Shown here in pieces: positions 1-56,649 of a stretch of DNA of 56,649 bases. The notes beneath the pieces are model-generated. The model was not told the origin of the DNA. It saw nothing but the letters and a program-made list of their open reading frames with translations, and did no database searches. The DNA lies in assembly GCA_913775525.1 (NCBI GenBank), contig CAJYLH010000019.1, positions 1 through 56,649 on the forward strand. The letters run 5' to 3'. Origin of the DNA: an uncultured Chryseobacterium sp. Its GTDB lineage: Bacteria; Bacteroidota; Bacteroidia; Flavobacteriales; Weeksellaceae. Position 1 is the first letter of the stretch. Each line of letters opens with the position of its first letter. Position numbers and translations under genes: made by a program.

Positions 1-510
1 GCCACACAACAGCCTTGCGAGGTGGTGAAGCGGTTGGCTATCAGGGTAGGAAAAAACGCAAGACGACCAATGCTATATATCTGACTGATAGAAACGGTTT
101 GCCCTTAGCCATGTCAGTACCTGTTTGTGGAAATCATAACGATCTTTTTACTATTGAAAAGCATTTTGAGCACAGGTTTTTTACATCAATCAGGCATTCC
201 ATTGGATGGTCTTTTCCTGAATTTTGATGCAGGATTTGATGCTGAAAATTTACGTAAGAAAGCGTTGGAGTTGGGAATAATAGCCAATATTGCTCCTAAT
301 AAAAGAAACTCAGATACGCTTAACAATCATTATTTTGATCATCAATTATACAAAGAACGATATGCTATCGAAAGAACAAATGCATGGCTGGATAGCTTCA
401 GATCAATACTTAACAGGTTTGACACCTCAATAACAAGCTGGACAGGGTTTAATTATTTAGCATACATTCTGATTGCTTTGAGAAAGTTTCAAAAAATAAA
501 GTCGAGATGA
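1..510 (+). pseudogene. IS5-like transposase, 5' end off the window, frameshifted
   Basis: This is the C-terminal two thirds of a DDE transposase. The reading frame enters at the left edge with HTTALRGGEAVGYQGRKK, the stretch that follows the first catalytic Asp in IS5-type enzymes. It continues to a second Asp block (NFDAGFD) and the terminal YKERYAIERTNAW block that carries the catalytic Glu. The frame breaks near base 172. The copy at the right end of the window has five more bases there (GATCA) and reads through as EQITDFLHQSG. A 5-nt deletion plus one A-to-G change therefore inactivated this copy. The family assignment rests on motif resemblance. Confidence 0.85.
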
Positions 511-517
511 GTTCAAT
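1..517 (+). mobile_element. IS5-like insertion sequence, left copy (partial)
   Basis: The copy matches the right-end copy (56255-56649, opposite strand) up to base 517 and then diverges, so base 517 approximates one element end. The last bases GTTCAAT (511-517) are followed by AG and then ATTGAAC, giving a 16-nt dyad across the junction. The other element end lies outside the window, so terminal repeats and target duplication cannot be checked. Confidence 0.75.
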
Positions 518-882
518 AGATTGAACCTGTTTAAAATTATTTAAGAAAGAGTTTTCCAGAAAATTAGCAATTTACATTTGCAAAAAAAGAACTAAAATCC
601 GGAACTCATACAAAAAGATAAACTGGAAAAATGGATTCACCCTTTTTAAGTAAAGGCAAATTAGGATTTTCCACGAGATTTAATTTAGGCAAAATCTTTA
701 AATTCATTATAAAACGATTGAAAAACAGAAAAAAAATAATAAATAATTGTTAAAAAACCTAATTTTGTAAAAAAATATAGTACATGAATATTTATCATTA
801 CATATTTCATATTCTTTGTCGACAGTAACTATTAAATCAACTTGTGGTAACATAAATTTTCATTTACAATTTCAGATAAAAC
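518..882. other. AT-rich intergenic region, no gene seen
   Basis: This stretch between the IS end and the TPR/LuxR gene is very AT-rich and has no open frame with coding character. A TAATTTTG string at 760-767 fits the Bacteroidetes -7 box (TAnnTTTG), but no properly spaced -33 box accompanies it. Confidence 0.5.
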
Positions 883-2316
883 ATGACATTTATAATTTTT
901 TTTAAGAAATTACTCTTTCTTTTTTTTGTTATCAATATAATCTTTATTCAAGCCCAAAAAATTACTGTAAAAGAAATTGATACTTTGCAAATGAAAGCAA
1001 GTAAAGTAAGATGGAATATGGGGGATTATAAAAAAGCGCTAACGCTTCAAAAAGAAATTATTATTAAATCAAAAAAAATAAATTACAAAAAAGGAGAAAT
1101 TAGAGGTTATCTAGAATTTTCACAGACTTGCTATGGGATGAATATGCTGAAGCAATGTTATTATTTCTTGAATATAGCTAAAAAACTATTGAAAAATTTT
1201 GATGATAATTCTTTAAAATCACATTTATATCTTATTTATGGAATGTATAATTATAAACTTCAAGGACATACACAAGCCTTAATAAATTTTAATAAATCGT
1301 TGTATTTCGCTTCCCGAATTGAGGATAAAAAACTAGCTGAAAGACGTAAGCAAAACGTATATGATTGGAAAAGATCAAGTTTTGAATTTCTTAATCAGAT
1401 GGATTCTGTATATAGTTATGAAAGAAAATGTATGGTTTCACCAAAACCCATGCTATTTATAACAATTGCAAATAGGCATTTAGAAAAAGGAAGAGTTGAC
1501 TCTGCGGAATACTTCATTGATATGGCTAACAATTTAGTCAAATCTGTTAATGCTCCTATGGAAGGAAAATGCAATGTTTTAAAAGCTTATGGAAGATTAT
1601 ATATCTTAAGAAAGCAATACGAAAAATCTTTACAGTATCTTTTTGAAGCTCTTAAAATAAGTAAAAAAATGCATCTTAAGAATAGGGAGAGAGAAGTTTA
1701 TAAACTGATTTATGAAGCATATAGAGGTCAGAATAATATAGAAAAGGAAAACGAATATCTTTTTAAGTACTCGTCACTTAATGATAGTTTGAATGAGATT
1801 GAGAAGAAAGTCATAAATCTTCCAATAGAAGATTTTTTTAAAGAAGAAGCTCATAATCTGAAAGAAAGGAAGAAAAAATTATACTATTTTATAGTATTCA
1901 TTATTCCTTTGTCTATGTCATTAGTATTTGTTTTAAAAAGAAATTCGAAAAACAGAAAAGAAAAGACAAAAAGTATTCTAAACGAAAAAGAACAAGAGTT
2001 AAATTTTTTAAAGCAAAAGGTTGATGAAAATAGACAATATGTACTTTATCTTGCAACTAAGAACGACCCCACATTTATCATAAAATTCAAGGATGTTTAT
2101 AGTGATTTTTATGAAAAAATGTTATCGGAATATCCCCAGCTTAATATTAATGACATGAAATTCATTGCGCTTATTAAATTACTTTTTTCTAATAAGGAAA
2201 TTGCTACCTACACAAATGTTTCTATAAGAACAGTAGAATCTAAAAAGTATAGAATCAGAAAAAAATTAAATTTAGATGCTAATATAGATTTTAATGAATG
2301 GATAATTAATAAGTAA
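883..2316 (+). CDS. TPR-repeat membrane protein with C-terminal LuxR-type HTH
   Basis: This 477-residue protein has the layout of a flavobacterial membrane-anchored transcription regulator. It starts with a hydrophobic signal-like segment (residues 5-24, ending near IQAQ). About 270 residues of tetratricopeptide-like helices follow (for example DYKKALTLQKEI). One transmembrane helix lies near 333-351 (LYYFIVFIIPLSMSLVFVL), then a coiled coil. The C-terminal HTH (about 420-477) contains NKEIATYTNVSIRTVESKKY, which matches the LuxR recognition-helix pattern. The periplasmic TPRs probably sense a partner and the cytosolic HTH acts on DNA. The gene is AT-rich and stands alone. Its ligand and targets are not visible. 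Confidence 0.8.
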   Translation: MTFIIFFKKLLFLFFVINIIFIQAQKITVKEIDTLQMKASKVRWNMGDYKKALTLQKEIIIKSKKINYKKGEIRGYLEFSQTCYGMNMLKQCYYFLNIAKKLLKNFDDNSLKSHLYLIYGMYNYKLQGHTQALINFNKSLYFASRIEDKKLAERRKQNVYDWKRSSFEFLNQMDSVYSYERKCMVSPKPMLFITIANRHLEKGRVDSAEYFIDMANNLVKSVNAPMEGKCNVLKAYGRLYILRKQYEKSLQYLFEALKISKKMHLKNREREVYKLIYEAYRGQNNIEKENEYLFKYSSLNDSLNEIEKKVINLPIEDFFKEEAHNLKERKKKLYYFIVFIIPLSMSLVFVLKRNSKNRKEKTKSILNEKEQELNFLKQKVDENRQYVLYLATKNDPTFIIKFKDVYSDFYEKMLSEYPQLNINDMKFIALIKLLFSNKEIATYTNVSIRTVESKKYRIRKKLNLDANIDFNEWIINK

Positions 2317-2617
2317 ATACTTGTGATAGTCAAAACCTAATTTGCTGTGACAACCATATTTTTAGGTAATGATATACTTAAGTGTCCCGACAGTATCCTT
2401 ATCTTAAATTATGAATTTTAGTATTAATCAAAAAATGAACTAGCTTTATCAGAGGCACTTAATACTTTGCATGATCGGCTTTGGCTTAGAAAGCATTTCT
2501 TTGGTACATTACAGTATTTTATTTTCAAAACATTACCTAAAATCTGAGTGAAAAAGGAAATTATTATTACAATGTTGTAGCGGAATTGAAACAGAACTTC
2601 ACCGGAAATTTAACTAA

Positions 2618-2698
2618 TATAGAATACGTGATGAATACTTTAAATTACACTTTGATAACCTTAGAGCATTAAAAGCTATTGTAGAAATCTATAATTGA
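2618..2698 (+). pseudogene. Possible remnant of an IS3-type transposase
   Basis: The short frame reads YRIRDEYFKLHFDNLRALKA followed by IVEIYN and a stop. It resembles the C-terminal part of IS3/IS150-type integrase-core transposases, where a KDE-(x)n-FxNLxxAKxAIxxxIxxYN pattern precedes the end. Stops lie immediately upstream and the usual RPHxSL motif is missing. The rest of 2317-2735 is AT-rich without an intact gene. Chance resemblance is possible. Confidence 0.35.
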
Positions 2699-2735
2699 CA
2701 TTTCTTTCATCATCCTTAGATAACTACAAACCAAA

Positions 2736-2759
2736 AAATCCCGGCCACAGCCGGGATTT
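2736..2759 (-). terminator. Rho-independent terminator of the DUF2911 gene
   Basis: A perfect 10-bp stem (AAATCCCGGC / GCCGGGATTT) with a 4-nt loop is followed on the minus strand by a run of six T. It lies 18 bases past the stop of the DUF2911 gene. Confidence 0.85.
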
Positions 2760-2776
2760 AACTTTTAAAATTTAAA

Positions 2777-3295
2777 TTACTTAATCTCCACCGGAACGGA
2801 GATTTTATCCCAATCCATGGTGAAGCCGTTGTTGTTGATTTTGTAGACCAAAGCTTCCTGGGTGGTTGGTAAAGCCTTAGTTTTTACGTCTACGCGTAGA
2901 GCGTCTTTGGACTGTTCGTACTTGTAGGCGCCCCATTGTTTGGCTTCCTTGTTGAAGATGGCGGTCCAGGTTCCGCTGGCTTTAGGGATCAGGAAAAAGC
3001 TGTATTTCCCGGCCGGCAGTTTTTTGCCCTGAACGGTGATGTCTTTATCCGTTTCGAACGTGGTGGCTTCATTGGCACCAGCACGCCATACTTTATCATA
3101 GGCTTCCAGGCCGCCCCAGATGGTACGTCCTTTTACGGATGGGCTGCTGTAGTTGATGGTGATGTTGGCATCTTTGATTTTCCCCGTCGCCGTCATCGGT
3201 GGACTGGCCGGTTTCTTGGTTTCCTGTGCAAAGGCATTGACAGAGATCGTCATCGCCGCAACAAGAACGGTCGCTGATTTTAAGATGGATTTCAT
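2777..3295 (-). CDS. DUF2911 family secreted protein
   Basis: This 172-residue protein has a clear Sec signal peptide (residues 1-23, ending AFA before Q24). The mature part carries the DUF2911 hallmarks: a [12 protein letters not shown] block (51-62), then [11 protein letters not shown] (68-78) and [12 protein letters not shown] (93-104). DUF2911 proteins are common exported proteins of Bacteroidetes with no established function. The length is typical for a single-domain member. A strong terminator follows the stop and no gene is close upstream, so it is probably monocistronic. Confidence 0.85.
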
Positions 3296-3660
3296 ACTAT
3301 TTTTATTTGTTTATGTATTATTGTTAATCGTTTACGAATGTACTGCTTTCTTCTTACATCTGCTTCAACTTTTTTACTGAACCCCAAAGTAATAATAAAC
3401 TGTCATCTGTGTAAATCTGTGGGAGGGGTTTTAACTACAAAAGTCACTGATGCACTAAAAAGTTAATACGATGCTATAAAAAAGCGCACAAAATTTTTAA
3501 AAAATCTTTGATTTTTAATCTGATGTGTTCTAAATGTTTTCAAGCTATTCAAATCATCTCTGTGACTTAGGTGTTAAGAACTTAAGGGCTCATCATTCAT
3601 CCACCTAAAGATATCTTTTGTGGCTTTTGACTTCGGTGAACCTTTGGTTTATAGTTTAAA
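3296..3660. other. Intergenic region with flavobacterial repeat-like sequence
   Basis: No gene is seen. The stretch at 3401-3425 (CTGTGTAAATCTGTGGGAGG) resembles the right-end string at 56227-56254 in the opposite sense. The stretch at 3449-3545 contains an alternating A/T block with TGCACTAAA, a string shared with the direct repeats at 8055-8233. These look like dispersed intergenic repeats rather than coding remnants. Confidence 0.45.
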
Positions 3661-5343
3661 TTAAACCAGCTTCCTGTTAAACAACAACCCGATGGCAGAA
3701 AATAGAATTACCGCCGCAGCCCCGATGACGTTCAGCCAAAGGAAAGAAACGATGTCCAACTGGTAGATGGCAATCACCGTGATTTCCGCTAAAATGGCGG
3801 AGACAAATACATTCGCCCCGTTGATCTTTTTAAAGTAAAATGCGACCAGGAAAATCCCCAGGATCGGACCGTAGAACAAAGATCCCAGCACATTCACCGC
3901 TTCAATCAGGGAACCCATCTGTGTGGCAAACATCGCGATGGCGATGGAAAAAATCCCCCAGGCCAGCGTATGCAGGCGGCTGTACTTCAATTCGGTTTTT
4001 TCATCAGGCATTTCTTTGCTGAATATCAGATGGACATCTTTTAAGGAACAGGCGGCAAGGGAATTCAGCGCAGCCGAAATGGAGCCCCAGCTGGCCAGGA
4101 AAATGACGGCAAACAGGAGGCCGATCATGCCGACCGGCAGCGTATTTTTTACGAAATACAGGAAAATATAATTGGTATCCGTTTTCTCCGCGTTGTAGTT
4201 GGATTGGTTGATCGCCTCCTCTACCCTGCCATGAAGCGCTTTGACCTGGGTTTGCGTGTCTTTAAAATCCTCAATGGCTTTGGTAAGCTGTGGAGCATGC
4301 GTCTCTTTCAGCTTTAGAATTTCTTTCGATTCTGCATTGAATTTGACCTGTAAATCCCGGTGCTCTTTTTCAAACGCCGCCGCCTGTTGAGGCTGTGCTT
4401 CCTTCAGGTTCTGATAAGAGCGTTCGTTGAAATACACCGGAGCCGGTTTCAGGGAAAAGAAGGCGAAAAGCAGAGCACCGATCAGGAGGATGGCAAACTG
4501 CATCGGGATCTTCACCAATCCGTTCAGCAGCAAACCCATTTTGGCGTTGGTATTGTCTTTAGCAGTGATGTACCGCCCAACCTGGCTCTGATCCGTCCCG
4601 AAATAAGACAATGCCAGGAAAAAGCCTCCGATCAGCCCGCTCCAGATATTGTACTTGTCCTTCCAGTCGAATTCCGTGGTGATGACGTTGAGCTTTCCGG
4701 ATTTCCCCGCCAGATACAGCGCATCTTTAAAACCGATGCCGCCCGGCATATCCTGAATCAGCAGATAGCCGGCAAAAGCCATGGTTCCCAGAATGATCAG
4801 GAACTGTAGTTTTTGGGTATGGGCGATGGCTTTGGCACCGCCCACGTAAGTATAAATCAGCAGGATTCCGCCTGTCAGCACATTGGTGAGGTAAATATTC
4901 CAGTTGAGGACACTGGCCAGGATGATGCTCGGCGCATAAATGCTGATTCCCGTGGATAAGCCCCTGGAAAAAAGGAACAGCAGCGAGGTGAGCACCCTTG
5001 TTTTTTTATCGAAACGGTTTTCCAGGTATTCATAAGCAGTGTACACATTCAGGCGCTGAAAAATCGGGATGAAGGTGATGCAGATCACAATCATCGCCAA
5101 TGGCAGCCCGAAGTAATACTGAACGAAGCGCATCCCGTCGGTATACGCCTGTCCCGGTGCCGAAAGAAAGGTAATGGCACTGGCCTGTGTCGCCATAATC
5201 CCGATCAGGACAATATACCACGGCATTTTGCTGTCCGCTTTCAGGTAGGAGGCGTTGCTTTTCTGGCCACGGCCGATAAATACGCCATACACCACCACAG
5301 CCACGAGGGTACAAATAAGAACGGCCCAATCGATGTTGCTCAT
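3661..5343 (-). CDS. Sodium:solute symporter (SSS family) with a coiled-coil insert
   Basis: This 560-residue polytopic membrane protein belongs to the sodium:solute symporter family. Recognisable parts are the N-terminal helix 6-24, the ATQASAITFLSAPGQAY segment (51-67) near the sodium/substrate site, GGAKAIAHTQKLQ (168-180) and SYFGTDQSQVGRY (246-258). Residues 298-388 form an unusual hydrophilic, Glu/Lys/Gln-rich, probably helical insert between two membrane segments. The start codon overlaps the stop of the upstream 34-codon gene (ATGA), so translation is coupled. The operon partner is a PIG-L deacetylase, which suggests uptake of an N-acylated sugar or amino-sugar conjugate. The substrate is an inference. 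Confidence 0.85.
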   Translation of the reverse strand: MSNIDWAVLICTLVAVVVYGVFIGRGQKSNASYLKADSKMPWYIVLIGIMATQASAITFLSAPGQAYTDGMRFVQYYFGLPLAMIVICITFIPIFQRLNVYTAYEYLENRFDKKTRVLTSLLFLFSRGLSTGISIYAPSIILASVLNWNIYLTNVLTGGILLIYTYVGGAKAIAHTQKLQFLIILGTMAFAGYLLIQDMPGGIGFKDALYLAGKSGKLNVITTEFDWKDKYNIWSGLIGGFFLALSYFGTDQSQVGRYITAKDNTNAKMGLLLNGLVKIPMQFAILLIGALLFAFFSLKPAPVYFNERSYQNLKEAQPQQAAAFEKEHRDLQVKFNAESKEILKLKETHAPQLTKAIEDFKDTQTQVKALHGRVEEAINQSNYNAEKTDTNYIFLYFVKNTLPVGMIGLLFAVIFLASWGSISAALNSLAACSLKDVHLIFSKEMPDEKTELKYSRLHTLAWGIFSIAIAMFATQMGSLIEAVNVLGSLFYGPILGIFLVAFYFKKINGANVFVSAILAEITVIAIYQLDIVSFLWLNVIGAAAVILFSAIGLLFNRKLV

Positions 5344-5444
5344 GCCCAGAATTTAGTGAACCAGTAATACAATATGATCTGCAATACCAGCGCAATGGCT
5401 AATAGCAGGTACCAGAGAGTCCAGTTTTTAAGTCGCTTACCCAT
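5340..5444 (-). CDS. 34-residue single-pass membrane microprotein
   Basis: This short frame reads MGKRLKNWTLWYLLLAIALV and continues to a WFTKFWA end. It has a basic N-terminus, one long hydrophobic helix (about 9-29) and an aromatic C-terminus. Its ATG overlaps the deacetylase stop (TGATG) and its stop overlaps the symporter start (ATGA), so all three genes are translationally coupled. The arrangement recalls small accessory subunits encoded beside some SSS transporters (for example the DUF997 or DUF4212 partners), although this one is much shorter. The family is not recognised. The double overlap and clean membrane helix argue that it is real. Confidence 0.7.
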   Translation of the reverse strand: MGKRLKNWTLWYLLLAIALVLQIILYYWFTKFWA

Positions 5445-7933
5445 CAGTTTTTCTGTGCAGATAAAAAGTTCATGAACAAACGTGCCGCCCCGGTATTTCC
5501 GGCAGGCAGCTGCCTGAAGAAGGCCAACGGGGTGTAAATAAAATTCCCTTTTCCATATTTTGCATACAGCGTGGATCCCTGCAGCGGCTCTTCACCGGTG
5601 TCGTGCATTTCGAAAAGCGGTTCATACGCTGCATCCCATTGGTCAGGGAAATAGGCGCCGCGCTCCTGTACCCAGCCTTTAAAATCATCGGGGGTAATTT
5701 TGTTCGGGAAGTTGAGCAGTTTATGAGTTGGATTTAAAAAGGTAACGGCAGCATGCTCTTCAGTCACCCGTTTATTGGCAATGTTAAATGGGTACATTCC
5801 CAATTGATCGACCGTTTTATCCTGATTGGTGTTGTACTGCATCACCAGGTTCCCACCGGCTTTTGCATAAGCCCATAAAAAAGGCATCCAGCGGCCCAGC
5901 TTTTTCTCTGTATTATTCGCACGAATCCCCAGAACAATAGCATCATATTGCGATAACCTGTCACCCGATGCATCAGCGTTGCCATAAAAATCTTCGTCTT
6001 TCAGTACATCCACCTGAATGCCGGCGATACGCAGGAACTCAGGAATGAAGTCGCCAGCTCCCTGGATGTACCCTACTTTTTTAACCGTCGAACGGATATC
6101 GCCTTTCATCACAGCCACCGTTGCCGGTGCAAAATATTGTAACGAAGGCAAATGCGGGTACTGGATCAATACCTGTTTTTTGTTGTACGTAATTCCGCCT
6201 GCAACATAATCGGCATCCAGCTGCAAACGGTTTGAGCGTATGGACGTAAGCTTCGCTTTCGGGATTATGCAGTCAACGGTAATCTCTTTCCCTTGGATTG
6301 AACTGATATCCGCACCGCCTAACCGTTCCCCGTTGTACATGAGGTTCAGCTTACCGTTGCTGAACTTTTGATCTGAATTCACGTTCAGGGTAACACTCAG
6401 ATGTAGATCTTCATTGTCTTTGACCAGATACAGCGGTTGGGTAAATTTCAGTTCCAATGCCGGAACCACGCGCAGGGCTTCCACCATATCACCACGAACC
6501 GGGTCTAATTTCTTGAACGATAAAGGAAGCTTCACCTGAAATTTTTCTCCACCGATTTTTAAATCCAGCATCACATTCAGCGGCGATTCTGCCTCCGGTA
6601 AACCGATTAAGGTATCATTCGGAACCGAGAAAGTCGCTGCATTTACTGCCGGTTTGGCCAGCCAGTACGGCTCCGTAAGCGCCGCATCAGCCGGGATCCG
6701 GATGTCATGCCCAATGGTGATCAAAGAATCTTTAGCCAGTTTCCTGTTGAGGTTTTCCGACTGATTCAGCCATTGTATATTTTCCAGGATAACCGGGTTA
6801 TCAGCCCTTGAAATCAGGTTTACTTTGAAATTGTACTGATTCCCGGCAACCGCTTCAGGCTGGTTGGTCACCGCCTCGCCCATAAATCCGGCACAGCTTA
6901 AGATGATCCGGTCCAGCGATTTGATTTTATCTTTTTTAAGTTCAGGATCCTGTAACGCCATGACCTTTTTGCGCAGAGCCAGCAAAGCTGGTAAGCTGAG
7001 ATCAGGATTGTTGAAATTAAACGCTGCAATAATTTTGTCTAAAGCTTGGTCGATATCTGCATTTCCTTTGGACGTCCAGGTCTTCGTAACCCCATCCAAG
7101 AGGGTTGCTTTGGCAGGCTCACCGGCAACATGGGAAAAATACTCTGTCCTGATTCCGGCGACCGACTGTGTTCCAGCACCCTGGCTTTTGTGCAAACTCC
7201 TGCTTAATCCGGCCAGTTCGCCATAGCCCATTCCGAGCTGCGCATCATATTGCCCAACCGTGACTTTCAGTTGGTTTTCAGCAGTGGTATTCACGGCACC
7301 AAACCGGAAGGTATTCCATAATAACCGTTTCGGCTGCCAAACATTGACGTACCTGAGCTGGTCCGGGAAAGCCGTTTTATCGCCGGCGAGCTTAAAAGCT
7401 TTTTCCGCCACCACAGCCGAAGCTGCATGCTGTCCGTGCCCTGCCGCCGCTGTAGGAGGAAACCGGCAGATGATCACATCCGGACGGAAGGTACGGATAA
7501 CCCAAACCACATCCGCAGTAATGCTGTTTTCATCCCATTGCTTAAAAGTATCGGTGGTGTTTTTAGAAAACCCGAAATCAATCGCCCGGGTAAAAAACTG
7601 TTGCGCACCATCCAGCTTTCTTGCCTCCAGGAGCTCATGCGTCCTGATCAGCCCTAAGGCAGCCCCCTGCTCCGTCCCCAGTAAATTCTGTCCGCCATCG
7701 CCTCTGGTTAAGGACAGGTAGCCCGTTTCCAGGTTCTGGTCGTTGACCAGCCAGGAGAGCAATCCTGTATTCTCATCATCCGGATGCGCCGCCAGGTACA
7801 ATACTTTCGGCAGGTGCTTCAGGGTTTTGAGTTCGCGGTACATTTCAGATGATTTGGAAGGCCGGACCTGCTGGGCCGAACAAAGAACCGTAGAAAAGCC
7901 AAGGATACAGCCAAGGAATACTTTTTTGAACAT
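5444..7933 (-). CDS. PIG-L/LmbE-type deacetylase with C-terminal GATase1-like domain
   Basis: This 829-residue exported enzyme has a signal peptide (1-20, CSA before QQ). Its N-terminal PIG-L domain has the zinc motif AHPDDE (49-54) and a downstream GHGQH (165-169) that supplies the third ligand. PIG-L enzymes remove N-acetyl groups from amino-sugar conjugates. A beta-rich middle region follows. The C-terminal ~220 residues (from KVGYIQGAGDFIPEFLRIAG) look like a class I glutamine-amidotransferase-like fold, as in large Bacteroidetes LmbE proteins. It is the first gene of a three-gene coupled operon with the microprotein and the symporter. It probably acts in the periplasm on a substrate whose product is imported. 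Confidence 0.85.
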   Translation of the reverse strand: MFKKVFLGCILGFSTVLCSAQQVRPSKSSEMYRELKTLKHLPKVLYLAAHPDDENTGLLSWLVNDQNLETGYLSLTRGDGGQNLLGTEQGAALGLIRTHELLEARKLDGAQQFFTRAIDFGFSKNTTDTFKQWDENSITADVVWVIRTFRPDVIICRFPPTAAAGHGQHAASAVVAEKAFKLAGDKTAFPDQLRYVNVWQPKRLLWNTFRFGAVNTTAENQLKVTVGQYDAQLGMGYGELAGLSRSLHKSQGAGTQSVAGIRTEYFSHVAGEPAKATLLDGVTKTWTSKGNADIDQALDKIIAAFNFNNPDLSLPALLALRKKVMALQDPELKKDKIKSLDRIILSCAGFMGEAVTNQPEAVAGNQYNFKVNLISRADNPVILENIQWLNQSENLNRKLAKDSLITIGHDIRIPADAALTEPYWLAKPAVNAATFSVPNDTLIGLPEAESPLNVMLDLKIGGEKFQVKLPLSFKKLDPVRGDMVEALRVVPALELKFTQPLYLVKDNEDLHLSVTLNVNSDQKFSNGKLNLMYNGERLGGADISSIQGKEITVDCIIPKAKLTSIRSNRLQLDADYVAGGITYNKKQVLIQYPHLPSLQYFAPATVAVMKGDIRSTVKKVGYIQGAGDFIPEFLRIAGIQVDVLKDEDFYGNADASGDRLSQYDAIVLGIRANNTEKKLGRWMPFLWAYAKAGGNLVMQYNTNQDKTVDQLGMYPFNIANKRVTEEHAAVTFLNPTHKLLNFPNKITPDDFKGWVQERGAYFPDQWDAAYEPLFEMHDTGEEPLQGSTLYAKYGKGNFIYTPLAFFRQLPAGNTGAARLFMNFLSAQKN

Positions 7934-8054
7934 TTGAATTTGCTTTGCGGGGCAAATATAAGTAAATCATCTTTCTTTCAGCCTTAAAAGAATAAGACGC
8001 TGAATTTTACAAAAAAGCTATTATTTTTTTTGAACTAACAAGGCAAAAAAGATT

Positions 8055-8109
8055 TTAAACACTTAAGCTATTTTAAGTTTTATACTTCGCTCATATGAAG
8101 TGCACTAAA
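8055..8109. repeat. 55-bp direct repeat, unit 1
   Basis: The unit starts TTAAACACTTAAGCTATTTT and ends GAAGTGCACTAAA. It recurs 124 bases downstream with about four differences. Confidence 0.8.
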
Positions 8110-8178
8110 ATGTTTAGAAAATTAAAACTTTTGTGACTTTTGTGGTTAAGTGTATTAAACCACAAAAGGCACAAAAGC

Positions 8179-8233
8179 TTAAACACTTAAGCTATTTTAA
8201 GTTATATACTTTGCGCATAAGAAGTGCACTAAA
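8179..8233. repeat. 55-bp direct repeat, unit 2
   Basis: Second unit, the same length as the one at 8055-8109 and about 93 percent identical. The spacer between the units contains GTGACTTTTGTGGTTAAGTG and a partly inverted CCACAAAAGGCACAAAAG. No coding frame runs through either unit. Confidence 0.8.
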
Positions 8234-8280
8234 GTTGTATTGAAAATCAAAGATTTTCTGCATACGTGAACTTAAAATTA

Positions 8281-8445
8281 ACGCAAAGTTTATTGATTAT
8301 TCTGCTTTATTATAAGTGGGCAAAGAGAGGCGACCTTGTCGCTGATGAAGCGTATGCTTTATCCATACGCTTTGGCGAATCAACGGAGTTGATGCTGTAC
8401 TTTGCCCTCTTACAATCAACAGGTTTATAAAATAAATCTTTGCGT
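8281..8445. repeat. Nested inverted-repeat (MITE-like) hairpin element
   Basis: The ends are inverted (ACGCAAAG-TTTATT at 8281-8294, and AATAAATCTTTGCGT at 8431-8445). A second arm pair lies inside (TAAGTGGGCAAAG at 8313-8325 against CTTTGCCCTCTTA at 8400-8412). The core has a perfect 9-bp arm pair (AAGCGTATG at 8348-8356 and CATACGCTT at 8364-8372). The whole can fold into one long hairpin. A related element is at 26650-26790. No protein is encoded. Confidence 0.7.
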
Positions 8446-8497
8446 CAGAAAACTATATGACTACTTGTACACTCTCTTCCCAATCTTTTATGGACGT

Positions 8498-9052
8498 TTA
8501 AATTTCGGATCCTGAATGGCTTTCCGCCCTGTTCTTTTCTTTCCTCCGCTGAAGAATAAGGTGTGCGGCATCCAGCATTTTAACCGTATGGATGTAAGGC
8601 ATGACAATATTGCTTTCCGGCAGGTTTTTAAAGGCGCCCATCGAGAAATAAATGATTCCGGACATAAAATAATCAAATTCCTTAATGCCGTATTCGCTGA
8701 ATGCCTTTTTGAACACCAGCAGAGGGTTCCGGTATTCCTTCTCCGAAAGCAGGCCCAGGACCGATGGCGCAATCTTTTCCGGCCGGGTATCGACCGTCCA
8801 TTTCCTCTCCTTCTGCATCACGAGATGTCCTGCCCGGATCAGCAGCCTCATCGACTGGTGAAACTGAAAGATCACCGCAGGATCTTCGCGGATCCAGCTA
8901 TGGTTCCTGACGGCATACTTCATAATCTTGCTGAGCATTTCTTTGGAAGCATCCAGCGCATTGAACTGAAAAAAATGTTCCATCAGCTGCACCCCGAAGC
9001 CTTTCCCGTTGGTCCAGAACCGGTCCTCGAAATCTGTCTTTGTATTTTTCAT
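8498..9052 (-). CDS. Hypothetical protein, 184 residues
   Basis: The family is not recognised. The protein is predicted soluble and mostly helical, without signal peptide or membrane segment, and has a basic C-terminal tail (QRRKEKNRAESHSGS). Its hydrophobic pattern (for example AVIFQFHQSMRLLIRAGHLV) looks like a real folded protein. GC content matches the housekeeping-like genes rather than the AT-rich island to its right. It is transcribed divergently from the small XRE-like gene at 9146. The ATG at 9052 was kept because it is the first one and no stronger internal start stands out. Confidence 0.6.
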   Translation of the reverse strand: MKNTKTDFEDRFWTNGKGFGVQLMEHFFQFNALDASKEMLSKIMKYAVRNHSWIREDPAVIFQFHQSMRLLIRAGHLVMQKERKWTVDTRPEKIAPSVLGLLSEKEYRNPLLVFKKAFSEYGIKEFDYFMSGIIYFSMGAFKNLPESNIVMPYIHTVKMLDAAHLILQRRKEKNRAESHSGSEI

Positions 9053-9095
9053 GGGTTTGTATTTTTTTATAAATGTAGGAAAAAATTACAAACAT

Positions 9096-9111
9096 TCGGA
9101 TTTGAGTCCGA
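9096..9111. promoter_or_regulatory. Dyad in the divergent region before the XRE-like gene
   Basis: TCGGA - 6 nt - TCCGA lies midway between the divergent starts at 9052 and 9146. It is a plausible operator of the small HTH protein, but this rests on position and symmetry only. Confidence 0.35.
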
Positions 9112-9145
9112 GATTTTTATAAGAATATGTAATTTATTTGTTTCC

Positions 9146-9367
9146 ATGACAGAAGCAAATAGAAAAATTGTTGAATTTATAAGGGATGAATGGGTTATCC
9201 CTATGAACAATAACAGCAAATTTGCAGTAGAACATAATATAGATGAAAAGACCGTTAGGAGAATAAAAGACGATGATGATTATCAGATTGCCCTTCTTAC
9301 AATAATGCGAATCTGCCATGCTAAAAATTTAACTCTTGCCAGCTTTTTTAAAATGGTTGGAATATAG
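9146..9367 (+). CDS. Small XRE-type HTH regulator, 73 residues
   Basis: The ATG at 9146 (MTEANRKIVEFIRDEW) gives a 73-residue protein. The longer open frame running upstream overlaps the minus-strand gene and has no coding look there. The centre FAVEHNIDEKTVRRIKDDDD followed by YQIALLTIMRICHAKNLTLASFFKMVGI matches the HTH pattern of small flavobacterial XRE regulators (helix-turn-helix, then a helix ending LxxFF). It sits at the left border of an AT-rich island and 570 bases before the nuclease-NTPase gene, so it may regulate itself, that gene, or the divergent gene at 8498. Confidence 0.7.
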   Translation: MTEANRKIVEFIRDEWVIPMNNNSKFAVEHNIDEKTVRRIKDDDDYQIALLTIMRICHAKNLTLASFFKMVGI

Positions 9368-9939
9368 ATACGTAAACAATGTAATTGATTAATCCTGACG
9401 AGAGTTGGGATTTTTTTATGCTGAAATCTACCAAGTAATTCCGTATAAATACTGATTGGAAATTTTAAGAAGGTTTTTATTTTTGGTTTTTACGGAAATC
9501 CGTAATAAAAGAAATAGTTCAGCCCCTATATTTGAATTTTAAATAACATTAAACGAAACACCTAATTTTATTATTATTCAAAGTTCTATGTTAAAAAGTA
9601 CTTCAAAATTGGTGATTAACCTACTCCATAAAATAGCTAGATAAGGTTATCTTATAGAAGACTTATAATGAAAATAGAACAAATGTGATGGAAAAGTTAA
9701 GTTTTGAAGATTAGGATTAATTCAAAAGAATATATAAAATGTTTAAGGTTTATCCAGAATAGTGATTTGTGAAATTAATACAATTATCACAATAATTTCA
9801 TTTAATCTTTATGCCTTTAATATTGTTATAAAATTAATTATAATTACAATATATTACTTAATTTATAATAAAATGCTTCATAATTTAGAGCATTACCAAT
9901 TTATTATATATGTAAAAATAACCATTAAGAAAGTAAAAA
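9368..9939. other. AT-rich intergenic region before the nuclease-NTPase gene
   Basis: A frame of 62 codons (9762-9950) has only low-complexity Ile/Asn/Lys composition and is rejected. A perfect dyad TTACGGA-AA-TCCGTAA lies at 9490-9505 and could be a protein-binding site. A weak hairpin-like stretch follows the XRE gene (9395-9415). The AT content is clearly higher than in the left neighbour. Confidence 0.5.
9490..9505. promoter_or_regulatory. 16-bp palindrome TTACGGA-AA-TCCGTAA
   Basis: Perfect 7-bp arms with a 2-nt centre, about 435 bases upstream of the nuclease-NTPase start. The stem is too short for a terminator and no T-run follows, so an operator is more likely. Its binding protein is unknown. 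Confidence 0.35.
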
Positions 9940-12579
9940 ATGAACTATGATATTGATGAAAAATTGTTAGGTTCCGAGAGTGATGTCGAACAAAAAGTTA
10001 TCTACCCATTATTAACAAATTCTTTTCCAATTGGTTTAGAGTTTACTCCAAATGAAATAAATACAAAATTATTCTTAAAAAAAATTAATATAGACAAAGG
10101 TGCAAAAGCGCATAATTATTATCCGGATTATGTAATTATATCCCAGGGGGTGCCATCGTTAATTATAGAAGCAAAGAAAGTTGGGCAAGATTTAAATGAA
10201 GCCTTTAGAGAAGCGAGATTATATGCTACTGAAATAAATTCAATGCATATTGAAGAAGTAAATCCTTGCAAATTTATTATTGCATGTGATGGAAAAAAAT
10301 TACTCGCTGGATATTGGAACTCTCAACCTTTATTTGAAATTGAAACTTCATCTTGGAATGAAGTTAATAATGATTTTAGCAGGTTTATAGAACTTTTTAA
10401 TCATTCAGCTATTAAAAGCCATTCAAAAGAAGTTAATGATATTCTACGTAAAAATACTGTCTTTACTAAGCCATTATTTCAGCTGGGGGGAAAATATTTA
10501 ATTGATCAAGAAATTAATAATTCATTTGGAGAAAATATTGCGATTCAATATAAACATATTTTTAATCCTGAAATGGAAGGAGAAAAAATTGATTTAGTTA
10601 AAAATGCCTATGTAGTTGTTGATAAACATGAATCACATATTAATCCAATTGATCGTTTAATAAGAAAAAAATTAAATCCATTTGCGACAGATGCAACTTT
10701 AGTGCAGAATACAGAAAGTCCAACTGAAATTATTGAGAAATTAAAAACTATTAATTCATTTAATAATCAAGTTCTTTTATTGATCGGCAGTGTCGGTTCT
10801 GGAAAATCTACATTCACTACATATTTAAGGGAGGTTGCATTAGATGAAAATTTATCACAATCGTTGGTATGGATTACTATTGACTTAAATAATGCACCAG
10901 TTAGTTCTGAAGAAATTTACAGATGGCTAAAAAAACATATTTTAGAAAACCTGAGATCGACTTTTAAAAAAATTGATTTTGATTCACTTGAAATCATTAA
11001 AGAAGTCTTTGAGGAAGATATAAATAAATTTGAAAAATTAGGAGGACTATTAGGGAAAGGTTCAGAAAAGTATAATGAAGAACTCTATAAAATTTTGCAA
11101 GATTGCATTGCTAATACTGAAAAATTCATAAATGGAATTATCGAAAATTTTATTTTGAAAAATAATAAAAATTTGATTATAGTTTTGGATAATTGCGATA
11201 AAAGAACATTACAAGAACAACTATTAATGTTTGAAGTAGCAAACTGGATTAAAGACAGTATTAATTGTATAGTCTTTCTTCCACTACGAGACACTACATA
11301 TGACCATTTTAAAAATGAGAAACCTTTAGATACTGTTGTTAAAGATCTAACCTTTAGAATAATTCCTGCATCGCTTGAGAAGATTCTATATTCAAGAATA
11401 AAATACGCAACAAGGCTCAATGAAAAGCTGCAAACTGGTCACTATTTTTTAGATAACGGAATGAAAGTATTTTATCCTAAAAGTGAAGAAATATATTATT
11501 TAAGAAGTATATTAAAGTCTCTCTTTCAAAATAACTTTTTTAAAAAGACAATGATTGCGCTTGCTGGAAGTGATATACGAATAGGAATAGAAATTTTCTT
11601 AGATTTCTGTAAAAGTGGTCATATTAGTGATTCTGAAATCTTTAAAATAAAACAAAGTGGAGGCAATCATGAATTACCAAACCATTTAATTAGCCGTATT
11701 TTTTTAAGAGGTAAAAAAGTTTATTACAAAGACGAGAATTCAAGATTGAGAAATCTGTTTAACTCTGATCCTGCAGACAGAATTCCTAATCCGTTTTGCA
11801 GAATTGTTATATTAAGATGGCTAAAAGATAAATACAGAGAGAAGGGTCCAACTGGCATATTAGGGTTTCATTCAGTTAATGATATGAATAAAGAATTAGC
11901 CAGAATTGGCTTTGACAAAAAAAATATTTTTTATGAATTAAAATTCTTAATACGACAAAAACTCATTATTAGTGAAACACAAGATGTTAATAATATTGAT
12001 AATGATGATCTAATTTCGATAACAACATCAGGGAGAATCCATTTGGAAATGATTTATAATGTAGATTACATAAGTTCATGTAGTGAAGATTCCTGGTTTA
12101 ATAATAATGATATTAGCTTAAAAATTAGAAGTAATATGTTGAGTAGAAATCAATATGCACATTTATCAAGACTTAATACCTTGGAAAATGCTGAAGAATT
12201 TTCAATCTATCTTAGCAATTACTTTGACCAGTATTTTAAAAAATATTCTGATATTTTCAACACTAGATATTCAAAACCTATTGATTACCAAAGAATAGCC
12301 GACTTAATTGATAATTCAAAATTTAAAGAGCAAACTAATGGTAATCTTTTATTAGAAAATGGATCAATAAAAATTGGAACTATTAACAATATTGAGACTT
12401 ATGGATTATTTATTAATTTGCCTGACTCAAAATATGTAGGTTTTATTGAAAGTTATAAATTAAAAGGTTATAATAAACTCAATTTCGACATCGGAGAAAA
12501 AATTTCTGTTCAAATTATTAAATTTAATACTTCTCACAATAAATATGAATTAGAATTATATGATGAATCTAAAACATGA
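9940..12579 (+). CDS. PD-(D/E)xK nuclease-like / P-loop NTPase / S1-domain fusion, candidate defence protein
   Basis: This 879-residue, very AT-rich gene encodes three parts. Residues 1-165 resemble the HsdR N-terminal restriction-nuclease fold: YPDYVI (61-66, D63), then LIIEAKK (74-80, E77 and K79), the PD-(D/E)xK active-site spacing. Residues 275-620 are a STAND/KAP-like P-loop NTPase with Walker A GSVGSGKST (283-291) and Walker B LIIVLD (412-417, D417). A winged-helix-like region follows (NPFCRIVILRWLKDKY onward). Residues 808-873 read as an S1 RNA-binding domain (KIGTINNIETYGLFINL). No TPR sensor repeats are seen, unlike Avs proteins. A defence role is inferred from the nuclease-NTPase pairing and island setting; the S1 domain suggests RNA or ribosome sensing. 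Confidence 0.75.
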   Translation: MNYDIDEKLLGSESDVEQKVIYPLLTNSFPIGLEFTPNEINTKLFLKKINIDKGAKAHNYYPDYVIISQGVPSLIIEAKKVGQDLNEAFREARLYATEINSMHIEEVNPCKFIIACDGKKLLAGYWNSQPLFEIETSSWNEVNNDFSRFIELFNHSAIKSHSKEVNDILRKNTVFTKPLFQLGGKYLIDQEINNSFGENIAIQYKHIFNPEMEGEKIDLVKNAYVVVDKHESHINPIDRLIRKKLNPFATDATLVQNTESPTEIIEKLKTINSFNNQVLLLIGSVGSGKSTFTTYLREVALDENLSQSLVWITIDLNNAPVSSEEIYRWLKKHILENLRSTFKKIDFDSLEIIKEVFEEDINKFEKLGGLLGKGSEKYNEELYKILQDCIANTEKFINGIIENFILKNNKNLIIVLDNCDKRTLQEQLLMFEVANWIKDSINCIVFLPLRDTTYDHFKNEKPLDTVVKDLTFRIIPASLEKILYSRIKYATRLNEKLQTGHYFLDNGMKVFYPKSEEIYYLRSILKSLFQNNFFKKTMIALAGSDIRIGIEIFLDFCKSGHISDSEIFKIKQSGGNHELPNHLISRIFLRGKKVYYKDENSRLRNLFNSDPADRIPNPFCRIVILRWLKDKYREKGPTGILGFHSVNDMNKELARIGFDKKNIFYELKFLIRQKLIISETQDVNNIDNDDLISITTSGRIHLEMIYNVDYISSCSEDSWFNNNDISLKIRSNMLSRNQYAHLSRLNTLENAEEFSIYLSNYFDQYFKKYSDIFNTRYSKPIDYQRIADLIDNSKFKEQTNGNLLLENGSIKIGTINNIETYGLFINLPDSKYVGFIESYKLKGYNKLNFDIGEKISVQIIKFNTSHNKYELELYDESKT

Positions 12580-12663
12580 AATTTACTTAATGAGTTATAA
12601 AATGATAAATTTTAAAATTTGTTACTTGAAAAATATATTAACGAATTTAATATATCTAAGGAA

Positions 12664-12687
12664 AACCGCTTTAATATTAAAGCGGTT
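12664..12687 (+). terminator. Terminator after the nuclease-NTPase gene
   Basis: A perfect 24-nt palindrome (AACCGCTTTAAT / ATTAAAGCGGTT) lies 84 bases past the stop, followed by an AT-rich but T-poor stretch (ATATTATTAAATT). A hairpin terminator is likely; the weak T-tract lowers certainty. Confidence 0.6.
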
Positions 12688-13195
12688 ATATTATTAAATT
12701 AATTCTAAATATAGTTATATTTTGTTTTTGATTTCAGCTCTCAATTTACAGAGATATTATCAAATATCTTTTTGTCCAAGTAGTAAGCTATAATAGATAT
12801 AAGAAATCAATCTCTATAGAGTTAAAACTGAATTCTAAAATTTATTCTATATTATTTAGAGTAAAGAATTTCCTAATATTTCTCATCTTTTTTTTTTTGT
12901 TAATACTTATCTTTTTTTAAATTCTACAACTAATGACAAAAATTACCTAGGATGCTATCATTTAATTGTATAAGCGAAATTATAGCTATATAGCGACAAA
13001 ACTTGTCGTATTATTTTTAATTTTACCTTTCTATTCACACTTTAATCCATTTTTATTAAAAATACATAATCCAATCTATATTTTTCCATGTCAACTCAAA
13101 ACACATCAATTAATTCAGAACTCATAAGCATAAAAATGAATTTTCAAAACAAATATTAGCTCAGGGTAAATAATTTTACACAGCAGAATTAAGAA
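12688..13195. other. AT-rich intergenic region, right part of the island
   Basis: No open frame of coding character. The stretch is extremely AT-rich with several T-runs (for example 12888-12900). The AT-rich composition ends near 13190, where higher-GC sequence resumes. Confidence 0.5.
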
Positions 13196-13354
13196 CTACT
13201 TATTCTTCTTAATTAAATCACGAGTAAGATAGATGTAATTAAACATACAAAATATTGCAATTGCCCCGAAAATATGCCATAAATTCGTCCCGAAACCAAA
13301 CCCTCACCATTTGCCGCCGATGACCCATTCTAATCCAAAGAAAAGATATTGCGC
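13196..13354 (-). pseudogene. C-terminal remnant of a small membrane protein
   Basis: The minus-strand frame reads AQYLFFGLEWVIGGKW, a TGA where a Trp codon would fit, then GFGFGTNLWHIFGAIAIF and CMFNYIYLTRDLIKKNK before a TAG stop. Two hydrophobic helices and a basic tail look like the end of a real membrane protein. It has an internal stop and no start, and its left end overlaps the final codons of the next gene. It may have been cut when the AT-rich island arrived. The family is not identified. Confidence 0.45.
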
Positions 13355-14160
13355 TTCATCCTGATGTTGAACTTTTCATTAAACACTGCTGGATTAAAAT
13401 GAATGCTTTCGTACTCACGTTGAACGGTTTTTTTAGCTTCTGCCAGGCTTTGCCTGTTTTCCCAGATGGCTATGGTCATTATGGTGAACCTGTCTGATTG
13501 GTCAGTATTGATGATCACTTCATCTTTTACAAAACCTTTTAATTTCTGGATCAGTTTTCTGTTGTAGTCTAATTTACTTTTAAATTCTTCGTAGGATTTT
13601 GCAGGGACTTCAAATTCGTCAACAAAATAAACCCAATCTTTTTTTGCTGTATATTTAGAGATAAAGTCGGTGGGGATTATGCCTAATTGTGTAAAAAAAG
13701 AGAGCTTGTCGGGTATGGCTTTGCTATTGATAATTTTACTATTTTCAAATTCATAGATGCTGACTCCCTGTACGGTTACTTTTTTATGGGTAGCCGGTAT
13801 CTTCTGATATTCGCCCAGATGGCTTCCTTCCCAATCGTATATGGTAACCACATTATTACCGTCTTCAAAGATCTCTTTAATGGTAAACCGGATGTCCGGA
13901 AAGGCAGATAACAAGGGTTGGTTCATGTTCTTAAAGGTCTCCAGATAGCTGAGATCAATATATTGTTCAAGAGCTCCGGTGTGTTTCTGGTTTAAATAGG
14001 TTTGATACATTCCTGTAACCACCTCTTTGTTGGAAATAGTAGCCATAGCGTTATGGGTTGGGGTTTTGATCTGGGAATACAACGTTTTTGCAGCTGTGAT
14101 GCATAGCAGGAGGATCAGGAAATTGATGTGCTTATGTATCATGATGTGCTTTTGTTTCAT
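13330..14160 (-). CDS. Secreted SnoaL-like / antibiotic-monooxygenase-like fusion protein
   Basis: This 276-residue protein has an N-terminal signal segment (about 11-30, LILLLCITAAKTLYSQ). An NTF2/SnoaL-like domain follows (about 40-160: VVTGMYQTYLNQ, then LLSAFPDIRFTIKEIFEDGN and TIYDWEGSHLGEY), as in predicted ester cyclases. The C-terminal third (about 175-270) resembles an ABM dimeric alpha-beta barrel (DWVYFVDEFEVPAKSYEEF, then FTIMTIAIWENRQSLAEAK). The enzymatic role is unknown. It lies 86 bases downstream of an AraC-type regulator on the same strand, so it may be its target. The last residues overlap a gene remnant, so the C-terminus could be altered. Confidence 0.6.
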   Translation of the reverse strand: MKQKHIMIHKHINFLILLLCITAAKTLYSQIKTPTHNAMATISNKEVVTGMYQTYLNQKHTGALEQYIDLSYLETFKNMNQPLLSAFPDIRFTIKEIFEDGNNVVTIYDWEGSHLGEYQKIPATHKKVTVQGVSIYEFENSKIINSKAIPDKLSFFTQLGIIPTDFISKYTAKKDWVYFVDEFEVPAKSYEEFKSKLDYNRKLIQKLKGFVKDEVIINTDQSDRFTIMTIAIWENRQSLAEAKKTVQREYESIHFNPAVFNEKFNIRMKRNIFSLD

Positions 14161-14246
14161 ACATCCTTTTTAAGGGGAGATCAGCGAATCGTATTTTGAT
14201 GCAAATTGACCATTTCAGATAAAAAAAGCGTGGACGTAACGTTCCA

Positions 14247-15134
14247 TTACCCGGACACATCGTGCATGAGTTTTGAACGGTATTGTTGGGGAGAAATGCC
14301 TATTATTTTTTTAAACAACCTGCCGAAATAAGAAGGATCGTTAAAGTTGAGTTGGTACGCTATGTCTGATACAGACAGGGAAAAATCCTGCAAATACTTT
14401 TGGGATTGGGTAATGATGAACTCCTGCATGCACTGTCTGGCAGATTTGTTCCAGACGTTCTGAATGCAGCGGTTCAAATAATTGGATGAAATATTGAGCA
14501 TACGGGCATAATCGCTGATGCTGTACTGCTCCAGATGGTTTTTATACAACAATTCCCTGAAAGAAATGGCAATATCAAACTGCCTTGATAATCCTTTTTT
14601 TGATTCCGAAGATGTAAGCAGCTTTATGAGCAGCGCCTGAAAAAGACAGGTGATGATCTGTTCATCCGGCATCGGTGTTTTCAGTTCCTGAACGAGCAGG
14701 CGGCCCATATGTTCGATAAAGCTACTGTCATCATGGCTGAGCCGGATGATGGGCGCTGCGGTAAACAGTTTGATACAATAAGGGTACGCTTTGGTCTGCT
14801 GTACAATCTGATCGTTAAAGGTGATATAATATCCTCGTACATCCGGAGACTGACGCAATAATGACGTGACTTCCCCCTGCAGGACCAGCAAAGCCTGATG
14901 GGCAGATACTTTCTTGATTTCATTTCCCACCTGCTGTTCAAAGTTCCCGTTGGTAGCAAACACAATGAAATTGAAATCAGCTTTCAGCAGCGGTGTGGGC
15001 GTAACCAGATTTTTTACCGATAGATCATCCATATCATAGATCTGGACAGGCGTTTGCAGGTACCGGAACTCATCGGGGAAATTCCGGATATAGGCTTTTG
15101 TGAATTCTTTAAATGTGATGCTGGTATTTTCCAC
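14247..15134 (-). CDS. AraC family transcriptional regulator
   Basis: This 295-residue protein ends in a two-HTH AraC/XylS DNA-binding domain (about 190-290). The first HTH is SISDYARMLNISSNYLNRCI. The second is SVSDIAYQLNFNDPSYFGRL, followed by FKKIIGISPQQYR, which matches the AraC signature. The N-terminal ~160 residues are a cupin-like sensing domain. The start MENTSITFKEFTKAY is supported by family length (about 290). It reads toward the SnoaL/monooxygenase-like gene, its probable target. The ligand is not evident. Confidence 0.9.
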   Translation of the reverse strand: MENTSITFKEFTKAYIRNFPDEFRYLQTPVQIYDMDDLSVKNLVTPTPLLKADFNFIVFATNGNFEQQVGNEIKKVSAHQALLVLQGEVTSLLRQSPDVRGYYITFNDQIVQQTKAYPYCIKLFTAAPIIRLSHDDSSFIEHMGRLLVQELKTPMPDEQIITCLFQALLIKLLTSSESKKGLSRQFDIAISFRELLYKNHLEQYSISDYARMLNISSNYLNRCIQNVWNKSARQCMQEFIITQSQKYLQDFSLSVSDIAYQLNFNDPSYFGRLFKKIIGISPQQYRSKLMHDVSG

Positions 15135-15260
15135 GCTATTGTTTACCTGTAATTAAACCCTGTTCCTGATGAGTTTCAATACTAAAATCCCGCAGTGAAC
15201 TCCCGGTTTTCTTCCGTAGGTAACGGGTTCATCGGCATAGCCCTTTGCTAGTTGCTTACG

Positions 15261-15320
15261 GGCATTCTGCACAAAGTTCAACACGCTTACTCCTGTTGAA
15301 CTTTGGGCAATGCCTGACAG
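15261..15320. repeat. Long imperfect hairpin in the AraC/SUKH intergenic region
   Basis: GGCATT..., ending AAAGTTCAAC (15273-15282), pairs with GTTGAACTTT (15295-15304), ending ...AATGCC. The inner 10 bp are perfect and the outer GGCATT/AATGCC pair adds six more, around a loop of about 12 nt. No T-run follows. Neither flanking gene needs a terminator with this orientation, so it looks like a structured repeat. Confidence 0.6.
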
Positions 15321-15367
15321 AAGCACATCAGCACTCAGGCAAACTTTTGCTGGCGGGTTGCAAGTGT

Positions 15368-15937
15368 TTAGTAGTCGTAATATTTATTTAACCAGTTCCG
15401 GAATTCTTCATCATAGGTCTCCTGAGCGTTTTTGACAATCTCATCCGGATTTTCTGTGGTTTCGATACCATATTTTTCTAAAACCCATTTTTTGTATTCC
15501 TCCGTTTTCTCAGTGGGCTCATACTCATCTTCATCCTTATAATAATAGATGTCGTCCCAGCCGATAGCGGGTTCCACATCAAAGGTTAAAATCTGCAACA
15601 GTTCCCGGATGTTTTTGGCGATGATATGAATCCCGCCTTCGCTTCCAAAGGCCAGAACCGGGGCCTCGCTTAAATTTTTATGGTTGTTCCGTACCCAGAA
15701 CGCATACGTTGAGCCGCTGCCGTCTGCCATGGCAAATTCTATGATGGAACCTGTAAATTCTTCATCATCCGAATATCCGCTTATCCCGCTTTTATCCGAA
15801 TAATCCCGGCCGATATAAAACTGGTCTGCAAAATTTTCATCATCGGCAATGGAGTTCTGGAACTTCACCAGTTCCGTTAATTCTTCCGGGATCTCAAAAT
15901 TTTTGAAGTTCGCTTCAAATGCACTTATATTAACCAT
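15368..15937 (-). CDS. SMI1/KNR4 (SUKH)-like protein, possible orphan immunity protein
   Basis: This 189-residue acidic protein resembles the SUKH superfamily. It has IPEELTELVKFQN at 17-29 (the IPxxxxxLlxxxNG-type start), FAMADGSGSTYAFWV in the middle, and a hydrophobic strand PVLAFGSEGGIHIIAKNIRE. The Asp/Glu/Tyr-rich C-terminus ends WLNKYYDY. SUKH proteins are widespread immunity proteins against secreted or contact-dependent nuclease and deaminase toxins. No toxin gene lies next to it here, so it is an orphan if the call is right. Confidence 0.55.
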   Translation of the reverse strand: MVNISAFEANFKNFEIPEELTELVKFQNSIADDENFADQFYIGRDYSDKSGISGYSDDEEFTGSIIEFAMADGSGSTYAFWVRNNHKNLSEAPVLAFGSEGGIHIIAKNIRELLQILTFDVEPAIGWDDIYYYKDEDEYEPTEKTEEYKKWVLEKYGIETTENPDEIVKNAQETYDEEFRNWLNKYYDY

Positions 15938-16199
15938 TTTCTGACTGTTTTTAATTGATCTGATTTATACTGTTCCGGCTTTCCTGCCGGCTTATAGCTT
16001 TATATTCGGCATCAACTCCGAACTGAATCCCCTCCTATCCTGAAAGCAAATCAATATCAATCCCCAAAACCGTATTCTTTGGCCAGCTGTCTGATCGGGA
16101 TGGATTTATGTTCAGGCATCAGTGATGCCTGGGTTTAAATACCTGGTCTAAAATAGGAAAAAAATGCACAGGTTCAGCCACAAATTATGGAGTGCGTTC
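15938..16199. other. Intergenic region with a short truncated frame
   Basis: On the minus strand a 20-codon frame begins MPEHKSIPIRQLAKEYGFGD and then stops. It may be the start of a decayed gene, but it is too short to assign. A small hairpin CCGGC-6 nt-GCCGG is present near 15975-15991. Nothing else stands out. Confidence 0.35.
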
Positions 16200-16577
16200 T
16201 TACTCTGAGGCATACTCCCCCATTCTTTTCAAAATCACTTTCCTGAGTCTGTCTTCATGCTGATCGCCCCAATTTCCCAATGCAGCAATCACGGGAACTA
16301 AGGTTTTGCCGAAATCGGTGAGGAAATATTCCACTTTCGGCGGAACCTGGGCATAGATGGTCTTTGTCACAAGCTCGTGCTCTTCGAGTTCTTTCAGCTG
16401 GATGTTTAAAACACGCCTGGAAGCATCCGGAATCTTACGCTGCAATTCACTTGGACGCAGGTGCCCCTGATGGATAAAGCATAAGAGGCGGATTTTCCAT
16501 TTCCCGTAAAGGACCTCTCCGATCAGGTCGAGGCCACAGTTTAAATTCAAAGGTATTTTTCTTTCTTGCATATACAA
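16200..16577 (-). CDS. HxlR family transcriptional regulator
   Basis: This 125-residue protein has the HxlR winged-helix pattern: a Cys near the start (NLNCGLDLIGEVLYGKWKI, C14), the DNA-contacting LRPSELQRKIPDASRRVLNI, then LKELEEHELV and the wing YFLTDFGKTLVPV. HxlR proteins often sense redox or electrophiles through the N-terminal Cys. It is divergent from an SDR gene. A 20-bp palindrome at 16606-16625 in the shared region is its probable operator. Two starts are possible, M1 at 16577 or M3 at 16571. A TAGATTTG -7 box at 16575-16582 overlaps the first, so the second (a nearly leaderless transcript) is possible. Confidence 0.9.
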   Translation of the reverse strand: MYMQERKIPLNLNCGLDLIGEVLYGKWKIRLLCFIHQGHLRPSELQRKIPDASRRVLNIQLKELEEHELVTKTIYAQVPPKVEYFLTDFGKTLVPVIAALGNWGDQHEDRLRKVILKRMGEYASE

Positions 16578-16605
16578 ATCTAACCCAATGGACCCGTTTG
16601 GACAA
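16575..16605 (-). promoter_or_regulatory. Putative promoter of the HxlR gene
   Basis: On the minus strand a TTG (16603-16605) is followed after 20 nt by TAGATTTG (16575-16582), fitting the Bacteroidetes -33/-7 consensus. Transcription would start almost at the second ATG of the gene. Confidence 0.45.
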
Positions 16606-16625
16606 TAGGGAAAAAATTTTCCCTA
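16606..16625. promoter_or_regulatory. Probable HxlR operator
   Basis: Perfect palindrome TAGGGAAAA (AA) TTTTCCCTA between the divergent HxlR and SDR genes, abutting the -33 region of the HxlR promoter. Size and position suit a dimeric winged-helix repressor. Confidence 0.6.
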
Positions 16626-16692
16626 TGCGATTCGGTTTTCCGTTATTGCCCGGAACAGGGATACTTCGGAAATTTGTATCAAAGAATTAACA

Positions 16693-17490
16693 ATGGAGAA
16701 TCAATTCAACTACAACAATGAACTGCAGGGTGCAATTGCCCTGGTTACCGGAGGAACCAAAGGAGCCGGAAAAGCCATTGCAGAAAGGCTGCTTCAGGCC
16801 GGAGCAACGGTGATCATCAGCGCAAGGAACGCCCCCGAACAGGAAAACAGCAGCCTGCATTATATTCCGGCTGACCTAAGCCATGCCGCAGGAACACAAA
16901 AACTGATTGACGAAGTGCTGTCAACCTACGGCAGGCTGGATATCCTTGTGAACAACCTCGGTTCTTCATCCACACCGGCCGGCGGTTTTACCGTATTGAC
17001 GGATGAAGACTGGGAATCTACCCTAAAGGCCAATTTGCTTGCGCCGGTCCGGCTCGACAGGGGATTTTTGCCGCAAATGATCGCGCGGAAAAGCGGTGTC
17101 ATCATTCACATCGCATCCATCCAGGGCAAATTGCCGCTGTATGATTCCACTTTGCCTTATGCCGCCGCAAAAGCAGCATTAAGAAACTACAGTAAAAGCT
17201 TATCCAACGAAGTCACGCCCAAAGGCGTCCGCGTACTGACAGTTTCCCCGGGATGGATCAATACGACCGCATCGGAAGCCTGGCTGGGCGAAATGGCAAG
17301 AAACGCGAACAGTACCGTAGAAGAAGCGCAACAAAGTGTCATGGATGCATTGGGTGGAATCCCTTTCGGAAGGCCGGCTGAACCGGAGGAAGTAGCCGAA
17401 CTGGTTGGGTTCCTGATTTCCCCGAGAGCCCGTTATTTAACCGGAACCGAATTTATCATCGACGGCGGTACAGTACCCACCGTTTCATAA
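16693..17490 (+). CDS. SDR family oxidoreductase
   Basis: This 265-residue short-chain dehydrogenase has the NAD(P)-binding motif TGGTKGAG (19-26), an NNLG variant of NNAG (about 95-98), and catalytic S142, Y156 and K160 (YAAAK). It ends with a typical classical-SDR tail (FLISPRARYLTGTEFIIDGG). It probably reduces a small carbonyl compound; the substrate is unknown. It is divergent from the HxlR regulator, which likely represses it, and an NTF2-like gene follows 17 bases downstream, probably as an operon. Confidence 0.9.
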   Translation: MENQFNYNNELQGAIALVTGGTKGAGKAIAERLLQAGATVIISARNAPEQENSSLHYIPADLSHAAGTQKLIDEVLSTYGRLDILVNNLGSSSTPAGGFTVLTDEDWESTLKANLLAPVRLDRGFLPQMIARKSGVIIHIASIQGKLPLYDSTLPYAAAKAALRNYSKSLSNEVTPKGVRVLTVSPGWINTTASEAWLGEMARNANSTVEEAQQSVMDALGGIPFGRPAEPEEVAELVGFLISPRARYLTGTEFIIDGGTVPTVS

Positions 17491-17507
17491 CCCTACAATA
17501 CAATATC

Positions 17508-17804
17508 ATGAATTTACCCCACGCAATCTCAGAATTAATAAAAGCTCAAAATGAATTTGACAGTACAGCATATGCCAACTGTTTTTCCGACCATGCAGAT
17601 GTATTTGATGAAGGCAGGACCCATCACGGAAAAGCAGCAATTGAACGCTGGATCGATAAAGCCAACCAAGAGTATCAGGCCACTATGGAACCCGTAGATT
17701 ATGATGAAAAGGAACATATCCTGTCCGCGAAAACATCAGGAAACTTTCCGGGGAGCCCGATTCTCCTGAAGTATCATTTCCAACTGTCTGACGGGTATAT
17801 TTAG
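17508..17804 (+). CDS. NTF2/SnoaL-like protein with a premature stop
   Basis: This 98-residue protein has the cone-shaped NTF2-like pattern: a helix with NEFDSTAYANCFSDHADVFD, GKAAIERWIDKAN and the strand ILLKYHFQLSDGYI. It ends at a TAG, but the same frame continues with SLKISG and a TGA at 17823-17825. Many NTF2-like proteins end in I-x-S-L-K-I-x-G, so one nonsense change has probably removed the last seven residues. It follows the SDR gene closely and may be co-transcribed. The catalytic role is unknown, and whether the shortened product folds is uncertain. Confidence 0.7.
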   Translation: MNLPHAISELIKAQNEFDSTAYANCFSDHADVFDEGRTHHGKAAIERWIDKANQEYQATMEPVDYDEKEHILSAKTSGNFPGSPILLKYHFQLSDGYI

Positions 17805-17885
17805 TCCCTGAAAATAAGCGGTTGATATTTTAGTAACCCTATACCTGAAACCATTTCAGCAATTTTTGGGTCTGAATTGATAAAC

Positions 17886-17918
17886 AAATGGTAACCTTCT
17901 GCTGAAAGGTGACCATTT
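17886..17918. terminator. Hairpin terminator between convergent genes
   Basis: AAATGGTAACCTT pairs with AAGGTGACCATTT (one mismatch) across a 7-nt loop and is followed by TTTTT on the plus strand. The A-run on the other side makes it usable by the minus-strand SDR gene as well. Confidence 0.75.
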
Positions 17919-17943
17919 TTTATTGAAGAAAGAGAAAGGAAAA

Positions 17944-18705
17944 CTATCCCGCAGTCCAGCCCCCATCTGCTTTTATCACATCTCCGTTAACAAATGAAGA
18001 ATCGTCAGAGGCAAGAAATAATGCTACCGCAGCAATTTCCTCCGGTTCCCCAATCACCCCCTCACCCACATTCATAAGTGCTTTATATCCCATCTCGCTA
18101 GGCTCTGTAATCGTTTTGGTAATATTGGTATTGACGCCTCCCGGAGCAATAGCGTTGCAGCGGACTTTTCCCATCCTGCCATAAGTTGCTGCAATATTTT
18201 TGGTAAGTCCTACGAGGCCATGTTTTGAAGCTACATAAGCGGCGCCTCCTCTGGTACCGAACAGTCCGCCCACCGATGCATTATTGATAATCACACCGCC
18301 ATTTTCCTGTTTTTCCATGATCTTGATGGCGGCACGGGATGCCTTGAAAGGCCCTGTCAGATTAATCGCCAATATCCTGTCCCAGAGTGCATCGTTTACC
18401 TCTGCAACAGTTTTGAAATTGTCCATTATCCCTGCATTGTTAACCAGAATATCCAGAGTACCATACCTTTCTACTGCCGTAGCTATCATCTTTTCAATAT
18501 CGGTTTCCTCTGTCACATTCACTTTTACGGCAATGGCTTTACCTCCCGCCTGCTGTATTTGTGCCGCAACGGCTTCCAATGCCTCAAGATTGATATCAGC
18601 AAGAACCGTACGGGCTCCCTCTCTTGCGAATAATTCTGCGATGGCTTTTCCCATTCCTGAACCGGCCCCCGTTACGATGGCTGTTTTGTTTGCTAATTTT
18701 TGCAT
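17944..18705 (-). CDS. SDR family oxidoreductase (FabG/glucose-dehydrogenase type)
   Basis: This 253-residue classical SDR has TGAGSGMG (12-19) for cofactor binding, NNAG (89-92), and catalytic S144, Y157 and K161 (YVASK). The tail SSFVNGDVIKADGGWTAG is typical of the family. D37 at the end of beta-2 (VLADINL) suggests NAD preference. The substrate cannot be read from sequence. It lies 59 bases downstream of the NDH-2-like gene on the same strand, so the two may form a redox operon. Confidence 0.9.
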   Translation of the reverse strand: MQKLANKTAIVTGAGSGMGKAIAELFAREGARTVLADINLEALEAVAAQIQQAGGKAIAVKVNVTEETDIEKMIATAVERYGTLDILVNNAGIMDNFKTVAEVNDALWDRILAINLTGPFKASRAAIKIMEKQENGGVIINNASVGGLFGTRGGAAYVASKHGLVGLTKNIAATYGRMGKVRCNAIAPGGVNTNITKTITEPSEMGYKALMNVGEGVIGEPEEIAAVALFLASDDSSFVNGDVIKADGGWTAG

Positions 18706-18764
18706 ACTGTCATTTTATAAATTAAGGATTTGTTAAATATCTACATCAGGAAAAAAAACTCCGG

Positions 18765-20039
18765 TCAACGTTTGGGTCTGATGATCATCCTAAGAGGCAG
18801 ATCCTTCGTCATATAAGCGACTCCCCAGTTGTACAGGGTTCTAATCCTGTTCCGGTAGTTGACGAGTGACATCAGGTGAACAAAAATCCACATAAAAGAG
18901 GCCATAAAACCGTCTACATGTATTGTTCCCGGCAGATCTGCCACGGCTTTGTTTGCCCCGATAATCGCCATAGAGCCTCTGTCTTTATACCGGAAAGGAA
19001 TCAGTGGCTTTCCGGAAAATTTTGCTTTCAGATTATTGGCAAGGTTCAATCCCTGCTGCAGTGCGGGCTGTGCCATCTGAGGATGCCCGTTCGGATAATT
19101 TTTGTCTGTTAACTGCAAACAGGCATCACCGATTGCAAAAATTCCTTTGTGCTCAACAAGTTCATTATATTCATCTACCAAAAGCCTTTTCCCGGGTCCA
19201 TATGCAGTGGCCGGCAGTCCTAAAAATTCCTGGCCGGTAACTCCGGCTGCCCAGATCAGGCTTTCGGTTTCAATACTGCTGCCGTCTTTCATTGTCACTT
19301 TTTGACCGTTAAAATCGCTTACCTGAACATGTAATAGCACGGTTATTCCCATGGCTTCCAATGATTTCAAAGTATATTGCTGGGATTTCACACTCATCGG
19401 CATAAGAAGAGCCGGAGCACCGGCGATGAGATAAATTTTTACCTGATGGGCAAGATGCTTAAGTTCCGGATAGTCTTTCGGAAAAATATGGGTCCGCATT
19501 TCTGCAAGCATTCCTGCCACCTCTATACCTGTTGGTCCGCCGCCTGCAATCACTATGCTTAACTTTTTTTCCAGTTCTTCCTTATTCTTTAAGATGGAGG
19601 CCTTTTCGATACGCTGAAGAAGGATATTTCTCATGTTCAGTGCATCTTCCAGTGTTTTCATCGGAATTGCATTCTTTCTGATATTGTCAATACCGAAATA
19701 ATTGGACTCCAAACCGGCAGCAATAATCAGGGTATCATACTCCAAATCGCCATCGGAGAGGACTGCCTTTTTTTCTGTATGCTTTATTTCCACCAGTTCT
19801 GCCATTCTGAACTGTACATTACGGTAAGCCCTCAATAGTTTTCTGAAAGGATAGCTGATGGATGAGGGTTCCAAAAAACCGGTGGCTGCCTGATAAAGCA
19901 AAGGCGGAAAAAAATTATAGTTGTTTCTGTCAACCAGTGTTATTGAGCATTGATCGTTATTTTTCAGGTTTTTAATGACACTGATGCCGGCAAAACCGCC
20001 ACCAATGATAATTATTTTTTCTTTATTCATTGTTTTCAT
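18765..20039 (-). CDS. NAD(P)/FAD-dependent oxidoreductase, type II NADH dehydrogenase-like
   Basis: This 424-residue flavoprotein has two Rossmann motifs: GGGFAG (13-18) for FAD and AGGGPTGIEVAG (about 167-178) for NADH. FAIGDA near 305 closes the FAD site. The PPLLYQAATG stretch (45-54) matches NDH-2 enzymes, and the C-terminal part (FMASFMWIFVHLMSLVNYRN) is the membrane-associating amphipathic region. NDH-2 passes electrons from NADH to quinone without pumping protons. The start may be M1 or M4. It is followed by an SDR gene on the same strand. Confidence 0.85.
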   Translation of the reverse strand: MKTMNKEKIIIIGGGFAGISVIKNLKNNDQCSITLVDRNNYNFFPPLLYQAATGFLEPSSISYPFRKLLRAYRNVQFRMAELVEIKHTEKKAVLSDGDLEYDTLIIAAGLESNYFGIDNIRKNAIPMKTLEDALNMRNILLQRIEKASILKNKEELEKKLSIVIAGGGPTGIEVAGMLAEMRTHIFPKDYPELKHLAHQVKIYLIAGAPALLMPMSVKSQQYTLKSLEAMGITVLLHVQVSDFNGQKVTMKDGSSIETESLIWAAGVTGQEFLGLPATAYGPGKRLLVDEYNELVEHKGIFAIGDACLQLTDKNYPNGHPQMAQPALQQGLNLANNLKAKFSGKPLIPFRYKDRGSMAIIGANKAVADLPGTIHVDGFMASFMWIFVHLMSLVNYRNRIRTLYNWGVAYMTKDLPLRMIIRPKR

Positions 20040-20386
20040 TGCATTTTAAAGCGCTGTAAGAAAATGTTTCAGGCCGGAAACCATTTCTTTTTTTTTTACA
20101 TCAATTTTTACAGCCCAGGCTCTGACTGCAGGTTGCTCTTTTCGACCACATACTGAAGCAGCAGCAGGCCCCCTGATAATTTATTTTATTGATGATCATC
20201 CATACAATTTTTTACGGTTAAAGAGAATTCGATCGTAAGCCGGTTCACTATACAAATTTGAGGGAAGGAAATTCACCATAAAAGGTCTTTTTATGGCTGA
20301 TATTGGTCTGAAATGAAATACATTACGGTAGTATATCTGCCCCAAAGTGTTAACAACCTGAAGATTATTAATGATTCTGATTATCT
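20040..20386. other. Intergenic region upstream of the NDH-2-like gene
   Basis: No gene seen. It holds the upstream regions of the minus-strand NDH-2-like gene and of the decayed metallopeptidase gene. A near-palindromic TATACAAATTTGAG string lies near 20249-20262, but no clear operator or promoter pair could be fixed. Confidence 0.4.
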
Positions 20387-21489
20387 ATGCCGCATCAGCT
20401 ATTCCATACGCTACCCTATTACCATACTTTGTCTGCAAATACAATTAAAATCATACGTACAAACATTTTGCTCATGTCTTTTTTTATGAACAGCTTTGCG
20501 CAGAAACATCGTGATACTTTAGCATGTGAACAATTACAACACGTACAGGACTTAAAAAATGGTATCGCCCAAAAAGCCTGGAAAGACTTTGACAATAACC
20601 AAGCAGCCCAGGTATATTTTACTGACTCATCCAGTTACTTTTTTAATGCAGATACCAGGATTTTGCAGAAGGTAACAAAAAAGACCAGCCCGCTTAAGGG
20701 AATTGACTTGTTTAAGACCCAACGTATTGATGAAAACCCGTTTCACATGTAGACAGCTATAAAGTCTACCGATAGTACAGTGTTGTATTTTCAGAAACCT
20801 GTTGTGATGTTCAGCGACTTTAAAACAGCAAGGGAAAAAGTAAGTGACCTGCAAAGTCTCCAGCAATGGGCATCCATGGTGGTTCACGAGCTTTTTCACA
20901 CATATCAGTTGCAACACATCCCTACGCTTCAATACAGAAATCAGGTGATCCATTTACGCGGAAGTCAATTGCAAAAATTATATGTTGAGCAAAAATGGTT
21001 TGCGGAAAGCATACAACTTGAAAATAACCTGCTGATTGCTTTATTAAAGGTAAAATCCGGAAAATAACTGCGAAAAGGATTGTAACAGTACCTATCCCTC
21101 CGCGATGCGAGACAGAAAAAAGCAGAATCCCTTCTGAATGATTTCAGTACCCATGAGAACTTTTATGAGAAAATTGAAGGCAGCGCCAAGACGTTGAACT
21201 GGCTTTATTGGAAAACTACAAATATTTTCCTGAAAACACATATCTTTTAAGAGACGATCCTGCCTGCAAAAAGAACGCTTATCAGAATTTTAAACCGCAT
21301 GAAGAACCCTGGCAATACCAAACGGAGGGAATCAATTACTTTTATTCCACAGGATATCATTTATTCCGAATCCTGGATAAATTAAAGGTTGACTATCTAT
21401 CAAATTTATTCAATACCCATGATACACCGTACGGAATATTAAAAGCCTATCTAAAATATAAAAACAAATTTAAAAAGCATCCCATATAA
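20387..21489 (+). pseudogene. Decayed secreted metallopeptidase-like gene
   Basis: Three consecutive pieces join into one protein of about 365 residues. The same frame runs from 20387 to about 21195, interrupted by TAG (20750-20752), TAA (21065-21067) and TAA (21080-21082). It then shifts by one base to end at 21489. The middle piece carries the zinc motif HELFH (in MVVHELFHTYQ, about 20878), and the N-terminal part holds a possible signal (LLMSFFMNSFAQ). At least four lesions make it non-functional. The GC content and codon use are those of the neighbours, so it decayed in place. The exact peptidase family is not recognised. Confidence 0.75.
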
Positions 21490-21690
21490 AATGGTCTGTC
21501 AAAAAAATCATCTGTTAATGTACATAAAGAAGTACCTGGTCTTTTTTATGAAGTCCTGCAAGGTGTACAGGAACCAGCATCTGAAGTTTATTATGTTCTT
21601 TTTTTATGATGACCGTCCTAAAAAGTATATTCTGACCGCTTGGTGCCTGCCTGCACTTATCTGTCTTATCAAGGTCTGTGTAGATTTATA

Positions 21691-21708
21691 TAGTTCAGAT
21701 TCAAACTA
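21691..21708. promoter_or_regulatory. Probable MarR operator at the marR promoter
   Basis: TAGTTCAGATTCAAACTA lies 19 bases before the MarR-family start. It matches 16 of 18 positions of the site before the stress-protein gene (23171-23188), which points to autoregulation. Confidence 0.65.
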
Positions 21709-21727
21709 TTTATTATAGTTTTACGAA

Positions 21728-22180
21728 ATGAAAATTAGTCCACAAGAGCAGCTTTCTAAAGTTTCCAGGCTGATAGAGACGATGCGGGATATCAGAAAGA
21801 TAGTGCGTACACAGTTCATGAAGAAAATGAAGGATCATGATCTTGACCTGACGATTGAAATGCTGGAAGTACTGTATATCCTCTGGAACCAAGATAACGT
21901 CAACCAACAGGAAATCGTAGATAAGACCAACCGGAATAAAGCCAGCATCACCTCTCTCATCAGTAATATGGCTGCCCGCGGCCTTGTGCAAAGAAACTCA
22001 GATCCGCAGGATAGGCGGAACAAGCTGGTTTCGCTGACAACCGAAGGTGAACATTACCAGCAGAAGCTGATTCCCTTGCTGGAAGAAGTCTATGCACCTT
22101 TACTGTCATCAGAGATGATCCGTGAGATTGAGCAGACAACCGGCCAGCTTCAGCACATCCTGCAAACGCTCAGCGAATGA
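21728..22180 (+). CDS. MarR family transcriptional regulator
   Basis: This 150-residue protein has the MarR winged-helix core. The recognition region is NQQEIVDKTNRNKASITSLI (59-78), followed by NMAARGLVQRNSDPQDRRNK and LVSLTTEG, the classic wing with the conserved DxRxxx motif. Long helices at both ends form the dimer interface. MarR proteins usually repress and release on binding small phenolics or oxidants. An 18-bp operator-like site precedes it, and a near-identical site precedes the universal stress gene that converges on it, so that gene is the likely target. Confidence 0.9.
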   Translation: MKISPQEQLSKVSRLIETMRDIRKIVRTQFMKKMKDHDLDLTIEMLEVLYILWNQDNVNQQEIVDKTNRNKASITSLISNMAARGLVQRNSDPQDRRNKLVSLTTEGEHYQQKLIPLLEEVYAPLLSSEMIREIEQTTGQLQHILQTLSE

Positions 22181-22202
22181 GCTGTTGCTGAATAACGGAT
22201 GC

Positions 22203-23048
22203 CTATTTTAATATCAGCACCGGGCGGCTTACATTCTGGTAAAGTGCCTCTGAAATGCTTCGATTGGCCATATGATAGAGAAAGCTGTGTTCTCCGGGTA
22301 GAGCAATGATAAGATCCGTCTCATGCGACGCCGCAAAAGAAAGTATTCCCTTCACAATGTCTTTACCGAAAGAATAATGAATGCTGTAAGGTATATTTTT
22401 CAGATAACCCTGCACGTACTTTTCCCAGACCTCTTTATTCTGGTCCCTCACATCCTTGTTCCCTTTCGTATCAATATAAAGCAGCATAAGGTGATGATTC
22501 TTATTTTTCATAAATGACTTGTAATCCGAAAGCCTCTCCAGGTGATCTGCACGGCTGATATCACATGGAATAAGGACATTGACCACATCTTTAAAATGAT
22601 ATCCTGCGGGAACGATGAGTGTTTTAACCCGGCTTATCCTTCCAATGCTGATGATATTTTCTGAAACAGTACTTTCATTATTGCCCGCCTGATCTTCACT
22701 TCCCAAAATGATCAATTCAACTGTACGATCTTCTATCAGACGGTTATTGATGCTGCGCAGCAGGGTAAGCTGACTGATAAACCCGGATACGGTATGGCTA
22801 AAGCCTGTTGTTTTGATCAGGTAGTCCAAACGGCTAAACAATGCTTCTGTATATTCACGGGCACTGTTAACGGTTTCTTCGTTCACTATAGTATAACCCT
22901 CGGAAATATTGATGTAGTCAAATATAGAATCATATGTTTTCATAAGCATGATATGATCATAGCCATATTTTTTAGCCCATTCCGCGGCAAATAAAACTGC
23001 ATTTTCGGTTGTCGCCGTTGAGTCAACCGGTACCAATATTGTTTTCAT
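22203..23048 (-). CDS. Universal stress protein, tandem UspA domains
   Basis: The start at 23048 (MKTILVPVDSTATTENAV) begins exactly with the UspA first strand, giving 281 residues. The longer frame from 23123 adds a non-homologous leader. Two UspA-like domains follow (about 1-145 and 150-281). The second ends with the degenerate G-rich region LIIALPGEHSFLYHMANRSI and SRPVLILK. The canonical ATP motif G-2x-G-9x-G(S/T) is not intact, so it may be a non-ATP-binding member. A TTTG-N17-TATATTTG promoter (23157-23185) lies upstream with a MarR-type site over its -33 box. Confidence 0.85.
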   Translation of the reverse strand: MKTILVPVDSTATTENAVLFAAEWAKKYGYDHIMLMKTYDSIFDYINISEGYTIVNEETVNSAREYTEALFSRLDYLIKTTGFSHTVSGFISQLTLLRSINNRLIEDRTVELIILGSEDQAGNNESTVSENIISIGRISRVKTLIVPAGYHFKDVVNVLIPCDISRADHLERLSDYKSFMKNKNHHLMLLYIDTKGNKDVRDQNKEVWEKYVQGYLKNIPYSIHYSFGKDIVKGILSFAASHETDLIIALPGEHSFLYHMANRSISEALYQNVSRPVLILK

Positions 23049-23156
23049 AACTGATGTATTTTTCTTCGCCTTCAACAAGTCAGATGTCAGAATGATGCAC
23101 AAGGATCGTATTCGGTGTTGCATTTTAAGAGATCAAGATCTGTGTTACAGCACTAA

Positions 23157-23185
23157 CAAATATAATGAATTAGTTTAAATTCAAA
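23157..23185 (-). promoter_or_regulatory. Promoter of the universal stress gene
   Basis: On the minus strand TTTG (23182-23185) is followed after 17 nt by TATATTTG (23157-23164), matching the Bacteroidetes -33 TTTG / -7 TAnnTTTG consensus. The -33 element lies inside the MarR-type palindrome. Confidence 0.7.
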
Positions 23186-23188
23186 CTA
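23171..23188. promoter_or_regulatory. Probable MarR operator at the stress-gene promoter
   Basis: TAGTTTAAATTCAAACTA sits in a wider dyad with 8-bp arms ATTAGTTT / AAACTAAT. It covers the -33 box, so a bound repressor would block transcription. It matches the marR site at 21691-21708 in 16 of 18 positions. Confidence 0.7.
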
Positions 23189-23428
23189 ATTTTCACGGAC
23201 TTTAATCGAGAAAGATTAGGGTTCAGAATGCTTCCGATGGTTAAATCAATAATGTCAGGCAACAGAACTGATGGCTATGCTCTATCTGCTTAAAAAGCTT
23301 TTTTTTAAGTTTTGAATAGATCCCCGCTCTTTCTCATGGATTTTATCAATCCAACTTTTTATCGTTGATACCGATACCGGAAATTTAAAAATCATTTTAC
23401 TTCAGGTCTGGAAGATACACGTGTATGA

Positions 23429-24100
23429 TCAATCTTCCCTGGTAACTTCCACATCCGTAAAATGGCCTGATGTTCCCGGCCCGATCCATAGCCCGATACT
23501 TCCTCGCAGATCTTTGCCCTGCTTCAGGTCATTGACGATCAGCGTAGGTTGCGAAGCTCCGTTGACATACAGCCTGGCCGTTTCATCCTTCAACACAATT
23601 TTCACTCTGATCCATTCCGCAGGAAGTATATCCACATAGGCCTCATACATTCCCGGTGTTTCTTTTCTTAATTTCTCCCACGGATATCCCGGGATAGAAA
23701 TATACTGGCTGGAATGGTTCCTGCGCAGCTGATCATCCGCGCGGCCATTGGTAGGACGTAAATAGAACACTTCCATTTTAGAGGCATCGGAAGCCGCCCT
23801 GAATGCAATTCCCACAAACCCGCGGGCGGTTGACGCGGCATTGGCAAGCGGCTGCCCGGAGACCATAGCTTCAATGGTACCGTTATGGAAGTCAACATCT
23901 TTTAAAATCGCTACGGTCCTGTCTCCGTCAGCCTCACCTTTTACTTTCAGGGCTAAAGCATTTTTGCCTTTAAAAACAGATTTTTCGGGAGTTACCTGAA
24001 ACGGAAGTACATCAGTTGGAAGTATCGTACGGTTCTGTGCTGTGCAGTTGAATCCGGACACCAGGCTTAACATGAAAATAATCAGCAAATTTTTAGTCAT
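23429..24100 (-). CDS. Secreted concanavalin-A-like fold protein
   Basis: This 223-residue protein has a signal peptide (1-21, FNCTA before Q). A beta-rich LamG/DUF1080-like domain follows: VFKGKNALALKVKGEADGDR, FHNGTIEAMVSG, RGFVGIAFRAASD, PAEWIRVKIVLKDETARLYV and the closing GLWIGPGTSGHFTDVEVTRE. Such domains occur in secreted sugar-binding and glycosidase-like proteins. No catalytic motif is clear, so a carbohydrate-binding role is only a possibility. The gene stands alone, with a short A/T hairpin (near 23289-23310) past its stop. Confidence 0.65.
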   Translation of the reverse strand: MTKNLLIIFMLSLVSGFNCTAQNRTILPTDVLPFQVTPEKSVFKGKNALALKVKGEADGDRTVAILKDVDFHNGTIEAMVSGQPLANAASTARGFVGIAFRAASDASKMEVFYLRPTNGRADDQLRRNHSSQYISIPGYPWEKLRKETPGMYEAYVDILPAEWIRVKIVLKDETARLYVNGASQPTLIVNDLKQGKDLRGSIGLWIGPGTSGHFTDVEVTRED

Positions 24101-24415
24101 GACGGAGATAGAATTTTGATGCCTCTAAAATAAAAAATAATCTGTTCAAATACACATTACTCATGCACCTGACGTGATCCATTCAGAAAATAATGATATC
24201 TGCTGATCTATTTTAAGTTTTGACTTATGCAGGCCAAATTTTTCCTCAATAATTACTGCCGGTCATCAGAAGAACATGCATTTGATGTAATGGGAGCTTT
24301 TGGATATTGACTTTAATGAACAGTCTTTCATCATTATTCCTGTTGCGATATCCGGTACATTCCGTTTTATACTTCTTCAGTTTAAATTCATTATCTTGGG
24401 GATTAATTTCCAAAA
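24101..24415. other. Upstream region of the two-component system
   Basis: No gene seen. A TATCTTGG string near 24393-24400 is a one-mismatch -7 box for the response-regulator gene. No clear inverted repeat suggestive of a response-regulator site was found. Confidence 0.4.
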
Positions 24416-25090
24416 ATGAACATACTCTTAGTAGAAGATGACGAAAGAATAAGCAAGTTTCTCCTGAAAGGCCTGGGTGAAGCCGGCTATCAGGTGAGCC
24501 TGGCAGAAAGCGGCGAATCGGCGAGGGAAATGATCAGCTCCTATGATTTTGAGGTAATTTTGATGGATATTATGCTTCCCGGCTTAGACGGGATACAGCT
24601 GACGCAGATGATCCGCTTCAAAGAAATCCATACCCCTATCCTGGTTTTAAGCGCGCTGAACAGTCCGGATGACAAGGTAAAAATGCTGGATATAGGGGCG
24701 GACGACTATCTTTCAAAGCCATTTCACTTTGACGAACTGCTTTCCCGGATTAAGGCCCTTACGCGGCGCAATAAATTATCATATCAGAAAAGTTCAGAGC
24801 TGTTACATTGCAGGAATATCACCGTGAATAAGGAGCTTCATACCGTTACTCAGGAAAATACTCCGGTCAGCCTGTCTCCTACAGAATACAAACTCCTGGT
24901 CTTCCTTCTTGAAAACAAAAATAAAGTCCTCAGCCGCACCCAGATCCTGAACGGTGTCTGGGGAATCAATTTTGACAGTACCACCAATGTTGTGGATGTC
25001 TATGTATCGTATCTTAGAAATAAAATCGATGAATCACAGGGACAGATTATATATACCGTAAAAGGGGCCGGATACCTCGTAAAAGACTGA
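24416..25090 (+). CDS. OmpR/PhoB-type response regulator of the efflux locus
   Basis: This 224-residue protein has a receiver domain (1-120) with acidic pocket E7/D8/D9, phosphoacceptor D51 (LMDIMLPG), a switch Ser near 80 (LVLSAL) and K near 101 (LSKPF). The C-terminal winged helix (about 130-224) includes LSPTEYKLLVFLLENKNKVL and VDVYVSYLRNKID, typical of OmpR-family regulators. The histidine kinase starts one base after the stop. The pair precedes a CzcCBA-type efflux operon, so it probably acts like CusR/CzcR in response to metal. Confidence 0.92.
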   Translation: MNILLVEDDERISKFLLKGLGEAGYQVSLAESGESAREMISSYDFEVILMDIMLPGLDGIQLTQMIRFKEIHTPILVLSALNSPDDKVKMLDIGADDYLSKPFHFDELLSRIKALTRRNKLSYQKSSELLHCRNITVNKELHTVTQENTPVSLSPTEYKLLVFLLENKNKVLSRTQILNGVWGINFDSTTNVVDVYVSYLRNKIDESQGQIIYTVKGAGYLVKD

Positions 25091-25091
25091 T

Positions 25092-26456
25092 ATGACATTA
25101 AGAAACCGTTTTACAATCATCTCCAGCCTGTCGTTCGGTGTCGTTTCAATCATCACCTTTATGATCATCTTTATCGCCTATTACGACAGCACGAAGATCT
25201 CCTATTTCGACCGGCTGAAAAACACGGCGCTGATCTCTGCTATTTATTACCTTGAGAAAGATGAGCTTCCCAAAACGATGCATTCCCAGATCAAAAAGGA
25301 ATACAACCACCTCATCCAGAACCGGCAGGTAGCCGTGTACAACCAGAACAATGCAGTAACCTTCGGGATGAACCTCGATGATGAAAACATTACGCCTGAG
25401 TACATCAGTAAAGCCAGAACCGACGGAAAGGTACAGTTTATGGCGGATAACAATTTCTATTACGGAATTTATTATCCTGATAACCAGGGAAACTTCGTTG
25501 TGTTCGTCAAGTCTTCCAGCGATTCATTTTCCTCCCAGATCATCAGGCTTCTCATTATTATGCTTTCCGTACTGGCTGTAGGACTGCTGATCATTTATCT
25601 GCTGAGCAGATATCTTTCCAAAATCGTTTATAAACCGGTATCTGATGTCATCCGGCGAATCAACAGTGTGGATAATACCGATATTTCGCAGGCCATCACC
25701 TCTACCCATACGCATGATGAAATCGATGAGCTGATCCGATCCTACAACAGGCTTCTCGGAAGAATCGGTGAAAACATGCTGCTGCAGCAAAACTTCATCA
25801 ATTATGTTTCCCATGAATTCAAGACGCCGCTGGCCGCCATTTCGGGCAACCTGGAGGTCTTTGCCCAGAAAGAACGGTCACCGCAGGAGTACCAACAGGT
25901 AGCGGAAGAAGTCCTGGAAAATGTCTACGAAATCGAAAGCATCCTCAACAACCTGCTCCTGATGTCCGGACTTTCGAAAATCGAGAACCCCCACCAGCCG
26001 TTCCGCATTGATGAGGTAATCTGGAAGGTTCATGAAAAGCTCCAGAACCACCGCCACCGGAACCATGCCACGATTTCCGTAAAGCTTGAGGTGACGAATG
26101 CTTCCCTGCTTGAATACCATGGTAACGAAACGCTGCTTTACCTGGCACTGTATAACATTGTTGAAAATGCTCTGAAATACTCGGAGGACAATCCGGTAAT
26201 CATCAGGATTTATGAAAAAGGCGGACATCTGGCGGTCGATGTTCAGGACTTCGGTGTAGGGATTGACCCGGAAGACCTTCTGAAAATCACGGAAACGTTC
26301 TACCGGGGCAAAAACGTAGGTGCGGTAAAAGGGAGCGGCATCGGATTATCCCTTTCCGAAAGCATCCTGCGCCATCATGATATTGGAATGACCATCCAAT
26401 CTGAATTGGGAAAAGGGACTCTTGTATCGTTGATCTTTGATAGGGATCTGACTTGA
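25092..26456 (+). CDS. Sensor histidine kinase of the efflux locus
   Basis: This 454-residue kinase has membrane helices near 10-33 and 150-170 flanking a periplasmic sensor region of about 115 residues, then a HAMP segment. The H-box is FINYVSHEFKTPLAAISGNL (phospho-H241), with N-box IVENALKYS, G1 DFGVGIDPEDL and G2 KGSGIGLSLS. It partners with the regulator immediately upstream. Gene order suggests that it senses periplasmic metal, although no obvious Cys/His/Met metal cluster is seen in the sensor region. Confidence 0.9.
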   Translation: MTLRNRFTIISSLSFGVVSIITFMIIFIAYYDSTKISYFDRLKNTALISAIYYLEKDELPKTMHSQIKKEYNHLIQNRQVAVYNQNNAVTFGMNLDDENITPEYISKARTDGKVQFMADNNFYYGIYYPDNQGNFVVFVKSSSDSFSSQIIRLLIIMLSVLAVGLLIIYLLSRYLSKIVYKPVSDVIRRINSVDNTDISQAITSTHTHDEIDELIRSYNRLLGRIGENMLLQQNFINYVSHEFKTPLAAISGNLEVFAQKERSPQEYQQVAEEVLENVYEIESILNNLLLMSGLSKIENPHQPFRIDEVIWKVHEKLQNHRHRNHATISVKLEVTNASLLEYHGNETLLYLALYNIVENALKYSEDNPVIIRIYEKGGHLAVDVQDFGVGIDPEDLLKITETFYRGKNVGAVKGSGIGLSLSESILRHHDIGMTIQSELGKGTLVSLIFDRDLT

Positions 26457-26649
26457 GATTTTGTCTGAGTTTTACCGTTTTTTGAACTGGTTATTCTTAA
26501 ACCACCCCGTCAAAAATCCTTTGAATTTTAGACACTTCTCCAGCGGAGGGGAATTTTTAGACTTTTGATTATCATGGGTTTACAATTCATTAACTTTAGA
26601 TTGTAGTTGATTATCCGATAGGCAGATGAAAAATGCTGTATTCTTTTCT

Positions 26650-26790
26650 AACGCAAAGATTCCATTTTCTTTCCGTATACTATAAGGAGGCAAAGAGGTG
26701 ATCAGCAGGCTGATCTGATGAAGCGGGCGGATCAACGTGCGCTTCATCAGCGGCTTTGCTGCTTTCCTTGGCTCCCTTAAAAATAAGCGG
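26650..26790. repeat. Hairpin-rich element related to the one at 8281-8445
   Basis: The element starts with ACGCAAAGATT and holds TAAGGAGGCAAAGAGG against a downstream CCTTGGCTCCCTTA. It has a perfect 11-bp arm pair CTGATGAAGCG (26715-26725) / CGCTTCATCAG (26740-26750). The order of shared strings (ACGCAAAG, GGCAAAGAG, CTGATGAAGCG) is the same as in the element near 8.3 kb. It does not encode a protein. Confidence 0.55.
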
Positions 26791-26841
26791 AATGCTCATT
26801 ATGCTTTGCATTTAATTTTATGCATTTTTAAATATCAATAG

Positions 26842-26962
26842 AAATGGGCTTTAGCCCATTTGCACTACGACGCATAATGATCGGCTTTAGCCGAAACCTA
26901 CCTTAAATTTCGATTGAAGCCGGTCTAATGACAATCCTCTCATCCATCGGGCTAAAGCCCGA
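26842..26962. repeat. Cluster of three GGCTTTAGCC-core hairpins
   Basis: AATGGGCT-TT-AGCCCATT (26843-26860), TCGGCT-TT-AGCCGA (26881-26894) and TCGGGCT-AA-AGCCCGA (26947-26962) are three perfect small palindromes sharing a GGCTttAGCC core. They lie in the 730-base gap between the histidine kinase and the efflux operon. They look like a dispersed intergenic repeat. The remaining gap sequence (26963-27160) shows no gene. Confidence 0.7.
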
Positions 26963-27161
26963 CGCTATTGATAACCAAACAATAGCTTATAAACCATACA
27001 ATTAAATTCATCGATAAAAAGACGAGTGATCTCACCATAACCGCAAAAAACGTCCAACTTCCAGCACCCCTCTCCCAGCCTACCATACCTTCTAACCAAA
27101 CTCTAATCTTGGATTAACCGGATTTTAATGTTACTAAATATTCCCTCTAATCTGCCGGAAA

Positions 27162-27169
27162 TAACTTTG
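27162..27169 (+). promoter_or_regulatory. Putative -7 box of the efflux operon
   Basis: TAACTTTG fits TAnnTTTG and would start transcription near 27176, about 12 bases before the TTG start codon. No good -33 TTTG is visible at the right distance, which suits an activator-dependent promoter. Confidence 0.45.
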
Positions 27170-27187
27170 CAGCCTAAATAAAAGGCT

Positions 27188-28462
27188 TTGAAGAAAATTA
27201 TTTTTACGATACTCTGCATTCCGCTTTTTGCGTACGCTTCCGCACAGGTAAGCGATACGATTAAAATCAGCAGATCCGAGGCAGAGTCCGCATTCATTGA
27301 GAGAAACATAGACCTTATTGTCCAGAAGCTTGAAATTTCCCAGGCGGAAGCCCAGGTATTACAGGCTAAATACTGGCCGAATCCAACTTTAACCGTAGAT
27401 GAGGTAAACCTCTGGCGCACCTATGATATCGAAGCACAGCCTGCGCTCATCGGCAACTGGGGAAAAAGTTCGCAGATCTCGGTGCAGGTTGAGCAGGTGA
27501 TCAAAACCGCCGGTAAAAGAAGGAAAAATATCGAGCTCCAGAACATTGAAGTGGACGGCGAGAAATACGAATGGCAGGAAGTGATGAGGGAACTGAAAAA
27601 ACTGCTTCGCAACACCATGACGGAAATGGTTTATAACCAGGAACTGCAACGGTTGTACCGCAGCCAGATCTCATCCATCACAAAACTGACGGCTTCCTAT
27701 AAAAACCAGCTAACTTCCGGAAACATCAGCAAAGCTGAATACATCCGGCTGAAGGCACAGGAAGTGGAATTCCGGAAAAAACTCGTTTCCCTGCAACAGG
27801 AAGCGGAAGAATACCAAACGGAACTGAAAGCATTGCTGATGCTGCCAGCGGACCGGTATGTCTTCATCAACGATCCGCTGAAACAGCCTTCCGGAAATTT
27901 TTCCGAGCTTGATCTTAATCAGTGGATGGCCGAATCCGCCGAAAACAGGCCCGACATCCTGCTCTCCAAAAACCAGGAAAAGCATGCCCTGAAAAACCTT
28001 GAGATACAGCATGCCCTGAAAACCCCGGACCTGACCTTTTCGGTAGGCTACGACCGCGGCGGAAATATCATGAAGGATTTCATAGGCGTGGGCGTAGCAT
28101 TGGATCTGCCGGTTTTCGACCGGAATAAAGGCAATATTCAGGATGCAAGGATTGAAGTTGATAAATCAGGCTATGAAACGAGAAAAAATATCCTGAAGTC
28201 ACAGAATGAAATCAGTTCCGTATACCAGAATTACATCAGGACGAAAAAGATCTCCGCCGAGCTGGATGATGACTATGAAAGTACGCTGGATTCGCTGCTG
28301 GTCAGCCATGAGAAAAATTTCAGGCTGAGGAACATCAGCATGCTGGAGTACATGGATTTCCTGGAAACTTTCATCGACAATAAAATCATCATTCTCGATA
28401 CCAAGAAGGAACTGAACGAATATTTTGAAAACCTGCAATATGCAGTAGGAAAAGACCTTTAA
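27188..28462 (+). CDS. czcC: TolC-family outer-membrane factor of the CzcCBA-type efflux pump
   Basis: This 424-residue protein has a signal peptide (1-19, AYASA before Q). Two outer-membrane efflux repeats follow, rich in heptad-like coiled coil (SQAEAQVLQAKYWPNPTLTV, later KDFIGVGVALDLPVFDRNKG). The start is a TTG with AAAGG five bases upstream; this gives the only frame with the signal peptide. It is first in an operon, four bases before the membrane-fusion gene. The channel joins the RND pump and adaptor to export metal ions across the outer membrane. The gene symbol is by operon analogy; copper (cusC) is also possible. Confidence 0.85.
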   Translation: MKKIIFTILCIPLFAYASAQVSDTIKISRSEAESAFIERNIDLIVQKLEISQAEAQVLQAKYWPNPTLTVDEVNLWRTYDIEAQPALIGNWGKSSQISVQVEQVIKTAGKRRKNIELQNIEVDGEKYEWQEVMRELKKLLRNTMTEMVYNQELQRLYRSQISSITKLTASYKNQLTSGNISKAEYIRLKAQEVEFRKKLVSLQQEAEEYQTELKALLMLPADRYVFINDPLKQPSGNFSELDLNQWMAESAENRPDILLSKNQEKHALKNLEIQHALKTPDLTFSVGYDRGGNIMKDFIGVGVALDLPVFDRNKGNIQDARIEVDKSGYETRKNILKSQNEISSVYQNYIRTKKISAELDDDYESTLDSLLVSHEKNFRLRNISMLEYMDFLETFIDNKIIILDTKKELNEYFENLQYAVGKDL

Positions 28463-28466
28463 GAAA

Positions 28467-29579
28467 ATGAAAACAAAAAATTATATGGCCGCTTATGGCT
28501 TTCCCTTCCTGCTGGCGCTTTCGGGCTGCTCACAGAAAGATAACCCGGAAAAGAAAGAAACAGCAGTCTACTGCATCAGCCCCGAGCTTAAATCCAACCT
28601 AAAACTCGCTACCGTTGCCATGCAACCTATCGAAGAGAGCATCACGCTTACCGGTGAGGTGGAAAGCAATTCCGACCGTACCGTACCGTTTGTCAGCCTC
28701 GTAGACGGTGTGGTAACCCAGACGTTCTTCTCACTGGGCGACCATGTCTCCAAAGGCCAGGTGCTGGCCAGCGTGAAAAGTGTTTCCCTGAATGAAATGC
28801 AGGATGATACCCAGACCCTGGAAGCCCAGCTTGCCGTGGCGAAAAGAAAGCTGGCCTCGGTGGAAGCGATGTTCAAAGATGATATCGCATCCCGGAAAGA
28901 CCTGGAAGAAGCACGGTCTGAAGTGCAGATCCTGAGGTCCAACATTTCCAAAACCCAAAAGAACATGCAGCTGTATTCGGCCGGGAAAAGCGATTTCCTG
29001 ATCAAATCGCCCGCAGACGGATACGTCATCGAAAAAAACATTTCCAACGGAATGCCGGTTTCAGCGGGCGGCGACAAGCTTTTCACCATATCCAACCTGG
29101 ATAAGGTATGGGTGATGGCGAATGTGTATGCCACGAATATGCGCCATATTTACGTCAACCAGCCGGCAGTCATCAAAACACTGGCGTATCCTGACGAAAG
29201 CTTTACCGGGAAAATAGATGCAGTATCCCAGGTTTTTAATGAAAACGAAAGGGTGCTGAAAGCTAAAATCGTGATGGATAACAACAACATGAAACTCCGC
29301 CCGGGAATGTCCGCGGATATCGTGCTTCCGATCAATTCCCAGAATGTAAGTGCCCTTGCCGTCCCGACCAAGGCGCTGATCTTCGACAATAACCAAAGCT
29401 ATGTGCTCGTCTATAAACAGGACTGCGACCTGGAAGTGCGGCACGTTACCGAGATCGTTTCAAACAATACTGTCACGTATGTAGAAGGCTCATTGAAAGA
29501 GGGCGAGCGCGTCGTAGCGACCAACGGCCTCATCATCTATGAAAACCTGAAAAATAAAACCGTTAATCCTACCAAATAA
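28467..29579 (+). CDS. czcB: Membrane-fusion (periplasmic adaptor) lipoprotein of the efflux pump
   Basis: This 370-residue lipoprotein has a lipobox LSGC (18-21, lipidated C21). Its core has the adaptor pattern: barrel-sandwich half VDGVVTQTFFSLGDHVSKGQ, a coiled-coil hairpin (residues about 115-170) and the closing IKSPADGYVIEKNISNGMPV. A beta-barrel and membrane-proximal domain follow (FTGKIDAVSQVFNENERVLK). It lacks His-rich N-terminal metal-binding stretches seen in some CzcB proteins. Its stop overlaps the RND start by one base (TAATG). It links the inner-membrane pump to the TolC-like channel. Confidence 0.87.
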   Translation: MKTKNYMAAYGFPFLLALSGCSQKDNPEKKETAVYCISPELKSNLKLATVAMQPIEESITLTGEVESNSDRTVPFVSLVDGVVTQTFFSLGDHVSKGQVLASVKSVSLNEMQDDTQTLEAQLAVAKRKLASVEAMFKDDIASRKDLEEARSEVQILRSNISKTQKNMQLYSAGKSDFLIKSPADGYVIEKNISNGMPVSAGGDKLFTISNLDKVWVMANVYATNMRHIYVNQPAVIKTLAYPDESFTGKIDAVSQVFNENERVLKAKIVMDNNNMKLRPGMSADIVLPINSQNVSALAVPTKALIFDNNQSYVLVYKQDCDLEVRHVTEIVSNNTVTYVEGSLKEGERVVATNGLIIYENLKNKTVNPTK

Positions 29580-32500
29580 TGCGAAAATTCGTTCAGAATA
29601 TGGTCTCCTTCTCCCTTAAAAATTCCCTGATTGTCCTTCTGGGAACTTTTCTGCTGCTGGCCGGAGGCATCTATTCTTACATCCATACACCCATCGAGGC
29701 CTTTCCGGATGTTACCAATACCCGGGTCCGGGTGATTACCCAGTGGCCGGGAAGAAGTGCCGAGGAAATCGAAAAATTTGTCACCCTGCCCATCTCCAAA
29801 GAGATGAACACAATCCCGAGCAAAGCTTCGGTGCGTTCCATTTCGTTATTCGGGCTGTCTGTGGTTACAGTGACGTTTGATGACCATGTCGATGATTTTT
29901 ATGCTCAGCAATACGCCTCCAACCGGCTTGGCAATGTAGACCTGCCCAACGGTGCCGATTTCAGCATCGAGCCGCCGTCCGGGGCCACCGGGGAAATCTA
30001 TCGGTACATCATTAAAAGCAAGCTGCCGATCAAGGAAGTGACTTCCATCCAGGACTGGGTGATTGAAAGGGAGCTGCTGGCAGTTCCCGGCGTGGCGGAT
30101 ATCGTCAGCTTTGGTGGGGAGGAAAAAATTTATGAAATCAGGATCAATCCCACAGAGCTCCAGAATTATGATCTCTCTCCTCTTGATGTGTACGAAGCCG
30201 TATCCAGAAGTAATGTCAATGTCGGTGGTGATGTGGTCTCCAAAGGCGACCAGGCATATGTAGTGCGTGGGATCGGGCTTCTGGAAAGCAAAGCAGACAT
30301 TGAAAATATACAGATTGAAGTCAAAGGTTCCACGCCGATCCTGGTGAAGCATATTGCGGAAGTGAAAGTTTCGGCCAAGCCGAGACTGGGCCAGGTGGGC
30401 TATAACAAAGAGGATGATGTGGTGGAAGGCATCGTGATCATGCTCCGGGGGGAAAACCCAAGTGACGTGATCTCCAGGTTGAAAGACCGGATTGCCGAAC
30501 TTAATGGCGGCGAGCTTCCCGGCGATGTACAAATTGTTCCGATCATCGATCGTACAGAACTGGTGAACACTACTGTGCATACCGTAACCAAAAACCTGAT
30601 TGAGGGAATTATCCTGGTATCCATCATCGTTTTCATCTTCCTGTACAACTGGAGGACGACGTTTATTGTAGCGTCGGTGATTCCGCTGGCTTTCCTCTTC
30701 GCCATCATCATGCTGAAAATACAGGGATTACCGGCTAACCTCATCTCCATGGGCGCGCTGGATTTCGGGCTTCTGCTGGAAGGAACATTAGTCATCGTAG
30801 AGCATGTCTTCGTCGCGCTGGAACATAAAGCCAAGAAGATCGGCCTCGAACGGTTCAACAGGATGTCAAAGCTCGGGATCATCAAGAAAAGCGCAGGAAG
30901 CGTGGCCAGCTACATCTTCTTTGCCCTGCTGATCCTTATTGTTGCGCTGATGCCTATTTTCTCTTTCCAGAAAGTGGAAGGGAAAATGTTTTCGCCGCTC
31001 GCATTTACATTAGGATATGCCCTGCTGGGCTCACTGATCCTGAGCCTGACGTATGTTCCGGCGATGTGTAAACTGTTGCTGACCAAAAATATCGAAGAAA
31101 AAGAAAATGTGATTTCCCGGTTTTTCAGGGTGAATGTGTACCGGTTGTATACCTTTGCAGACCGTCACAAAAAAGCGTTCATGATTGGTTTCGGAGCTTT
31201 ACTGGTGATCTGCGGCCTTAAGTTTTCCAACTACGGTTCGGAATTCCTGCCAAAGCTGAACGAAGGCGCGATCTATGTGCGCGCTACCCTTCCGAACAGC
31301 GTCAACCTTGATGAATCCGTAAGACTGACCAAGGAAATGAAAAAGACCCTGGAAAATTATGATGAGGTAAAATTCGTCATGACCCAGACCGGCCGGCCTA
31401 ATGACGGAACCGACCCTACCGGATTTTTCAATATCGAATTCAACATCCAGCTCAAACCGGAAGGTGACTGGAAAAACAAAGGTTCCAAAGAAGACCTGCT
31501 GGAAAAAATGCGGGTCTCGCTGGAGAAATATCCAGGGATCAATTTCGGTTTCAGCCAGCCCATCCAGGATAATGTGGAGGAATATGTTGCCGGTGTCAAA
31601 GCGCCTCTGGTGATCAAAATTTTCGGGAACGACCTTTTCGAGCTGGAAGATTATGCCAATCAGGTGGCCAATTCCATTAAAACGGTACCGGGAATTTCGG
31701 ATGTGAATGTTTTCAAAAACATCGGGCTGCCGGAACTGAGGATCCAATTGCATGACTCCAAGATGGCCAAATACGGGATTTCCACCGCCGACGCTCAGGC
31801 GGTCATTGAAATGACTATCGGAGGCCAGGCAGCGACGAAGTTTTATGAGGAAGAACGAATGTTTGATGTTACGCTCCGTTTCGAGAAACAGTACCGGGAC
31901 AATCCGGAGAAAATAGGCAACATCCTGATTCCGACCAAAGACAGTAAAAAAGTCCCGCTGAAGGAAATCGCCACCATCGATTACCATACAGGCCCGTCGT
32001 TCATCTACCGTGAAGGCAGCAGCCGGTATATCGGTGTCGGATTTAATATCGAAGGCCGTGACCTGGGAAGTACGATTGAAGATACCAAAGCGAAAGTGGC
32101 CAAAGACGTCCACATTCCCAAAAAGCATAAGATGACCTGGGCCGGTGAATTCGAGAGTAAGGAAAGAGCTGCGAAACAGCTGATGATGGTGGTACCCGTA
32201 TCGCTGATCCTGATCCTGATGCTGCTTTATTTCAACTTCGGGAATATGAAAGACACGCTGATCTCGTCAGTTACCCTCGCGTTTGCGTTCATCGGCGGAT
32301 TTTTGTCCCTTTGGTTTACCGGGACTATTTTCGGGATCTCTGCCGGTATCGGCTTTATCATCCTCTTCGGCGTGGCTACTATCGACGGTATCGTGCTGAT
32401 CGGCGTCATGAAAGAAAACCTGCAGAACAAAATGACTCTGAAAAAAGCGATTTCGGAAGGTGTTAAAAGCAGGATCCGCCCGGTGGTGATGATCGCACTG

Positions 32501-32671
32501 ATGGGTTCTATGGGACTTTTTCCGGCAGCGATCTCCAACGGAATGGGATCTGAAATCCAGAAACCCTTAGCCATTATGATTGTTGGCGGACTCATCATCT
32601 GTATGGTCCTTTCCTTTACAATACTGCCGCTGGTGTTTTATTTTGCCTACAGGAAGAAGTACGCCAGCTGA
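29579..32671 (+). CDS. czcA: Heavy-metal efflux RND transporter, CzcA/CusA family
   Basis: This 1030-residue proton-driven pump has 12 membrane segments in two halves and two large periplasmic domains. It has the HME-RND features EAFPDVTNTRVRVITQWPG at the first porter loop and DFGLLLEGTLVIVE in TM4 (D395, E401, E408). In CzcA the matching residues are D402, D408 and E415, required for transport. Here the middle Asp is Glu, a conservative but unusual change. No CusA-type Met triad was located. It is the last gene of the efflux operon, followed by a terminator. Zn/Co/Cd or another divalent ion is likelier than copper, but the metal is not proven. Confidence 0.88.
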   Translation: MRKFVQNMVSFSLKNSLIVLLGTFLLLAGGIYSYIHTPIEAFPDVTNTRVRVITQWPGRSAEEIEKFVTLPISKEMNTIPSKASVRSISLFGLSVVTVTFDDHVDDFYAQQYASNRLGNVDLPNGADFSIEPPSGATGEIYRYIIKSKLPIKEVTSIQDWVIERELLAVPGVADIVSFGGEEKIYEIRINPTELQNYDLSPLDVYEAVSRSNVNVGGDVVSKGDQAYVVRGIGLLESKADIENIQIEVKGSTPILVKHIAEVKVSAKPRLGQVGYNKEDDVVEGIVIMLRGENPSDVISRLKDRIAELNGGELPGDVQIVPIIDRTELVNTTVHTVTKNLIEGIILVSIIVFIFLYNWRTTFIVASVIPLAFLFAIIMLKIQGLPANLISMGALDFGLLLEGTLVIVEHVFVALEHKAKKIGLERFNRMSKLGIIKKSAGSVASYIFFALLILIVALMPIFSFQKVEGKMFSPLAFTLGYALLGSLILSLTYVPAMCKLLLTKNIEEKENVISRFFRVNVYRLYTFADRHKKAFMIGFGALLVICGLKFSNYGSEFLPKLNEGAIYVRATLPNSVNLDESVRLTKEMKKTLENYDEVKFVMTQTGRPNDGTDPTGFFNIEFNIQLKPEGDWKNKGSKEDLLEKMRVSLEKYPGINFGFSQPIQDNVEEYVAGVKAPLVIKIFGNDLFELEDYANQVANSIKTVPGISDVNVFKNIGLPELRIQLHDSKMAKYGISTADAQAVIEMTIGGQAATKFYEEERMFDVTLRFEKQYRDNPEKIGNILIPTKDSKKVPLKEIATIDYHTGPSFIYREGSSRYIGVGFNIEGRDLGSTIEDTKAKVAKDVHIPKKHKMTWAGEFESKERAAKQLMMVVPVSLILILMLLYFNFGNMKDTLISSVTLAFAFIGGFLSLWFTGTIFGISAGIGFIILFGVATIDGIVLIGVMKENLQNKMTLKKAISEGVKSRIRPVVMIALMGSMGLFPAAISNGMGSEIQKPLAIMIVGGLIICMVLSFTILPLVFYFAYRKKYAS

Positions 32672-32701
32672 CCGACTTGCTTTTTCTTTATTTTTTCTAT
32701 G

Positions 32702-32722
32702 CCGGATGCATTATGTATCCGG
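32702..32722 (+). terminator. Terminator of the efflux operon
   Basis: CCGGAT-9 nt-ATCCGG hairpin, extendable inward by further pairs, followed by TTTTGTTT. It lies 30 bases past the czcA stop. Confidence 0.75.
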
Positions 32723-32856
32723 TTTTGTTTGTGAGGTAAAAAGATTTTAAATTCATTAAAATTAAACAATAAGTTTAATTAAATATTTTTGTTTGCTGAA
32801 ACCAGTATATCAGAAAACAGACCTATGGATTGAATCAGGGTTTATTATAATTATTA

Positions 32857-33066
32857 ATGTTCGAAATCTTAATACAACATATTCAGCAGAAGGTTGACCT
32901 CAGCCGGAAAGATATTGCATTGCTGAAAACCTTTTTCATTCCGAAAAAGCTGAGCAGGAAAGAGTTTTTATTGCGGGAAGGTGAAATCTGCAATCATCTG
33001 GCATTTGTAAGCAGCGGAATCCTTAAGTCATTTACAAGCGATGAAAAGGGCCGGGACAGGATCTAG
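32857..33066 (+). pseudogene. Crp/Fnr-type regulator, N-terminal fragment
   Basis: Sixty-nine residues match the start of a cyclic-nucleotide-binding Crp/Fnr protein: LSRKDIALLKTFFIPKKLSR, EFLLREGEICNHLAFVSSGI and LKSFTSDEKGRDRI. The family is usually about 190 residues, with the rest of the cupin and an HTH. The frame stops at a TAG that lies inside a 40-nt palindrome beginning at 33061. No continuation of the cNMP domain or HTH is found downstream, so the gene is cut off here. No function is expected. Confidence 0.8.
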
Positions 33067-33100
33067 TCATGGTCGGAATTTCTTCCGACCATGACTAGAT
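33061..33100. repeat. 40-nt perfect inverted repeat at a gene-fragment junction
   Basis: Arms of 18 bp (ATCTAGTCATGGTCGGAA at 33061-33078 and its exact complement at 33083-33100) flank a TTTC loop. It separates the truncated Crp/Fnr frame from an unrelated coding frame that begins at once after the right arm. No T-run follows, so it is not a normal terminator. Confidence 0.8.
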
Positions 33101-33127
33101 GCCTATGCAATCCTCTCATTCAACCTG

Positions 33128-33541
33128 TTGGGCATGCAGAGTCAGCTCATGAAAATCAACAACACTCTTGTTGATTACGCCATGGAACAGCTTGGAAATG
33201 ACCAATCGACTGAACTGGAATTTTTCAGGATCAGAAAATCCGTTATATCGGGAAAGATATCGCCGAAGCAGGCACAGGCAATGTACCGGTCGCTGCTCAA
33301 TAAGGCAGGTAATAAAAACTGGACCTGGACCGGCGTAAAGGATCACAGCCGTATTGATTCTTACTTCGATCCGTTCGGGAACCTCTCACTGAAAGACAGG
33401 ATAAGGTTTGAAACAGCACGGGAATCTATGAAACTTTCGCATCAGAAAGAGTTTCAAAATCAGATCGATCTGATTGATCAGGGACTGACCTTTTACAAAA
33501 AGTCAATGCTTCATTTCTACATTGAAAAATATTTAAAGTAA
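33128..33541 (+). CDS. Hypothetical protein, probable N-terminally truncated fragment
   Basis: The frame is open from just after the palindrome (33095) and reads AYAILSFNLLGMQSQ into a helical, charged protein of about 137 residues ending YKKSMLHFYIEKYLK. Possible starts are TTG 33128, ATG 33134 or ATG 33149, none with a clear ribosome site. The family is not recognised. Because coding-like sequence begins directly at the palindrome without a start codon, this is probably the C-terminal part of a larger gene that lost its 5' end in the same event that cut the Crp/Fnr gene. Confidence 0.5.
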   Translation: MGMQSQLMKINNTLVDYAMEQLGNDQSTELEFFRIRKSVISGKISPKQAQAMYRSLLNKAGNKNWTWTGVKDHSRIDSYFDPFGNLSLKDRIRFETARESMKLSHQKEFQNQIDLIDQGLTFYKKSMLHFYIEKYLK

Positions 33542-33700
33542 TTCAAGGTTTAAAATGATATTCAATGATTAGCTCTAAAAGTGAAATTAATGACTTATCG
33601 GATAAGCACAAAAAATAGGTATATCGCTACAGAAATAAATTTCACAGCTCTATACCCAAATTAAATCTTTAAAATGATATTGGATTACAATTTATTTCGA

Positions 33701-34117
33701 TCAGGCAACATACTCCCCTTCCTCATCTTTATGCCAGAAGGTAACCCGCTTCGCACTGACTTTTAATAAGCATATCCCCGGTGTGTCAATACCTTCCGGA
33801 AACCACTGCTCGAGGCCGTCTACCCATTTTTCCTGTAAAGTTTCTTTATCTTTAACAACTGTTGCGGTACCGTAGCATTCTATGAACAGCATATCGTCAG
33901 TCTGATACACGAGGCTTACTTTATTATCCTTCTTAATCTGGTCAACTTTGTTACTGTCTTCGAACGTAAAGAACCAGGAATCCCCGTCGTATTCCACTTT
34001 GCCGTTATTGCTCATCGGCCTGGAATGAGGAACCTGCCTGCCGTCCTGGGTTACCATCATGCAGAAGTCCAGGTCTTTCATTTTTCCTGCAATGGTTTTT
34101 AATGATGCTTTTTTCAT
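33701..34117 (-). CDS. Pyridoxamine 5'-phosphate oxidase-like protein (general stress protein 26 type)
   Basis: This 138-residue protein has the split-barrel flavin-binding fold: DFCMMVTQDGRQVPHSRPMS near the start, then the strand SWFFTFEDSNKVDQIKKDNK and VSLVYQTDDMLFIECYGTATVVKDK. This matches general stress protein 26 and related FMN-binding PNPOx-like proteins of Bacteroidetes. It probably binds FMN or F420-like cofactors; a substrate is not known. It stands alone. The start at MKKASLKTIAGKM gives family-typical length. Confidence 0.8.
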   Translation of the reverse strand: MKKASLKTIAGKMKDLDFCMMVTQDGRQVPHSRPMSNNGKVEYDGDSWFFTFEDSNKVDQIKKDNKVSLVYQTDDMLFIECYGTATVVKDKETLQEKWVDGLEQWFPEGIDTPGICLLKVSAKRVTFWHKDEEGEYVA

Positions 34118-34559
34118 GTCAATTTTTGTTTGTATTGTTTTAGTGACTATCTATTAAGAAAGATTTGGTGCTATCTTCTGTCAGTTTTCAGTACCGGGTT
34201 CCTGCCATTTTAAGGGTATAAGAATACGGTATTGTCATACGTAACCAAAAGGTGTACCGATATATGAATAATGTAAAATGCAGAATCAATACAATTAATG
34301 CCGAGTCATTTCTCTTCCTGGAAAACCGTTCTGTACTGGAAAAAGAATACAAGATTAACAATCACGTTCTGATCACCAGGAATTTCCGTACCCTTCCTTC
34401 AATTATATTTTATCTCGAATTTGTAAAAGATATCAGCAAATACTAGGATATCTTTTCCAGCATGCAACTCTAACAGGTACTCATAAGATCACGCCAACAA
34501 TGATTTCAAGTTTAATCTATAACTGGAAAAATGATCATTCTGAATATAATGGCTAAGCA
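34118..34559. other. Intergenic region with a doubtful 64-codon frame
   Basis: The frame at 34252-34446 starts with TTG and encodes a short polypeptide (INAESFLFLENRSVLEKEY ...) without recognised motifs. It could be a relic or chance. No promoter, hairpin or repeat stands out otherwise. Confidence 0.35.
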
Positions 34560-35189
34560 TTACAGCTGTTTAAGCACGATATTCTCTAATCTTTCCAGTC
34601 TGGCAAGAATATCTGTCAACGTACTGTTTTTACTTGCAGAAATGTGGCCTACTATGCTGTACAGCAGCTGATGGCTGCCACTTTTTCCTGACTGTTCATC
34701 AACAAAATGAAGGTATCCGTTACCATCAATCCATACGCTTTGTGACGCGTGACCGGCTTTTTCCAGACTTAAAAATAATAAGTCTCCATCGGTATAATGG
34801 GATTCCTGGTTAGGGTATTTTTTAAACTCATGAATCAGATCAATATTTGCTAATATTTTTTGCAAAATATTTTTCTGTACGGGACTGCCGTCTTTATAAT
34901 ACAGGACTTCTTCCTGCCTGTCGGTCTTTTTATCAGACTCAAACATTAAACGGTCTATATCGGAAACACTTGCCAACTGATTGACCTGTAATATTTCAGT
35001 CAGCAACTTATCCAGATCAAGGTTAAAGTGATTGGCTACTTTAAGGATGGTTTCTATTTTAGGCTCTGCCCTGCCTTCTTCATAAGAGCTGATCACCCCC
35101 CTGTTCAGATCAAACAAATCGGCAAATGCTTTCTGGCTCAAGCCTTTTACCTGTCTTATTTTCTTAATATTGGTTCCGAAAAAACTCAT
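34560..35189 (-). CDS. XRE family regulator divergent from the PspA-type cluster
   Basis: This 209-residue protein starts with an XRE helix-turn-helix (6-60: IKKIRQVKGLSQKAFADLFD, NRGVISSYEEGRAEPKIETI). A longer C-terminal region follows, with a linker (about 75-110) and a probable effector or oligomerisation part ending in a leucine-rich helix (LTDILARLERLENIVLKQL). It is divergent from the YbjN-PspA-YqiJ-YqiK cluster. An ATCAAA-T-TTTGAT dyad within that cluster's promoter is a likely target. A TATATTTG -7 box for its own gene lies at 35206-35213 on the minus strand. Confidence 0.88.
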   Translation of the reverse strand: MSFFGTNIKKIRQVKGLSQKAFADLFDLNRGVISSYEEGRAEPKIETILKVANHFNLDLDKLLTEILQVNQLASVSDIDRLMFESDKKTDRQEEVLYYKDGSPVQKNILQKILANIDLIHEFKKYPNQESHYTDGDLLFLSLEKAGHASQSVWIDGNGYLHFVDEQSGKSGSHQLLYSIVGHISASKNSTLTDILARLERLENIVLKQL

Positions 35190-35205
35190 AAGCCTATTTT
35201 TTTAG

Positions 35206-35213
35206 CAAATATA
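35206..35213 (-). promoter_or_regulatory. -7 box of the XRE regulator gene
   Basis: On the minus strand TATATTTG matches TAnnTTTG, 17 bases before the XRE start. The -33 element is weak (TTTAGC near 35233-35238). Confidence 0.5.
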
Positions 35214-35242
35214 AACATTAAAATAAAATTATGCTAAAAATA

Positions 35243-35273
35243 TTTGCAATTATCAAATTTTGATTTATATTTG
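35243..35273 (+). promoter_or_regulatory. Promoter of the YbjN-PspA-YqiJK cluster
   Basis: TTTG (35243-35246), 19-nt spacer, TATATTTG (35266-35273). This is a full match to the Bacteroidetes housekeeping promoter, with transcription expected near 35280 and the first ATG at 35303. Confidence 0.75.
35252..35264. promoter_or_regulatory. Probable operator inside the cluster promoter
   Basis: A perfect 13-bp dyad ATCAAA-T-TTTGAT lies between the -33 and -7 boxes. A protein bound here would block RNA polymerase. The divergent XRE regulator is the obvious candidate. Confidence 0.55.
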
Positions 35274-35302
35274 TCTTATACAATTTGAATAAAAATACGA
35301 TC

Positions 35303-35698
35303 ATGAAAAATCAAATATTCAGAACGGTTAAAGAATGGTTGTTAGACTATGAGTTCAACATCACCCTGGAGGATGAGGCTCAGAGAATCTTAATCATTGA
35401 AAAAGAATCCAACGGAATCAAAAATATGATTTTGATTATTTCTGATTCCATCCTCATTATGGAGCAGTTTCTTTTTGAAATTAAAAATCCGTCGGAAACC
35501 ATTTACCGGTCATTATTAAAAAAGAACAGGGACATCGTACACGGTGCGTTTGCACTGGACCAGACGGGCAAAAGGGTTATTTTCCGGGATACCCTGCCTA
35601 CTGATAATATGGCACAGAATGAAGTAATGGCATCCATTAATTCACTGGGAATTCTGGTAGGGGAATTCAATAATGAAATGATTGAAATGAGTAAATAA
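35303..35698 (+). CDS. YbjN / CesT-Tir chaperone-like protein
   Basis: The ATG at 35303 gives 131 residues. An earlier in-frame TTG at 35285 lies only five bases past the predicted transcription start. The alpha-beta pattern VKEWLLDYEFNITLEDEAQR, MILIISDSILIMEQFLFEI and SETIYRSLLKKNRDIVHGAF fits the YbjN/type-III-secretion-chaperone-like fold. YbjN-like genes recur beside pspA-type genes in several phyla. It is the first gene of the cluster, 22 bases before pspA. It probably acts as a chaperone or adaptor for a partner in the membrane-stress complex; that role is inferred. Confidence 0.75.
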   Translation: MKNQIFRTVKEWLLDYEFNITLEDEAQRILIIEKESNGIKNMILIISDSILIMEQFLFEIKNPSETIYRSLLKKNRDIVHGAFALDQTGKRVIFRDTLPTDNMAQNEVMASINSLGILVGEFNNEMIEMSK

Positions 35699-35720
35699 AA
35701 TCACTTAAAAAAAAATCAAA

Positions 35721-36422
35721 ATGAACATTTTTGCACGATTATTCAAAATAGGAAAAGCTGAGGTCCACTCGGTGATCGACGGCTTTGAAGACCCCATCAA
35801 TCTGACTGAGCAGGGAATCAGGGAAATGAAAGAACAGCTGGTTAAAAGCACAGAGGCGCTTGCGCAGCTCAAGGCACTTTCAATAAGAAAGAAAAATGAA
35901 GCAGAAACTGAGCAGCAGACCGCCAAAGATTACTACAATAAAGCTGTTATCATAGTCCAGAAAGCAGAGAATGGTGAAGTGGATGCAACAGAAGCTGACC
36001 GCCTGGCCAAAGAGGCCCTGAAAAAACAGAGCTCAGCTCAGGAAAATTCGGTACACCTTGAAGGCGAGCATGCAAAGCTTCATGCTGAATGCGAAAAGAT
36101 GCAGGGAAACATCAACAACCTGAAGTCAAACATTTCTAAATGGGAGAACGAACTGAAAACACTTAAGGCAAGAGTCCAAGTAAGTGAGGCGACCCGCGAC
36201 ATCAATAAAAAAATGACCCTTATGGACACCGGAAGCACGGTCTCCATGCTTGAAAAGCTGAAAGAAAGAGTCATCCAGCAGGAAGCCCTGGCAGAAGCCT
36301 ATTCCGATATATCCAACGCAGGAAAAACAATTGATGACGAAATTGATGCCGTTGTCAATAACTCTGACATACAGGCTGAAGATGCCTTAAAAAAATTAAA
36401 AGAAACCCTTAAAAAGGACTAA
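35721..36422 (+). CDS. pspA: PspA/IM30 family membrane-stress protein
   Basis: This 233-residue, almost wholly helical protein starts with the amphipathic membrane-binding helix of PspA (MNIFARLFKIGKAEVHSVID). Long coiled-coil helices with LVKSTEALAQLKALSIRKKN and NIN...SNISKWENELKTLKARVQ follow. It is the size of other PspA/IM30/Vipp1 proteins (ESCRT-III-like polymers that stabilise leaky membranes). It is followed three bases later by a YqiJ-like membrane protein. The regulator-binding role of E. coli PspA need not apply, since no PspF is present. Confidence 0.87.
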   Translation: MNIFARLFKIGKAEVHSVIDGFEDPINLTEQGIREMKEQLVKSTEALAQLKALSIRKKNEAETEQQTAKDYYNKAVIIVQKAENGEVDATEADRLAKEALKKQSSAQENSVHLEGEHAKLHAECEKMQGNINNLKSNISKWENELKTLKARVQVSEATRDINKKMTLMDTGSTVSMLEKLKERVIQQEALAEAYSDISNAGKTIDDEIDAVVNNSDIQAEDALKKLKETLKKD

Positions 36423-36425
36423 ACG

Positions 36426-37073
36426 ATGACCTTTCAGGAATTTTTGGACGTCGCATTCTCACCCGTAAATACTGTTTTGAGCGTACTGCTTGCCATGACG
36501 GTAATTTACTGGCTGTTTACCATCCTGACGGGTTTGGATATTGACATCGGTATTGATTCGGATCTGGATGCAGACCTGGATGCTCCGGATGGACATATAC
36601 ACCTTTCGGACGACCCATCCATGTGGCTGCAGTTCCTCAAGTTCCTGAACCTGGATATTGTGCCCATGGCTTACTTCCTGACCATCAGTCTGCTGATCTC
36701 ATGGCTGATCTCTTTTTACCTTAATTTCTACCTTCCGCTTCCGACATGGCTGGGTGTAGTAATTCTGATTCCCATTTTGATTTCCAGTGTTTTGGTCACC
36801 AGGATCATCTTAAAACCTCTGACTCCGTTTTTCAGGGAGATCAACCATAAAGGTGAGAAAGCCTACGATTTTCTTGGAAGGCAGGGAAGGCTAAAGTCAG
36901 GCATCCAGGGAGATAAAATAGGTATGATGGAACTGTTCATCGGAAATGATCCTATGACGCTTATGGTAAAGAGCAAAGGCGGTAAACTGCTTGAGCACGG
37001 AGTATACGTGATGATTGTGGACGAAGAGCCTCATAAGCGGATATATTATGTAGAACGGATCATTCAAATCTGA
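36426..37073 (+). CDS. YqiJ-like (OB-fold) inner-membrane protein
   Basis: This 215-residue protein has a membrane helix near 15-37, an Asp-rich loop (DIDIGIDSDLDADLDAPDGH, 45-64), two further helices (about 80-126), and a C-terminal soluble OB-fold-like region (from YDFLGRQGRLKSGIQGDKIG to the end). This layout fits YqiJ/NfeD-type partners of flotillins. Its flotillin-like neighbour (YqiK) begins 107 bases downstream, as in the E. coli yqiJK pair. The Asp-rich loop could bind divalent ions, which is speculative. Confidence 0.75.
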   Translation: MTFQEFLDVAFSPVNTVLSVLLAMTVIYWLFTILTGLDIDIGIDSDLDADLDAPDGHIHLSDDPSMWLQFLKFLNLDIVPMAYFLTISLLISWLISFYLNFYLPLPTWLGVVILIPILISSVLVTRIILKPLTPFFREINHKGEKAYDFLGRQGRLKSGIQGDKIGMMELFIGNDPMTLMVKSKGGKLLEHGVYVMIVDEEPHKRIYYVERIIQI

Positions 37074-37180
37074 GAAGTGCCATGTTATATATCTTCTTCA
37101 TCATACTCAGTACGATCCTGAGCATGCTTTGCCATGCCTGATCATATAAATATATTTTCAAATAATTAAACTTTAAAACT

Positions 37181-39190
37181 ATGAATTTACCATTAATTAC
37201 AGGGATTATTGTTGCGGTAATCGCTTCAATCGGATTAATTTTCTGGGTGCTGTCCATGTACAAAAAAACCGTACAGGGCATTGTTATCCTCAGGACCGGA
37301 TATGGCGGAACAAAAGTATTTTTCAATGCCGGGATCGTGATCCCGATTATACACCGGATGGAGTCTATGGACATTTCCGTAAAAAAACTAGAAATTGCCA
37401 GAGAAGGAAGAGCCGGCCTGATCTGTAAAGACAATATGAGGGCAGATATCCAGGTGGCATTCTTTATCCGGGTGAATAAATCGGTGGATGATATCGTGAA
37501 TGTAGGACAGACGATAGGCTGCCAGAGGGCATCCGATATCCATACGCTGAGAGAATTATTCGAAGCTAAATTTTCGGAAGCACTGAAAACGGTAGGCAAA
37601 AAGTTTGAATTCATCGAACTGTATGAAGCGAGAAGTGAATTCCGTCAGGAAATCCTGGATATCATCGGGACAGACCTGAACGGATATGTCCTGGATGATT
37701 GTGCGATCGACTACCTGGAGCAGACTTCCATCGAAAGCCTGGATAAAGATAACATCCTGGATTCAGAAGGGATCAAAAAGATTACGGAATTAACCGCTAC
37801 CCAGAATATCAAAGCTAACCAGGTGCGCAGAGATGAGGAAAAAACCATCACCAAGCAGAACGTTGAGGCGAGGGAAGCCATTTTAGAGCTTGAAAAGCAG
37901 CTGGCTGAAAAAGAAGAATCCCAGAAAAGAGAGGTAGCCAACATCAAAGCACGCGAAAACGCCGAGATCCTGAAAGTCAATGAAGAAGAAAGGCTGAAGT
38001 ATGAGACGGTACGTATAGCGACCGAAGAAAAACTTCAGATCGCCGAAGAAAATAAACTGAGACAGGTGGTGATTGCGGCTAAAAATAAAGAACGTGCCGA
38101 CCTGGTTGAAACAGAGCGCGTGCAGAAAGATAAAATGCTGGAAGCCACAGAAAGGGAAAGAATTGTTTCCCTGGCCCAGATTGAAAAGGAAAAAGCGATC
38201 GAGCTGGAAAAGAAAAACATCCAGGATGCCATCCGTGAGCGTTTAACCATGGAAAAAACAGTCGTAGAAGAACAGCAGGTGATCAAAGATCTGGAAGCCT
38301 TCAAGACAGCGGACAGAATGAAGCAGGTAGAAATTACACTGGCCAACCAGGAAGCCGAAAAGAAGCTGATTCAGGAAACAAAAGCTGCCGAAGCAAGGAA
38401 ATTAGCGGCTGAAAAAGATGCCCAGAAATACGTCATCGAAGCCCAGGCGAAGAGGGATGCAGCCGAAAAAGAAGCGGAGGCCCGTAAAATAATCGCTGAC
38501 GCCAAAGCCAAAGAAGAAGCCACAGTGGGATTGTCTGAAGCCCAGGTCCTTCATGCAAAAGCCGACGCTGCCGAAAGACAGGGAATTGTGGAAGCTGTGG
38601 TCATAGAGAAAAAGGCAGATGCCATTAAAAAAGAAGGCATCGCCCAGGCAGAGGTCATCAAAGAAAAAGCGCTGGCAGAAGCTGCCGGAATTACCGAAAA
38701 GGCAGAAGCCATGAAAAAGCTGAATGACGCAGGAAAAGACCACGAAGAGTTCAGGCTTACCCTGGCAAAAGAAAAAGAGGTGGAACTGGCCCAAATCTCC
38801 ATCCAGAAGGACATCGCCCAGGCTCAGGCTGAAGTATTGTCGCAAGCGTTCAAGTCTGCAAAAATTGATATCGTAGGTGGTGACAACACTTTCTTTGACA
38901 ATGTGGTCCGCCAGGTTTCGGCAGGAAAAGGATTGGATAAATTCATCAGCCACAGTGAAAATGCGCAGCTGGTGAAAGAAAACCTCTTAGGCGACGGTGA
39001 AAACATTATTGAAAAAGTAATGGGAATGGTTGATAAATACAACATTTCATCTGAAGACATCAAAAACATGAGCATTGCAAGCCTGATCTTTAAGCTGAAC
39101 GGCGTAGCCGACAAGCAGGAAAGAGGCCTTCTTGACAGGGCGATGGACATGGCAAAAAATTTAGGGATTGACCAGAAGCCTATCAGATAA
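37181..39190 (+). CDS. YqiK-like flotillin / Band 7 protein
   Basis: This 669-residue protein has one N-terminal membrane helix (about 3-24), then an SPFH/Band 7 domain (about 30-200, with GGTKVFFNAGIVIPIIHRME). A long Ala/Glu/Lys-rich coiled coil (about 215-560) holds repeated EKAxAEA patterns, and a C-terminal domain follows. It matches flotillins of the YqiK type (usually about 550 residues; this one is longer). Flotillins organise membrane microdomains and oligomerise into large cages. Together with PspA and YqiJ it probably builds a membrane-stress scaffold. Confidence 0.88.
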   Translation: MNLPLITGIIVAVIASIGLIFWVLSMYKKTVQGIVILRTGYGGTKVFFNAGIVIPIIHRMESMDISVKKLEIAREGRAGLICKDNMRADIQVAFFIRVNKSVDDIVNVGQTIGCQRASDIHTLRELFEAKFSEALKTVGKKFEFIELYEARSEFRQEILDIIGTDLNGYVLDDCAIDYLEQTSIESLDKDNILDSEGIKKITELTATQNIKANQVRRDEEKTITKQNVEAREAILELEKQLAEKEESQKREVANIKARENAEILKVNEEERLKYETVRIATEEKLQIAEENKLRQVVIAAKNKERADLVETERVQKDKMLEATERERIVSLAQIEKEKAIELEKKNIQDAIRERLTMEKTVVEEQQVIKDLEAFKTADRMKQVEITLANQEAEKKLIQETKAAEARKLAAEKDAQKYVIEAQAKRDAAEKEAEARKIIADAKAKEEATVGLSEAQVLHAKADAAERQGIVEAVVIEKKADAIKKEGIAQAEVIKEKALAEAAGITEKAEAMKKLNDAGKDHEEFRLTLAKEKEVELAQISIQKDIAQAQAEVLSQAFKSAKIDIVGGDNTFFDNVVRQVSAGKGLDKFISHSENAQLVKENLLGDGENIIEKVMGMVDKYNISSEDIKNMSIASLIFKLNGVADKQERGLLDRAMDMAKNLGIDQKPIR

Positions 39191-39210
39191 AGTACAATTA
39201 GTTATAGGGT

Positions 39211-39249
39211 AAACTCTCATTGTTTTCTTTTATGATACTCTGAGAGTTT
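39211..39249 (+). terminator. Hairpin between the flotillin and ATPase genes
   Basis: AAACTCTCA (39211-39219) pairs with TGAGAGTTT (39241-39249) across a 21-nt loop, followed by TTTTC. It may partly stop transcription and so lower expression of the downstream ATPase, or it may be a processing site. Confidence 0.5.
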
Positions 39250-39332
39250 TCATCCTGCCTGATGTGACCGAAAGCATTGCAGCACAAAGGTGACAGCCTG
39301 AAAAGGGCAATAACATTTTAACATCTTATACT

Positions 39333-42300
39333 ATGTCAGAACAATTACATTCAGGGACATATGAAATCATACAGAGCCGTCTGAACGAGCAGAAAAGCGA
39401 CCTTATCCAAAGGCTTCAGAAGCTGAATGAAAAACGTAAAGAGATTTTCGGCGGAGTCGATTTTTCACTCATCGCCAATGAAAGGATCTCTACGGATCAT
39501 ACCTGTGTCGCCAAAGATATTTTTTCACTGGATCATATCCTGATTTTCGGGTCCAATGCCCATCTGGGCTTACAGACAGAAATCAACATCACGGATGTTT
39601 TCTCAGTCTATACCATCAACAATGGCCGTTTCGAACCCCAGGATGCTTTCTTAATACATGACGAAACGTTTATTGACGAGTTTAAAAACCTGTACAAATA
39701 CTACAGGAATACCTTTTTTGCACGTTTCCATTTCACTGAAAACTATCTGTATATGGTTTTCCAGCTGTCTGAAAGCCCTTCAGACACCAAAGCGTTCAAA
39801 TGGCTGATCAAAGATTCACGGCTTACGTATGTGGACTCACGGAGTGGATCCGAAGTTAGCTATCCGCCGCAGCATGATTTTGTATGGACAAAAGCAACCA
39901 GGGATATGCAGCGAAGCGGGAAATTCCCACACGTTTCCCTGGCAGACAAGGTCTTTGTAGAATCCATAGGCGGTGACCTGACGATAAAAATTGAAGACAA
40001 TACCGATACGGGCAAGGGGATTTATTCCGAAGATGTCACTCATAAAGACCAGAACCTGGATGATGCGGAAATCCATTTCTGCGACCTGGACAATCTTGTG
40101 CTCTTCAAAATCAAACCCTACCAGGAAGCGGAAAGATATTTCATTTATAATCATAAGGAAAAAACAGTTTCAAGGGTTGATACCTTGAAACACTCGGCCG
40201 TCCTGCTTCCGGAAAACCAGGGCGTCCTGTTTTCAAACGGATATGCTTTGCAGACCGGCGGACTCAAGGTTATTTCCCAGGATGTTAACCGGCTTCATTA
40301 CCTGAAAACCGTCCAGGAGCCTAACGGTGAAAATTTCATGTATGTTTTCTATGATGACAAAACGAATAATTACCAGCTGATTTCCTACAACATCATTACC
40401 CAGACGATTGAAACACCGATCCGGTGCAGCGGCTATACGCTGCTTAACGACGGAAAACTCATATACCTGCGGGAAAGCCTGGAGACCACCAAACACCACC
40501 TGGCGCAGATCTGGCAGACACCTTATGCCAAGGAACTCCTTCCGGATACGGCTCAGTCAGGCACACTCCTCTATAAGATTGGCAATAAGGATATTGTACG
40601 GGTTATGGCGGAAAGCCAGGAACTGATTACCCTGCTCAATAAGAAAGATTCTTACAGCGGACTGTATGATGACATCGTAAAACTCTCTACCACGATTTTA
40701 GATGCCTACTACTTCCTGGACCAGGAAGAGGTGGAAAGCCTCGACCGCCCTCTGAAAGAAATCAGGAATATTGCCCACTCTGCCATCAACGAATATGAGA
40801 AAGTCGTCGAGCAGAAGAAAAATACGGGCGAAGCGATTGAAAAAATAAAATCGGACTGTGAGAAGGTGTTAGATGATACCAAAAGGATTCACTATACCCA
40901 ACTGACAGAATACATCGATATGCTTTCCCGCATCAGGGCACTGCGCGGTGAAATTACCGGGGCACGGGAACTGAAATATGCAGACTCGGCTGTTCTTGAT
41001 GCACTGGAAGAATCCCTTGCTGCAAGATCGGAGGAACTCTCCGGTGCTTGTGTGAACTTCCTTCTTCAGGAGGATGCACTTCTTCCCTATCAGAACAGGG
41101 CCAATCAGATCTCAGAAGCTATTAACAATATACAGAAAGCCGTTGAATCAAAAACGATTGAGGAAGAAATCAACAACCTGTCCGGGCAACTTGAACTGCT
41201 TGTAGATATAGTTAATAACCTTAAAATTGAAGATACTTCACAGTCAACTCAGATCATTGAGAATATTTCGGTCATTTTTGCAAGACTGAACCAGGAAAGG
41301 CTAGAACTGTCCAAGAGGAAAAGAGAAGTTTCAGGCAAAGAATTGTCTGCGGATTTCCAGGCTCAGATGACTTTATTTGACCAGTCGGTCATTAACTTCC
41401 TTGAACTGTCCCAGACACCTGAGAAATGCGACGACTACCTGACCAAACTATCCATCCAGCTGGAAGAAATGGAGACGAGATTTGTTGATTTCGATGAATT
41501 TGTTCAGAAAATCGGTGAAAAACGGGAAGAAGTGTACGGCCATTTTCAGAATAAAAGAGTTCAGTTGACCGAAGCCAGGAACAGACGCACCCAGCGCCTG
41601 TATGACTCTGCCCAGCGGATCTTAAAATCTGTTCAGACCAAAGCGGAATCCTTCGGTTCCGAGAATGAGATCAACGGCTATTTTGCTACTGATTTAATGG
41701 TTGAGAAAGTCAGGGATCTTTCAAGGCAGCTGATGGAGCTGGACGATTCTGCTAAAGCGGAAGAAATTCAAACCGTGCTTAAGACTTCCCAGCAGGAATC
41801 AGCAAGAAAACTGAAAGATAAAAAGGAGATCTATGCAGACGGAGACCATGTGATTGCATTAGGGGATTATAAATTTGCGGTCAACCGTCAGAAGCTAGAC
41901 CTCACCCTGGTCATGAGGAATGCGCAGTACTATTATCACCTTACAGGAACGGCATTTTATGAACCTTTGCACTTTGAAGCCCTTTCAGAATATAAGGAAG
42001 TCTGGAATCAGGAATATATTTCGGAAAACGATCACGTGAAACGTTTTGAATATCTGGCATGGAATGTCTTTTCGCAAAATAAAGGCATTATTTCTGAAGA
42101 AAATAACCGGATAGCCATTCAGCAGTTCATGACGGAACACTTCGGGGAAGGCCTGGTAAAAGGGATCCACGATGAAGATGCACTGACCATCGTTTTAAAA
42201 CTCCAGCAGATGGCCAATGAACTGGGCCTGATGCAGTATACTTTTAAAGAAAGGGCTTTAGCGCACCTGTTCTGGTATTTCCTGAATACGGAAAAAAAAG

Positions 42301-44144
42301 TCTATTACCAAAAACAGTTTGAAGCTGCAGACCTGATTTCCACATCGTTTACAACCGATAACGGTTTTCTGCACCTCACTAAAGAACTGTCAGAGGAGCT
42401 CAGGTCATTCGTTCACCATACCCAGCTGTTTACAGGCGTTAATGAAGTGAATGCAGCTGTTTATCTCAGAAAAGAAGATAAGATGGCATTTCTGGTTTCA
42501 GAAAAAGCAGGCTCATTGTATGCAATGTTTTTAAAAGACCTGAAAGAAAAAGGCAAAGACCTGGAATTTACCGACCAGCTGAATGGATTAAAGCAATACC
42601 CTGCGGCGTGTTTCTCCATTGCAGAAAGTGCCCTGAATGCTTTCTTACAAAACACTGAGACAGAGTTTGACGATGATGTTAAAAAAGAAGCAGCCGTTTT
42701 CCTGGTAACACAGGATTTTGATGCTAAAAATATTCTCCATACCAGTTACGAAACCGTTTTGAAGGACCTGAAGTCCTTGGAGAAAGATGCTGATTATCCT
42801 TTAAACTATTACGCTTTCACTTCCCGCTTATCCCATTTTAACGAATCGATTGTCCCAAAATACAGACAGCTTCAGGAGCTCAAGGCAAAATGGGTACAGG
42901 AAAAAAAGAAAGCTCTGAAAATTGACACATTCAAATCTCAGGTCTTAAGTTCTTTCGTAAGGAACAGGCTGATCAATGAAGTGTATTTTCCGCTGATTGG
43001 AGCTAATCTGGCCAAGCAGCTGGGGACAGCAGGCCATGACAAGCGCACCGACAGGATGGGCATGCTGCTTCTGGTCTCCCCTCCCGGGTATGGAAAGACA
43101 ACGTTGATGGAATACATGGCAGACCGGATGGGATTGGTTTTTATGAAAATCAACGGGCCGTCAATTGGTCATGATATCGTTTCCACAGACCCTGCTGAAG
43201 CAAAAAATGCCGGCGCCAAACAGGAACTGGAAAAATTAAACCTGGCACTGGAGATGGGTGACAATGTCATGCTGTATCTGGATGACATCCAGCACTGCAA
43301 TGCTGAATTTTTGCAGAAGTTCATTTCGCTAGCGGACGGACAGAGGAAAATTGAAGGCATTTACAATGGCGAGAGCAAAACATATGACCTGAGATCAAAA
43401 CGGTTCTGCCTGGTGATGGCCGGAAATCCTTATACGGAAAGCGGAGAAAAATTCAGCATTCCTGATATGCTGGCCAACCGTTCCGACACCTATAACCTGG
43501 GAGAGATTTCAGGCAGCAAGGCGGAATTGTTCGATTTAAGCTTAATAGAAAATGCCCTGACCTCCAATGAATACCTTAACCGGTTGACACAATACGGAAT
43601 GGAAAATCTTTACCACCTCTATGACAGCATCCAAGCCGGTTCACTGAATGTAGACCTGACAGGAAATTTCAGTCCGAATGAAATTTCAGACTTCAGGAAA
43701 GTACTTGAGAACAGTCTGAAAATAAGGGATATCGTCCTCAAAGTCAATAAACAGTATATCGCTTCCGCAGCAATGGCTGATGAGTACAGGAATGAACCCC
43801 CCTTCAAGCTTCAGGGCTCTTACCGGAATATGAATAAGCTGATGACACAGGTACAGCCGATCCTGAAAGATGAAGAAGTCATTCAGGTCGTATTGAATCA
43901 TTACCAGAACGAATCCCAGACCTTAACTACGGGAGCGGAATCAAACATGCTCAAGCTGAAGGAAATGATGAACCTTATTTCTGAAGATGAGGCTCTGCGA
44001 TGGAATGAAATAAAAAAAACATTCCTTAAAAACAAAAGTATAAAAGGTTTTGGCGAAAATGACCGGATGGCCCAGGTGATTGCCATGCTGGCTCAGTTCA
44101 GCGAAGGCCTGACCGGAATACAAGAGGTTTTAAAAAAGAGCTGA
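39333..44144 (+). CDS. Giant AAA+ ATPase of the DNA-repair-ATPase type, Psp-cluster partner
   Basis: This 1603-residue cytosolic protein has a beta-rich N-terminal third (repeated beta-strand blocks up to about 420), a long coiled-coil middle (about 430-830), and a helical region with YADGDHVIALGDYKFAVNRQ. The C-terminal AAA+ module has Walker A SPPGYGKTT (about 1249-1257), Walker B MLYLDDIQ (about 1309-1316), sensor-1-like VMAGN and an Arg-finger-like DMLANRSDTYNLG. Proteins of this layout are often labelled DNA repair ATPase, without proven repair function. It closes the cluster, 142 bases past the flotillin gene. A remodelling role at the membrane is inferred. Confidence 0.75.
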   Translation: MSEQLHSGTYEIIQSRLNEQKSDLIQRLQKLNEKRKEIFGGVDFSLIANERISTDHTCVAKDIFSLDHILIFGSNAHLGLQTEINITDVFSVYTINNGRFEPQDAFLIHDETFIDEFKNLYKYYRNTFFARFHFTENYLYMVFQLSESPSDTKAFKWLIKDSRLTYVDSRSGSEVSYPPQHDFVWTKATRDMQRSGKFPHVSLADKVFVESIGGDLTIKIEDNTDTGKGIYSEDVTHKDQNLDDAEIHFCDLDNLVLFKIKPYQEAERYFIYNHKEKTVSRVDTLKHSAVLLPENQGVLFSNGYALQTGGLKVISQDVNRLHYLKTVQEPNGENFMYVFYDDKTNNYQLISYNIITQTIETPIRCSGYTLLNDGKLIYLRESLETTKHHLAQIWQTPYAKELLPDTAQSGTLLYKIGNKDIVRVMAESQELITLLNKKDSYSGLYDDIVKLSTTILDAYYFLDQEEVESLDRPLKEIRNIAHSAINEYEKVVEQKKNTGEAIEKIKSDCEKVLDDTKRIHYTQLTEYIDMLSRIRALRGEITGARELKYADSAVLDALEESLAARSEELSGACVNFLLQEDALLPYQNRANQISEAINNIQKAVESKTIEEEINNLSGQLELLVDIVNNLKIEDTSQSTQIIENISVIFARLNQERLELSKRKREVSGKELSADFQAQMTLFDQSVINFLELSQTPEKCDDYLTKLSIQLEEMETRFVDFDEFVQKIGEKREEVYGHFQNKRVQLTEARNRRTQRLYDSAQRILKSVQTKAESFGSENEINGYFATDLMVEKVRDLSRQLMELDDSAKAEEIQTVLKTSQQESARKLKDKKEIYADGDHVIALGDYKFAVNRQKLDLTLVMRNAQYYYHLTGTAFYEPLHFEALSEYKEVWNQEYISENDHVKRFEYLAWNVFSQNKGIISEENNRIAIQQFMTEHFGEGLVKGIHDEDALTIVLKLQQMANELGLMQYTFKERALAHLFWYFLNTEKKVYYQKQFEAADLISTSFTTDNGFLHLTKELSEELRSFVHHTQLFTGVNEVNAAVYLRKEDKMAFLVSEKAGSLYAMFLKDLKEKGKDLEFTDQLNGLKQYPAACFSIAESALNAFLQNTETEFDDDVKKEAAVFLVTQDFDAKNILHTSYETVLKDLKSLEKDADYPLNYYAFTSRLSHFNESIVPKYRQLQELKAKWVQEKKKALKIDTFKSQVLSSFVRNRLINEVYFPLIGANLAKQLGTAGHDKRTDRMGMLLLVSPPGYGKTTLMEYMADRMGLVFMKINGPSIGHDIVSTDPAEAKNAGAKQELEKLNLALEMGDNVMLYLDDIQHCNAEFLQKFISLADGQRKIEGIYNGESKTYDLRSKRFCLVMAGNPYTESGEKFSIPDMLANRSDTYNLGEISGSKAELFDLSLIENALTSNEYLNRLTQYGMENLYHLYDSIQAGSLNVDLTGNFSPNEISDFRKVLENSLKIRDIVLKVNKQYIASAAMADEYRNEPPFKLQGSYRNMNKLMTQVQPILKDEEVIQVVLNHYQNESQTLTTGAESNMLKLKEMMNLISEDEALRWNEIKKTFLKNKSIKGFGENDRMAQVIAMLAQFSEGLTGIQEVLKKS

Positions 44145-44161
44145 GAAGATTCTTTTATGAG

Positions 44162-44196
44162 ATCAAAAAACTGCACATTCAGTGCAGTTTTTTGAT
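44162..44196 (+). terminator. Terminator of the PspA-type cluster
   Basis: A perfect 15-bp stem (ATCAAAAAACTGCAC / GTGCAGTTTTTTGAT) around ATTCA, 18 bases after the ATPase stop, with a T-run inside its right arm. Confidence 0.85.
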
Positions 44197-44839
44197 TATT
44201 GTGGGTTCTAATAATTTTCATTCTGTTATTCATGATCAATCAACCAATACTTCTTTTCCCAATATTGATTATGCAGGCAGTACTTTTGAAGACTGGATTT
44301 TTAAGGTTTCTTTGAGCCAACTTCATAGTAACGGAGAGTTTTTAGGATTTCCACATGATTACAGTCGGATATTTTTTAGTTAGTACTAATACATCCATTT
44401 TCTTTTCTGGAAGGTCACGGAACGCATAGAGATAAAATAATCTGAGCCCTCCGGGTCTTCTGTTCTCGCCGGTGATATTTCAAGCTATTCTTAGCAGAAT
44501 CACCGTTTGGAACTGCTTAAACAGTGTTATATCAGAATAACCTGATTCGTGCACGGTCAGGAAACAAATAGCACACAAAAAAAAGGATGACCGACTGTTG
44601 ATCAGGTCTCTCAGACCCCTCTTTTTTAAGGTAATTCTAAGGCATGTAAGCTGATTATTCCCTGTTCATCTGGCTTAGCGCATATTCTTTCTGATTTTAA
44701 TGATATTTAATTCATTGAAGATGAACAGATAAGATTTGCAATCACCTGTACTCCCCCTGTTTTCCCCATTTAATAGTCATTTGCGGCTTTATTTAGCCCT
44801 TAATTTGCCTATCTTTGCAAAAATTTTATACGCTTTATA
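44197..44839. other. Intergenic region before the lectin-like genes
   Basis: A 63-codon frame starting with TTG at 44192 (… STNTSFPNIDYAGSTFEDW …) overlaps the terminator and has no recognised motif, so it is rejected as a gene. The rest holds no open frame. A short inverted element CAGGTCT...AGACCC lies near 44603-44619. Confidence 0.4.
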
Positions 44840-45796
44840 ATGAGAAGAAATTTACTTCTGGTCATTCTTTTATCGACAGGTTTTAGTAAGGCCCAGGTTG
44901 GGATCAACACAACCTCTCCCAGAACTACTTTGGACGTAGCTCCAAAAAATACGGATGGGACTACAGCTGAGGGTGTTATTGCTCCGAGGCTTACCGGAAA
45001 TCAGCTTTCTGCTGCGGATTTAAAATATACTGCTGCCCATGCAGGGGTTATTGTTTACGTCACTTCAGTACCCTCGCCTCTTACTTCTAAAACCACCAAT
45101 ATTACCGCTCCCGGTTATTATTATTTTGATGGCAGCGTATGGCGCGGAATGGGTGCGCAGAGTACGACCACGACGCTGAGTATCAGTTCTGTGATTGATC
45201 CGAATATCCTGGGTTACGTACCGAGCAATACCGCCACAGCAGGCAGCAGTGCTCCGTCTACCATGAATGTTAACGGGATTACCGCTACCCGTACCGGTAT
45301 TATCAGTTATAATGGTCACAGCTATGCTGCTTATTCTGCTGGCGCTGCCGGAATTACCTGGTACAATGCGTATAATGCGGCTAAAAGTATGGGCGGTTAT
45401 CTTGCCACCTTTACCACTGATGCGGAATGGCAACAGGTTGAAACCAGCCTACTGAGTGCTACAGCATTTGATAGCCAGCAAGCATGGATAGGCTTTGCGA
45501 AGTTTTCCTGGTTTGCCGGAGCTGCACTCACCCCGGACCCGGAAGAAAAATGGATTACGGGAGAACAGCCTTTACATGACTATAGTGCCGGAGGTACCAG
45601 CGCAGTGAGGAAATCCAACTGGTTCAATACCGGAGAACCCAACAACTCCGGCGGAACCGAAGGATTCGTTATTACTTTATCTAAGAACAGCGGCGGCACA
45701 AAAACATACGGCGGATACACCTCCACACATACCTGGAATGATGTGGTCGCCAATTCGGCAAATACCACAGGATTTATCGTAGAATTTCAACAGTAA
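44840..45796 (+). CDS. Secreted C-type-lectin-like protein, copy 1
   Basis: This 318-residue exported protein has a signal peptide (1-18, FSKA before Q). A flavobacterial surface-protein start VGINTTSPRTTLDV (20-33) follows, then a beta-rich N-terminal half with PGYYYFDGSVWRGMG. The C-terminal half (about 150-318) is a C-type-lectin-like domain: GGYLATFTTDAEW, QAWIGFAKFSW, GEPNN (265-269, the mannose-type EPN motif), EGFV and the closing HTWNDV...GFIVEFQQ. It lies six bases before a paralogue. EPN plus WND residues suggest calcium-dependent sugar binding. Secretion to the surface is inferred. Confidence 0.82.
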   Translation: MRRNLLLVILLSTGFSKAQVGINTTSPRTTLDVAPKNTDGTTAEGVIAPRLTGNQLSAADLKYTAAHAGVIVYVTSVPSPLTSKTTNITAPGYYYFDGSVWRGMGAQSTTTTLSISSVIDPNILGYVPSNTATAGSSAPSTMNVNGITATRTGIISYNGHSYAAYSAGAAGITWYNAYNAAKSMGGYLATFTTDAEWQQVETSLLSATAFDSQQAWIGFAKFSWFAGAALTPDPEEKWITGEQPLHDYSAGGTSAVRKSNWFNTGEPNNSGGTEGFVITLSKNSGGTKTYGGYTSTHTWNDVVANSANTTGFIVEFQQ

Positions 45797-45802
45797 ATAG
45801 AA

Positions 45803-46765
45803 ATGAACAAATATTTATTATTACTGTCTTTTGCAGGATGCAGCATCAGTCTTTCTGCGCAAATGGGTATAGGAACTTCCAATGTCATTTCTACTTTTCA
45901 GGTAGATGCTTTGAAAACTGACGGAACCACCCCGGAAGGAATCGGAATGCCGCGACTTACCGGTGACCAGATCAAGAATGCAGGACCGAAATATACGGCA
46001 GCCCAGGCAGGTGCTATCATCTATGCGACTTCAATTCCAACGGCTGCCGATACCAAAACAGCTAATATCACATCGGAAGGATGCTATTATTTCGATGGCA
46101 GCATCTGGAGAAGCTTAGGTGCTGTAACCAACACGACAGTACTGAGTTATTCAACATCAGTAGATTCCAACATTCTGGGTTATGTGCCCAGTAAGACAGC
46201 AACCGCATCATCTGCTCCTGCAACGCTTACGATCGGCAACAGCACCTATACGAAACAGGGCAACATCAGCTATACCGTAAACGGCCATACGTATACCGCT
46301 TATTCCGGCAGTGGCGCACTGAGCTGGTTTGATGCCTATAATGTGGCTAAAAACATGGGCGGGTACCTGGCTACTTTTACTACGGATGGTGAATGGCAAT
46401 ATATAGAGCAGAACCTGTTAAGCAATAATACCGTTTTCGATAGCCAGAGGGCATGGATTGGCTTTGTGAAATTTTCATGGGAAGCAGGATCGGCTCTGAC
46501 TCCGGATCCGGAAGAGAAATGGATCACCGGCGAGCAGCCTTTACATGATTATAGTGAAGGAGGTCTTTCAGCCGTCAGGAAAATAAACTGGTTTGCCAGT
46601 GCTGAGCCCAACAATGCCAATTCAGGCGAAGGCTTTGTCCATACGTATGGAAAAGATGACAATTCTACTGTAGTAAAAAATGGCTATACTTCTATCCATC
46701 CCTGGAATGACCTTCCGGCTAATAATGGAAGCATTACGGGATTTATTATAGAATTCCAGCAATAA
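45803..46765 (+). CDS. Secreted C-type-lectin-like protein, copy 2
   Basis: This 320-residue paralogue of the preceding gene (roughly half of residues identical by eye) has the same order. A signal peptide (ISLSA before Q) is followed by the MGIGTSNVISTFQVD surface-type start, PRLTGDQIKNAGPKYTAAQA, and a lectin-like C-terminus with GGYLATFTTDGEW, RAWIGFVKFSW, AEPNN (267-271) and HPWNDL...GFIIEFQQ. The EPN and WND motifs are kept, so both copies may bind mannose-type sugars, but the loops between differ. The two genes probably form one transcript that ends at the terminator near 46830. Confidence 0.82.
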   Translation: MNKYLLLLSFAGCSISLSAQMGIGTSNVISTFQVDALKTDGTTPEGIGMPRLTGDQIKNAGPKYTAAQAGAIIYATSIPTAADTKTANITSEGCYYFDGSIWRSLGAVTNTTVLSYSTSVDSNILGYVPSKTATASSAPATLTIGNSTYTKQGNISYTVNGHTYTAYSGSGALSWFDAYNVAKNMGGYLATFTTDGEWQYIEQNLLSNNTVFDSQRAWIGFVKFSWEAGSALTPDPEEKWITGEQPLHDYSEGGLSAVRKINWFASAEPNNANSGEGFVHTYGKDDNSTVVKNGYTSIHPWNDLPANNGSITGFIIEFQQ

Positions 46766-46817
46766 AAGAATTCTGTTTTCTAAAAAGCATCTTCGTCAGC
46801 AGCATTGTCTGATAAAA

Positions 46818-46845
46818 GTTCCCCGGATCATTCATCCGGGAAATT
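46818..46845 (+). terminator. Terminator of the lectin-like pair
   Basis: A CCCGGAT / ATCCGGG stem (7 bp, extended outward by TT/AA) with loop CATTC, followed by AAATTTTTAT. It lies about 55 bases past the second stop. Confidence 0.75.
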
Positions 46846-47333
46846 TTTATCAGGATCAAGCTGTTTTCAGGATATACAGATTAGCTTACTATGATCTTTC
46901 CTGATTATTCTGTTTTTCTAAAATATAAATGTCTTGAAAATTATTTAAATCCCGTATCCTAAGAATCAATCGGTTAATGAAACTGGTCTACTATTTTATC
47001 TTTCAGGTCTTTACATATAATCTTCTCAGATGCCTTGCTTCCTGTTCATAGGATCGTTTTTCCCTGCGCTGCTGCTTTAGGATCTTCTTCTCGGCACGGG
47101 TCTCCTGACAGAGATCTTTTTAACTTCCATAAAGTATTTTACCATTAAGCTGATCATCATACATTAAACCACTTATGATATTCTAAGCATCAGATCGTAG
47201 GGAGCGCCATTATGCATGCTTTTTGAATACAACAGCACTTGTATTCAATCCTGCTCAAAAAATATCAGGGATTTCTGATGTACATGAGTATATGAAGCCC
47301 ATCAGATATCATATCCATCATGCTTTTTCCTGC
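46846..47333. other. Intergenic region with a coding-like basic tract
   Basis: On the minus strand, around 47010-47130, one frame reads KDLCQETRAEKKILKQQRRE then KRSYEQEARHLRRLYVKT and a stop. An in-frame stop lies just upstream, so it could be the end of a decayed basic protein. No family is recognised and no intact gene is present. The frame at 47223-47438 on the plus strand looks like noise. Confidence 0.35.
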
Positions 47334-48173
47334 CTAATTAAGTTCTATAGCATTGTTATTTTCTTTATACTCATCCTGTATTTTCCTGGTTCTCATCTTT
47401 TCATATTCCGCATCAGAATAAGAGCTTCCGTCAGGTAAAGTGGTTGTAATGCTAGTAACACCATTTCTCTGCATGAGGTCCTTCAGTTTAACCAAGGGAT
47501 CCCTGAGATAATTTTCAACGGCTTTTTTATACTGCATTTCTGTAACAGGGATAAATTTAGACAAGCGGAATTTTATGCTTCTGAACTTTTCAATGCCTTT
47601 CAGCTCCCAGACATGTTGTTTTTTGGTGTCTTCGATCTTTACAATCAGGCCCGGAAGTCCGCCAAACTTATAAGGCCCTTCAGCAATGGGAATTTCCTTG
47701 GTAAACCAGGCATTATAGGTCCTGCCTCTGTATTCCATCGTCGCAAGCTGGCATTTTTTACCTTGTATTTCATTCATTTCTGCCTGTATATGCCAGTTGT
47801 ATGAAATGTGCTGAATGATTTTAAACCTTTCGCCGCCTAAAGTCTGATAGGTGACTACTTCATCAGACTGACGGTTTTTCTGAATGATTCCTCTAACCTT
47901 CTCTTTCGGGAAGGTGTTGGTGGAGACTGACCGGTTTGCAGAAGCAATGTCTGACTCATTGTTGCTTGCAATGGCCGAATCTCTTTTCGTTTTTCTCAGG
48001 CTGATGTAGGTTGATTCATTTTTGTCTACAAACAACCCCATCAGTTCAGTTTCAGTTTTACTCAGGTGCAAAGAATCCGGCCTGAAGGTATATTCATAGG
48101 TAAAAGAGTACTTTTGACTGCAAAAGAACAGGGGAATTAAAACAATAAAAGTAAATAATGTTTTCCTGATCAT
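47334..48173 (-). CDS. GLPGLI family protein
   Basis: This 279-residue protein has a signal peptide (1-19, FFCS). It carries the family-defining GGLPGLI motif (171-177) within YKFGGLPGLIVKIEDTK, and the upstream YNWHIQAEMNEIQGKKCQLA is also typical. GLPGLI proteins are abundant exported proteins of Flavobacteriia without proven function, often paired with TonB-dependent receptors. No receptor gene is next to this one. It is probably monocistronic. The long Lys/Asp/Tyr-rich C-terminus (QDEYKENNNAIELN) is variable in the family. Confidence 0.88.
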   Translation of the reverse strand: MIRKTLFTFIVLIPLFFCSQKYSFTYEYTFRPDSLHLSKTETELMGLFVDKNESTYISLRKTKRDSAIASNNESDIASANRSVSTNTFPKEKVRGIIQKNRQSDEVVTYQTLGGERFKIIQHISYNWHIQAEMNEIQGKKCQLATMEYRGRTYNAWFTKEIPIAEGPYKFGGLPGLIVKIEDTKKQHVWELKGIEKFRSIKFRLSKFIPVTEMQYKKAVENYLRDPLVKLKDLMQRNGVTSITTTLPDGSSYSDAEYEKMRTRKIQDEYKENNNAIELN

Positions 48174-48608
48174 GGTATATAGCGGTTTAAATTAAAAACT
48201 CAGCAGGAATTCTGCTGTTGAATGTCTCATATATTAAAAAAAAGCAGTCCGGCAGCCTGTTTACCAGCAGAGTTACAGGTTTATTTTAATGTTCTGCAAG
48301 CGTGATACCCTGAATTTGAAACTTCACCTCCTGAATGGTAAAGATAATTTATTCTGCATGGTCATTTTGGCAATACATAAAACCTGAAATATAGGTATGT
48401 ATTCTTTAATTTTCCTTGATCCTGAAATTTTATTTTCCATCCCTATATGTTGCAGTCTTACATGCTTTTCCAAAATGCCAATATAAGAAAGTTAATGACA
48501 ATAAAGGCAAATAATAATCAGCTGCCAATAAAAAAGAATAAAGTCTTGTTCTACCGTAATACTCATCCTCTGCCATTTGGCTCATTATGATAGCTGAAGC
48601 AGATCATA
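48174..48608. other. Intergenic region, nothing assigned
   Basis: It holds the upstream region of the GLPGLI gene and the downstream end of the hydrolase gene. No frame of coding character and no hairpin with a T-run were seen. Confidence 0.45.
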
Positions 48609-49811
48609 TTACCCAATATAATACCCGAAAGTATCATCCAGCCAGTCAAACATCACCTGATGAAAAAGTTCATGGCTGCCTTCCTGGCAATGTTCTTCTG
48701 CACCTTCTTCTTTTGTAAATATACGGATGGCATTGGGTGATTGGATAGCATGGATCAGTTCCTGCAACTGATCTTCGGATACGAAATGATCAGATTCACC
48801 CATGGTCAGTAAAACAGGACACTGGATTTTTTCAGCGACTCCGCGCAGTGAGGTCCGTTTCATTTCATCAAAGACTTCATACCGGTACTTCAGTCCGTAC
48901 ACCCATTTGCCGTTATTGAGCATCCAGCGAAGATTAGAATTATTTTCCTCAGCGTTGGCCAAAACACCTTCCTTCTCTTCATCAGGCAGCTCCATTACGG
49001 CTTTCAATTGAGGATTCCGGTTGAGTATGGATTCATAGATATCATAGAATACATTGAAAGCGATAACGGCTTTTATCCTGTGGTCGAAAGCAGCTGCCCT
49101 CGGAGCAAAGTATCCTCCTAAACTCATGCCCAGCAAAGCCAGTTTTTCCATATCCACATCTTTTCGTTGCTGTACAAAATCCAGTGCGGCACCTACCGGC
49201 ACCTCTGTGTCATAGCGCATCGTAAGGTTTTGTTTCCGCAATGCCTCACCCTGTCCCGGAAGTTCAAAAATAAGACAGTTGTAACCTCTTTTTACCGCAG
49301 GAGCTGCACCGCAGAAATACAGTTCCTGCAAGGTAGAATCATATCCCCCAATGAACAACAAGGTTGGCAACGGCTTATCCGGATCATACCCGGGCACACC
49401 ATAAAAATACCCTTTCAGAAAGGTATTTTCATAAGGAATTTCTACCATTTCAAAATGAGTCCTATACAATGCCATCGCCTTTTCAAATGTATGCACGCTT
49501 TTATTGAAACTCTCTGTCCGGCGGGGATCTGCTCCGTCCAGGAAGAATTCTGCGGTGCGGTAATAATTATGGGCCCGCAGATAAGCTTCCCTGGCACTTA
49601 CCGTATGCTTCCCCTCAAAGCAATGGCCGGCAATATGTTCAATTCGGCGGGCGGTTTTCTCCCACTCTTCAAACCAGCTGTTGAAATCCCCTTCTTTGAT
49701 GCGGTTGGCCGTTGCCAATGCTTCACCAATACTGGCTCCCTGGTATCCTGCATAGGTTACAGCCCTTAATAATTCAAAAGAGAAAGCCTGGTCATTAAAA
49801 TGTAGTTTCAT
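48609..49811 (-). CDS. Alpha/beta hydrolase (FrsA/esterase-like)
   Basis: This 400-residue protein has a helical N-terminal cap (about 20-125) typical of FrsA and 2,6-dihydroxypseudooxynicotine-hydrolase-type enzymes. The hydrolase core has oxyanion region LLFIGGYDST (151-160), nucleophile elbow GMSLGG (S230), acid D341 (MGESDHF) and H374 (EEHCQEGS). All three catalytic residues are present. The substrate, perhaps a C-C bond or ester, cannot be read. It is divergent from a MerR-type regulator whose probable operator lies between the two genes. Confidence 0.85.
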   Translation of the reverse strand: MKLHFNDQAFSFELLRAVTYAGYQGASIGEALATANRIKEGDFNSWFEEWEKTARRIEHIAGHCFEGKHTVSAREAYLRAHNYYRTAEFFLDGADPRRTESFNKSVHTFEKAMALYRTHFEMVEIPYENTFLKGYFYGVPGYDPDKPLPTLLFIGGYDSTLQELYFCGAAPAVKRGYNCLIFELPGQGEALRKQNLTMRYDTEVPVGAALDFVQQRKDVDMEKLALLGMSLGGYFAPRAAAFDHRIKAVIAFNVFYDIYESILNRNPQLKAVMELPDEEKEGVLANAEENNSNLRWMLNNGKWVYGLKYRYEVFDEMKRTSLRGVAEKIQCPVLLTMGESDHFVSEDQLQELIHAIQSPNAIRIFTKEEGAEEHCQEGSHELFHQVMFDWLDDTFGYYIG

Positions 49812-50015
49812 TGTGTTTATATTTTAATTATTCAAAAACCTATGCGATCAAAGTTCCGGTTTTACAACTCAGAACAACAGAACAGCTCCATTACTGATGC
49901 ATCCGTTTCCGGTTTTTTGCCGGTATACTGCTCAGCAGACAAAATTTATTGTATCAGCTGAGAATATCAATTTCTAACTTATCAAATCTACACTTACTAC
50001 AATTATATTTACATA

Positions 50016-50036
50016 AATTGTAGATAATCTACAATT
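50016..50036. promoter_or_regulatory. Probable MerR operator
   Basis: A perfect 21-bp palindrome AATTGTAGAT-A-ATCTACAATT lies between the divergent hydrolase and MerR genes. A related TTGTA-type half-site recurs nearby (CTACAATTATATTT near 49998-50010). Its size suits a MerR dimer. Confidence 0.6.
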
Positions 50037-50094
50037 CAAATGTATAAATTATTTGGTTATATTTACAACATCTATTGTAATTAATCTGCAAAAT

Positions 50095-50397
50095 ATGAAG
50101 AGTGAACTGTTAGATACCGATTTCAACTTCTTAGAAAAACTGATGGTAGGCATAGGCGAAGTAGCGGAAATTACCGGAATCCCTATCCGCCAAATCCGCT
50201 ACTGGGAAGAAAAAGGCATTATAGAAAGCCTTTCCCAAGAGGGAAAGAACAGGCGCTACAATTACTACAATATCAAAACTATACTGCTCATCAAAGAAAT
50301 GCTGGATGAAGGCTACACCCTGGATGCCGCAGCGAAGAAAGTAAAGGCCCGCCTGGAAATGATAGAAAACACCCTGCAGAAGATCAGGAAAAAATAG
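50095..50397 (+). CDS. MerR family transcriptional regulator
   Basis: The ATG at 50095 (MKSELLDTDFNF) gives 100 residues. The longer frame from 50053 starts with TTG in the promoter region. The winged helix reads VGIGEVAEITGIPIRQIRYW then EEKGIIESLSQEGKNRRYNY, the classic MerR DNA-binding start. IKEMLDEGYTLDAAAKKV and a coiled-coil dimer helix follow. It lacks a long C-terminal effector domain and has no metal-binding Cys pair. It probably regulates itself and the divergent alpha/beta hydrolase through the palindrome at 50016-50036. Confidence 0.9.
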   Translation: MKSELLDTDFNFLEKLMVGIGEVAEITGIPIRQIRYWEEKGIIESLSQEGKNRRYNYYNIKTILLIKEMLDEGYTLDAAAKKVKARLEMIENTLQKIRKK

Positions 50398-50633
50398 GTT
50401 TATCCTTTATATTGAAACAGAAAAATGCAGGGATTAGTATAGATCTCTAAAGCAGGTCTTATGTAACACTTTGGCTGTTAAAACTGTTATTACAATAGTA
50501 ATCCAGTGAATAATCAATATATATATATGAGTCATTACGACCCATTAACGGTCTGACTTTTTTTGGTACTATTGTTTCAGAGCAAATGATGTAAATAATC
50601 CGTAGATTTAAAAACCTAAAAAACCAAGAAATA

Positions 50634-51608
50634 ATGACCGGAATACCCACCAAATTCTATCTCTTTTTCTATTGCCTGATCATTTCAGGTGCGCTATCAG
50701 CTCAGAAAAATGCCGTAAGCTACGTTGAAGAGGCCATTACGCTGATGAAGAAAAACTCAGTCAATAAAGGAACGGTGGATTGGACAAAGCTCTCGGAAGA
50801 AGCCCTGGCCTCTTCTGCCGGTAAAGAAACGGCCAAGGAAGTCTATCCGATCATTACCAAGAGCCTTGAACTGCTTCAGGACCAGCATTCCGGATTTTAT
50901 CCTCCTGAAATGGTCAGTGCCTATATGAAGCGTTACACAGAATCTGGCCTGGAGTTCCCATATGCAAAAGACAGCCTGATCAATGGACAACTCGCCTATC
51001 TCTCGGTTCCGGCCATCGGCAATCTGAATCAGGACGACTGGAAGCTGTACGTGAGTGATTTTTATAAAAAAATAGAAGCCCTGGATGCCCGCAACCCGAA
51101 AGCCTGGATCCTGGATCTCAGGAACAATGACGGAGGAATGTTTTCTCCGATGTTCAAAGCGATACAGCCATTTTTAGACAACGACAAAGCTGTGGGATCT
51201 ATTGATAACAGCGGCAGGACCAGCTATTATGCCAACCGCAAAAATGATGTACTTTTCGGCCAGACGGTGATCGCCACCATAGAGGTTCCGGTAATTGCCC
51301 TGCAACATAAAAAAACCCCGATCTATATCCTGGTCAGTAAAAAGACCGCGAGTTCCGGTGAATTTGTTACCGCGGCTTTTGTCGGGCAGAAAAACACCAC
51401 GATCATCGGAACCCCTACCCAGGGGCTCACTTCTGACAATTCTGAGTTCAGGATGTCAGACGGTGCTATTCTGAAGCTTACCACAGGAATCCTGGTAAAC
51501 AGGAAGGGAGATCAATACAAGGAAGTTGGAAAAGGTATTGCTCCGGACCGGTATGTCAAGTCCAAAAACCTTCAGGATTATATTGCTGCCCTGCCGGAAA
51601 ACCGTTAA
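50634..51608 (+). CDS. Secreted S41 family peptidase
   Basis: This 324-residue exported protease has a signal peptide (about 7-23, ALSA before Q). An N-terminal helical region is followed by a tail-specific/C-terminal-processing-protease-like core with LPDLRNNDGG-type GAWILDLRNNDGGMFSP (157-172). The nucleophile region is SKKTASSGEF (235-244), where S240 is the likely Ser and E243 the usual next residue. No PDZ domain is evident, as in short flavobacterial S41 enzymes. It stands alone. The substrate is unknown. Confidence 0.82.
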   Translation: MTGIPTKFYLFFYCLIISGALSAQKNAVSYVEEAITLMKKNSVNKGTVDWTKLSEEALASSAGKETAKEVYPIITKSLELLQDQHSGFYPPEMVSAYMKRYTESGLEFPYAKDSLINGQLAYLSVPAIGNLNQDDWKLYVSDFYKKIEALDARNPKAWILDLRNNDGGMFSPMFKAIQPFLDNDKAVGSIDNSGRTSYYANRKNDVLFGQTVIATIEVPVIALQHKKTPIYILVSKKTASSGEFVTAAFVGQKNTTIIGTPTQGLTSDNSEFRMSDGAILKLTTGILVNRKGDQYKEVGKGIAPDRYVKSKNLQDYIAALPENR

Positions 51609-51754
51609 AATCCGGAAATCCCGTGCATGGTTTCTACCTGCATACCGTGCTTGTATCCGGGGTAGAATGCTGCAAAAATATTAGTTTTATAATTTTACAG
51701 TTCCTTTATCGTCGTGCAATGAACTTAATATAACCAGATATAAAAAGTCCAGAT

Positions 51755-52330
51755 ATGCTGCAAACAAATTACCGTGAAACAGTGCTGAAAAAAATCAGCA
51801 GGCTCAGAAATATTATTTTCGGAATCATTGGATTCTGTATTGTATTTATTGCCGCAGGGATGGGCATTCTCCTCTACTACGGATACCTGACGAATGGCAA
51901 CAGCATTTCCTTGTATATGATGCTGCCCGGATTTCTGATATTTATTGGCGTGGCTGTTTTCATGCGGTCTTTTTTTAAAGGATATATTGAGGTGGTCGAA
52001 GTCATGACGGATGAAGACCTGGAAACGATGGAAAGACTTGGAAAAACCAGATGGTGGCTGGAGAAACAGCTTCCGTCTTTCATTATTTATTCGGGTAAGA
52101 TCAGGGTTTTCAAGCTGTATAGCCAACCTGATTTTTCCTTTACAGAGCTCAGTGAAATTTCAATCCGCCCCAATTACTTAAGCAGAAGCAGGCAAAATAA
52201 ACTGGTTATTTTCAAGAAATCAAAAGGCGGAAGCTTTTTCTTCGGTATGGACAGTAATCCTGCCCAGGAAAAACATCTTCTGGATAAAGCCGTGGAATAC
52301 AATCCGAATATCATCATCAAAAACAGATAA
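51755..52330 (+). CDS. Two-helix membrane protein, hypothetical
   Basis: This 191-residue protein has membrane helices near 20-43 (IIFGIIGFCIVFIAAGMGIL) and 53-71 (SLYMMLPGFLIFIGVAVFM). A C-terminal soluble part of about 110 residues contains a beta-rich block (SGKIRVFKLYSQPDFSFTEL). The family is not recognised, but the order resembles YcxB- or PH-like conserved membrane proteins. It is not in a tight operon. Function is unknown. Confidence 0.6.
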   Translation: MLQTNYRETVLKKISRLRNIIFGIIGFCIVFIAAGMGILLYYGYLTNGNSISLYMMLPGFLIFIGVAVFMRSFFKGYIEVVEVMTDEDLETMERLGKTRWWLEKQLPSFIIYSGKIRVFKLYSQPDFSFTELSEISIRPNYLSRSRQNKLVIFKKSKGGSFFFGMDSNPAQEKHLLDKAVEYNPNIIIKNR

Positions 52331-52449
52331 ACTGCAGAGCCTTTCTTTTTTATTAATGAATAAAATTCCAAAGTGGTCATTTGACTGACATCAATAACCA
52401 TTCAGGTTATATTGGAGAGAGATTACCGATCATTGTGAGTAAAAATGTG

Positions 52450-52630
52450 ATGGATTCAACGCGGATCATTCATATCGATGCATATCGGCACAAATTATGA
52501 ACTGTATCGGGAATATTTTCCAGCAGTAATAGTAACCGATCCGGAAGCGCTGTTGCAGACCGCAGGTATTAACCGGATGACAGCTTTCAGAATTGTTTCG
52601 AAACCCTGCAAGCGAAATCATTGCTGGTAA
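52450..52630 (+). pseudogene. Possible decayed regulator fragment
   Basis: An ATG frame (MDSTRIIHIDAYRHK) runs into a stop, while a second frame of the same stretch continues with TNYELYREYFPAVIVTDPEA, LLQTAGINRMTAF and RIVSKPCKRNHCW to a TAA at 52628. Joined by a frameshift near 52495, they form a coding-like peptide of about 60 residues. The family is not recognised. It sits just before the quinone-oxidoreductase gene. Confidence 0.35.
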
Positions 52631-52682
52631 TTCAATACTGACCTGGAAGAATTAAAACCCGATATGTATTAAAATTCAAACA

Positions 52683-53651
52683 ATGGAGGCAATCGTCATT
52701 ACAAAATCCGGAGGTCCGGAAGTACTACAATTACAAGAATACCCAACCCCCCAAATATCCGCAGACCAGGTATTGATAGAGGTAAAAGCAGCAGGAATCA
52801 ACCGTCTGGATGTTTTTCAGCGTGAAGGCAATTACCCGCCGCCGCCCGGGGCTCCGGCAGATATTTTAGGAGTGGAAGTTGCCGGAATCATCGTTGAATG
52901 CGGACCGGATGTCTCCGGCTTTAAAGTGGGTGACCCTGTCTGTGCCCTTCTGGAAGGAGGCGGTTATGCCGAATTCGTCAGTGTACTCGAAGGTCAGTGC
53001 CTTCCGGTTCCTGACGGCCTCAGCTTTGCCGAAGCCGCAAGCCTCCCCGAAACGGTATGTACGGTGTGGTCAAACATATTTCAGAGAGGAAAACTTCAGC
53101 CCGGGGAAACGTTATTAATCCACGGAGGAAACAGCGGCATCGGAATTACGGGAATCCAGATTGCCCACGCGTTGGGCTCAAAGGTGGTTGTCACTGCAGG
53201 ATCGGAAGAAAAAGGTAGAATATGCCTGGATCTGGGTGCTGACTTATTCATCAATTATAAGACTCAGGATTTTGAAAAAGAACTTCAGGATGAAGGCCCA
53301 GATGTTATTTTAGATATGATTGGCGGTGATTATCTGGCCAAGAATATCAGCATCCTGAAACCGGAAGGAAGGCTGGTGCACATCAATGCCGTAGATGGCA
53401 GCAAAACAAATCTTGATATCACCAAGGTGATGCAGAAACGCCTGACGATTACCGGAAGTACCCTCAGAAGCAGGGAATATGAATTTAAAAGGCAACTCAC
53501 CAGACAGGTTCAGGATCATGTATGGCCATTGATCGCATCAAAAAAGTTCAGGCCTGTGATATTCAAAACCTTTCCTTTCTCTCAAGCTTCCGAAGCACAC
53601 CGGTTGCTGGAAGGAGGCACCCATACCGGTAAAATTATTTTGGTAAGATAA
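52683..53651 (+). CDS. NAD(P)H:quinone oxidoreductase (zinc-free MDR, PIG3-like)
   Basis: This 322-residue medium-chain dehydrogenase-like enzyme has the start MEAIVITKSGGPEVLQL. The catalytic-domain stretch GINRLDVFQREGNYPPPPGA (residues 39-58) and the cofactor site GGNSGIGITGIQIA (about 151-164) follow. No zinc-ligand Cys/His cluster is present, so it is zinc-free and prefers NADPH. The NYPPPPGAP signature suits PIG3/TIGR02824-type quinone oxidoreductases. It is probably single, with a terminator downstream. It likely reduces quinones or reactive enones. Confidence 0.9.
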   Translation: MEAIVITKSGGPEVLQLQEYPTPQISADQVLIEVKAAGINRLDVFQREGNYPPPPGAPADILGVEVAGIIVECGPDVSGFKVGDPVCALLEGGGYAEFVSVLEGQCLPVPDGLSFAEAASLPETVCTVWSNIFQRGKLQPGETLLIHGGNSGIGITGIQIAHALGSKVVVTAGSEEKGRICLDLGADLFINYKTQDFEKELQDEGPDVILDMIGGDYLAKNISILKPEGRLVHINAVDGSKTNLDITKVMQKRLTITGSTLRSREYEFKRQLTRQVQDHVWPLIASKKFRPVIFKTFPFSQASEAHRLLEGGTHTGKIILVR

Positions 53652-53689
53652 TCTGTACTTTATCGGACAATACTGGAGATCATTAACGC

Positions 53690-53718
53690 CGGCATGGTTT
53701 TCCATACCGTTTTTTTTA
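53690..53718 (+). terminator. Terminator of the quinone-oxidoreductase gene
   Basis: CGGCATGG / CCATACCG stem (one mismatch) around TTTT, followed by TTTTTTTTT. Confidence 0.7.
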
Positions 53719-53946
53719 ATGTACTTGTTTTAGCAGTTCCCGAAACCAGAGCCTACAGATTGTTAATGGCCGCATTAATTTCCCGGCTACCTATTCAACT
53801 GCCGTGTTCACTGTATTCATATTTTTTATTTAAATGAACGATATTACCATAGATTAAGATGCATTGGATTCAACTGTCCTACATTTGCTAAAGAATCAGG
53901 ACAGAAAAAATATCCTAATACATTAACCACTTTAAAAATTAACAAC

Positions 53947-54768
53947 ATGAGTACACTGAAATTAAAAGACGGCACAGAGATTTTTTACAAAGACCAGGGA
54001 GCAGGCCAGGTTTTAATGTTCCACCACGGATGGCCTTTGTCTTCCGACGACTGGGATGCGCAGGTAATATTTTTCCTGCAGAGAGGCTACCGAGTAATAG
54101 CACACGACAGAAGAGGACACGGACGTTCCAGCCAGAACATTTACAACCACACCATTGAGCAATATGCTTCTGATGCGGCTGAACTGGTTGAATTTTTAGA
54201 TCTTAAAGACGTAATCCACATCGGCCACTCAACAGGCGGCGGCGAAGTGATCCGCTATGTGAATAAATATGCCAACGGAAGGGCAAAAAAAGCGGTCTTG
54301 ATCAGTGCCGTTCCCCCGGTAATGGTGAAAAGCGAACACAATCCTGACGGTGTTCCGATGGAAGTTTTCGATAACATCAGGGACCAGACTTTACACAACA
54401 GGAACCAGTTTTACATCGACCTGACCTTTCCTTTCTACGGCTACAACAGAGAAGGTGCCGATGTGAAAGAAGGCGTACAGAGGAACTGGTGGGGACAGGG
54501 AATGATGGGTGGGATCGTAGCGCACTATGACGGGATCAAAGCGTTTTCTGAAACCGATTTTACAGAAGACCTGAAAGCAGTGGATATCCCCGTTTTACTT
54601 CTCCACGGTGAAGACGACCAGATTGTCCCTATAGAAAATTCAGCCATAAAATCTGCAAAACTGCTGAAAAACGGAACGCTGATTACCTATCCCGGTTTCC
54701 CGCACGGAATGCCCACCACACAGCATAAAACCATCAACAGGGATCTTCTGAAGTTCATTGAAGCTTAA
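53947..54768 (+). CDS. Alpha/beta hydrolase, non-haem chloroperoxidase-like
   Basis: This 273-residue hydrolase has the GHSTGGGE nucleophile elbow (S95) typical of cofactor-free bacterial haloperoxidases and arylesterases, then D224 (HGEDDQIVP) and H253 (FPHGMP). The early HHGWPLSSDDWD motif (26-37) forms the oxyanion hole. A full catalytic triad is present. Such enzymes hydrolyse esters and form peracids; the natural substrate here is unknown. No signal peptide is seen, so it is cytosolic. A strong terminator follows. Confidence 0.92.
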   Translation: MSTLKLKDGTEIFYKDQGAGQVLMFHHGWPLSSDDWDAQVIFFLQRGYRVIAHDRRGHGRSSQNIYNHTIEQYASDAAELVEFLDLKDVIHIGHSTGGGEVIRYVNKYANGRAKKAVLISAVPPVMVKSEHNPDGVPMEVFDNIRDQTLHNRNQFYIDLTFPFYGYNREGADVKEGVQRNWWGQGMMGGIVAHYDGIKAFSETDFTEDLKAVDIPVLLLHGEDDQIVPIENSAIKSAKLLKNGTLITYPGFPHGMPTTQHKTINRDLLKFIEA

Positions 54769-54786
54769 AAAATTGCATATCATATT

Positions 54787-54820
54787 AAAGCCGCCTCATT
54801 CTGGAATGAGGCGGCTTTTT
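54787..54820 (+). terminator. Terminator of the chloroperoxidase-like gene
   Basis: A perfect stem of 14 bp (AAAGCCGCCTCATT / AATGAGGCGGCTTT) with a 4-nt loop and a T-run of five. Confidence 0.9.
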
Positions 54821-55157
54821 ATTGAGGTTTATGGGGAAATGGCAACTTAAATTCATCCTAATCTTCCAGCCGGCTGATTCATATTCTCCCGTATGCTTTT
54901 CTGAAACCCTGCCTGAAACCGGACATTTTTAAGATCCATTTTGTATACCGCTTTATCTTTCTTTTTTTCATAGCCGGAAAAAACCATAACAGCCTGTATG
55001 TGATTACCCTTCTTTAACGACCCTCAGAAATTCATTGGCAAAAAAGCGTTCCCTACGCGATTTTTATGAACAGAGGTACAGATTTTGAATGTTTCCAGAA
55101 ATATTTTAAATATTATTTCTAATTATAGATAATATTTTAAACCTAACACCGAAATAT
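54821..55157. other. Intergenic region before the YihY-like gene
   Basis: No gene seen. AT-rich sequence from 55090 leads into the start. No clear -33/-7 pair could be fixed, and no hairpin besides the terminator was found. Confidence 0.4.
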
Positions 55158-56132
55158 ATGAAAGCTAAAAACAACTTCTGGAACATCCTGAAAGATACCT
55201 ATAAAGACTGGAGTGCCCGTGACCTGGGTACGGAAGCGGCCAGCTTAGCCTATAATGCCATTTTTTCAATTCCCGGACTCCTTATCATTGTCATCTGGCT
55301 TACGGGTATTTTCTTCGGTGAGGAAGCGGTGCGTGGTGAAATTACCAAGCTCATCGGCGGCATGATGGGAAAAGATGTCGGGAAAAGCCTTGAGGAAATG
55401 GTAATCGGCGGGATGGTGGACAAAAAGAATATCGTGATGAAAATTGTCGGGATCGTTACCTTAGTGTTCGGTGCCACTTCCCTGTTCTTCCAGTTCCAGA
55501 AATCCCTCAATAAGCTCTGGGATGTGGTGGCAGCGCCTAAAAAAGCATGGGAAAAATACCTTCTGGACCGTGCCAATTCGTTGGGAATGATTGTGGTGAT
55601 TGCCTTCCTATTGCTGATCACCCTGTTGCTGAGTTCATTCATCGGACTTGCCAATGACTGGATTGTCCGCCGGTTCAACCTGGAGACTTTGGTTTTGGTC
55701 AACATCCTGAACATCGTGGTAGGATTTGAGATTACCCTCATCCTTTTCGCCGCCATGTTTAAAATCCTTCCGGATGTTGAGATCCAGTGGAAATCCGTGT
55801 GGATAGGTGCCGCAGTAACTGCCGCATTGTTTACGCTCGGAAAATACCTCCTGACGTTTTATTTTAATACTTTTAATCCCAGCTCTGCATTCGGGGCGGC
55901 GGGGACTATTATCCTGCTGCTGCTCTGGATCAATTATACCTGCCAGATTATTTTCTTCGGAGCCGAATTTACCAAAGTGTATGCAAAAAATAAAGGTCAT
56001 GAACTTAAACCGTCGAAGCATGCCAAGTTGAGCCCGCAAATGGTCGCTAAAGAGGATCAAGATGATATCGTAGAAGGCGTTGAACCGGCTCAGAAAAAAT
56101 CTCAAACCAGTTTTAGTCTGATCAGTTCTTAA
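55158..56132 (+). CDS. YihY/virulence factor BrkB family membrane protein
   Basis: This 324-residue polytopic protein has the YihY/BrkB pattern: SLAYNAIFSIPGLLIIVIWL early, the six-helix core with GATSLFFQFQKSLNKLWDVV (residues about 97-116), and the late signature SAFGAAGTIILLLLWINYTC then QIIFFGAEFTKVYA. A hydrophilic C-terminal tail (about 285-324) follows. The family (sometimes misnamed ribonuclease BN) is a conserved inner-membrane protein of unknown molecular function. It stands alone and is followed by a terminator before the right IS copy. Confidence 0.92.
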   Translation: MKAKNNFWNILKDTYKDWSARDLGTEAASLAYNAIFSIPGLLIIVIWLTGIFFGEEAVRGEITKLIGGMMGKDVGKSLEEMVIGGMVDKKNIVMKIVGIVTLVFGATSLFFQFQKSLNKLWDVVAAPKKAWEKYLLDRANSLGMIVVIAFLLLITLLLSSFIGLANDWIVRRFNLETLVLVNILNIVVGFEITLILFAAMFKILPDVEIQWKSVWIGAAVTAALFTLGKYLLTFYFNTFNPSSAFGAAGTIILLLLWINYTCQIIFFGAEFTKVYAKNKGHELKPSKHAKLSPQMVAKEDQDDIVEGVEPAQKKSQTSFSLISS

Positions 56133-56155
56133 ACAGAAGGAAATTCGTAATGAAA

Positions 56156-56188
56156 AAACCTACCAGGTTTTAAAAAACTGGTAGGTTT
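56156..56188 (+). terminator. Terminator of the YihY-like gene
   Basis: AAACCTACCAG (56156-56166) pairs with CTGGTAGGTTT (56178-56188), 11 bp, across an A/T loop. Both arms end in A/T runs, so it could act in either direction. Confidence 0.75.
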
Positions 56189-56226
56189 CAATGTTGAATC
56201 AAATGGTCTTGATTTTATTTCCTCCT

Positions 56227-56254
56227 GATCAGCAGATTACGCAGATTTTTACGC
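56227..56254. repeat. Short dispersed-repeat-like string at the IS border
   Basis: ATCAGCAGATTACGCAGATT followed by TTTACGC lies directly beside the IS end. Similar CTGCGTAATCTGC/CTGTGTAAATCTGTGG strings occur at 3401-3425. It may be part of the insertion target. Confidence 0.4.
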
Positions 56255-56649
56255 ATTGAACTCATCTCGACTTTATTTTTTGAAATTTTCTCAAAGCAAT
56301 CACCATGAACGCTAAGTAATTAAACCCTGTCCAGCTTGTTATTGAAGTGTCAAACCTGTTAAGTATTGATCTGAAGCTATCCAGCCAGGCATTTGTTCTT
56401 TCGATAGCATATCGTTCTTTATATAATTGATGATCAAAATAATGATTGTTAAGCGTACCTGAGTTTCTTTTATTAGGAGCAATATTGGCTATTATTCCCA
56501 ATTTCAAAGCTTTCTTACGTAGATTTTCAGCATCAAATCCTGCATCAAAATTCAGGAAAAGACCATCCAATGGAATGCCTGATTGATGTAAAAAATCTGT
56601 GATCTGCTCAAAATGCTTTTCAATATTAAAAAGATCATTATGATTTCCA
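56255..56649 (-). mobile_element. IS5-like insertion sequence, right copy (partial)
   Basis: This copy is inverted relative to 1-517 and matches it to base 56255, then diverges. Near-identity over the shared part marks the same element. It lacks the left copy's 5-nt deletion. The other end lies beyond the window. Confidence 0.8.
56262..56649 (-). CDS. IS5-like transposase, C-terminal part, frame intact to the edge
   Basis: The frame stays open from the right edge (GNHNDLFNIEKHFEQITDFL) to the stop at 56262. It includes GIPLDGLFLNFDAGFD with a catalytic Asp and YKERYAIERTNAWLDSFRSI with the catalytic Glu. Unlike the left copy there is no frameshift in the visible part, so this one may be active. 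The N-terminus and first Asp lie outside the window. It ends GFNYLAFMVIALRKFQKIKS, differing slightly from the left copy. Confidence 0.85.
   Translation of the reverse strand, partial: GNHNDLFNIEKHFEQITDFLHQSGIPLDGLFLNFDAGFDAENLRKKALKLGIIANIAPNKRNSGTLNNHYFDHQLYKERYAIERTNAWLDSFRSILNRFDTSITSWTGFNYLAFMVIALRKFQKIKSR

Follow-up and report, generated by a model that had tools for sequence, protein, structure and literature searches.

A single gene in the window (the whole stretch of DNA analysed here, 56,649 nucleotides of contig CAJYLH010000019.1 from an uncultured Chryseobacterium sp.) encodes a protein in which an HsdR-type nuclease, a STAND/AAA+-like NTPase with a winged helix, and an S1 domain follow one another in one chain. 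This architecture is real, widespread and apparently undescribed, with nuclease, NTPase and tail kept as one polypeptide across several phyla. Since numerous relatives are carried by prophages, in positions known to harbour anti-phage genes, the protein is probably an undescribed phage-defence protein and may sense RNA. What computation shows is the order of the domains, the invariance of the active-site residues, the variety of tail modules among relatives, and the prophage-hotspot location of many of them. Judged from sequence, a defence role for the nuclease-NTPase protein is very likely, while the chances are evenly balanced for the whole model, i.e. a one-gene anti-phage or anti-mobile-element effector whose RNA-engaging tail licenses the nuclease. 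The features of the gene are as follows.

9940..12579, + strand: whole gene, 879 amino acids, HsdR-type nuclease, STAND/AAA+-like NTPase, winged helix and S1
9940..10434, + strand: PD-(D/E)xK nuclease domain of the HsdR_N type, residues 1-165
9976-9978, + strand: helix glutamate E13 of the nuclease domain
10126-10128, 10168-10170 and 10174-10176, + strand: codons of the nuclease-site residues D63, E77 and K79, respectively
10750..12099, + strand: P-loop NTPase core, helical domain (R486 and R547 invariant) and winged helix, residues 271-720
10786..10812, + strand: Walker A, residues 283-291, GSVGSGKST, read directly from the sequence
11188..11199, + strand: end of Walker B, D417-N418-C-D420, with D, N and D invariant in 71/71 rows
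12349..12570, + strand: S1-type OB fold, the exchangeable C-terminal module, residues 804-877

The sequence-only reading of this DNA had described a nuclease, a P-loop NTPase and an S1 domain in one protein, and that observation is borne out by the HSDR_N match, the folds, the Walker motifs and the S1 OB fold. Fold comparison places a PD-(D/E)xK restriction-nuclease fold with D-x(13)-E-x-K in residues 1-165, where that reading had suggested looking for one, and the nearest nuclease folds are those of HsdR and type IIG enzymes, whose nucleases cut DNA. Pfam HSDR_N matches residues 52-121 (33.9 bits, cut-off 25.1) as well as all 38 members of alignment A3 (E 0.01). In a remote branch carrying cold-shock domains (see below), this model exceeded its cut-off in one of the four proteins that include the N-terminus, the Acinetobacter protein L125, and not in L007, L122 or L123. 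Behind the nuclease, Walker A, Walker B and a ring-NTPase fold with a winged helix are all present, as in STAND/AAA+ proteins; the nearest NTPase folds are RdrA, BrxC, CED-4 and ORC, with Z differences of less than 1 and no winner among them. Pfam AAA_22 falls below its cut-off, as does BrxC_BrxD (16.1 bits vs 22.2). The nuclease residues E13, D63, E77 and K79 and the NTPase residues G283, G286, G288, K289, D417, N418, D420, Q427, R486 and R547 are invariant in 71/71 aligned proteins, an invariance that speaks for intact copies, since the alignment holds only open reading frames (ORFs) longer than 700 amino acids and leaves out 11 truncated, broken, unresolved or duplicate rows.

The gene occurs once in its own 4.1-Mb genome and lies in AT-rich DNA, GC content being 22-28% at 9-13 kb of the window and 37-50% over most of the remainder. 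Flanks matching window positions 7968 and 13217 are 0.9 kb apart in genome G013, vs 5.25 kb in the window, a spacing that would fit an insertion at the gene's locus; the right anchor is a short match (100 bases, 75% identity) and the comparison is therefore partial. When the right flank (13300-15140) was compared with 60 genomes of the genus, it returned its own match and one weak match of 79 bases. Near the gene lies a divergent pair, a 184-amino-acid gene (8498-9052, - strand) whose protein has no Pfam match and a 73-amino-acid HTH-like ORF (9146-9367, + strand). The pair is found again within the genus (e.g. G006, G015, G016 and G047), the small HTH ORF being matched in 34 of 60 genus genomes with its own counted, and it looks like a small mobile or duplicated module. 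The HTH gene, which the sequence-only reading had mentioned as a small XRE gene next to the nuclease gene, was considered as part of the system and rejected: the pair recurs in genus genomes that lack the nuclease-NTPase gene and is thus a separate module.

Several other features of the window are recorded here in their own right. A stretch of about 170 bases beside a PIG-L gene (8280-8452) belongs to an intergenic repeat family, and is repeated in tandem with a spacing of about 238 bases on contig 1 of G007, near 4311768-4313367 and 4297356-4298383. The gene at 15368-15937 (- strand) has a weak SMI1/KNR4 (SUKH-1) match below the Pfam cut-off; proteins of this type are often immunity proteins against polymorphic toxins. 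The left end of the window forms a second low-GC patch, made up of a transposase remnant (127-510, DDE_Tnp_1 below cut-off) followed by an AT-rich gene (883-2316) whose TPR-like product has a sigma-70 region 4/LuxR-type HTH.

Relatives of the protein are spread thinly but widely. Searches of plasmid records gave 19 matches, with full-length relatives of about 40% identity in Paraburkholderia and Desulfocapsa; genome contigs yielded 20 loci, including, by record title, Pseudomonadota, Aminicenantes, Delongbacteria, Gastranaerophilales and Clostridia; and viral contigs yielded 24 loci, plus 17 further distant ones with a broader alignment. Phage GenBank records gave no match to either the window protein or the P2-type protein of L045. 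From the genus and order to which the window belongs, 98 other genomes were searched and one was positive, G008, with a distant (24%) and tail-less protein. Core-profile searches made genome by genome, leaving out the genome searched from, found 5/394 genomes in the window's phylum (four are core matches that lack a tail, and the fifth covers the nuclease part alone), 3/397 in the phylum of G489 (all tail-less), and 2/397 in the phylum of G487 (one with an S1-type tail, L120). The family is thus sporadic, often mobile and not housekeeping; a housekeeping role, which the sequence-only reading had proposed to check through the loci of homologues, was rejected on this rarity in the sampled genomes.

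The prophage positions carry most of the case for defence. Twenty-three of the 24 viral-contig loci are labelled S1 and one (L049) is tail-less, and 16 of the 24 lie either at the A-Q locus of P2-like prophages (11) or beside a CI-type repressor (5). At the P2 locus the gene is flanked by the gpA-type replication nickase on one side and portal Q/terminase P on the other; eight copies (L040, L041, L042, L044, L045, L046, L048 and L052) have both A and Q, two (L039 and L047) have Q only, their contigs beginning at the gene, and L043 has A only, its contig ending before Q. PHROG names (phrog_91, phrog_68 and terminase) were obtained for L045 and carried to the other P2 copies by similarity. An 82-amino-acid ORF upstream in some P2 copies belongs to phrog_698, a phage family of unknown function. 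The five copies of the other group (L031-L034 and L036, with PHROG names assigned at L031 and L034) lie 56-492 bases downstream of the CI-type repressor on the same strand, with a short ORF in between at L033, a place that we take to resemble the position of rex in lambda. For the rest, an integrase is nearby in L049 and L050 and a DNA primase in L038, and no context was assigned to L035, L037, L051, L053 and L054. Tail-less kin of 814-826 amino acids are also found at the P2 site, at L103 and L104 (with A and Q) and L113 (with Q), while at L105, beside Q, no whole ORF was found; by the tree, these members of a remote branch appear to have reached the site as a separate arrival. In phage P2 itself the A-Q locus is home to old and tin, and it has been published as a hotspot from which several systems gave protection against phages (PMC9122126).

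Escherichia coli carries the gene at the same place. A search of 5426 complete E. coli genomes with the L045 gene found homologues in 109 of them, at 80-90% DNA identity (83.1% among the matches listed). When the E. coli gene was the query, all 109 copies were at least 99% identical to it, so that they form one recently spread lineage. All seven E. coli loci examined have the gene in a P2-like prophage, flanked by the replication endonuclease on one side and the portal gene on the other; the adjoining terminase gene is annotated as incomplete in each, and the prophage may therefore be defective. WP_001678413.1, the intact E. coli protein, has as its sole annotation an HsdR N-terminal domain protein, in FCI55 the annotation splits the gene in two and calls one piece an S1 RNA-binding protein, and the core sequence of the IMG/VR member L043 is identical to the E. 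coli protein. Directly downstream in E. coli N169 (L055:11751-13595) is a gene for a KAP-type P-loop NTPase (WP_023147874.1, Pfam KAP_NTPase); a P-loop NTPase gene occupies the same place in L126-L131, its counterpart in L043 is phrog_4740, of unknown function, and it is possibly a second accessory defence gene of the P2 hotspot. The number of prophage placements should be read with their ancestry in mind: the P2 group and the CI group each form one clade on the core tree and the E. coli copies, all 109, share at least 99% identity, and the placements therefore represent few independent events.

Genes flanking the non-viral copies add less. When up to six ORFs per side, called by a simple script rather than a gene finder, were clustered, all clusters present in at least four loci came from P2-type prophages, and the idea of a conserved partner gene was dropped; the single-gene character proposed at the outset is supported. 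A PADLOC tally of 119 flanking proteins from 18 non-viral loci (best 25 of 141 families; twenty proteins scanned singly) gave at least one clear known defence gene and at least one possible one. The clear case is found at L020, where a prokaryotic Argonaute gene (64-3084; PADLOC pAgo, also SIR2-PNTD class I models) immediately precedes the Clostridia copy on the same strand, and the possible case a GajB-like UvrD-type helicase 2.4 kb from the Rhizobium copy L021, where the GajB and RTasHel hits are one protein. SspA, DndA and RtcR appear as single hits among the families listed for the 119 proteins. A kinase at L016, called PD-T4-6 by PADLOC, looks like a general kinase and was not counted as a defence neighbour. 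On the SC52 plasmid, a type I HsdR gene and an N-6 methylase gene lie within 10 kb of the cold-shock copy. The proposal of a new defence system thus stands as the most likely role on the strength of the 16 of 24 viral-contig homologues at the two prophage positions, but it finds few known defence neighbours; support comes mainly from prophage positions and less from classical defence islands.

A maintenance function for phage or plasmid, or a part in host RNA processing, with residence on mobile elements being incidental, would account for the plasmid copies L004 and L005 near replication and partition genes, and non-defence genes such as partition genes are also described at the P2 A-Q locus in the part of PMC9122126 used here. 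Against this, the distribution is sporadic (1/98, 5/394, 3/397 and 2/397 genomes), the nuclease site is invariant, and copies occur in both CI-linked and P2-type prophages, and we regard such a role as very unlikely.

We turn to the C-terminal tail, which varies among relatives of the same core. Residues 804-874 of the window protein are matched by S1-type NCBIfam models at E ∼0.005, well short of the cut-offs of these models, and the C-terminus has an S1 OB fold. Pfam S1 matches 26 of the 38 A3 members (E 0.01) and 34 carry the S1 label, so that eight of the labelled proteins, the window protein among them, miss the Pfam model; the S1 labels of tree rows rest on the aligned tail. A histidine at position 837, found in 21/40 S1 tails, is absent from the window protein; this and the missed Pfam model weigh against the RNA-triggered model set out below. 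Mean pairwise identity is 45% in the nuclease, 50% in the NTPase and 29% in the S1 part. Such lower conservation is what one may expect of a sensor, but it may instead reflect weak constraint, since the preceding stretch (720-800) is lower still at 24%.

A quick tree of the core with the tail left out (71 rows, SH-aLRT, midpoint root) places 41 rows in one fully supported clade, comprising 40 S1-labelled tails and one RRM. The latter, from Aminicenantes (L016), has its RRM at the tail position of S1 (Pfam RRM_1, E 2.3e-8); the 40 S1 rows without it have a support of 53, and the RRM may have replaced an S1 domain or split off earlier. Four rows sister to this clade have no tail. On the remote branch, a Rhodobacteraceae protein (SC52) ends in two cold-shock domains, a layout that recurs in plasmid relatives; Pfam CSD was found in four of the five proteins of this branch scanned (SC52, Phaeobacter M633, the Rhizobium CIAT894 piece and Acinetobacter) and not in the Pseudoalteromonas protein. 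Single-sequence scans of the viral contigs with P0001, the cold-shock member P0005 and the RRM member L016 returned no close relatives, and the RRM layout consequently rests on one protein. S1 and cold-shock domains are OB folds and RRM is a different fold, and all bind single-stranded RNA or nucleic acid. These different modules at one position are the best evidence that the job of the tail is nucleic-acid binding, and we consider it likely that the tail is a nucleic-acid sensor or anchor.

The sequence-only reading had suggested that the protein could sense phage RNA or stalled ribosomes and then cut DNA; RNA binding as the trigger of DNA cleavage has, in our estimate, slightly less than an even chance. 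S1 and RRM typically bind RNA, but S1, cold-shock and RRM domains can also bind single-stranded DNA or ribosomes, which counts against an RNA trigger. The main rival keeps the defence role and makes the tail (S1, RRM or CSD) a tether to ribosomes, mRNA or the complex of RNA polymerase and transcript, the signal itself being a phage protein that the NTPase and helical region recognize in the manner of STAND sensors. It is consistent with the STAND/CED-4-like fold with its winged helix and with the tail-less kin, which share the nuclease and NTPase residues and, at L103, L104 and L113, the P2 hotspot; since they keep these residues, the core can work without an RNA module. However, only about 80 mostly helical residues lie between the core and the S1 domain, whereas STAND proteins usually sense through large repeats at the C-terminus, which leaves this alternative somewhat unlikely. 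In a second alternative, restriction-like surveillance of DNA, the OB or RRM domain would bind intermediates of replication or injection at their single-stranded DNA or R-loops, and cleavage there would fall to the HsdR-type nuclease, with no role for RNA. HsdR and type IIG nucleases do cut DNA, and carriage on plasmids and prophages would suit such a function, but S1 and RRM are typically RNA binders, the nine neighbouring window proteins scanned with Pfam include no methyltransferase or specificity partner, and the families shared by at least four loci are all from P2-type prophages. CSD-like OB folds, for which RNA is typical, could bind single-stranded DNA according to part of the CoCoNuT literature (PMC11090510), and with both sides considered we find DNA surveillance quite unlikely.

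Under the preferred RNA-triggered model, the gene is carried by prophages, plasmids and small chromosomal inserts, and its NTPase core would probably form a ring or other multimer, as RdrA and other STAND/ORC-type NTPases do, that keeps the HsdR-type nuclease silent. The C-terminal single-strand nucleic-acid binder would engage RNA, most likely phage transcripts or transcript-bearing complexes; this engagement would lead to an ATP-dependent rearrangement that licenses the nuclease, and the freed nuclease would then cut DNA, either that of the phage or also that of the host (abortive). We offer more tentatively, as a possibility with the balance somewhat against it, that the relatives form a widespread, undescribed family of RNA-licensed DNA nucleases with a fixed nuclease-NTPase chassis and exchangeable RNA sensors (S1, RRM and tandem cold-shock). 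The single-chain nuclease-NTPase proteins known in defence sense mainly phage proteins or DNA; if true, an RNA-licensed family would recognize invading transcription instead, and temperate phages would carry it to exclude rivals. With a core that stays fixed and an RNA-binding module that varies, such a one-gene family would allow RNA sensing in bacterial innate immunity to be tested directly, as three natural types of tail module and tail-less controls already exist in nature, and the copies in P2-like prophages make a test feasible in E. coli with standard phages.

Compared with known systems by its domains and its nine scanned neighbours, the window protein is not a component of type I restriction-modification, RADAR, Avs or BREX, and PADLOC gave no full-length match for it, the best matches of A3 members being weak (e.g. 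mad3, PtuA and AriA). Searches of article text in the open literature found no published description of a protein joining HsdR_N, NTPase and S1/RRM/CSD. By Pfam HSDR_N and fold, the HsdR of type I enzymes (EcoR124I HsdR; 3h1t) and the type IIG enzymes DrdV, BpuSI and BsaXI have the same kind of PD-(D/E)xK domain, but the window protein has a STAND/AAA+-like NTPase behind it, and neither it nor any of the nine neighbouring window proteins scanned matched a Pfam model of an SF2 helicase motor, methyltransferase or specificity domain. RdrA of RADAR, a heptameric AAA+ ATPase, is one of the four nearest NTPase folds, which differ by less than 1 in Z; the window protein carries a nuclease in the same chain, and no RdrB deaminase was found among those nine neighbours. 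Avs proteins combine an N-terminal PD-(D/E)xK nuclease, a STAND-type NTPase and TPR. The likeness to Avs drawn in the sequence-only reading therefore holds for the general nuclease and NTPase plan but not for the C-terminus, where the window family has S1, RRM or CSD in place of TPR repeats; the window protein shows neither a TPR-type sensor at its C-terminus nor a PADLOC match to Avs, and its NTPase is nearest to RdrA, BrxC, CED-4 and ORC. As for BREX, the window protein does not reach the Pfam cut-off for BrxC/BrxD (as given above). BREX-related DUF499 ATPases have winged helices and a C-terminal RRM that is proposed to bind foreign nucleic acid, but they belong to multi-gene systems and a fused nuclease is undescribed in the part of the source drawn on (PMC12839542), whereas here a single gene carries the nuclease fused. 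S1-like and cold-shock domains are listed, in the portion of another survey used here, among the RNA-binding parts of other NTP-dependent conflict systems (PMC7159879). Neither McrB nor McrC families are listed for the window protein by Pfam or PADLOC, and yet the CoCoNuTs, McrBC-derived type IV systems with predicted RNA targeting, are similar in idea, as they combine NTPase, nuclease and cold-shock/OB RNA-binding modules (PMC11090510, in part); theirs is an McrB GTPase with coiled coils spread over several genes, while the window protein brings an HsdR-type nuclease, its NTPase and its tail together in one.
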